Shown one piece after another: positions 1 to 32,961 of a stretch of 32,961 bases of DNA (position 1 is its first letter; each line of letters opens with the position of its first letter). Position numbers and translations under genes: made by a program. The stretch covers positions 1 through 32,961 of the forward strand of contig JALWFE010000075.1 of assembly GCA_027039975.1 (NCBI GenBank), read 5' to 3'. The notes below the pieces were generated by a model. It made no database searches. It was not told the origin of the DNA and saw only the letters and a program-made list of their open reading frames with translations. The stretch is from Flavobacteriales bacterium. Lineage in GTDB: Bacteria > Bacteroidota > Bacteroidia > Flavobacteriales > Flavobacteriaceae.

Positions 1-132
1 AGCTAAATCTTTATTTAATTTTCCGTTTAAAATGAATTTTTTTTTTATTTTTAAATGATTTTTATTTAAAATATTAAAGAGTTTTTATAAACTGAATGAA
101 AATAAAATTTTTTTAGAAAAAAAAAGAGAAAA
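1..132. other. AT-rich non-coding edge
   Basis: This stretch is almost entirely A and T, with long runs of each, and no credible reading frame. It lies just downstream of the stop codon of the minus-strand LuxE-like gene. No convincing terminator hairpin is visible. Confidence 0.5.
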
Positions 133-1110
133 TCAAATAACTAACAAATTACACCCCCGGACATCCGAATGGTCAAAACGGCCGAGTATTTCAAATTGAT
201 GTGAGTTATGAAGCTTACCTAGATCTTGTGTAGCAATAAAGGCACAGGAATGTACATTGGTTAAATCGATGATATTTACACCGCCGGTTTTACCGTAAGA
301 CAAGTAACTTAACGGGTCTTCGGTGTCGCGAATCAAAATTTTTTGCCAAGGCGGTGATTGAAAGATACCACCGGATTTTGAATAAGACTGGCTTAATAGT
401 TCAGTCATACCGTATTCGGAATGAATGGTATCAACCCCGAAACCTTTTTTCAGATAAGTGTGAAGTTCTTCACGAATCATCTCCTTACGACGGCCTTTCA
501 TACCACCGGTTTCCATAACTATCGTGTGTTTTAATTTGAACCGGTGGTTTTGAATTAAATCCAATAAAGCATACGATACCCCGATGAGTAATACCGGGTT
601 GCCTTGTTTGTCAGCTTCACTGATAATCACGGGTAATTTGGCATCGTTGAGGTAAAAGCCGCTTAGCGGTTTTCCTGATTTTTTGATAAGCATATCAACC
701 ATATATACCAGTGACGAATGTCCTTGTTCGACATAAGAAGGTAATAAGGCCAAAACGGTATATTGCTTAATATCGCCGTAAAAATATTGAAAGCTTTTCA
801 AAAAACTTTTTTCGTAAAGTTTCAAATCTTTGATATAATGCCGGCTGCGTTGCATACCTGTGGTACCGCTACTCATAAAAACGGTATCGTAAGGCGGTGA
901 ACTGCTGACAACTTGCCGGGTTTTAAAAAATTCGACAGGTAAAAAGGGAATGTCTTTTAAGCGGTTGACTTTACGGGTATCTATTTTTAAATATTCCGTA
1001 AACTGCCGGTAAACTTTATTGTGTCTGCTTTGAAAACGGTATAAATCCAAAGCAATTTCCTCAAAATCCGAATCGGTTTGTATGTCAAAAACCGGAAATT
1101 TATTTAACAT
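133..1110 (-). CDS. LuxE-like acyl-protein synthetase / acyltransferase
   Basis: The product is about 325 aa and resembles the LuxE (acyl-protein synthetase) family of the adenylate-forming superfamily, which activates or transfers acyl groups. Its nucleotide-binding motif SSGTTG lies near residues 80-85, and a second family-like motif SEYGMTELLSQ lies further on. There is no signal peptide or membrane segment, so it should be cytosolic. I place the start at the ATG at 1110 (MLNKFPVFD); it overlaps the stop of the upstream protease gene by 11 nt, and longer readings would run far into that gene. The substrate is unknown. Outside bioluminescent bacteria such proteins may act in surface-polymer or lipid metabolism, but nothing here proves that. 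It is the last gene of a three-gene operon. Confidence 0.75.
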   Translation of the reverse strand: MLNKFPVFDIQTDSDFEEIALDLYRFQSRHNKVYRQFTEYLKIDTRKVNRLKDIPFLPVEFFKTRQVVSSSPPYDTVFMSSGTTGMQRSRHYIKDLKLYEKSFLKSFQYFYGDIKQYTVLALLPSYVEQGHSSLVYMVDMLIKKSGKPLSGFYLNDAKLPVIISEADKQGNPVLLIGVSYALLDLIQNHRFKLKHTIVMETGGMKGRRKEMIREELHTYLKKGFGVDTIHSEYGMTELLSQSYSKSGGIFQSPPWQKILIRDTEDPLSYLSYGKTGGVNIIDLTNVHSCAFIATQDLGKLHNSHQFEILGRFDHSDVRGCNLLVI

Positions 1111-2698
1111 CAATTGTGTCTTTGATACTGATAATTTTTTGTAGCATCGGGTCGTCTTCCAAGATGATTTGATAATAAACATTTGTCCCGAAAAGATCCC
1201 GTCCCAAAAGGGCTTTCATCAAGCGTTTGAGTTGTTCTTTATTTTTCAGAGTGCTATTGTTGTGTCTAAAAAGCTGATTTTTAAAATGTTTCTTTTTAAA
1301 ACTATCGTATAAATCACCGGCAATTTTTTGGTCTGCTATAAAGCTTTCCGGTGTGTAGTGTTGTAAAGTATCCAAATGTTTGTCAATGTATCCAGTGATA
1401 AAATCCGACAAATAATGTGTTATATAATGGTATTTAAGATAGTTATTGTATTGAAGTGGTACAAAAATGTCGGGGATGATACCGCCGCCGCCGTAAACGG
1501 TTTTGCCGCCGGGTGTTGTGTATTTAAGAGAATCCACCACAGGGATACTGTCTTTGAAGTACAATTCGCCGTTGTAAAGACGTTTTTTGAAATCTTGTTC
1601 GTATTCTTTTTTATGACCTTTTTTATAAGGTCTTTGGATTGAACGGCCCGTCGGCGTGTAGTAGCGGGCGGTGGTCAGGCGCACTTTCGAGCCGTCGTTC
1701 AAAGTGATTTCGCGTTGTACCAAACCTTTGCCGTATGACCGTCTTCCCACGACTGTTGCTTTATCATTGTCTTGCAAAGCACCGGTAACTATTTCACTGG
1801 CAGAAGCGGTGTTTTCGTTGATAAGCACGTAAATTTTCCCGTTTTCAAAATCTCCTCGCGAGGTTGCAATGACTTTATTGGTATGTCCTTTTTGGTCTTT
1901 GGTGTAAAAAATGAGTTGACCGTTGCTTAAAAATTCGTCGGCAATAAGGTTGGCTTGTTTCAGCAAACCGCCGGTATTATCCCGTAAGTCTAAAATCAAG
2001 GTTTTCATTCCTTTTGATTTCAGTTCTTTTACGGCTTTGTGAAATTCATCATAAGTATTGGCGGCAAATGTGCTGACTTTGATATATCCCAAACTGTCAT
2101 TGAGCATAAAATGTGCCGGGACACTCACCAGCGGAATAGCTTTACGGGTGATTTTTATTTTAAAAATACTGTCTTTTGATTTCCTGTAAACGGTCAGAAC
2201 GACCGGCGTTCCCGGTTTGCCTTTGATTTTTTTTGCAAGCCGGTTAAGATCAATATCCGGTCCGAAAACAGTATCATTATCCACCATTAAAATACGGTCC
2301 ATTGGTTTGAGACCGGCTTTAAGTGCCGGGCTGTTTTCCAAAGGTCGGATGACAGTAAAGGTATCTTTGTATTGTTGAAACAGAACTCCTATACCGGTAA
2401 AACTGCCTTCGAGTTCTTCTTCGGCATCTTCTACTTCGTTTTTGGGAATATAGACAGAATGCGGGTCCAGATTCTTTAAAATATCTTCAATAACCACATC
2501 CACAATACTGTCTGTCTGAACCGTATCGACATATTCTTCTTTAATATACCGTAACAAATTGTTGATTTTGTCTTTTTTGTTGCCGCGTAAACTGATTTCC
2601 GTTTTTTGGTCAAAATTTAACAGTTGTCCGATGAATATGCCAACGATAACGGCAAAACCTATAAAAAGAATGTATAAGGATTTTTGTTTATTGCTCAT
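1100..2698 (-). CDS. S41 family C-terminal processing peptidase
   Basis: This is a CtpA/Prc-type serine protease of about 532 aa, probably anchored to the inner membrane and facing the periplasm. An N-terminal hydrophobic segment (SLYILFIGFAVIVGIFIGQL) serves as signal anchor. A PDZ domain follows at about residues 100-175 (GIGVLF, then SPALKAGLKPMDRIL). The catalytic domain carries the Ser in TASASEI and the Lys in SYGKG, 25 residues apart, the spacing of the Ser-Lys dyad in the family. I prefer the ATG at 2698 (MSNKQKSL) over a TTG 12 nt upstream, because it gives an 11-nt overlap with the deaminase stop. Family members trim or degrade periplasmic proteins from a C-terminal tail. The C-terminal 150 residues beyond the catalytic core have no assigned role. 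Confidence 0.93.
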   Translation of the reverse strand: MSNKQKSLYILFIGFAVIVGIFIGQLLNFDQKTEISLRGNKKDKINNLLRYIKEEYVDTVQTDSIVDVVIEDILKNLDPHSVYIPKNEVEDAEEELEGSFTGIGVLFQQYKDTFTVIRPLENSPALKAGLKPMDRILMVDNDTVFGPDIDLNRLAKKIKGKPGTPVVLTVYRKSKDSIFKIKITRKAIPLVSVPAHFMLNDSLGYIKVSTFAANTYDEFHKAVKELKSKGMKTLILDLRDNTGGLLKQANLIADEFLSNGQLIFYTKDQKGHTNKVIATSRGDFENGKIYVLINENTASASEIVTGALQDNDKATVVGRRSYGKGLVQREITLNDGSKVRLTTARYYTPTGRSIQRPYKKGHKKEYEQDFKKRLYNGELYFKDSIPVVDSLKYTTPGGKTVYGGGGIIPDIFVPLQYNNYLKYHYITHYLSDFITGYIDKHLDTLQHYTPESFIADQKIAGDLYDSFKKKHFKNQLFRHNNSTLKNKEQLKRLMKALLGRDLFGTNVYYQIILEDDPMLQKIISIKDTIDVK

Positions 2699-3122
2699 CG
2701 TCGTTTTCAATTTGAATCACTTCAACCCCTGCTTTCTTTAAAAATTCCAAACCTGTGGTATCACTGTAAGCTTCGGCATAAAAAACTTTTTTGATACCGG
2801 CTTGATAGATGAGTTTACTACATTCTTTGCAAGGTGATAAGGTAACGTACAAACTGGCGCCTTCACTGTTTTGTGTAGAAGCTGCCACTTTTGATATGGC
2901 ATTGGCTTCGGCGTGAAGGACGTGCCATTTGGTGGCACCTTGTTCGTCTTCACATATATTTTCAAAACCACTGGGCGTACCGTTGTAACCGTCGGAAATA
3001 ATCCGGCGGTCTTTGACTATCAAAGCACCGACTTTTTTGCGTTTGCAATATGATAATTTTGACCATTCACGCGCCATTTTCATATAAGCAATGTCGTACT
3101 TGGTGAGTTTTTTTCCGGACAT
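2688..3122 (-). CDS. dCMP deaminase (ComEB-like)
   Basis: The 144-aa product is a zinc-dependent cytidine/deoxycytidylate deaminase. It has the HAE motif (H70-A-E72), in which His binds zinc and Glu is the proton shuttle, and PCKEC (P97, C98, C101), which supplies the two Cys ligands. Length and the YNGTPSGF nucleotide-binding stretch match bacterial dCMP deaminases, which make dUMP for dTTP synthesis. It is the first gene of the operon with the S41 protease and the LuxE-like gene; the 11-nt overlap with the protease suggests translational coupling. A TAnnTTTG box lies about 25 nt upstream. Confidence 0.93.
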   Translation of the reverse strand: MSGKKLTKYDIAYMKMAREWSKLSYCKRKKVGALIVKDRRIISDGYNGTPSGFENICEDEQGATKWHVLHAEANAISKVAASTQNSEGASLYVTLSPCKECSKLIYQAGIKKVFYAEAYSDTTGLEFLKKAGVEVIQIENDDEQ

Positions 3123-3146
3123 TTTTTTCTAAAACTTTAAAGCATA

Positions 3147-3154
3147 CAAAGTTA
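3147..3154 (-). promoter_or_regulatory. Bacteroidota -7 box of the deaminase operon
   Basis: Read on the minus strand this is TAACTTTG, matching TAnnTTTG, about 25 nt before the deaminase ATG. No TTG is seen at the expected -33 distance, so the call rests on the -7 box alone. Confidence 0.45.
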
Positions 3155-3198
3155 CAACTTTTTTATCACTCCTCACTTCCTCAACACCTCAGTTCATA

Positions 3199-3315
3199 AA
3201 CCCGGTCACTTCGATACATCCCGTCACTTCTCCGTCGTGACGGGACACTCAGTGACCTCGCTTCGATACTATTTTGTTCGTTCCCTCCGACGTGCGTCGG
3301 GGTCACTCAATGACC
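3199..3315. repeat. Two back-to-back dispersed palindromic repeats
   Basis: The first unit (3199-3257) is a nested hairpin: outer arms GGTCACT/AGTGACC enclose inner arms TCCCGTCAC/GTGACGGGA. A near-identical inverted copy with about two differences lies at 26222-26281, upstream of cas1. The second unit (3259-3315) belongs to the same family as 30431-30477, sharing GGTC..TGAGTGA and CAAAAT.GTATCGAAGCG. These look like REP-like interspersed repeats rather than genes. Confidence 0.7.
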
Positions 3316-3328
3316 TACCTTTCAATTC

Positions 3329-3399
3329 CTCAGTTCCTCATTTCCTCACTTCCTCATTTCCTCATTTCCTCATTTCCTCATTTCCTCATTCCTCAATAC
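3329..3399. repeat. Octanucleotide satellite (TGAGGAAN on minus strand)
   Basis: About eight or nine tandem copies of an 8-nt unit, mostly CCTCATTT on the plus strand with variants ending AGTT and ACTT. The array runs into the 3' end of the neighbouring minus-strand propeller gene and supplies its last codons and stop. Related units occur at 15700-15924, 26175-26310 and near 27422. Confidence 0.8.
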
Positions 3400-6300
3400 C
3401 TCCGCACAATCCCGTATCGATATAAGGTATACCTGCTTTTTTCAATTGGTTTTCAATCTCAATTAATCCGGTTATATCTTTGTTAAGCCGGTTTTCCAGT
3501 TTTTTCAAAGTTTTTTGAGCTATTTGATATGATTGGAGATGGGCGGGAGTAGGACCGTAGGAGGAATTGCGGATACCCATTCTGACGTGGTTTAACCGGT
3601 CAAAAATAGTCGGGTCGTTTTTTTCACCAACTTCATTTTTACTTTTGCGTCCGTACATTTTTTTGTCAATTTTGTCCAAATCTTTTTTGATGTTGAGCAG
3701 TTGCGTATAAATATCTTTCAATTCTTTTCCCGATTTGATTGCCGCTTGCTGCAGTTTTTCAAGGGCATTCCGGGTTTTACGGAATTTATTGGCAAAAAGA
3801 TTGACACGGGCATTGAGTTCATCAAATTTTTGCCAAAAAGCCGCTACTTCGTTTAGGTCTTTGCCGGGCAAACTGCTTTGATACAAACGTTTGACATTGA
3901 AGTCGATGTTGCCGGTTAGTTTTTGTATTTTTCCGTTTTTGTCGATTCTGACCATATAAGCTTTGTAGGAGCCGGGAGCCACTCTTATCCCGGGATTTCC
4001 GTGATGATTTTGTTTATCCGTTTTTGAAAAACGGGTATGATTCCAAGTGACACGGTGAAAACCTTTTTTATTCGAAAGTTTTAACCGGTTTAAAATATTT
4101 CCGGTTTTGTCTGTGATGTATAAATAATTTGTCGGTTTGTTTTCCAATATTTCGGTATCCAACGCATCCCACCCCGGAAAATCGATATCTTTTCCTTCTT
4201 TTTCTGCTTTCTTTTCGGCTTTTTGTCTTTTTTCGATAGCCGATACAAAACTGTCTTTCAGGTAATAAGTAAAGGTGGTACCGTAGGGTGGGTTAGGAGC
4301 CAGAAAATACGAAGCCCCTTGTGTTCCCCGTTTGCTGCGTCCGAGAATACCTCTCTCAAAATACCACCAACTGTCACGCGGTTTGAAAACTTGGTTTGTA
4401 TCCGGTTGCGGTTTGTGTTGTTTGACAAGCTCTCTGAGAAAGCCGTAGTCATCCAAGATAAAGATACCGCGTCCGAAACTGGCACCGACCAAATCATCGT
4501 CATCTTTTTTGATAGCCAAATCTCTAAATGAAATATTGGCACCGGCATTGAGTTTGTGCCATTTTTTACCGCCGTTTAAACTGGTGTATATGCCGAATTC
4601 GGTTCCGATAAACATCAAATCCGGTTCTTTGTAATCTTGAACAAACCGCCAAACAATTAAAGGTTTTGGCAGGTTTCCGGTTATGTTATGCCAGGTTTTG
4701 CCTTTGTCGGTACTTTTATATAAATAAGGTGTAAAGTCGCCTTCTTTGTGATTGTCCAAACATACATAAACAGTAGATGCATCAAAATTATCAGCCTTAA
4801 TGTCGTTTACAAAAGCATTTTCCGGTACACCGGGTAATTTATTTACGGGTATTTTCCGCCAAGTTTGCCCGCCATTTTCGGTTACTTGAATTAAGCCGTC
4901 ATCGGTACCGGCGTATATCAAACCTTCTTGCACGGGTGATTCTGCAAGTGATGTAATTGTGTTGAAGGTGGACATGGCATAAACATCCCAAGGTGAATCC
5001 CAACTTTGTTTTTTGCCCATGATAGGCAAATCGAAGCGTTCTTGATGTTTGGTCAAATCGCCGGAAATAGGTCGCCATTTGTCGCCGCGATTGTCCGAAC
5101 GCCAGACGCGGTAAGAGCCGTAATAAATACGCTTGGGATTGTGTGGGCTGATTAAGACAGGTGCATCCCAATTGTAACGTTCAAAAGGTTCACCTTCCCG
5201 CGGCTGCGGTTGGATATAAACCATTTCACCGGTTTTCATATCTTTTCTCACCAAATTGCCTTCTTGCCATTCGGCATAGACGATATTAGGATTGCCCGGT
5301 TCGGTAGCGGGCTGGTGTCCGTCGGCAAAGAGGACAACTTCCCAGTCTCTGTTGGCAATACCGTGCAGATTGTCCGTTCGGGAAGGACCGCGTTCGGTAC
5401 TATTGTCCTGGGTGCCGCCGTAAATGTAATAGAACGGTTTGGTATCATCTAAGGCAATTTTGTAAAATTGGGTCAAAGGCAGGTTGTCGATATGCCGCCA
5501 CGATTGTCCCTGGTCAAAACTTTCGTATAGACCGCCGTCAGTACCTACAAGTAAATAATCGGGGGCATCTTTGCGGAATTTTAGAACGTGGTTGTCCGAA
5601 TGTTTGAATTTTTCGGGCATTTGCCTGAAAGTCATGCCACCGTCATCGGTAATTTTCATGCGGACATCGGCAAAGTAAACGCGGTCAAAACGGTGTGGGT
5701 CGGCATAAATTTCTTGATAGTAGTGCGGTCCGGTACCACCGGATATAATATCGGATTGTTTTTGCCAGGATTCGCCGCGATTAGTAGATTTGAAAAATGC
5801 ACCTGTTCTACGATTGAGTTCCACGGCGGCATAAATGACATCGGGTTTGATAGGGGAGACAGCCAAACCGATTTTACCCTTTTTGCCTTTGGGCATACCT
5901 TTCATAATTTTTTTCCAAGTGTCACCGCCGTCTTCGGAGCGGTAAATAGCTGTTTTCGGTCCGCCGCCCATATAAGCGGCTACTGTACGGTGTCGTTGCC
6001 AAGTGGCGGCATAAATCCTGTCGGGATTGCGCGGGTCGACGGCAATATCCGTAACACCTTCCCATTCGTCATCTCCCAAGGTTTTTTGCCAGGTTTTACC
6101 ACCGTCGGTAGTTTTATAAAAACCGCGTTCACCACCCTTAGACCATAGCGGTCCTTGAACGGCGACATATACTATATCGGAATTGCCGGGACGAACAATA
6201 ATTTTGGAAATATGTTCGGATTTTTTTAAGCCCATATTTTGCCAAGTTTTACCGTCGTCGGTGCTTAAATAAATGCCGTCACCAAATCCGACATGACGTC

Positions 6301-6637
6301 CACCGACATTTTCACCGGTTCCTACCCAAATACGGTGCGGATTGTTGGGGTCAATGGTTACACAGCCTATTGAAAAAGATTTTTGCTTATCAAATATAGG
6401 TTGCCAAGTGGTTCCGGCATTGACGGTTTTCCATACACCTCCCGAGCCGGCGGCAACATACCAAATATTCGGATTTCCGGGATGAATAGCAATATCGGCA
6501 ATACGCCCCGACATAAATGCCGGACCGATATTACGCAATTTAATATCTGAAAAAATTTGTTTGTTAACGTCTTTTTTTTGACCGTAAATATTGAATGAAA
6601 GTAGTAAAAATAAGAATATGATTTTTTTAAGTGTCAT
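3386..6637 (-). CDS. Secreted VPS10/BNR Asp-box beta-propeller protein
   Basis: This 1083-aa protein starts with a clear signal peptide (KKIIFLFLLLSFNIYG, then Q). Residues about 40-730 carry at least eleven Asp-box motifs of the form SxDxGxTW, for example STDDGKTW (125), TTDGGKTW (176), SEDGGDTW (234), STNRGESW (284), TENGGQTW (586) and STDKGKTW (642). This is the sortilin/VPS10 and BNR-repeat propeller family, often annotated as glycosyl hydrolase in Bacteroidota without proven activity. A further beta-rich domain follows, then a Lys-rich, coiled-coil-like C-terminal part (about 940-1070). I see no T9SS sorting domain, so it may be periplasmic or exported otherwise. The final codons (GIEE-stop) lie in the octanucleotide satellite. 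The true substrate is unknown. Confidence 0.9.
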   Translation of the reverse strand: MTLKKIIFLFLLLSFNIYGQKKDVNKQIFSDIKLRNIGPAFMSGRIADIAIHPGNPNIWYVAAGSGGVWKTVNAGTTWQPIFDKQKSFSIGCVTIDPNNPHRIWVGTGENVGGRHVGFGDGIYLSTDDGKTWQNMGLKKSEHISKIIVRPGNSDIVYVAVQGPLWSKGGERGFYKTTDGGKTWQKTLGDDEWEGVTDIAVDPRNPDRIYAATWQRHRTVAAYMGGGPKTAIYRSEDGGDTWKKIMKGMPKGKKGKIGLAVSPIKPDVIYAAVELNRRTGAFFKSTNRGESWQKQSDIISGGTGPHYYQEIYADPHRFDRVYFADVRMKITDDGGMTFRQMPEKFKHSDNHVLKFRKDAPDYLLVGTDGGLYESFDQGQSWRHIDNLPLTQFYKIALDDTKPFYYIYGGTQDNSTERGPSRTDNLHGIANRDWEVVLFADGHQPATEPGNPNIVYAEWQEGNLVRKDMKTGEMVYIQPQPREGEPFERYNWDAPVLISPHNPKRIYYGSYRVWRSDNRGDKWRPISGDLTKHQERFDLPIMGKKQSWDSPWDVYAMSTFNTITSLAESPVQEGLIYAGTDDGLIQVTENGGQTWRKIPVNKLPGVPENAFVNDIKADNFDASTVYVCLDNHKEGDFTPYLYKSTDKGKTWHNITGNLPKPLIVWRFVQDYKEPDLMFIGTEFGIYTSLNGGKKWHKLNAGANISFRDLAIKKDDDDLVGASFGRGIFILDDYGFLRELVKQHKPQPDTNQVFKPRDSWWYFERGILGRSKRGTQGASYFLAPNPPYGTTFTYYLKDSFVSAIEKRQKAEKKAEKEGKDIDFPGWDALDTEILENKPTNYLYITDKTGNILNRLKLSNKKGFHRVTWNHTRFSKTDKQNHHGNPGIRVAPGSYKAYMVRIDKNGKIQKLTGNIDFNVKRLYQSSLPGKDLNEVAAFWQKFDELNARVNLFANKFRKTRNALEKLQQAAIKSGKELKDIYTQLLNIKKDLDKIDKKMYGRKSKNEVGEKNDPTIFDRLNHVRMGIRNSSYGPTPAHLQSYQIAQKTLKKLENRLNKDITGLIEIENQLKKAGIPYIDTGLCGGIEE

Positions 6638-6744
6638 AGCGGAAATATTTTAGAAAATATAAAATTACGAAAAAAAAATGTTGCAATGAAATGCCGAAAT
6701 GTTAAAATATTGATAAAATTTATTTTATCCAAAATTAAAAAAAG

Positions 6745-6850
6745 CCTATCTCAAAAGGAACGGATTTTTTATGACGCAGCCTTGGTGATTTTTGAAATCA
6801 GTAAAATATTAAGGGGCTGTCTCAAAAAGACAACCCCCTTTTTTTGAGAA
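6745..6850. repeat. Possible decayed MITE-related segment
   Basis: This gap segment shares short blocks with the 200-bp element at 10967-11166: GCCTATCTCAAAAG resembles its terminal GGCTGTCTCAAAAG, and GACGCAGCCTTGGTG resembles its inner GACGCATCTTTGGTG. It ends in another GGGGCTGTCTCAAAA block that forms a hairpin. The rest of the gap 6638-6862 shows no gene. Confidence 0.45.
6811..6845. terminator. Hairpin with T-run, possible terminator
   Basis: GGGG-C-TGTCT pairs with AGACA-A-CCCC across a short A-rich loop, followed by seven T on the plus strand and preceded by A-rich sequence. It lies just past the stop of the minus-strand DUF505-like gene, but the better T-run is on the plus strand, where no gene ends. 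It could act weakly for the minus strand, or simply be a mobile-element end. Confidence 0.4.
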
Positions 6851-6862
6851 TTATATAAGATA

Positions 6863-8758
6863 TTATATTTCAACTTCCGTCCATTCGTATTCGATTCCTT
6901 CGAGCATTTTGGCGGCTTCTATCAACAGCACACCGTTTTCGTTGATAGAGTCTTTTCCGATATAACCGGCACGACGTAACAGAGTTAACGTGCTTTCGAA
7001 AGTATCCAAATCCATTTTGAGCAATTTAAGTGCTTTTTTCCAGTTATCCGGCATAATACGGACTTTGCGTTCTTTGGTATAGAGACTGCCTACTTCGTTT
7101 AAAGACCGTAAAACTTCGATAACGTGTGGCGTTACCGGATATTTGATATCACCGGAAATACCTGTTGTAGCGTGTTTGATTTTTTTACCGGCTTCGGTAA
7201 GCATAATCATATCGTTAGGATAGAAATTGACGATACCGCGGGCATCCAGTTTTTCGAGTAATTGGATAACTTCATCCGTATCAAAATTTTTGAGATATGA
7301 TGTTAATTCATCGAGATAGATACCGGTAGTGTAGGGGAGGTGTTTCAACACTTCCAAGCCGTATTTGGTCAAGTTGGGTGTTTTGTTGTTGTAAGCCAAT
7401 TTTGCAAAAAACCGTCCCGTAGGAGTTGGTGCGGTTTCGATTATACCGGCTTTTCGTGCTTTTTCGACCCAGCGTCCGTCCGGGGCAAAGAACACATGAC
7501 GGCCAATGGTAACGGATTTAACCGCTTCGGCCGGAATTTCACGCGGATGTTTGTTCAAAATTTCATAAACTTTTTGCCCGTCGGCGGTCAATACATAATA
7601 CATTTTATCATCCTTGATTTCGGTTGTTACCAATTGAAAACCTTGCAGACCGAATAAAGCGGCATCAAAATCGTAAACTTTGTGAAACCATTCGTCGGCA
7701 GATTTGGCATATTCCAATTCGGTAACATATTTTTGTTTGATTTTGGGTAGTTCTTTGAGTCGTCTGCCCCATTGTTCTTTTAAGGCGTGAGCTTCTTTAT
7801 ATTTTTTATCGATAAAATGTTTTTTAATTTGGTCTTTGGTTGCCAAAATAGAAGCATTTTTTACCGTTTCGTCGTTGATTTCTTTGATAGTAGCCAAAAC
7901 ACCGAATTCCACTTCGTCGATGTCGATACTCATAGCATCGTCATAAAATCCGTTGAAATACAAATCGGCGGCTCGTAATAAATGTTCCCCGGCAGGCAAA
8001 ATATTTCCTTCGCTATCGATGACGGCTTGGGCTATCAAATCTTGTTTGAGTTTTTCATCTTCAATATCAAATCCTTCGTCTATCGTCATAACAGCTTCCA
8101 GATATTCTTGTGTTATAGGTTTGAAAAAAGCACCTTTGAGTAAGGCCGCTCTGATTTGTTGACCGATACCGCTCAAATTGTAATAATATCCTTCGGGAGC
8201 TGAAAAAGACAACAAACGCAAAGCTTCACTTTCCATAATTTGGAATTTATCGGCATCTAACAATTCACGTTTCGGAGCCGGTCCTACCAAAGTTTTTTTG
8301 AGAAATTCCTGTAAAGGTTTGTTGATGTAGAAATACGGTTCGACTTCTTCGTAAACTTCCAATACTTTTTTACCGAATTCGCTCAACATCCCGTTGACCA
8401 CCATACCGCGTTTTTCGAGTTTTGGCCGGATAATGTCATTGACTTTGTCTTTGGCCATTTCCGCAGTATAAAGCATATTGATAATACGGCTGCCGACAAA
8501 TTTGAAATCATCGTGATATTGATTGATGTCGGGCATAACACCGTTGAGTTGTGCCAACCGGTAAGCTTCCATAAGCATCATACCGGGATATGTCAAATAA
8601 TACAGGTCGTTATCTTCCCGTAACAATCCCATTTGTTCCAATTGCACATAATATAAAAAATCGCGGTCATCTTCCAAGACTTCCAGCGCATCTATCCTGT
8701 TTTGTTTTTTATCGAAAATATTTTCAAGGATATTTAAATGTTTCTTTGTTAAAATCAT
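6863..8758 (-). CDS. Winged-helix-rich protein, possibly DUF505 family
   Basis: The 631-aa protein has no signal peptide or membrane segment and should be cytosolic. The N-terminus (MILTKKHLNILENIF) and several internal stretches look like repeated small helical or winged-helix units with a shared style: YLTYPGMMLMEAYR near 55-67, a TADGQKVYEIL segment, LTKYGLEVLKHL and MIMLTEAGKKI. Each ends in a beta-hairpin-like 'LT..G' followed by a helix. The overall look and length resemble DUF505 proteins of archaea and deep-branching bacteria; this is from memory and not confirmed. No catalytic motif is evident. The protein may bind nucleic acid or act as a scaffold. It is transcribed alone, with a TAnnTTTG box upstream at 8794-8801. 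Confidence 0.6.
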   Translation of the reverse strand: MILTKKHLNILENIFDKKQNRIDALEVLEDDRDFLYYVQLEQMGLLREDNDLYYLTYPGMMLMEAYRLAQLNGVMPDINQYHDDFKFVGSRIINMLYTAEMAKDKVNDIIRPKLEKRGMVVNGMLSEFGKKVLEVYEEVEPYFYINKPLQEFLKKTLVGPAPKRELLDADKFQIMESEALRLLSFSAPEGYYYNLSGIGQQIRAALLKGAFFKPITQEYLEAVMTIDEGFDIEDEKLKQDLIAQAVIDSEGNILPAGEHLLRAADLYFNGFYDDAMSIDIDEVEFGVLATIKEINDETVKNASILATKDQIKKHFIDKKYKEAHALKEQWGRRLKELPKIKQKYVTELEYAKSADEWFHKVYDFDAALFGLQGFQLVTTEIKDDKMYYVLTADGQKVYEILNKHPREIPAEAVKSVTIGRHVFFAPDGRWVEKARKAGIIETAPTPTGRFFAKLAYNNKTPNLTKYGLEVLKHLPYTTGIYLDELTSYLKNFDTDEVIQLLEKLDARGIVNFYPNDMIMLTEAGKKIKHATTGISGDIKYPVTPHVIEVLRSLNEVGSLYTKERKVRIMPDNWKKALKLLKMDLDTFESTLTLLRRAGYIGKDSINENGVLLIEAAKMLEGIEYEWTEVEI

Positions 8759-8793
8759 AACTTCAAATTTTTTTTAGTTTGTTTATGTTATAT

Positions 8794-8826
8794 CAAAATT
8801 AAATCCATTGTAAAATTTTTTGACAA
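8794..8826 (-). promoter_or_regulatory. Bacteroidota promoter of the DUF505-like gene
   Basis: On the minus strand TTG (8824-8826) is followed after 22 nt by TAATTTTG (8794-8801), matching the -33/-7 pattern with slightly long spacing. The ATG lies about 36 nt downstream of the -7 box. Confidence 0.5.
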
Positions 8827-8882
8827 GATTACAATAAAATGTGACAAATTGACATTTGTGCGGCGTAGGATTTTATCCGGAA

Positions 8883-9437
8883 TTACATCAAACTGTCTTT
8901 CGTTTGTCCGGGATTAATTGTTTGTTCTTTGATTTTTTTGAGTGTCTCGTTATTTTTTAGATTTTTCAGATTGACCAAAATAACCGGTGCCAGATTTTTA
9001 ACAGGCCGGTAAAGGGTGCTTTGGTCTAATGTCTCTTGTTTGACCACCGGATAGGTTTGGTTGGCTTGGTCAAATAACCAAAGAAATAAGCTTAAAATAA
9101 CGATTTTTATAGCCACTGATAACGCACCGCCGGCAATTTTGTTGACCAATCCCAAAGCAACGGCACTTAAAAGTTTGTCTAAAATTTTTCCGACCAAATA
9201 CATCAAACCGAAGACGATGATAAAAGTCAGAACGTAAGCAATGATTTTTAATTGGCCAGGGTCTTTATCGATATAACCGCCTAATTTGTCAACCGTCAAA
9301 TATGAAAAATGAATAGCGGCATACAAACCGGCAATTATGGAAATAAAAGAAAAAACCATATAAACGAGTCCTTTTTTAAAGCCCGAATAAAATGCCCAAA
9401 CCAAGATGAGGCTAATACCTATATCAAAATAATTCAT
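8883..9437 (-). CDS. CvpA family membrane protein
   Basis: The 184-aa product has four predicted membrane helices (about residues 5-25, 27-47, 63-85 and 103-121) and the family-typical opening MNYFDIGISLILVWAFYSGF-KKGL. The region V..LVNKIAGGALSVAI is also characteristic of CvpA. The E. coli homologue is needed for colicin V production; in general the family is linked to envelope homeostasis, with an unknown mechanism. The C-terminus is hydrophilic and Lys/Asn-rich. It is divergent from the TolB-like lipoprotein gene, with about 85 nt between the two starts, so the two promoters share that space. Confidence 0.85.
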   Translation of the reverse strand: MNYFDIGISLILVWAFYSGFKKGLVYMVFSFISIIAGLYAAIHFSYLTVDKLGGYIDKDPGQLKIIAYVLTFIIVFGLMYLVGKILDKLLSAVALGLVNKIAGGALSVAIKIVILSLFLWLFDQANQTYPVVKQETLDQSTLYRPVKNLAPVILVNLKNLKNNETLKKIKEQTINPGQTKDSLM

Positions 9438-9488
9438 TTGAAAACTTTAAATTATGTCCGTTTTACAGGGATTTTAAACAAATATGTC

Positions 9489-9496
9489 TATTTTTG
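9489..9496 (+). promoter_or_regulatory. -7 box of the TolB-like lipoprotein gene
   Basis: TATTTTTG matches TAnnTTTG and lies 25 nt before the ATG at 9522. No clear TTG stands at -33. Confidence 0.45.
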
Positions 9497-9521
9497 CCTG
9501 CAAGATACAAATTTTAAACAG

Positions 9522-10628
9522 ATGAAGTATTTAAAGTTAGTTACATTTTTTTCATTCGTGATTTTAATCACATCTTGTAAACACCCTGGTAAAAAAGCTG
9601 ATGGTAAATCCGGTGAGACCAAATTGGTGCAAAAAGTTTTTTATGACAAGGAAAAAAAACATTTCAAATCGGTCAAACAATTGACTTTTGGTGGTGACAA
9701 TGCCGAAGCATATTGGAGTTTTGACGACACCAAACTGGTATTTCAAGCCCGTAATCCGCGTTGGAACGTGCCTTGTGACCAGATTTTTGTGATGAATGCC
9801 AACCAACCGCTTGACAGTACCACTATGCCCAAGATGGTGAGTACGGGATTAGGACGAACTACTTGTAGTTATTTTTTGCCGGGTGATAGTTTGATTATTT
9901 ATTCTTCTACACATTTGGGCGGAAAAGAATGTCCTCCCGAACCTCAGAAACAAAACGGACGTTATGTTTGGCCTATTTATGATACTTACGATATTTTTGT
10001 GGCTGACTTGAATGGGAATATCGTCAAACAGTTAACAAATACCCCGGGTTATGATGCCGAACCGACTGTTTCTCCCGACGGTAAAAAAATCGTATTTACT
10101 TCCACCCGTAGTGGTGATTTGGAACTTTATACCATGAATATCGATGGTACGGATGTCAAGCAAATTACCAACCAATTGGGATATGATGGCGGCGCTTTTT
10201 TTTCGCCGGACAGTAAGAAAATCGTTTTCCGTTCTTCACGTCCCAAAACGCCGGAGGAAATCAAAAAATATAAAGATTTGTTAGCTCAAGGTTTGGTGGA
10301 GCCGACCAATATGGAAATTTATGTCTGTGATGCAGACGGCAGCAACTTGCATCAAGTTACGCATCTTGGCGGTGCTAATTGGGCACCTTTTTTCCACCCG
10401 AGTGGTGAGAAAATTATCTTCTCATCAAATCATAAAACCAAAACCATACCGTTTAATTTATATATGGTTAATTTGGATGGTACCGGATTAGAGCAAATCA
10501 CCTTTGACCCCATCTTCGATGCTTTCCCTATGTTTTCTTATGACGGTAAAAAATTGGTGTTCGGTTCCAATAGAAACAATCGTGGTACGCACGATACCAA
10601 TTTGTTTGTAGCGGAGTGGAAAGATTAA
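9522..10628 (+). CDS. TolB-like beta-propeller lipoprotein
   Basis: The 368-aa protein begins MKYLKLVTFFSFVILITSC: a lipoprotein signal peptide with the lipobox ITSC, so Cys19 is the likely lipidated residue. This fixes the start at 9522, since any longer reading buries the signal. The body has several PD40/TolB-type WD40-like repeats, for example EPTVSPDGKKIVFTSTRSG, AFFSPDSKKIVFRSS, PFFHPSGEKIIFSSN and PMFSYDGKKLVFGSN, each followed by LYxxNxDGTxxxQIT. Such repeats form a six- or seven-bladed propeller that binds proteins or peptides. No catalytic domain follows the propeller, so a role as a binding lipoprotein of the outer or inner membrane is most likely. The gene stands alone, followed by a repeat-rich gap. 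Confidence 0.88.
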   Translation: MKYLKLVTFFSFVILITSCKHPGKKADGKSGETKLVQKVFYDKEKKHFKSVKQLTFGGDNAEAYWSFDDTKLVFQARNPRWNVPCDQIFVMNANQPLDSTTMPKMVSTGLGRTTCSYFLPGDSLIIYSSTHLGGKECPPEPQKQNGRYVWPIYDTYDIFVADLNGNIVKQLTNTPGYDAEPTVSPDGKKIVFTSTRSGDLELYTMNIDGTDVKQITNQLGYDGGAFFSPDSKKIVFRSSRPKTPEEIKKYKDLLAQGLVEPTNMEIYVCDADGSNLHQVTHLGGANWAPFFHPSGEKIIFSSNHKTKTIPFNLYMVNLDGTGLEQITFDPIFDAFPMFSYDGKKLVFGSNRNNRGTHDTNLFVAEWKD

Positions 10629-10689
10629 GATATTTTTATACTATTGTTTTATATAAAAGAGACAGGGCAAACGCACTATAAAAAAAATT

Positions 10690-10885
10690 AAAAAATTTCC
10701 GTTGAGCCCCGTTAGGGGCGTCCTGTTTATAGAACATAATACCATTACAATCCAATAAAGCCCCATAGGGATGACCTAATAAAATTATCAATGCTACAAT
10801 GTTACAGGTCGCACCTACGGAGCTATTTGTTATCATTAATTTATCTTGCTACAAACAGTACAGTTCCTACGGAGCTGATATTAAG
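10690..10885. repeat. Cluster of REP-like palindromic units (cluster 1)
   Basis: At least four related units lie here in mixed orientation. One form reads (C)TA..AACAGGACGC-CCTA-CGG-GCTCAA (seen inverted near 10700-10730, and as CTTGCTACAAACAGTACAGTTCCTACGG near 10845). The other reads AGGTC-C-CCTACGG-GCTxTATTG (inverted near 10765, direct near 10805). The core is a short palindrome such as GCCCCGTTAGGGGC. The same units recur at 32231-32630. No gene is credible in this stretch. Confidence 0.75.
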
Positions 10886-10966
10886 AGGAGGGTAAATCAT
10901 TTTGCATAGTTGCATTAATGTTTTATGGCATACCAGAATAAACACATATGGTGCGTTTGTCCTGAT

Positions 10967-11166
10967 AAAAGAGACTGTCTTAAAAGCATCGTATTTTTTT
11001 ATTACGCACCTTTGGTGCTTTTTTCTTGATTTGTTTATCAATTCATAAGGCTACGCCTTATGTTGGTGATGACGCATCTTTGGTGCTGTTTATGATTTTG
11101 ATAAATCGATAATAGATATTTTTCAATTTATTAATTTTAGAATAAACTTTTGAGACAGCCTCTTTA
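10967..11166. mobile_element. 200-bp MITE-like element
   Basis: The ends are inverted repeats of about 20 bp (left AAAAGAGACTGTCTTAAAAG; right, inverted, TAAAGAGGCTGTCTCAAAAG, about three mismatches). Terminal GAG.CTGTCT.AAAAG is of the type seen at ends of Bacteroidota insertion sequences. Inside are two perfect small hairpins, GCACC-TTT-GGTGC (11003-11015) and CATAAGGC-TAC-GCCTTATG (11044-11062), and a degenerate third (GCATCTTTGGTGC). There is no transposase frame, so it would need an enzyme elsewhere. I did not find a certain target-site duplication. Confidence 0.7.
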
Positions 11167-11204
11167 TTTTTTGAAAGTTATTTGGATTATCAAGTGGAAT
11201 TTTT

Positions 11205-11468
11205 TTATAAATTCATGGTTTTGACCACTTGACCGTTGTTGACATTGATTTTAATTTTTTTGTCACAATTGGCGTTGTTGTCGGGGTCAAAATCCACTTC
11301 TACCGTAGCACTGCCTACTTCCACTTTAAAGACACTTTCGCGGATAAATGAACATTGTGCATCTTTTCCAAAGCTTTGGTAATGGTAAAGGTAATTTGGA
11401 GATAATTTTATGGCAAGTGTCATTCGATAAATGGCGGATTTGATTTGACGAACGGCATTTTTTGGCAT
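11205..11468 (-). CDS. Small hypothetical protein
   Basis: This 87-aa frame starts at the ATG at 11468 (MPKNAVRQIKSAIYR) and ends shortly before the MITE. I do not recognise the family. The N-terminal half is basic and helix-like. The C-terminal half is a likely beta-hairpin region rich in V, E and D (VFKVEVGSATVEVDFD) and then CDKKIKINVNNGQVVKTMNL. It has two Cys (QCSF and NCDK), no signal peptide and no membrane segment. It is divergent from panD with only 48 nt between starts. Codon use looks like the neighbours, so I think it is real but cannot name a role. Confidence 0.55.
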   Translation of the reverse strand: MPKNAVRQIKSAIYRMTLAIKLSPNYLYHYQSFGKDAQCSFIRESVFKVEVGSATVEVDFDPDNNANCDKKIKINVNNGQVVKTMNL

Positions 11469-11501
11469 ATTTATTGACTGCTTAAAATTGAAAATTATAC
11501 A

Positions 11502-11509
11502 TATCTTTG
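11502..11509 (+). promoter_or_regulatory. -7-like box just before panD
   Basis: TATCTTTG matches TAnnTTTG, but it ends only 7 nt before the ATG at 11517. If used, the mRNA would be leaderless or nearly so. TTG triplets upstream are at poor distances (11 and 25 nt). Confidence 0.35.
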
Positions 11510-11516
11510 CAATACT

Positions 11517-11867
11517 ATGATGGTACAAATTTTTAAATCAAAAATTCACCGTGTTACGGTTACCGGAGCCGAGTTGAACTATATCGGCAGTATCACCATT
11601 GATGCCGATTTGGTGGAAGCCGCCAATATGGTAGAAGGTGAAAAAGTGCAGATTGTCAATGTTAATAATGGGGAACGTATCGAAACTTATATTATAAAAG
11701 GAAAACGCGGCAGTGGTGAAGTAACTTTGAACGGCCCTGCCGCGCGGCGGGTGCAAAAAGGAGATGTCATTATTATTATTTCTTACACTTGGATGGAAAT
11801 GGACAAGGCAAAGAACTTCAAACCTGTCATTATTTTTCCCGATACGGAAACCAATCGTCTGAAATAA
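11517..11867 (+). CDS. panD: Aspartate 1-decarboxylase
   Basis: The 116-aa product is PanD, the pyruvoyl enzyme that turns aspartate into beta-alanine for pantothenate and CoA synthesis. The family signature [20 protein letters not shown] is present, and the self-cleavage site Gly24-Ser25 falls exactly at the canonical position when the ATG at 11517 is used; Ser25 becomes the pyruvoyl group. Further conserved parts are [17 protein letters not shown] and NGPAAR. Length is close to usual (115-130 aa). The gene is followed after 19 nt by a flippase-like membrane protein, a pairing common in Bacteroidota. A second ATG follows directly at 11520. Confidence 0.97.
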
Positions 11868-11886
11868 CCGGCTTACATTATTTATA

Positions 11887-12855
11887 ATGAAAAAGGCACT
11901 TAAAATCATATTACCGTTTATCGTTGGTGCCGTTATTTTGTATTATTATCTGTCAAGTTTTACCGATCAACAACTACTGGAAATTTGGAACAGTATCAAG
12001 TATGCCGATTATAAATGGGTTTCCTTATCATTATTTTTGGGCTTGTTGAGTCATATCATCAGGGCATTTCGTTGGAATTATCTTTTGGCAACTCTGGGTT
12101 ACCGGCCTCGAAAAGGAAATTTGATATTGACAGTCGGTTTGTCTTATTTATTAAATTTGATTATCCCGAGAGCCGGAGAAGTCGGCAGGGCGGTTTCATT
12201 GGCAAAATATGAAAAGGAAGTGCGTTTTGACAAAGCTTTCGGTACTATTGTAGCGGAACGGGTGGCGGATTTGATTTTTTTGGCTTTGTTTATTATTACC
12301 GCTTTATTTTTTCAGTTTGATTTGATTTATGACTTGATTGCTCCTAAGCAACCGGATAATCCGGTTTTATTAGTTTTTGAATTGCTTTTATTGATAATCT
12401 TATTTGTTGTATTATTTAAATGGTCTTTCCGGTCAAAAAATCTTTTGGTTATAAAAATACGAACTTTTATAAGCGGTTTGCTACAAGGTATGAACAGTAT
12501 TTTGACTATGCCGCACAAATGGTGGTTTATATTGCAAACACTGATTATTTGGATACTTTATATAGTTATGTTTTGGGTGGTTTTGTTGGCTTTTACTGAA
12601 ACGAAAAATTTAAGTATTGATGCCGTTTTGGTGTCATTTATAGCCGGTAGTATAGCTATGGTGATTTCCAATGGCGGTTTCGGGGTATATCCGGTATTTG
12701 TCGCCGAAGCATTGTTGTTGTACGGTATTTCCAAAGAAACAGGCACGGCATTCGGTTTGTTGATGTGGACCACTCAAACTTTATTGGTTATCTTATTCGG
12801 TTTGATTTGTATGATCTTGTTGCCGGTTTATAACCGGGATACTTCTACGGGATAA
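11887..12855 (+). CDS. Flippase-like (LPG synthase TM domain) membrane protein
   Basis: The 322-aa protein is a polytopic inner-membrane protein with seven or eight predicted helices, of the UPF0104 / lysylphosphatidylglycerol synthase transmembrane-domain family. The typical motif LNLIIPRAGEVGRAVSLAKY lies near residues 92-111, followed by AFGTIVAERVADL. It lacks the C-terminal soluble aminoacyltransferase domain of MprF, so only a flippase or lipid-translocation role is suggested, and the lipid is unknown. It lies 19 nt after panD and is probably co-transcribed. No clear terminator follows. Confidence 0.87.
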   Translation: MKKALKIILPFIVGAVILYYYLSSFTDQQLLEIWNSIKYADYKWVSLSLFLGLLSHIIRAFRWNYLLATLGYRPRKGNLILTVGLSYLLNLIIPRAGEVGRAVSLAKYEKEVRFDKAFGTIVAERVADLIFLALFIITALFFQFDLIYDLIAPKQPDNPVLLVFELLLLIILFVVLFKWSFRSKNLLVIKIRTFISGLLQGMNSILTMPHKWWFILQTLIIWILYIVMFWVVLLAFTETKNLSIDAVLVSFIAGSIAMVISNGGFGVYPVFVAEALLLYGISKETGTAFGLLMWTTQTLLVILFGLICMILLPVYNRDTSTG

Positions 12856-12941
12856 AAGTCTAAATCTGTTTTAAAGTCAATTTTTTTCTTGAAAAGTTAT
12901 TTTATCGAATGAAACCCGCCATTAGATGAATGAAATCTGCT

Positions 12942-12988
12942 GTTCATCAAATGAACCTTGCTTTTTCCGTACTTCGATTTTACCTTTG
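12942..12988 (+). promoter_or_regulatory. Promoter and operator-like palindrome of the T9SS cargo gene
   Basis: TTG (12958-12960), 20 nt spacing and TACCTTTG (12981-12988) form a near-ideal Bacteroidota promoter, with the ATG at 13019. Directly before the -33 box is the perfect palindrome GTTCAT-CAA-ATGAAC (12942-12956), and further ATGAA repeats lie upstream at 12909 and 12926-12933. The position suits a regulator binding site. Confidence 0.6.
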
Positions 12989-13018
12989 TGTTACAATAAT
13001 TACAAAAAAATCAGGCTT

Positions 13019-14521
13019 ATGAAAACAAAATTATTTTTTCTAACCGTTGTATTACTCATTGCAGGGAAAAACCTTGCGCAGTCGTCAAGAGCTTATTACG
13101 TTATGGACAAGCTGAAACAGTTGAATGGATTTTTTCAACAACCCGTAAACAGGCATCCTGCCGGTACCGGTTACACACTTGACAGTATTGTGCATCAAAA
13201 TTATGATGCCGGCACATCATCTTATGTCATTAGTACACATGATGTTTATTCTTATGATAATGATTTTCATAATACGGAATGGATAGCAGGACTATGGAAT
13301 GGTAATGCTTATGATCAAAATTATAAAGAAGAATATTTTTATACAAACGACGGTAAGATATCAGAAATAAACGTTTATTCAGACCAAAACGGAACACTCG
13401 CACCGGAAAGTAAAGCGATATATAATTACAATAATGACGGACAATTGTCGGAAATGATTGTGCAGAATTATAACAACGGACAGTTTGAAAATGATGAGAA
13501 ATTGGAATTTTTATATAATCAGAGTACAGATGTATATCCTAATCAAATTTTGGCTTATGAATGGTCGGGAGGCAATTGGCAATATTTAGGAAAAGTTGAC
13601 ATAACTTATAGCACATCAGGATATGGCTATACGGAAATGATTTTTTATCAGTATAATAATAATAGTTGGGAGAAAACTATGAAATTTGTAAGAACTTATG
13701 ATTCAAACGGTCGTTTAACGGAGGAGCTACATAAAGTGTGGGCGGCAAATGTTTGGATTGATGTTGAAAAAAAACTTTTGACATACAATACACAAAACGG
13801 TAATTTGGAAACCACCGTTGAAACGTACGATTTAACAAGTGGTAGTCCGTCTATACAGAATAGAATTTTCTTTGTATTAGATGCACAACAAAACTTGCTG
13901 CAAGAAGATCGTTACAGACTTGATAATTCGGGTCAGAATTTGATAGGAGATGTAAGATATCTTTATACTTACAATACAAATGATGTTGTTATGGAAAAAT
14001 TTAATTGGGATACTCAAAGCGGAGACTGGGAAACAGACAGTTTGTACAAAGAAATTTATACTTACGATATGAGCATTGATAAAAACGATTTGATTTTACC
14101 TTTTAGGGAATCGAATCAACTTTTTGATGTTGGATCGTTGTTTGATGATGATCCTGTACCGGACTATGATATTTATCATCATAAAATTACAAGCAAAGAA
14201 ACTTTTAACAGAGCCAGTGCTTCCGGAAATTGGGAACCGGATAAAAAATCGTTATTCTATTATGATCAGGTAACAGCCGTAGAAGAATATAATCTTATTC
14301 CGGTAAAAGTTTTTCCCAACCCGTTTAACGACAATATCCGTTTTGAAGTTGAAGCAGAAGAATTTGATGTGAATATTTACGGATTGGATGGTAAATTATT
14401 ATATCAAAATAAGCAGCGTAATGATGAAGATATCAATTTAGGATTTTTAAATAAAGGTATCTATATCTATAAAATAAAAACGGATAAAGGAATAGTAACA
14501 GGACAAGTTATAAAAAATTGA
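13019..14521 (+). CDS. T9SS-secreted protein with type A sorting domain
   Basis: The 500-aa product starts with the signal peptide KTKLFFLTVVLLIAGKNLAQ, which fixes the start at 13019. The middle (about 60-430) is built from loose repeats of about 50 residues with alternating Tyr and Gly/Asn/Asp, such as YNYNNDGQLSEMIVQNY, YDSNGRLTEELHKVW and YTYNTNDVVMEKFNWD, each with a W near the end; they recall YD-type repeats. The last 70 residues are a T9SS type A sorting domain: VKVFPNPFNDNIRFEV, then VNIYGLDGKLLYQ and KGIYIYKIKTDKGIVTGQVIKN. It should cross the outer membrane through T9SS and be released or anchored on the surface. Its role is unknown. Confidence 0.9.
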   Translation: MKTKLFFLTVVLLIAGKNLAQSSRAYYVMDKLKQLNGFFQQPVNRHPAGTGYTLDSIVHQNYDAGTSSYVISTHDVYSYDNDFHNTEWIAGLWNGNAYDQNYKEEYFYTNDGKISEINVYSDQNGTLAPESKAIYNYNNDGQLSEMIVQNYNNGQFENDEKLEFLYNQSTDVYPNQILAYEWSGGNWQYLGKVDITYSTSGYGYTEMIFYQYNNNSWEKTMKFVRTYDSNGRLTEELHKVWAANVWIDVEKKLLTYNTQNGNLETTVETYDLTSGSPSIQNRIFFVLDAQQNLLQEDRYRLDNSGQNLIGDVRYLYTYNTNDVVMEKFNWDTQSGDWETDSLYKEIYTYDMSIDKNDLILPFRESNQLFDVGSLFDDDPVPDYDIYHHKITSKETFNRASASGNWEPDKKSLFYYDQVTAVEEYNLIPVKVFPNPFNDNIRFEVEAEEFDVNIYGLDGKLLYQNKQRNDEDINLGFLNKGIYIYKIKTDKGIVTGQVIKN

Positions 14522-14568
14522 TTTTGGTTGGTTTGTTTTGTTTGTTCTTTTGTTTTTGATTATTGAAA

Positions 14569-14600
14569 AACCGGGCTTTGTAGTGAAGTCCGGTTTTTTT
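14569..14600 (+). terminator. Rho-independent terminator
   Basis: AACCGGGCTT pairs with AAGTCCGGTT (one G-T wobble) across the loop TGTAGTG, followed by a run of T. It ends the T9SS cargo transcript. The remaining sequence up to 14730 holds the dispersed GCCACTAATTCACTGAT motif (14621) and the promoter of the next gene. Confidence 0.75.
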
Positions 14601-14697
14601 GATGAATTGATGGTTTTATTGCCACTAATTCACTGATGCTTTTTGTATTTAATTCGTGCATCCGCTGCTTTTAATATGAGAAGTAAAGTTTTTTTAG

Positions 14698-14705
14698 TAA
14701 ATTTG
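14698..14705 (+). promoter_or_regulatory. -7 box of the alpha/beta hydrolase gene
   Basis: TAAATTTG matches TAnnTTTG and lies 26 nt before the ATG at 14731. The -33 element is not evident. Confidence 0.4.
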
Positions 14706-14730
14706 ATACATTAAATTTAAACAAAGAATT

Positions 14731-15525
14731 ATGCAATATACCTATAAAAAAGTGTCGGTTTCATACCGCGAAACGGGTTCGGGAGATAAAACGGTTATTT
14801 TGTTGCATGGATTTTTAGAGAATCAAAGAATGTGGGACGGTGTTGTCGATGTGTTAAAAGCCAGGTATAAAGTTTTTACTTTGGATTTGTTGGGTCACGG
14901 TAAGAGTGACGGATTGTGTGATATTCATACTATGGAACAACAAGCGATGCTTGTCAACGATTTGATGCAACGTCATAAAATATTAAAAACCACACTTATA
15001 GGTCATAGTATGGGCGGATATGTAAGTTTGGCCTTTGCAGAAATGTTTCCCGAAAAATTAACCGGTTTGGGATTGCTTAATTCACATCCGTTTGCTGATA
15101 ATGCCGAAAAACAAGAAGCACGCGAACGGGCAATAAAAACCGTTAAAACCCATTATGAAGCATATGTTAAAGCCGCTATCCCCAGTTTTTTTGCACCGGA
15201 TAACCGCAATAAATACCGTAAAGACATAGATGAATTGATAACCGATGCTTTAAAAATGACGCCCGAAAATATCATAGCGGCTCTCAAAGGTATGAAATTG
15301 CGTAAAGACCGTTCAGATTTGTTCTGTAAACGGCAAAACTATTACAAATTATGGATTGTTGGCAAAAAAGACCCGTTGATAGACTTGGAAACTATCAGGG
15401 ATTTGGCGGCACGATGTAAAGGAACGGATTATATCGAGCTAAGTGAAGGTCATATGTCTTATGTTGAAAACAAAAATGAAATGCCGGCGATTATCAAAAG
15501 ATTTTTACAAAGGAATATAAGTTAG
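14731..15525 (+). CDS. Alpha/beta hydrolase
   Basis: The 264-aa protein has the full alpha/beta-hydrolase layout: oxyanion HG in ILLHGF (H26-G27), nucleophile elbow GHSMGG with Ser93, acid Asp214 in VGKKDPLID, and His241 in SEGHMSYVEN. LDLLGHGKSD near residues 51-60 is also typical. There is no signal peptide, so it is cytosolic. The general look (DxxGHGxSD, GHSMGGYVSL) is that of esterases, lactonases or MenH/BioH-like enzymes. The substrate cannot be told from sequence. It is a single-gene unit with repeat-rich DNA behind it. Confidence 0.93.
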   Translation: MQYTYKKVSVSYRETGSGDKTVILLHGFLENQRMWDGVVDVLKARYKVFTLDLLGHGKSDGLCDIHTMEQQAMLVNDLMQRHKILKTTLIGHSMGGYVSLAFAEMFPEKLTGLGLLNSHPFADNAEKQEARERAIKTVKTHYEAYVKAAIPSFFAPDNRNKYRKDIDELITDALKMTPENIIAALKGMKLRKDRSDLFCKRQNYYKLWIVGKKDPLIDLETIRDLAARCKGTDYIELSEGHMSYVENKNEMPAIIKRFLQRNIS

Positions 15526-15532
15526 TTTAAAA

Positions 15533-15564
15533 TTGAAAGTTACACTTCGACAAGCTCAGTGACC
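15533..15564. repeat. Dispersed repeat, 32 nt, copy near dnaK
   Basis: TTGAAAGTTACACTTCGACA followed by AGCTCAGTGACC. The inverted copy at 32789-32820 matches at 31 of 32 positions. The core CACTTCGACA.GCTCAGTGACC belongs to the same family as the hairpins at 3199 and 26222. The next 60 nt contain another small inverted repeat, ATCCCG...CGGGAT. Confidence 0.7.
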
Positions 15565-15636
15565 TTAGTTGAAAGTGGAACGTTAGCGACATCCCGTGCC
15601 GCCGATTACTATCGGAGGAGCGGGATTGAAAGTTCA

Positions 15637-15906
15637 GGTTCATAGTGTAGTGCATTCTTTGATGTTTGTTTATTACTTCATACCTTATTCTCGTCTTATA
15701 AATTGAGGAATTGAGGATTTATTATGGTTCATAGCTTATTGTATTTTTTTGATGATTGTTTATTACTTCATACCTTATTCTCGTCTTATGAATTGAGGAA
15801 TTGAGGATTTTTTAGTGTTTTGTAGAGTGCTTTGTTCTTTAATGATTGTTTACCGGTTTATATAATGTTTTCGTTGTTGATGTTGAGGAAATGAGGATTT
15901 GTATTG
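15637..15906. repeat. Three tandem 90-bp repeats
   Basis: The copies start at about 15637, 15727 and 15817, with an exact 90-nt period: GATGTTTGTT at 15661, GATGATTGTT at 15751 and AATGATTGTT at 15841. Copies one and two share the long block from TTTATTACTTCATACC through the final TTGAGGAATTGAGGATTT; copy three is diverged but keeps GAGGAAATGAGGATTT at its end. Each unit ends in the octanucleotide satellite. No reading frame runs through. Confidence 0.85.
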
Positions 15907-15924
15907 ATTCCTCATTTCCTCAAC
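15882..15924. repeat. Perfect 16-bp inverted repeat
   Basis: GTTGAGGAAATGAGGA (15882-15897) pairs perfectly with TCCTCATTTCCTCAAC (15909-15924) around an 11-nt loop. It is formed by two opposed satellite stretches at the end of the 90-bp repeats. No T-run follows, so it is not a standard terminator. CATCA-rich sequence follows to about 15963. Confidence 0.85.
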
Positions 15925-15971
15925 TCATCACTTCATCAACTCATCAATTCATCATTTCATCAAACACAACC

Positions 15972-16064
15972 TGACATTGTGTCATAAATTGTGCAATCAT
16001 TAGCCGGATTTTCTGTCAAAATGCGTAAAAAAACAAACTTTTGGTTATTGGCACAATCATTGAC
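15972..16064 (+). promoter_or_regulatory. dnaK control region with sigma54-like site
   Basis: TTGGCACAATCATTGAC (16048-16064) resembles a sigma54 -24/-12 promoter: GG and the G of TTG stand 12 nt apart as required, though the -12 element reads GA and not GC. A perfect palindrome TGACA-TTG-TGTCA lies at 15972-15984, about 65-75 nt upstream, where an activator could bind. The region also has ATTGTGC, an inverted match to GCACAAT of the -24 part. No CIRCE element is seen. Confidence 0.4.
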
Positions 16065-16111
16065 AAAATCAAAATGAACGAAATTATAAAAACATTAAAA
16101 AATTTGTAACT

Positions 16112-18031
16112 ATGAGCGAAAAAAAAGGAAACAAAATAATAGGTATAGATTTAGGAACTACCAATTCCGTCGTAACCGTTAGAGAAGGTAACGATACGGT
16201 TGTTATTCCCAACGCAGAAGGTAACAGAACTACCCCGTCAGTGGTAGCATTTACAGATAAAGGAGAAATCAAAGTGGGTGACCCTGCCAAACGGCAAGCT
16301 ATTACTAATCCCGAAAGAACTGTTTTCTCCATAAAAAGGTTTATGGGAAACAAATATTCGGAAGTACAAGATGAAATAAAACGTGTACCCTATAAAGTAG
16401 TTAAAGGACCGAATGATACACCACGGGTTGAAATCAACGGTAAACAATATACACCGCAAGAAATTTCGGCTATGATTTTGCAAAAATTGAAAAAAACAGC
16501 CGAAGAATATTTGGGACATCCTGTGACGGAAGCGGTGATTACCGTACCGGCATACTTTAACGATGCACAACGTCAAGCCACCAAAGAAGCCGGTGAAATT
16601 GCAGGATTAAAAGTTCGTCGTATCATCAACGAACCGACTGCCGCCGCATTGGCTTACGGTTTGGACAAATCTGACAAAGAAAAGAAAATTGCCGTATTTG
16701 ACCTCGGTGGTGGTACGTTCGATATCTCTATCTTGGATATTGGCGACGGTGTTACCGAAGTATTGTCAACTGCCGGTGATACACATTTGGGTGGTGACGA
16801 TTTCGACCAACGTATTATCGATTGGTTAGCCGACGAATTCAAAAAAGAAGAAGGTGTCGATTTGAAACAAGACCCGATGGCTTTGCAACGTTTGAAAGAA
16901 GCCGCTGAAAAAGCCAAAATAGAATTGTCTTCATCAACCGAAACAGAAATCAATTTGCCTTACATCACGGCAACGGCTTCCGGTCCGAAACACTTGGTTA
17001 AAAAATTGACCAGAGCTAAATTTGAACAATTAACCGATGATTTGGTAAAACGTGCGATGAGACCGGTTAAAGAAGCTTTGGAAAAAGCCGGTTTGAAACC
17101 GTCCGATATAGATGAAGTTATCTTGGTCGGTGGTTCTACACGTATTCCGAAAGTAGTGGAAGAAGTGGAAAAATTCTTCGGTAAAAAAGCTTCTAAAAAC
17201 GTGAACCCCGACGAAGTGGTCGCCAAAGGTGCCGGTATCCAAGGAGCCGTATTAACCGGTGATGTGGATGACGTATTATTACTTGACGTTACTCCCTTAT
17301 CACTTGGTATAGAAACGATGGGAGGTGTATTTACCAAGTTGATTGAAGCCAATACAACTATCCCGACTAAAAAATCGCAAATATTCTCAACGGCTCAAGA
17401 TAATCAACCCAGTGTTGAAATCCACGTATTGCAAGGTGAACGACCTTTGGCCAAAGACAACAAAACCATTGGACGTTTCCACTTGGACGGTATTCCGCCG
17501 GCCCGTCGCGGTGAACCGCAAATTGAAGTTACTTTTGATATCGATGCCGACGGTATCATCCACGTAACGGCTATGGATAAGAAAACCGGTAAATCCAAAG
17601 ATATCCGTATCGAAGCTTCCAGCGGTTTGAGCAAAGAAGAAATCGAAAGAATGAAGAAAGAAGCCGAAGCCAATGCCGAAGCCGACAGAATAGCCAAAGA
17701 ACGGGTTGAAAAACTCAATAAAGCCGATGCAACGGCATTCCAATTGGAAAAACTGGTTGAAGAACACAAAGACAAAATTTCCGAAGACAGCAAAAAAGCC
17801 GTTGAAGATATGGTGAAAAAGCTCAAAGAAGCTTACGACAAACAAGATGCTGATACGGCTGAAGCCGCAACCAAAGAAGCAGAAGATTTGATGATGAAAT
17901 TGGGACAAGAAATTCAATCGGCAGCTCAAGCCGGAGGTAATGCCGGTGCGCAGCAAACACAAGATACAAGTGCCTCAAACAATCAAGGCGAAGATGATGT
18001 CCAAGACGTCGATTTTGAAGAAGTGAAATAA
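16112..18031 (+). CDS. dnaK: Molecular chaperone DnaK (Hsp70)
   Basis: The 639-aa product is a full-length Hsp70. The ATPase domain has the phosphate-1 motif [10 protein letters not shown] (about 10-19), [14 protein letters not shown], the phosphate-2 motif [16 protein letters not shown] and [10 protein letters not shown]. The linker [16 protein letters not shown] leads to the substrate-binding domain, with [15 protein letters not shown], and a helical lid. The tail is Gly/Ala/Gln-rich and ends [12 protein letters not shown]. It folds nascent and heat-damaged proteins with DnaJ and GrpE, neither of which is next to it here. The ATG is preceded by a short A-rich leader with no strong Shine-Dalgarno sequence, normal for the phylum. 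Upstream sequence suggests special control. Confidence 0.99.
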
Positions 18032-18051
18032 AGTCGCAGTACATAGATAAT

Positions 18052-18091
18052 AAAACGCCAAATACCTAAACGGATGTTTGGCGTTTTTTTA
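18052..18091. terminator. Bidirectional terminator between dnaK and csm6
   Basis: AAAACGCCAAA pairs with TTTGGCGTTTT around a 14-nt loop and is followed by T-runs on the plus strand; on the minus strand it ends TTTTATTATC. It separates the convergent dnaK and csm operons. Confidence 0.8.
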
Positions 18092-18169
18092 TTTTTTGCC
18101 ATTAATTCACGAATGTTTTATTCGTGGATTGGTGATTGTTTGGGCAAGATTGTTTATAAACAAAAAAAT

Positions 18170-19519
18170 TTATAAAAATAAATGTTTGTAAATAAAATCA
18201 TTTAAATCGATATAGCTGTTTCTATTAAGGTTCAACAAATCCAAAATTTCATCAAAAATGATTGAAATTTTTTTGATATCATTTTCATCAATGGATTTTC
18301 CTTTATGAACCAAGTTATTTCTCAACACATCTAGTCCGGGATGGCGAAGTTCGTTGTTTTGATGATGTTTTTGATAGCCCTCGTTGATTTTTGCATAAAG
18401 TTCGAGTAACCGGACGGTTTTAAACAAATAATGTTCGCCGGCAATTTTTAATGCGGTATAAAGCCGTGCCGGTAAACTTTCGGGTTTTGACAAATTTTTG
18501 TCATATTGATTGATAAAAGAGGTAACTTTATCGTTATCACTATAAGCTTTTGAATCCGTTAAACCTGTTTTTTCAGCTTCATTTAACAGAAAATATATCA
18601 GCAAAAATTCGAGCGATTGTTGAAAATTGAGGACAAAATTATTATAGTTTTTATTTTGTAAAAACAAATCAGCTCTTGCCAAAAATTCGCCGAACAAAAA
18701 ATACGTTTTTGGGGTTAGGTTATCTTTCAATTCCGGGAATTCGATAACAGAAATTTGTTCGGTAAATTGTTTGACAACGGGTAAATCTTTTTGATTTTTT
18801 CTAAAACCTATATTTTTATTATAAATATTGCGAAGCCGGTAACTACCGAGTAAAACAAAATTAAAGGCTTTATTTTTTTTATTTAATAAAAGTTCTGCCG
18901 AATCATAATGGCCTAATTTAATCAAGTTTTTAACATTTTTTAAAGTAAAAAACTCTATAATATTATCTGTTTTTTTAATATTCAAAGGTCTTTTATTAAC
19001 CCCTTCAACATTTTTTAAATAAATAATTTCAGTATCTGAATGAATTTCAGGCAGCAATAACTTACAAGCAAGTTTTTGTTGTGGTGTTCCACCGGCATCT
19101 AAAAATTGCCAATGATAGTCTTTATTATAGTGATGTAAGATATTTAATTTGTTTTTATATACCGGAATAAGACTATTTTCATCTGATGGATCTATGTCAA
19201 TTGTAATAATCTCTACATCATTTATGGCATAATTTTCTTGTAAGATATTTTTGATAATTTCAGCGGCAAATAAAGTATCTTGGGTATTATAAATATTGTT
19301 TTTGCCTTGATCTGATGCGAAAAGTACAATTTTATCCGGTAGTTTCTTTAACTCATCAAGTGCTTGAGATAAAATGTTTAATTTGAAATATTCTTTTTCT
19401 TTATTCCAATTATTTAAAAAACAAAGAGTTGCCTGTCGAAATAAATTTTTATCAATAGGTTTGTTTTTATAATACAGATGCCTGTTGCCGATATTATTGA
19501 TTAGTAAGGTTTTCATCAT
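18170..19519 (-). CDS. csm6: Csm6: CARF-HEPN RNase activated by cyclic oligoadenylate
   Basis: The 449-aa protein is the accessory effector of the type III-A system. The N-terminal half is a CARF Rossmann-like domain: strand LLINNIGN at 5-12, KIVLFASDQGK near 63-73, and the ligand-loop motif DAGGTPQQKLACKLL at 141-155. The C-terminal half is an alpha-helical HEPN domain with the catalytic motif R400-NNLV-H405. In this family cyclic oligoadenylate made by Cas10 binds the CARF dimer and switches on non-specific RNA cleavage. Which ring size (cA4 or cA6) is used cannot be read from the sequence. It is the last gene of the cas6-csm operon, starting 4 nt after the csm5 stop; two ATGs in a row (19519, 19516) are possible starts. 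Sequence is AT-rich and fast-evolving in style. Confidence 0.88.
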   Translation of the reverse strand: MMKTLLINNIGNRHLYYKNKPIDKNLFRQATLCFLNNWNKEKEYFKLNILSQALDELKKLPDKIVLFASDQGKNNIYNTQDTLFAAEIIKNILQENYAINDVEIITIDIDPSDENSLIPVYKNKLNILHHYNKDYHWQFLDAGGTPQQKLACKLLLPEIHSDTEIIYLKNVEGVNKRPLNIKKTDNIIEFFTLKNVKNLIKLGHYDSAELLLNKKNKAFNFVLLGSYRLRNIYNKNIGFRKNQKDLPVVKQFTEQISVIEFPELKDNLTPKTYFLFGEFLARADLFLQNKNYNNFVLNFQQSLEFLLIYFLLNEAEKTGLTDSKAYSDNDKVTSFINQYDKNLSKPESLPARLYTALKIAGEHYLFKTVRLLELYAKINEGYQKHHQNNELRHPGLDVLRNNLVHKGKSIDENDIKKISIIFDEILDLLNLNRNSYIDLNDFIYKHLFL

Positions 19520-19523
19520 AACA

Positions 19524-20660
19524 TCATTTTAAAGATAACAAAACAAATCCCGGCATTTTCAACTCGGAAGTTAAGCGTCTTGTCTTAGGAAAGGGAAAAT
19601 CTTTATATTTTCTATTGCGGATTTTTGAAACAAAATCATCCCAGTCATCGTCATTTGCCACTTCTTTAAACCAAGCACCGGTCATATAATCCCAACCGCT
19701 ACCGGCACTCATACGTAAGAGAAATACATTTTCATTCTTTTCTGCTTGTGACTTTATGTTTTTTAATTGTTGAATAATTTTATGACCTGTTTCTGGATTT
19801 GTAAAATAACCGTCTTCTAAATCTATTTTGAAATTTTCAATTTCTTTATCGAGTAGTTTGATGGTGTGTCCGTGTATTTGTTTGAAAAAATCTTTTAAAC
19901 CGGTGATGTTTAATTTGTTTTTTTCAAAAAAACGTTCGTCAATCCGTAAGCTGAATGATACCTCTCCTTCAAAAACTTCTTTGTTTTGGGTTAACTGTTT
20001 TTTAATATACCAAAGAAAATCATTGTTGGGATTATACGAATCATTATTGCGTAAATTTAATGTTTGAAAAGTATCGATATACAGTCCTGAAATATTTGCC
20101 GGTGCATCAGACACTTGAATGTATTTGAAAATATTATTTTGCGGATTTGATTTGCTGCTTGCTTCAATTTCTAAAACAGGCTGTAATAATTTGGTGTCAT
20201 ATTTTATGTAATTTTTGTAATTTTTTAAAATATTATCAGCCTTATCTTTGTAATATTTTTCAAGAGCAGGCGTTAATAAAGCGGTGCGAATAGCCCCTTT
20301 GATAGAACTCCCAGGAATAACGGGATTCTTAGTTTTACGGTTACGGACAAATTCGAATAGATAATTGCCTTGATGCGCTTTCACCGGTAAAATTTCACTA
20401 CAAACATCTTCCAATTTAACGCCTTTGTAAGCCAGGCTTTCAAAGATATTTTCGCCTTTCACAATTTTGTTTGCCCAATCGTTAACATCTTTGATATAAC
20501 CGGATATTTTATCAAAATCCGCTTTACCTATTTGTTTGTTTTGGGGTTCGTAAAAATAATGGATACCAAGCTTTAGTTCGTTCCCGCTACCGATATGAAC
20601 GGGTGTCAGGGTTTTTAAAGATAAATTGATTGTCCTTGTTGTTATTTTTTTTGCTTCCAT
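19524..20660 (-). CDS. csm5: Csm5: type III-A RAMP protein
   Basis: The 378-aa protein caps the crRNA 3' end of the Csm complex and is needed for crRNA maturation in studied systems. RAMP features are TPVHIGSGNEL (19-29) and the Gly-rich NPVIPGSSIKGAIRTALL (112-129), followed by a long variable insertion and the C-terminal MSAGSGWDYMTGAWF segment typical of Csm5. The length is usual for the family (350-400 aa). The gene lies 11 nt after csm4. Confidence 0.93.
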   Translation of the reverse strand: MEAKKITTRTINLSLKTLTPVHIGSGNELKLGIHYFYEPQNKQIGKADFDKISGYIKDVNDWANKIVKGENIFESLAYKGVKLEDVCSEILPVKAHQGNYLFEFVRNRKTKNPVIPGSSIKGAIRTALLTPALEKYYKDKADNILKNYKNYIKYDTKLLQPVLEIEASSKSNPQNNIFKYIQVSDAPANISGLYIDTFQTLNLRNNDSYNPNNDFLWYIKKQLTQNKEVFEGEVSFSLRIDERFFEKNKLNITGLKDFFKQIHGHTIKLLDKEIENFKIDLEDGYFTNPETGHKIIQQLKNIKSQAEKNENVFLLRMSAGSGWDYMTGAWFKEVANDDDWDDFVSKIRNRKYKDFPFPKTRRLTSELKMPGFVLLSLK

Positions 20661-20671
20661 ATTCGTTGTTG

Positions 20672-21703
20672 CTAAAATTTTGCAGGAATACTTACCGGAC
20701 GTCCGTCCCTGTAAACTTTATGCTTTAAAACATTTTCGGCTTTTGCAGTGGACAAAACCACGTTTTTTCCTGTTAATTCGAAATTTATATCAAATACCGA
20801 AGCTTCCCGCAACATAAAGACACTACGCTTTTGCCAATGTGCATAAGATTCGTTTACCGTACCGGCTATATAGCCGTTCCGTTTGTCCAAAAGATAGGCC
20901 GCATTATCGAGTAAACCGTTTTGGATATTTTGCTGTCCGGGGATGAATTTGGACAAAATGATTTGTTTATTGGCATCATCCGGGATATTCAGTTTCAGAC
21001 TGTCAAATGTAACGGTAAATCTTCCGTTTCCTACGTTTTTATCGGCACCCAAACCTTCGTCTTGTAAAAATTCCAAAGCTTTTTGCAAAATATTTTTATG
21101 CCTTGTCAGGTATATGAAATACAATCCTGTTCTGTTGTCTAGTTTGTTTTGTTTATCTCCGGTTTTTTCCGGTTGATAAAAATAAGTTCTCGATACGTAA
21201 AAAGGAGCCGGCCGCTGATCTGTGGCAAACATATTGACATTACCTATTTGCACCCGCTCTTCGGTTTGAGCGGCATAAAGTTTTTCGGGATATGCTTCTT
21301 TGTTTGCTACTAAAAACTTTCCGTTGTGCAACAAATTGTTTACGGTTATGTCAAATTCAATCCGGTTGATAGTTTTTTCAAACAGCGGCAAGTCCAAAAA
21401 AGCTATTTTTTTGATTTTTTTAGCCATTCCTATTTCTGAACTGTCTTTAACCGGCAATTTGTTCATAGGTTTTGGAAAAAAATACCGGTCATCATAAAAC
21501 GGATAGGCAGAACTAACGGTTAAATCTTCATTGAGCAAATCAACTTTTTCCGGATCAATTTTTGCCAAACCGGAAATTATCGCCGCTTTGAGCGTATCGG
21601 AAGGCAAACTCAAAACTTCGTTTTGAAATTCATCTTTTTTGCCGGACATCAAAGCTAACGGCTGGTAAAAATATAATTTTGCTATTTGATATTCTTTGGT
21701 CAT
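20672..21703 (-). CDS. csm4: Csm4: type III-A RAMP protein
   Basis: The 343-aa protein is the Cas5-like subunit that holds the 5' tag of the crRNA and contacts Cas10. Recognisable parts are the N-terminal LPSDTLKAAI (33-42), the SSAYPFYDDRYFFPKP motif (64-79) and the Gly-rich loop GLGADKNVGNGRF (217-229). Its start overlaps the csm3 stop by 4 nt (ATGA), pointing to translational coupling and a fixed subunit ratio. Confidence 0.93.
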   Translation of the reverse strand: MTKEYQIAKLYFYQPLALMSGKKDEFQNEVLSLPSDTLKAAIISGLAKIDPEKVDLLNEDLTVSSAYPFYDDRYFFPKPMNKLPVKDSSEIGMAKKIKKIAFLDLPLFEKTINRIEFDITVNNLLHNGKFLVANKEAYPEKLYAAQTEERVQIGNVNMFATDQRPAPFYVSRTYFYQPEKTGDKQNKLDNRTGLYFIYLTRHKNILQKALEFLQDEGLGADKNVGNGRFTVTFDSLKLNIPDDANKQIILSKFIPGQQNIQNGLLDNAAYLLDKRNGYIAGTVNESYAHWQKRSVFMLREASVFDINFELTGKNVVLSTAKAENVLKHKVYRDGRPVSIPAKF

Positions 21704-22440
21704 ACTTGTCCGGTCATAAAGTTTTTAAACAAGTTTTTGATATCTTCTGCCGGTTCGCTTCCGGTTGTTTCGTTGCTATTATAATTTTTTTCGGTTAAAT
21801 TAAGACCGGTAAATTTGATTTTACCGTATCCGCGTGAACCGTTACCGCCGAGGTAGTCGTCTTCTAACAGTTGCATACCTTCTGCCAAGAGAGTTAACAA
21901 TTTTTGAGTTTCCGCTTCGGTATCGTCATCTTCCGATACAATATTGACCACCATTTCAAAATCAAATATAGCGCCGGCAGGAACACGTTCAAAGGTTCGA
22001 GGATTTGCTTTTGAAGTTAATCTATTGATGACAACTTCCGTTTTACTTTCTGCGAAAAGCATATCGGTATTATCCCACTCAGGATCTTTAATGTTTGAAA
22101 GTTCAGCATCACGGACAATTAAACGGGAAGCACGAGGTTCATTATTTTCTTCTGATGCGGCTGTTCCGAATAATTGGGTAATGAAAGGGTCATTTCCAAC
22201 ACCACCGTGTTTTTTTTCATCATCCGAAATTTTATATTTTGCGTGACGTAATTCCAATAATGCCCGCATTTTTCCTTTAAGCGAACTTCCGGGAATAACC
22301 GGACGTTGTGTCAAAGGATTACGGATAATCAAATTATCCGGTCCGCCGATACCCATCTGTGTATTGGTCCCACCGATATGCAAGCCGGTAACAACTTGTA
22401 TTTTTCCGTTTAAAAATATCTTTTTTTGTAATTTTTTCAT
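21700..22440 (-). CDS. csm3: Csm3: backbone subunit and target-RNA nuclease
   Basis: The 246-aa Cas7-type protein forms the filament along the crRNA and cuts target RNA every six nucleotides. VTGLHIGGTNTQMGIGGPD ends in Asp35, which aligns with the catalytic Asp32 of S. epidermidis Csm3, so RNA cleavage should be intact. The RAMP loop PVIPGSSLKGKMR is at 47-59 and a second Gly-rich loop GGNGSRGYGKIKF is at 198-210. The size is typical. It lies 12 nt after csm2 and overlaps csm4 by 4 nt. Confidence 0.96.
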   Translation of the reverse strand: MKKLQKKIFLNGKIQVVTGLHIGGTNTQMGIGGPDNLIIRNPLTQRPVIPGSSLKGKMRALLELRHAKYKISDDEKKHGGVGNDPFITQLFGTAASEENNEPRASRLIVRDAELSNIKDPEWDNTDMLFAESKTEVVINRLTSKANPRTFERVPAGAIFDFEMVVNIVSEDDDTEAETQKLLTLLAEGMQLLEDDYLGGNGSRGYGKIKFTGLNLTEKNYNSNETTGSEPAEDIKNLFKNFMTGQV

Positions 22441-22452
22441 TATTTTACAATT

Positions 22453-22899
22453 TTATTTATTGTCTTTTTTTGAGTAAAATTTATGATAAGCTAAAATAGC
22501 TTCAAAAAACTTTTGGAAATTGTCAAAAGTTTTAGGGTTGTTTTCATCCACACTATCGATTGCTTGATATAAAATTGTCGATAATTCTTTAAATATCTTT
22601 TTTTCATCTCCTTTTAATCTCCCAATAGTGTAGGCAATTTTTGGTTTTAATAGATAAAAATCGGTTTTTGAATCTTCAAATTTTTTTAATCGTATTCTTG
22701 TCACTTCACCATAAATATTGCGTAACCGTGAACTTGATGTCGTTTCTAAAAATTTACCGAGTTTATCGCAAAATTGAACCATCTCATTATTTGCTCCTTG
22801 TTTTATCCATTCCGGTTTAAAAGGTACATCAAATTTGATATTATCCCGGTTTTGATTATTACCTCTTCTTGAATTAAAATGCTGATGCGGTCTGTTCAT
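22453..22899 (-). CDS. csm2: Csm2: small subunit of the Csm complex
   Basis: The 148-aa helical protein forms the inner filament beside Csm3. The family signature is visible: TSSSRLRNIYGEVTRI near 53-69 and LKPKIAYTIGRL near 83-94. About 25 N-terminal residues are Asn/Arg-rich (RRGNNQNRDN) and look disordered, perhaps helping nucleic-acid contact. The gene sits between cas10 and csm3 with 12-nt gaps on both sides. Confidence 0.93.
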   Translation of the reverse strand: MNRPHQHFNSRRGNNQNRDNIKFDVPFKPEWIKQGANNEMVQFCDKLGKFLETTSSSRLRNIYGEVTRIRLKKFEDSKTDFYLLKPKIAYTIGRLKGDEKKIFKELSTILYQAIDSVDENNPKTFDNFQKFFEAILAYHKFYSKKDNK

Positions 22900-22911
22900 A
22901 TCATTAAATTT

Positions 22912-25419
22912 TTATTGTTTATTATCTCTATATAAAAGTTCGGCCAAGCGGGCGGCCAAGGCGTATAATTTAAAGCTGTTGTATGGACTGTTAAATGTTT
23001 GTCTTTCCCAAGTATTGTTTAAAATGTCTTTTAAAATATCCTTAATATAGCCGGCTTGATTGTTATAACGTTTTGCCATACGCGAAAAGTCATAAGCCAT
23101 CAGCCATTGTGTTTGCGGTTCATTTTGGCGTTGGTGATACATCATCAATTTTTGCAAAAAAGCTTTTGGCAGTTCGTTATTTGTCACTTTTTGATACAGT
23201 TCATTCGCTTTTTTCTTTACCATAATATATTCATTGTCCCAAGCCAATGCCGTATCGAACAGGGTAAAAGCATCTTTTTGTTTTTCAATTTCATTTTTCT
23301 TATTTTCAAATTTATACATCAATTTGATACCTTTATGAATATAAGATTTAGCCAGTTTTTCGGCATCGGCTACCATATCGGCGGCTTTTAAAACCGGGAA
23401 TTTAGGTGGTACAATCAGTTCACCGCCTGAAATACTGATATACGGATTGTTACAGACATATTTTTTAAAACTGTTTCTGATATCACCGGCAAAAGATTGT
23501 ACCACTTGCCAATCACCTAAGATGAATAAATCATCACCGCCGGCATATAATATAAATGTATATTTTTTGTATTCCGGATTTTCCGCCCAAATATAATTGA
23601 TATATGCCCGGAAGAATAAATCCAAATTACGGCTCAATGTCGCATACCGGCTGAATGTTTTTTGCTTTTCGGCAAATCCGTTTTTAAAAATGTAACCCAG
23701 ATTGTCCACGTCCATACGTATAAAACCGAGTTTATTGTAAGCGCCTTTTGTATATTGGTCAAAAGTTTTCGGATCACCTTCTTCATCTACCGGATAATCG
23801 TTCCCGCCGTAAAATTCAAATCCTTGTATGTTTTGGCTTTTGACGGTTAAAAAATCCGTATCATTAAAGCGGAATTTCAAAACGTTTTGCAGGTCTGCCA
23901 AGCGTATGTCTTCTTCCTCTATTAAAAGATGATGATACCCCCAGAAACTTAATCCGCCTTCTTTGTCCGTCCAACCGTCTTTAATCATATACCAATAACG
24001 TGATTTTTTGAGTTCTTTCCCCAAATCTATTTGAGCTTTGGTCAGTTTGGATAAATCCATACCTTCTATATTGATAACTTCTCCGGCAGGAATTTCTTCA
24101 CCAGTGATACTATCCGGAATGCTGTTGTCAGGATCACCGGTTGCTTCGAAAAAGCTATCGTAATCACCGGTAATTAAATCTTTAAACCGTTGTTGTTTGT
24201 CTTGGCCTAATTTTTCAAAAACTTTACTCCAGATTTGATGAATTTGTTTGTCAAAAACCGCAGGCATATCAATACTTTCCCAAGCCAATGCAACATACAG
24301 TTCACCACCAAATTTGTCGAGCATTTCACGGTTTAAATCTTTTTTAAGACTTTTCAGTTTCGTTATCACATCTTCCGTATTGGGCAACAGCATAAAAAAA
24401 CCGCCGCCGGAATTGTAAATAATATTTGATTGATATAAATCAAAGCTGTCCAACAAGCGTTGTGCGATGGTCTTGCCTATCAAGTGTAACAGGAATGAAC
24501 GTCCTTTGAGATTTTTGGCCGCAAATTTTGATTTGATTTTGTAAAGATAAGATTGAATGCCCGACAAGTCGGCACCTAATAAAAGAAAAGGTTTACGGTC
24601 TTTATCATTACGGAGTTTATTCAGTTCATTGGCGTCTTTTATATTTTGCCACCGGATATAATCGTAGAGGCACAGGGCAAAAGCGGCGGTAGTTTTACTA
24701 TGGTCAAAAAGCGAAACGTCCGGGATATCTTGTGTGCTCGAAGGTACATTGACCAGATATTTTTGTAACAAAAAATACAAAGTTTCAACTGTATTTTTTT
24801 TGTTCAAATTTGTTTTATCGCCGGCAAAAAAAGTTTTGATTTCCGTTTCAAACCGGTTCCAGAGTTCGGCATAAGCTTTTTCGACATCCGGTATTTCTTC
24901 TTTTTGAACCGGCATAATATCGGCTATTTGCAAATCTTTAACCGGCATACGGTAGTTGTAACCGCTATTTTCGGATTTTCCTATTTGCTCAAAAACGGAT
25001 AATAAAGGAGTTTTTTTATAATCGCCCCAATCGTTTTCGTGTTGCACATCACCGGTAAGACGGTTGCGGTCGGCACTACTGGAAAGGTGGTCGGCAAGTG
25101 TGATGATATGTTCGTGCAGATGTGCCGGTTTGTGATGCATTACGGCCATTAAGAGAATACCCGGGTCGTCCGACGGGACAAGTCTTTCGTGATAATTTAA
25201 GATTTTTTCGATAAACTGTGCCGTCCACAAAACATGCTTGTGAGAATAATTATCATTGTATTTGGGACATAAAAAAGGTTCGGCTTCTCTATAAGTTTGT
25301 TCCAATTGTTCAAAATAAGACGATTTGTTCCGGTTAAAGACATCCGCCCGTTGATAAAATTTTCCTATATCGTGCAGCAATGCCGCCGTATAAATTTTAT
25401 GTCTGGTATTATCTGTCAT
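22912..25419 (-). CDS. cas10: Cas10/Csm1: HD nuclease and cyclic-oligoadenylate synthase
   Basis: The 835-aa signature protein of type III systems. The N-terminal HD domain has H16-D17 in AALLHDIGKF and later VMHHKPAHLHEHIITLADH, for single-stranded DNA cleavage. Two Palm domains follow: the first near KNLKGRSFLLHLIGKTIAQRL and the second with LGFIRMDVDNLG and the active GGDD (627-630) in YAGGDDLFILGDW. This motif makes cyclic oligoadenylate from ATP once target RNA is bound. With both active sites intact, DNA cutting and second-messenger signalling are both expected. The ATG overlaps the cas6 stop by 11 nt. Length fits Csm1 (750-850 aa). Confidence 0.97.
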   Translation of the reverse strand: MTDNTRHKIYTAALLHDIGKFYQRADVFNRNKSSYFEQLEQTYREAEPFLCPKYNDNYSHKHVLWTAQFIEKILNYHERLVPSDDPGILLMAVMHHKPAHLHEHIITLADHLSSSADRNRLTGDVQHENDWGDYKKTPLLSVFEQIGKSENSGYNYRMPVKDLQIADIMPVQKEEIPDVEKAYAELWNRFETEIKTFFAGDKTNLNKKNTVETLYFLLQKYLVNVPSSTQDIPDVSLFDHSKTTAAFALCLYDYIRWQNIKDANELNKLRNDKDRKPFLLLGADLSGIQSYLYKIKSKFAAKNLKGRSFLLHLIGKTIAQRLLDSFDLYQSNIIYNSGGGFFMLLPNTEDVITKLKSLKKDLNREMLDKFGGELYVALAWESIDMPAVFDKQIHQIWSKVFEKLGQDKQQRFKDLITGDYDSFFEATGDPDNSIPDSITGEEIPAGEVINIEGMDLSKLTKAQIDLGKELKKSRYWYMIKDGWTDKEGGLSFWGYHHLLIEEEDIRLADLQNVLKFRFNDTDFLTVKSQNIQGFEFYGGNDYPVDEEGDPKTFDQYTKGAYNKLGFIRMDVDNLGYIFKNGFAEKQKTFSRYATLSRNLDLFFRAYINYIWAENPEYKKYTFILYAGGDDLFILGDWQVVQSFAGDIRNSFKKYVCNNPYISISGGELIVPPKFPVLKAADMVADAEKLAKSYIHKGIKLMYKFENKKNEIEKQKDAFTLFDTALAWDNEYIMVKKKANELYQKVTNNELPKAFLQKLMMYHQRQNEPQTQWLMAYDFSRMAKRYNNQAGYIKDILKDILNNTWERQTFNSPYNSFKLYALAARLAELLYRDNKQ

Positions 25420-26104
25420 TTGTTCCTGCTTTTGAATGAATTTTTACCGGATAAACGACTCCGTAATTATGTGCCGCCCCTTTGCCTAATCCGATGTGTG
25501 AAGGCAAAAATACGTTGGTGGCAAAACGCAGGTTAAATCCGATAAATTTTTGTCCTTTAAAACTGATCCAGTTTTGCTTATAGATTTTAAAATCTTTTAT
25601 AATGATTTGTTCTTTGATAAACCATCCGATACTTTTGGCAAAAATCAATATATGTTGTATAAGTTTTTTTTGCAACATAGTCATACGTTCGTCATCGGTT
25701 TGCAGGTTTTGAAATTCACGGTAATATTTGTCTTGAAGCGGCAGCCAGTTGATGATATCGTAACAGGATAATACCGGATTGAGCCTTAAATCAAATAAAT
25801 GCGCCCTGATTTTATCTATTTCAAAAGAAATGGTTTTACCGTTTACTTCAACCGTTGTATTAAAATAAGATGACAAACGTCCGATACTGGTTACGGCTTT
25901 GTTCAGATACAAGATTGCCGCTTTCCCCAAAATACTTTTGTATTGTATGTGTGGATAATTATAGTAAAAGCTGTTTTTCAGATGATTATGATATAAAATA
26001 TCGTCTGTCCCTATTAATTTCAAAACGGCAGAACGCAATAAATCCGTTTCGTAAGGTTCCAAATCTTGTTTAAAAATAAATTCTTGATAAGCCAGTTGCG
26101 GCAT
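25409..26104 (-). CDS. cas6: Cas6 crRNA-processing endoribonuclease
   Basis: The 231-aa RAMP protein cuts the pre-crRNA inside each repeat. It has the N-terminal pattern YHNH (38-41) followed by YNYPHIQYK (48-56), and the C-terminal Gly-rich loop IGLGKGAAHNYG (204-215). This resembles the Cas6b-type architecture found in Bacteroidota. H39 and H41 are candidate catalytic residues, an inference from other Cas6 enzymes. It is the first gene of the operon, 12-25 nt after a strong promoter, and overlaps cas10 by 11 nt. Confidence 0.9.
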   Translation of the reverse strand: MPQLAYQEFIFKQDLEPYETDLLRSAVLKLIGTDDILYHNHLKNSFYYNYPHIQYKSILGKAAILYLNKAVTSIGRLSSYFNTTVEVNGKTISFEIDKIRAHLFDLRLNPVLSCYDIINWLPLQDKYYREFQNLQTDDERMTMLQKKLIQHILIFAKSIGWFIKEQIIIKDFKIYKQNWISFKGQKFIGFNLRFATNVFLPSHIGLGKGAAHNYGVVYPVKIHSKAGTNDR

Positions 26105-26121
26105 ATTTTTAATTTTTTTAC

Positions 26122-26151
26122 CAAAAATAAAAAATTTTTTATATTTTACAA
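26122..26151 (-). promoter_or_regulatory. Promoter of the cas6-csm operon
   Basis: On the minus strand TTG (26149-26151), 19 nt spacing and TATTTTTG (26122-26129) make a canonical Bacteroidota promoter. The cas6 ATG is at 26104, giving a leader of roughly a dozen nucleotides. The whole seven-gene operon can be read from it; gaps between genes are -11 to +12 nt. Confidence 0.7.
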
Positions 26152-26174
26152 CTAAACTTATAAAAAATTATTAA

Positions 26175-26310
26175 CAATGAACTGAGGAATTGAGGAAGTG
26201 AGGAAATGAGGAGTAAGAAGTAGGTCATTGAGTGTCCCGTCACGACGGAGAAGTGACGGGATGTATCGAAATGACCGGGTTGATAAATTGAGGAAATGAG
26301 GAATTGAGGA
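26175..26310. repeat. Satellite plus 59-bp nested hairpin between cas6 and cas1
   Basis: TGAGGAAN octamers flank both sides (26180-26214 and 26287-26310). Between them, 26222-26281 is an inverted, almost identical copy of 3199-3257, with arms GTCCCGTCAC/GTGACGGGA. The insertion occupies most of the space before cas1, where no good -33/-7 promoter for cas1 is visible. Confidence 0.8.
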
Positions 26311-26353
26311 AAGATAATTAAAGTTATAAAAAATCATCAATTCATCAACAAAA

Positions 26354-27331
26354 ATGAAAGTAGTTGTAGAAACTTATGGTGCACAAATATCCATAGAAAC
26401 CGGTGTATTGCAGATAGATGCCGGTGAGTCGCATACCGAAGTGTCATTATTACACGTCACTTCGTTGCATATTCAGACTTCGGCACGTATCAGTTCCGAT
26501 GCGTTGACGGCTTGTATCAAATCGGGTATTCCCGTATATTTTGAAAACGATTTGGAAGTGGAGGCTATGTTGTGGTCACCGTATTACGGTTCTATTGCCA
26601 ATATTCGCAAGAAACAAGCTTTGTTTGCGTTTTCAAAACACAAATATGTTTTGATAAAGCGGTTGTTAATCCGTAAAAATGCGATGCGTGTACGCTTTTT
26701 GCGACAAATAAGCACTATTGAAAAAATACAAGAATATGCCTTAAAAATTGAAGACATTAACAAGATGATTGAAAACGCTCCCGGCAAAGATGCTTATTTG
26801 CGTTCGTTGGAAGGTAATAGTTCCAAAAAATATTTTGAAGCTTATAATTTGTTATTACCGGTGGAGTGGCGGTTTGAAAAACGTACTTATCAAAATACCC
26901 GCGATTTGATTAACAATTTGCTTAATTACGGATACGGTATGCTTTATAAAGAGATTACCAAAGCCTTAATTGTGGCAGGATTGGATCCGGATTTAGGTTT
27001 TTTTCATGCCGCACAATACAATAAGCCCGGATTAAGTTTTGATTTGATAGAACCATACAGGGTTTGGGTGGAAGAACAAGTTTTAAAAACCATAAGAGAT
27101 AAAACATTCAAACAAATACGGAATAAATTGGACGAAAACGGACGTTTAAGTAAAGAAACCAAGCATTTGTTTATAGAAAAAATGACCGGTTTTATGACAC
27201 AAAAGAAAATATTGTGGCAAAAGCGGGTCAAAACGCCGCAAACACATATCCAGTTGGATGCACATCAAGTTGCAAAATATTTATTAAATTTCAGTCTCAA
27301 AGATTTGTTGAAAAGTTTACAAACGGAATAA
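26354..27331 (+). CDS. cas1: Cas1 integrase
   Basis: The 325-aa protein is the catalytic subunit of the spacer-integration complex with Cas2. The three metal-binding residues are present: Glu153 in SLEGNSSKKYF, His218 in LGFFHAAQYNKP and Asp230 in LSFDLIEPYR (with Glu233). The N-terminal beta-domain and C-terminal helical domain are complete and no fusion partner (reverse transcriptase or Cas6) is attached. It points away from the csm operon. Upstream there is only satellite and hairpin repeat, and 109 nt separate it from cas2, so the adaptation genes may have their own weak expression. Confidence 0.97.
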   Translation: MKVVVETYGAQISIETGVLQIDAGESHTEVSLLHVTSLHIQTSARISSDALTACIKSGIPVYFENDLEVEAMLWSPYYGSIANIRKKQALFAFSKHKYVLIKRLLIRKNAMRVRFLRQISTIEKIQEYALKIEDINKMIENAPGKDAYLRSLEGNSSKKYFEAYNLLLPVEWRFEKRTYQNTRDLINNLLNYGYGMLYKEITKALIVAGLDPDLGFFHAAQYNKPGLSFDLIEPYRVWVEEQVLKTIRDKTFKQIRNKLDENGRLSKETKHLFIEKMTGFMTQKKILWQKRVKTPQTHIQLDAHQVAKYLLNFSLKDLLKSLQTE

Positions 27332-27440
27332 ATCATCATTTCATCAATTTTAAAGGTAAATATACGGTATGAAATACAAAACAGTCATTAAAAACGTTGC
27401 TAATCTATGAAGTAGATAAAATCCTCAATTCCTCATTAAT
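27332..27440. other. Gap between cas1 and cas2
   Basis: A 109-nt spacer with no gene. Satellite-like blocks occur at both ends (ATCATTTCATCAAT at 27334 and AATCCTCAATTCCTCATT at 27420). This is wider than the usual cas1-cas2 spacing and looks like repeat insertion. Confidence 0.5.
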
Positions 27441-27743
27441 ATGAAAACCTACATTATATTTTACGATATTACAAACAATAAAAGCCGGAATACGGTAGTC
27501 AAACAGTTGAAACGGGCCGGATTTTACAGGATTCAAAAATCCGTTTTTATGGGTAGTACAACGGCTGAATATTTGCAAGATTTACGGGAATTATTTGATG
27601 TATTGTTGCAAAAAGAAGATGCCGGATTTGATTCGTATATTTTATTACCACTTAACGAGTTGAGTTTGAAACAAATGGAAATTTTGAATTTAAAATTGGA
27701 TATTGATTTGATAACCGGAAAAAAAATTGTTATATTTGTGTGA
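27441..27743 (+). CDS. cas2: Cas2 adaptation protein
   Basis: The 100-aa ferredoxin-like protein begins MKTYIIFYDITNNKSRNTVV, with the conserved Asp9 in the first strand. RIQKSVFMG is the second family motif. It forms the structural dimer between two Cas1 dimers. The stop codon lies 120 nt before the first CRISPR repeat. Confidence 0.97.
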   Translation: MKTYIIFYDITNNKSRNTVVKQLKRAGFYRIQKSVFMGSTTAEYLQDLRELFDVLLQKEDAGFDSYILLPLNELSLKQMEILNLKLDIDLITGKKIVIFV

Positions 27744-27863
27744 AACTTACGTGAAATAGCTCATTGACATAAAAAAAATTTGTATTTTTGCAGTGAAATA
27801 GAATTTGAATCCGGAATGAATCTTTGTATCGTTTTGGTTTTCAATTTTTTATAAAATTTTCCT
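27744..27863 (+). promoter_or_regulatory. CRISPR leader with promoter
   Basis: This AT-rich 120-nt stretch between cas2 and the first repeat has TTGAC (27764) and TATTTTTG (27783-27790), a promoter-like pair with a rather short 16-nt spacing. Transcription would enter the array from the left. The position next to cas2 and opposite the degenerate terminal repeat both mark it as the leader. Confidence 0.65.
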
Positions 27864-30388
27864 CTCCAAACCCCTCTCCAGTTTAAAGAAGGACTAAGAC
27901 GTACTCCGCCTTACAACTGTAAGCATCGTTCAAATCACTCCAAACCCCTCTCCAGTTTAAAGAAGGACTAAGACAATTCTTGATGTTGCCCGCCCTTTCC
28001 AATACTTGCCTCCAAACCCCTCTCCAGTTTAAAGAAGGACTAAGACCAAAACTGGTATGGATGTAGCAAATCAATATGAGTCTCCAAACCCCTCTCCAGT
28101 TTAAAGAAGGACTAAGACTTTATGGCCAGCCTCTTCTAAAGCTTTGATAGAAGATTCTCCAAACCCCTCTCCAGTTTAAAGAAGGACTAAGACATTCGTT
28201 TACTGCTTTGTTTTTTTGCAATACTTCGGTGTCTCCAAACCCCTCTCCAGTTTAAAGAAGGACTAAGACTTTCTTTCATAAGTACATATTTTGTGGTTTG
28301 ATTATCTCCAAACCCCTCTCCAGTTTAAAGAAGGACTAAGACTTATCAATACCGGCTTCTATTTGCTCTTGTGTTACTCTCCAAACCCCTCTCCAGTTTA
28401 AAGAAGGACTAAGACTATAAATACCGAAACGGCAAAAAAAATATTAAAAAATCTCCAAACCCCTCTCCAGTTTAAAGAAGGACTAAGACGCTCTATGAAG
28501 CGAAATCATAACAGTATCATAATCTCTCCAAACCCCTCTCCAGTTTAAAGAAGGACTAAGACGATTTTTTGTGTTTTCATTTTGCTATTTTTTTTATTCT
28601 CCAAACCCCTCTCCAGTTTAAAGAAGGACTAAGACTATGTATGAAACTAATTTTACAAGTGCTTTATCTTTCTCCAAACCCCTCTCCAGTTTAAAGAAGG
28701 ACTAAGACATACCCGGCACTCGTTTGTTGGCTATTTCGTAATTCTCCAAACCCCTCTCCAGTTTAAAGAAGGACTAAGACTTTTTTTAATGTTTTCAATT
28801 TGTCGGACATAACTGAACTCCAAACCCCTCTCCAGTTTAAAGAAGGACTAAGACTGAATTAGAGAAGCATCAGCCGGACGATATTTTCTCCAAACCCCTC
28901 TCCAGTTTAAAGAAGGACTAAGACTTTACCGGTATGCCTGTGTGGTAAGCTTTGATTTCTCCAAACCCCTCTCCAGTTTAAAGAAGGACTAAGACAATAT
29001 ATCAATGAGCAACAAAAATCGTTATTTTTTACCTCCAAACCCCTCTCCAGTTTAAAGAAGGACTAAGACAATTTTTATCATTTTTGATAATTTGGCATAC
29101 TATTTCTCCAAACCCCTCTCCAGTTTAAAGAAGGACTAAGACTGAAAATTGACATAATAATAAATGGAAAATTTTATACTCCAAACCCCTCTCCAGTTTA
29201 AAGAAGGACTAAGACACGATTGATGATTTTCAAATTTTACATATCGGGCACTCCAAACCCCTCTCCAGTTTAAAGAAGGACTAAGACAAAGGTTTCGACC
29301 TTGTTTCTTTAACAAATCGAACTCCAAACCCCTCTCCAGTTTAAAGAAGGACTAAGACTGAGAAAAAAGTGGTGAAAATGGCGATTTTTGGCGCTCCAAA
29401 CCCCTCTCCAGTTTAAAGAAGGACTAAGACTACCCCAACACACGTCTGGCACTGCGGTATTGATACTCCAAACCCCTCTCCAGTTTAAAGAAGGACTAAG
29501 ACGATAAAAAGATGGTTGTAAAAAATAGTTGTAAAAACTCCAAACCCCTCTCCAGTTTAAAGAAGGACTAAGACTCTTTATAAGTGGCGTTTACCCACCC
29601 GCCATCTACAATCTCCAAACCCCTCTCCAGTTTAAAGAAGGACTAAGACGCACCAACAACGGGGTTGTTGTCCTCATCAATTATTTTCTCCAAACCCCTC
29701 TCCAGTTTAAAGAAGGACTAAGACTTTTATTACCTTTGCAAATAAGAAAGCCGGCAGTGGTTCTCCAAACCCCTCTCCAGTTTAAAGAAGGACTAAGACA
29801 CTTTCCTTTTTTCATCTGGTAATTGTCTTAAAAATTCTCCAAACCCCTCTCCAGTTTAAAGAAGGACTAAGACTTTACTGAATTTGGCTTTTATTTCTGC
29901 TTTTTTTCCCTCCAAACCCCTCTCCAGTTTAAAGAAGGACTAAGACTGCCTGATATTATCTTTTGTTATTCCTTGATAATAACTCCAAACCCCTCTCCAG
30001 TTTAAAGAAGGACTAAGACATTATTGAAAGCTGACCGGATATTCACCGATAAACTTCTCCAAACCCCTCTCCAGTTTAAAGAAGGACTAAGACTTTCCCT
30101 CATCTTGTAATTTAGCCAATCGTCCGGTGCTCCAAACCCCTCTCCAGTTTAAAGAAGGACTAAGACTTCCGTTTAAAAATCTGGTCTCTTTTTTCATTTT
30201 TTTCTCCAAACCCCTCTCCAGTTTAAAGAAGGACTAAGACAAAATATTCCCCAATCCGCTACCGTTTAATTGAAAATTCTCCAAACCCCTCTCCAGTTTA
30301 AAGAAGGACTAAGACCCCGCCACACTTGCCGCACATTCCACCGATTAGGCACTCCAAACCCCTCTCCAGTTTAAAGAAGGACAACTTA
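27864..30388 (+). CRISPR. CRISPR array, 35 repeats and 34 spacers
   Basis: The 37-nt repeat starts CTCCAAACCCC and ends GAAGGACTAAGAC. First repeats start at 27864, 27938, 28010 and 28082; the last at 30352. Thirty-four copies look identical by eye. The last keeps only its first 31 nt (to 30382) and then diverges, which marks the trailer end. Spacers are 33-39 nt, the variable length usual for type III. The repeat has little self-complementarity beyond TTTAAA. If read on the plus strand, Cas6 would leave a 5' tag such as ACTAAGAC, so crRNAs would carry the plus-strand spacer sequence. No spacer duplicates were noticed. Confidence 0.98.
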
Positions 30389-30692
30389 TTTCAGATTTCA
30401 GATTTTCGATTTCAGATTTCAGATTTCAATGGTCGCTGAGTGATTTTGCGAAGTATGAGCAAAATTGTATCGAAGCGCAGATTTCAGATTTTTTTTAACC
30501 ACATAAGGCACATAAGGACACATAAGATTTTGGATTAGCGATTTACGATTTTAGAAAAGGTCTCTGATCCTGTCGGAGAGAGGTTATTGAGCTAGTCGAA
30601 AAAAAGATATTCGATTTATTATCTTGCTATTCCGATAGCCGTCGGAGGCGTTGATTTGGTCTATTAGCAATTTGTTGAGATTTGTAGAAAGT
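30389..30692. repeat. Repeat patchwork after the array
   Basis: There is no gene in these 304 nt. They start with tandem GATTTCA/TTTCAGAT copies (30390-30430 and 30478-30492), then a dispersed repeat at 30431-30477 (GGTCGCTGAGTGA to GTATCGAAGCG, related to 3259-3315), and then triplicated ACATAAGG (30502-30526). Further on is GGTCTCTGATCCTGTCGGAG, a worn relative of the same repeat family. Confidence 0.65.
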
Positions 30693-32105
30693 TTATTTCA
30701 ATTGATTATTAATAAGATAATCAAAATATTCTTGAAGTTCTTCTCCCAATATATTGGGGTTAATTTTATATTTACTAAAAAGCTTTTGTTCCGATTCTTT
30801 TTGATTATTCAACAAAGCTTTTTCTTGTTTGGCTATTCTTTGCTTTCGTTTTTTAATCCGGGAAGCGTATTTCTTATCGATTTTCCGGGCATCTTTGGTA
30901 AATGTATAGAAAAAATGTTTTCTATCCGGCTTCTGTCTATGCTTATCAAAATGATGTTGTAAAGCCTCTTGATAACCGGAAAAAGTATGTAAATCGTTTG
31001 AAAAACTTCCGATTCCGTTATATAAAGGTACAAAAGTATGGGAACAAGGATGCACAAATGAAATCCAAATAGGTGTCAATACAACGGGGACATAATCGCG
31101 AAGTTGTGTTACAAAACCGTATTGGGTACTTTGTGCACAAATAGCTCTATGTGTTTCATGTGGCGAACCCAAAGTGTAATCTTTGCTTTTATCCAAGTCC
31201 GTTCCTTCAAAGTGCGAACGTAAAACCCTAAACAAATCCGGTAATTTGATTAAATCTTTAGAATAAAATGAAAAAGGCAATGTATCGGTAATAGCGTATT
31301 TGGTATCGGCCAACCTGTTGATAGCATCCCAATGGCGTTCTATATTTACCGGATGTTTCAAACTTACAGTATCGGCATAAGCCAGTCTGAAATTAAAACC
31401 GGCGTCATCTCCTTCATACCAGTGCCGTTTACGGGCATAATCAATGAGATCATTGGAACCGTAAAAATTTAATGTATCTTTCAAATCGACTTTTCCAATC
31501 GTATAATAGTTAGGAATTATAGCCACTTTATCATCGGGGACACGTTGTGCCACCCAGTGTTTGCCATTTACCGCCGCCAGCATCCAAGCTTCGTTTTTAT
31601 CAGCAATACTATATGTGCGTCCGGAAGAGGCATAACCGTATTTTTCAATCAATTTGCCTCCTATTTTGACCGCTTCACGTGCCGTTTTTGCCTGCAAAGC
31701 AATCGCTCTACGCAACCAATATCCAATACCGCCATCTGTTAAGTCTGGTTGATCTTCTCTTGAACGACAAGCATCGGAAACAATAGTAACGCCGTATTCA
31801 TTTTGATAAGAATCGGAAAATTCCATACCGGGCATTTCTATCCAAACCATCGCAAATGTAGTAGGAGAGAGGCGTAATGTTCCGCCGTTTTTCATTTTTA
31901 TTTCTATGGAATCCTTATTTTCAACACGCGGTACTTTGTACAAATTAACGGTTTGTTTACCACCGTCATCTTCGTTGTGTGCCAACATTACGGATTCGTC
32001 ATCCGTAGCATATTTACCTGCCAATACCGTAAAACAATTAAAATTGTCTTGTGCTGAAATCTGAAAAAAAATAAAAAAAAGAGTAGTAAAAATAAAAGAT
32101 TTCAT
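30693..32105 (-). CDS. Secreted C69 family dipeptidase
   Basis: The 470-aa protein has a signal peptide (KSFIFTTLFFIFFQISAQ) directly followed by the family N-terminus DNFNCFTVLAGKYATDDESV. Cys24 is the expected nucleophile of N-terminal-nucleophile-type C69 peptidases; here processing after the signal would need a few residues more to expose it. AHNEDDGG and GVTIVSDACRSRED are further family-like segments, as is the GYWLRRAIALQAKTAREAV region. The C-terminal 60 residues are Lys/Glu-rich and coiled-coil-like. It probably digests peptides in the periplasm or outside. Upstream on the minus strand TAAATTTG (32128-32135) is a plausible -7 box. Confidence 0.9.
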   Translation of the reverse strand: MKSFIFTTLFFIFFQISAQDNFNCFTVLAGKYATDDESVMLAHNEDDGGKQTVNLYKVPRVENKDSIEIKMKNGGTLRLSPTTFAMVWIEMPGMEFSDSYQNEYGVTIVSDACRSREDQPDLTDGGIGYWLRRAIALQAKTAREAVKIGGKLIEKYGYASSGRTYSIADKNEAWMLAAVNGKHWVAQRVPDDKVAIIPNYYTIGKVDLKDTLNFYGSNDLIDYARKRHWYEGDDAGFNFRLAYADTVSLKHPVNIERHWDAINRLADTKYAITDTLPFSFYSKDLIKLPDLFRVLRSHFEGTDLDKSKDYTLGSPHETHRAICAQSTQYGFVTQLRDYVPVVLTPIWISFVHPCSHTFVPLYNGIGSFSNDLHTFSGYQEALQHHFDKHRQKPDRKHFFYTFTKDARKIDKKYASRIKKRKQRIAKQEKALLNNQKESEQKLFSKYKINPNILGEELQEYFDYLINNQLK

Positions 32106-32230
32106 CTGGATGATTTTGGATTGGTAACAAATTTACAAAAAAGCTTTGAATATTAAAATTGTAATAAAATCTCTTTTTTACAAATATGCTACTCAATATT
32201 TTGAAACAAATTCTTTTGTTTCTCTAATCA

Positions 32231-32630
32231 TAATATCTCACCTACGGTTTTTCTTTTGTTTTATCTTCATTGTCAATCTATAATCATATCTCCCTACGGG
32301 GTTTAACTGTTTTTCTTTATTATGCATCTACAAAGGTATCGCACCTACGGCGCTCAATGGAATTTTCATCAATGTTTTCATCTACAAAGGTATCGCACCT
32401 ATGGTGCTCAATGGTATTTTTTTGTTTCAATATCAGCTCCGTAGGAGTGACCCGTTAGTAGCAAACAGGATTGGTGAAAAAACATAAGCCCCGTAGGGGC
32501 GACCCAAAAACAGTTCAAATGATTTAAATTGATACCAAACAGGTCACCCCTACGGGGTTTTATTGTCCTGTACGATATTATATGCTACTAACAGGACGCA
32601 CCTAAAGGCGCTCAATGGAATTCTCATTAT
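32231..32630. repeat. Cluster of REP-like palindromic units (cluster 2)
   Basis: At least six units of the family seen at 10690-10885. Direct: TCGCACCTACGGCGCTCAAT (near 32339) and TCGCACCTATGGTGCTCAAT (near 32393), each after CATCTACAAAGGTA. Inverted: AGCTCCGTAGGAGTGACC (near 32434) and GCCCCGTAGGGGCGACC (near 32488). Direct: AGGTCACCCCTACGGGGTTT (near 32542) and CTACTAACAGGACGCACC (near 32585). The region 32106-32824 has no gene. Confidence 0.8.
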
Positions 32631-32652
32631 TGTTTTCATCAACAAAATATTA

Positions 32653-32690
32653 GCCACGAATACACGAATAAATATTAGTGAATTAGTGGC
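32653..32690. repeat. Imperfect 18-bp inverted repeat, dispersed motif
   Basis: GCCACGAATACACGAATA pairs with TATTAGTGAATTAGTGGC at about 14 of 18 positions with a 2-nt loop. Half-units of the same motif stand at 14621 (GCCACTAATTCACTGATG) and 18098 (GCCATTAATTCACGAATG). Confidence 0.65.
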
Positions 32691-32788
32691 TGAAAAAACT
32701 CAAATATAATAATAACGAAATTATTATATGAAGCAGTAAACAAACATCAAAGAACTGAATATACTTTGAAACGCAACTTTCAACTTTC

Positions 32789-32820
32789 GGTCACTGAGCC
32801 TGTCGAAGTGTAACTTTCAA
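32789..32820. repeat. Dispersed repeat, 32 nt, copy near purB
   Basis: This is the inverted copy of 15533-15564 (one mismatch). It begins GGTCACTGAGCCTGTCGAAG and ends just 4 nt before the purB stop codon, so it sits immediately behind that gene. Confidence 0.7.
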
Positions 32821-32824
32821 CTAA

Positions 32825-32961
32825 TTAAATGCCTGTATAATTCTGCGGTGTAATCCGGCGTAATTCGTCTTTAACTACATCACTGACTTGCAAACTGTCG
32901 ATAAATATTTGAATACGTTTTTGATCGATTTTCTCATTGGTGCGGGTCAATTCCTTCAAGG
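32825..32961 (-). CDS. purB: Adenylosuccinate lyase, C-terminal 45 residues (partial)
   Basis: Only the 3' end of the gene is inside the window; the rest lies to the right. The visible peptide reads LKELTRTNEKIDQKRIQIFI, then DSLQVSDVVKDELRRITPQN and YTGI before the stop. This matches the C-terminus of Bacteroidota adenylosuccinate lyase, with the typical ELTR.NEKID and ITP.NYTG endings. The enzyme acts twice in purine synthesis, releasing fumarate from SAICAR and adenylosuccinate. The catalytic residues are outside the window. Confidence 0.82.
   Translation of the reverse strand, partial: LKELTRTNEKIDQKRIQIFIDSLQVSDVVKDELRRITPQNYTGI

Follow-up and report, generated by a model that had tools for sequence, protein, structure and literature searches.

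The cited sections of Vink et al. (2021, PMC8482600) report that 65% of type III spacers on average are mRNA-compatible, while type II systems prefer the template strand. In Thermus thermophilus, whose type III systems lack a reverse transcriptase (RT), spacers are taken up from both strands and selection yields the bias, according to the sections of Artamonova et al. (2020, PMC7515739) used here. The relevant portion of the study of Marinomonas mediterranea describes entry of type III-B spacers in either orientation, with antisense host-derived spacers counter-selected when the effector is present (PMC5576922). Within Flavobacterium columnare, the VI-B spacers of natural isolates hit the phage mRNA strand only and about half of the II-C spacers are mRNA-compatible, and of the total phage-derived II-C spacers in an adaptation experiment, a fraction of 0.319 was able to bind mRNA (PMC8092290, in the excerpted results).

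The locus described here lies in a window (the whole stretch of DNA that was analysed) of 32,961 nucleotides from a metagenome-assembled genome of a Flavobacteriales bacterium. Its features are collected in Table 1. The adaptation genes cas1 and cas2 precede the array on the forward strand, and cas6, csm1 to csm5 and a Csx1/Csm6-like gene run leftwards on the other. The Csm1/Cas10 product matches TIGR02578 with 596.9 bits (cut-off 170) and is called Cas10a by PADLOC; its HDIGK and GGDD stretches are presumably the HD and GGDD motifs. For the 449-aa protein, the top PADLOC matches are Csx1 and Csx1/Csm6 CARF+HEPN, with no Pfam or NCBIfam match at E 0.001, and we take its RNNLVH stretch to be a form of the HEPN motif. 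Cas6 and a repeat-spacer array are both present at the locus. Cas1 gave Cas1 domain matches only, with no fused RT in Pfam or NCBIfam, and none of the nine cas-locus proteins matched an RT family in these two libraries at E 0.001. A preliminary description of this DNA, made from its letters, had spoken of an RNA-targeting system with no RT fused to Cas1; the Csm1-Csm5 matches above their cut-offs and the domain content of the 325-aa Cas1 bear out both points. On its predicted gene content, the locus is a full type III-A (Csm) gene set with its own RT-free Cas1-Cas2, and its GGDD, HD and Csx1-like parts would predict cyclic oligoadenylate signalling together with RNA cleavage. It differs in this respect from the system of M. 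mediterranea, which, as far as the cited portion goes, combines an RT-Cas1 with a type III-B effector (PMC5576922), and from F. columnare VI-B, where RNA is targeted by Cas13 in place of Csm (PMC8092290, same excerpt).

Table 1. Features of the type III-A locus and selected spacers, in window coordinates.
Feature	Position	Strand	Observation
Csx1/Csm6-like CARF-HEPN protein, 449 aa	18170..19519	-	PADLOC; RNNLVH stretch
csm5	19524..20660	-	above NCBIfam cut-off
csm4	20672..21703	-	above NCBIfam cut-off
csm3	21700..22440	-	above NCBIfam cut-off
csm2	22453..22899	-	above NCBIfam cut-off
csm1/cas10	22912..25419	-	HDIGK and GGDD stretches
cas6	25409..26104	-	Cas6b domains
cas1, 325 aa	26354..27331	+	no reverse-transcriptase domain reported
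cas2	27441..27743	+	Pfam/NCBIfam profile matches
leader	27744..27863	+	between cas2 and array; 72-74% similar leaders in sister genomes G585 and G586
CRISPR array	27864..30382	+	34 full 37-nt repeats, 31-nt terminal repeat, 34 spacers of 33-39 nt
spacer 7	28343..28378	+	28/36 match, phage contig G586:C127, antisense to gene adjoining terminase
spacer 12	28709..28743	+	34/35 match, G128 prophage, antisense to DNA methyltransferase gene
spacer 19	29216..29250	+	31/35 match, terminase large-subunit gene of G586:C127, sense
spacer 25	29650..29687	+	antisense frame KIIDEDNNPVVGA, resembles CarboxypepD_reg-like motif

The array was assigned the plus direction because the leader lies between cas2 and the array, the degenerate repeat is distal, and two sister genomes, G585 and G586 (Cas1 90% and 82% identical to that of the window), show the same arrangement of leader, array and degenerate end. 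From this anatomy, the array would be read rightwards from the leader with Cas6 cleaving the repeats, and plus-strand crRNAs would bear the ACTAAGAC handle. The leader holds one match, TTG-N16-TANNTTTG, to what we take to be a promoter consensus. This cue is weak: the two strands of the window hold 9 and 10 such matches, and the match is absent from the leaders of G585 and G586.

The preliminary description had proposed, from peptides read in nine spacers, that the spacers are antisense to protein-coding RNA. Its coordinates coincide exactly with spacer boundaries and the quoted peptides are found in the reverse complement, where the last K of TGRLAKLQDEGK alone depends on an incomplete codon. 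It had also warned that open frames prove little, rightly so: every one of the 34 spacers has an open frame on the reverse complement, and every one also has one on the plus strand. Because open frames are thus uninformative, each spacer was scored by a codon/composition log-likelihood model as coding on one strand versus the other, with a strand-flip p and five training sets in all. With the main set, 23 of the 34 spacers favour the reverse complement (antisense fraction 0.80, 0.58-0.94; p=0.004). The four other sets gave 22-24 of 34 spacers, fractions of 0.68-0.79 and p values of 0.002-0.010; the score sum was positive in all five, and the interval from the prophage-trained set (0.48-0.85) still includes one half. 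On 34-37-nt pieces of phage and prophage genes of the genus that had been kept out of training, the score found the correct strand in 76.6% of cases, so that 23 of 34 spacers correspond to about 0.83 antisense. The signal is mostly the purine/pyrimidine strand skew common to coding strands (plus-strand purines 0.437 in the window spacers), and the frame-specific remainder of this array alone is weak to marginal (p 0.02 and 0.10). The argument from residue make-up stands as a statistical lean, but it reflects composition more than reading frame.

The nine cited spacers were favourable picks. Eight of them score above zero (the one at 27901 scores 0.0), and they scored above the remaining 25, among which 15 are above zero with an antisense fraction of 0.69 (0.43-0.90). 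Clear sense scores, from -3.0 to -4.5, belong to the spacers at 28047, 28416, 28996 and 30020. Antisense orientation is a real tendency of the window array, and no rule; most spacers lean as had been claimed, but the lean is partial, spacer 19 is sense and the uniformity was overstated.

Other arrays were scored in the same manner. In place of the type I arrays that had been suggested for comparison, the type II arrays of the genus were used; the type III arrays of the phylum were those near csm1-like genes. The orientation of an array can be read from the form of the repeat 3' end, in type II by a corresponding rule on repeat form. Type III arrays were oriented by this form, never by spacer content, in agreement with the degenerate end in those used arrays that have one. 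The type II assignment rests on Cas9 on four of six contigs and on a confirmed type II Cas1 on the other two; with the orientation given by repeat form, crRNAs run towards cas2 in 6/6. The type II orientation used here agrees with the excerpted results for F. columnare, in which II-C spacers have their PAM-side ends turned towards the leader (PMC8092290).

Three type III arrays of the genus (89 distinct spacers) gave an antisense fraction of 0.80 (0.67-0.90), and 21 arrays from 15 genomes of the phylum (307 spacers) gave 0.86 (0.79-0.93), with a frame-specific remainder beyond composition (p 2e-5 and 0.003). For type II, the 102 spacers of six arrays in five genomes of the genus gave 0.34 (0.22-0.47), a value that would be 0.66 with the orientation reversed. 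An antisense lean is seen in 23 of 24 type III arrays (18 genomes) versus one of the six type II arrays, and a bootstrap over arrays put type III at 0.78-0.91 and type II at 0.25-0.42. No age gradient was seen when the type III arrays were pooled (rho 0.07, p 0.21). These values show the same type III lean towards mRNA binding, and the opposite for type II, as the cited sections of Vink et al. (2021, PMC8482600); there, protospacers were mapped, whereas here the strand came mostly from the spacer sequences, and the type III estimate is higher (0.80-0.86). The type II value of 0.34 is near the 0.319 of the F. columnare II-C experiment (PMC8092290, same excerpt).

Six arrays of unsettled orientation were left out of the strand pool. 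One is L096 (19 spacers, LLR sum -31.5 as printed), whose orientation cues conflict and which would oppose the trend if its degenerate end gives the correct orientation. The others, also as printed, are L083 (28 spacers, +2.2), L086 (14 spacers, +7.1), L097 (3 spacers, -1.7), the 3-spacer array in L080 (-9.4) and L187 (4 spacers, -10.1). Among the 35 loci L066-L100, 15 had no array accepted by the array finder. For the G585 array (L065), 28 distinct spacers were scored, leaving out some units whose repeats are damaged or whose lengths are unusual.

Scoring the strand of each protospacer against its gene, the check put forward in the preliminary description, could be carried out for 3 of the 34 window spacers, and its outcome was divided: two foreign protospacers are antisense and one is sense. 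In a search of 13 genomes of the genus, spacer 12 matched a prophage of genome G128, where the methyltransferase peptide is exactly NYEIANKRVPG on the predicted strand, as had been read from the spacer. The match of spacer 7 was overlooked by this search and was found on the 3.2-kb contig of G586 that also holds the target of spacer 19; its frame VTQEQIEAGID compares with VTDEQKEAGID in the phage gene. As the target of spacer 19 is in sense orientation, its crRNA cannot bind the terminase mRNA. When the letters of each of the three spacers were shuffled 300 times, no shuffle equalled the real score across the 38 kb examined. Three further matches (34/36, 34/35 and 36/36), all antisense, come from spacers of the sister array of G586 and lie in the G128 element. 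Five of six foreign protospacers of the two arrays are therefore antisense, a count that is not significant alone, and four of the five sit in this one element, whose hit genes are on one strand. The flanks of the five antisense protospacers have no common motif, as expected for PAM-free type III, and show little identity to the crRNA-handle end of the repeat.

The G128 element (L061 4826-18000 and L062, which is G128:C20) is integrated beside suf genes and carries genes for an integrase, the methyltransferase, a large SNF2-like helicase and an M23-type endopeptidase. It is targeted four times by the two sister arrays. The viral contig IMGVR_UViG_3300031224_000003 is a distant relative.

The G586 locus is organized differently. 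On one contig (L064, which is G586:C68, 4175-11010), dnaK is followed by a 164-aa frame with no Pfam match, cas6, cas1, cas2 and an array of 27 spacers; the csx1-to-csm1 block, present between dnaK and cas6 in the corresponding region of the window (16112-30382), is absent there. Csm1 and Csm3 were not found elsewhere in this 83%-complete genome, a search that is imperfect, given that a clear Csm3 was likewise missing from G585 (97% complete, csm1 start at a contig edge). The block may have been lost by G586 or gained by the others. The 13 leader-proximal spacers have an antisense fraction of 0.44 (0.17-0.75) and the 14 distal ones 0.98 (0.67-1.00). The halves compare as 5/13 and 12/14 (Fisher p 0.018, with the halves of three arrays inspected), a change-point test gave p 0.09-0.10, and no comparable break between newer and older spacers is seen in the arrays of the window and of G585. 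The newest, leader-proximal spacer of G586 matches the genome's own ATP synthase epsilon gene, atpC, at 35/35 in sense, about 40-75 nt past the start codon (L064 9066-9100 and L156 1504-1538).

We regard it as conceivable, though rather doubtful, that G586 represents a natural effector deletion, in which later spacers became strand-random while older ones kept the antisense bias. Two points reduce the odds slightly: Csm3 was missing in G585 too, and spacer 11, which belongs to the newer half and has a sense score, maps antisense. As a hint, and suggestive only, the pattern points to new spacers losing their orientation without the effector, which would place the bias in selection. If this is true, the strand make-up of an array would record the time at which an RNA-targeting effector was lost, with no known target needed, and arrays of this kind would allow acquisition bias and selection bias to be told apart in nature.

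The window most probably encodes an RT-less type III-A system in which spacers are taken up in both orientations and antisense spacers are then selected. Cas1-Cas2 would copy fragments of invader DNA into the array either way round; uptake in both orientations is indicated because spacer 19 (foreign) and the atpC spacer of G586 (self) are sense. For a type III complex to act, the transcript must be complementary to its crRNA, and in this family Cas10 activation leads to cyclic oligoadenylate signalling to a Csx1/Csm6-type nuclease. By analogy, a Csm-crRNA complex bound to a complementary transcript would activate Cas10, and the cyclic oligoadenylate made would switch on the Csx1/Csm6-like nuclease. 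Cells with a new antisense spacer would outlive others and raise the observed antisense share to about 80%, with sense spacers such as spacer 19 remaining as passengers. An age gradient, possible under continuing purifying selection, is absent from the pooled type III arrays and counts against this selection. As in T. thermophilus, a conventional Cas1 goes with a dominance of transcript-complementary spacers and with some sense spacers; that work, in the sections cited, was an experimental infection, whereas the window offers a standing array of a metagenome-assembled genome with few known targets (PMC7515739). The both-strand uptake and selection published there answer the puzzle of the missing RT raised in the preliminary description.

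The lean might instead be made at integration, if Cas1-Cas2 or a partner preferred pyrimidine-rich or displaced single strands. The predominance of composition skew in the window and the lack of an age gradient would suit such oriented uptake, as would the strand-tied uptake of Streptococcus thermophilus type III-A, although this runs towards the encoding strand in the work summarised in the section cited (PMC9048733). It does not account readily for the frame-specific remainder of the phylum pool, for the sense foreign and sense self spacers or, a weakly supported point, for the unbiased newer half of the effector-less G586 array, and the cited sections on RT-less type III uptake describe both strands (PMC7515739). 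Overall, we consider it improbable. Selection of antisense spacers is also favoured over chance, by which the window would have no real bias and open frames would merely have been picked in short AT-rich pieces. The openness of every spacer on both strands, the window-only p values and the two-to-one split of mapped protospacers leave room for this, but the recurrence of the lean in all but one of the type III arrays, and its reversal in type II of the genus, make it very unlikely. Least credible of all is uptake from RNA through an RT acting in trans: the antisense lean itself is what such uptake might produce, but Cas1 has the length and matches of a plain Cas1, no RT family was matched at the cas locus, and in the cited portion of the Marinomonas study the bias from RT-driven uptake is moderate at most (PMC5576922).

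The window array is an ordinary new example of a bias that, with its explanation, is already in print; its antisense majority, sense passengers and, in the sister array, a tolerated sense self spacer fit published type III behaviour. What it adds is that spacers alone suffice to read the RNA-targeting orientation of type III arrays, in a lineage that is uncultivated and has very few known viruses. This suggests a possible test, needing no known targets, for whether an array works with an RNA-sensing effector; it could be applied to spacers that match nothing in the databases.

Further matches were searched for and set aside. The whole array gave short matches of E 3 or worse in 17 of 50,697 phage records and matches in 22 of 72,556 plasmid records (best E 0.2), none of which were counted; spacer 16 (31/35, Wolbachia plasmid) and spacer 18 (28/30, Leptospira plasmid) were discarded as AT-rich matches in unrelated hosts. 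The best off-array match in the own genome (E 0.002, 29/35, AT-rich spacer 23) lies in a stretch with no frame above 40 codons and was likewise discarded. A shallow search of 397 genomes of the family, with two candidates per genome scored, recovered the G128 match again together with matches of low complexity for spacers 8, 10, 28 and a small number of further spacers; these were not counted, that of spacer 10 being equalled by 5 of 300 shuffles in the 38-kb set, nor was a 24/37 match of spacer 32 in G588. Frame-tolerant patterns for five of the 34 spacers (25, 24, 31, 3 and 34, the last singled out earlier as zinc-knuckle-like) had no hits in viral contigs. The zinc knuckle suggested for spacer 34 and the gene start suggested for spacer 32 are at most candidate readings. 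A 32/38 match of spacer 25 in a Prolixibacteraceae TonB-receptor gene, among genome contigs, was not counted because the pattern forces the frame. Viral contigs held no terminase relatives and one contig with methyltransferase and helicase relatives, in which the first 15.3 kb scanned contained no recognisable protospacer; no Csm1 relatives were found among the genome contigs.

Several repeats were also observed. In the G585 array, an adjacent spacer pair is duplicated (19=25 and 20=26; L065 4757-4863 and 5190-5296), and one unit has a TG-run spacer about 17 nt long (L065 4013-4104). The stretch just 3' of this array (L065 about 5621-5660) is a short interspersed repeat, with 83-91% copies in many contigs of G000, G585 and other genomes of the genus. 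In the window, 8-nt repeats of the type TTCCTCAT, with inverted copies TGAGGAAA, are found at several intergenic sites (within 3163-3388, 15892-15970 and 26175-26318).
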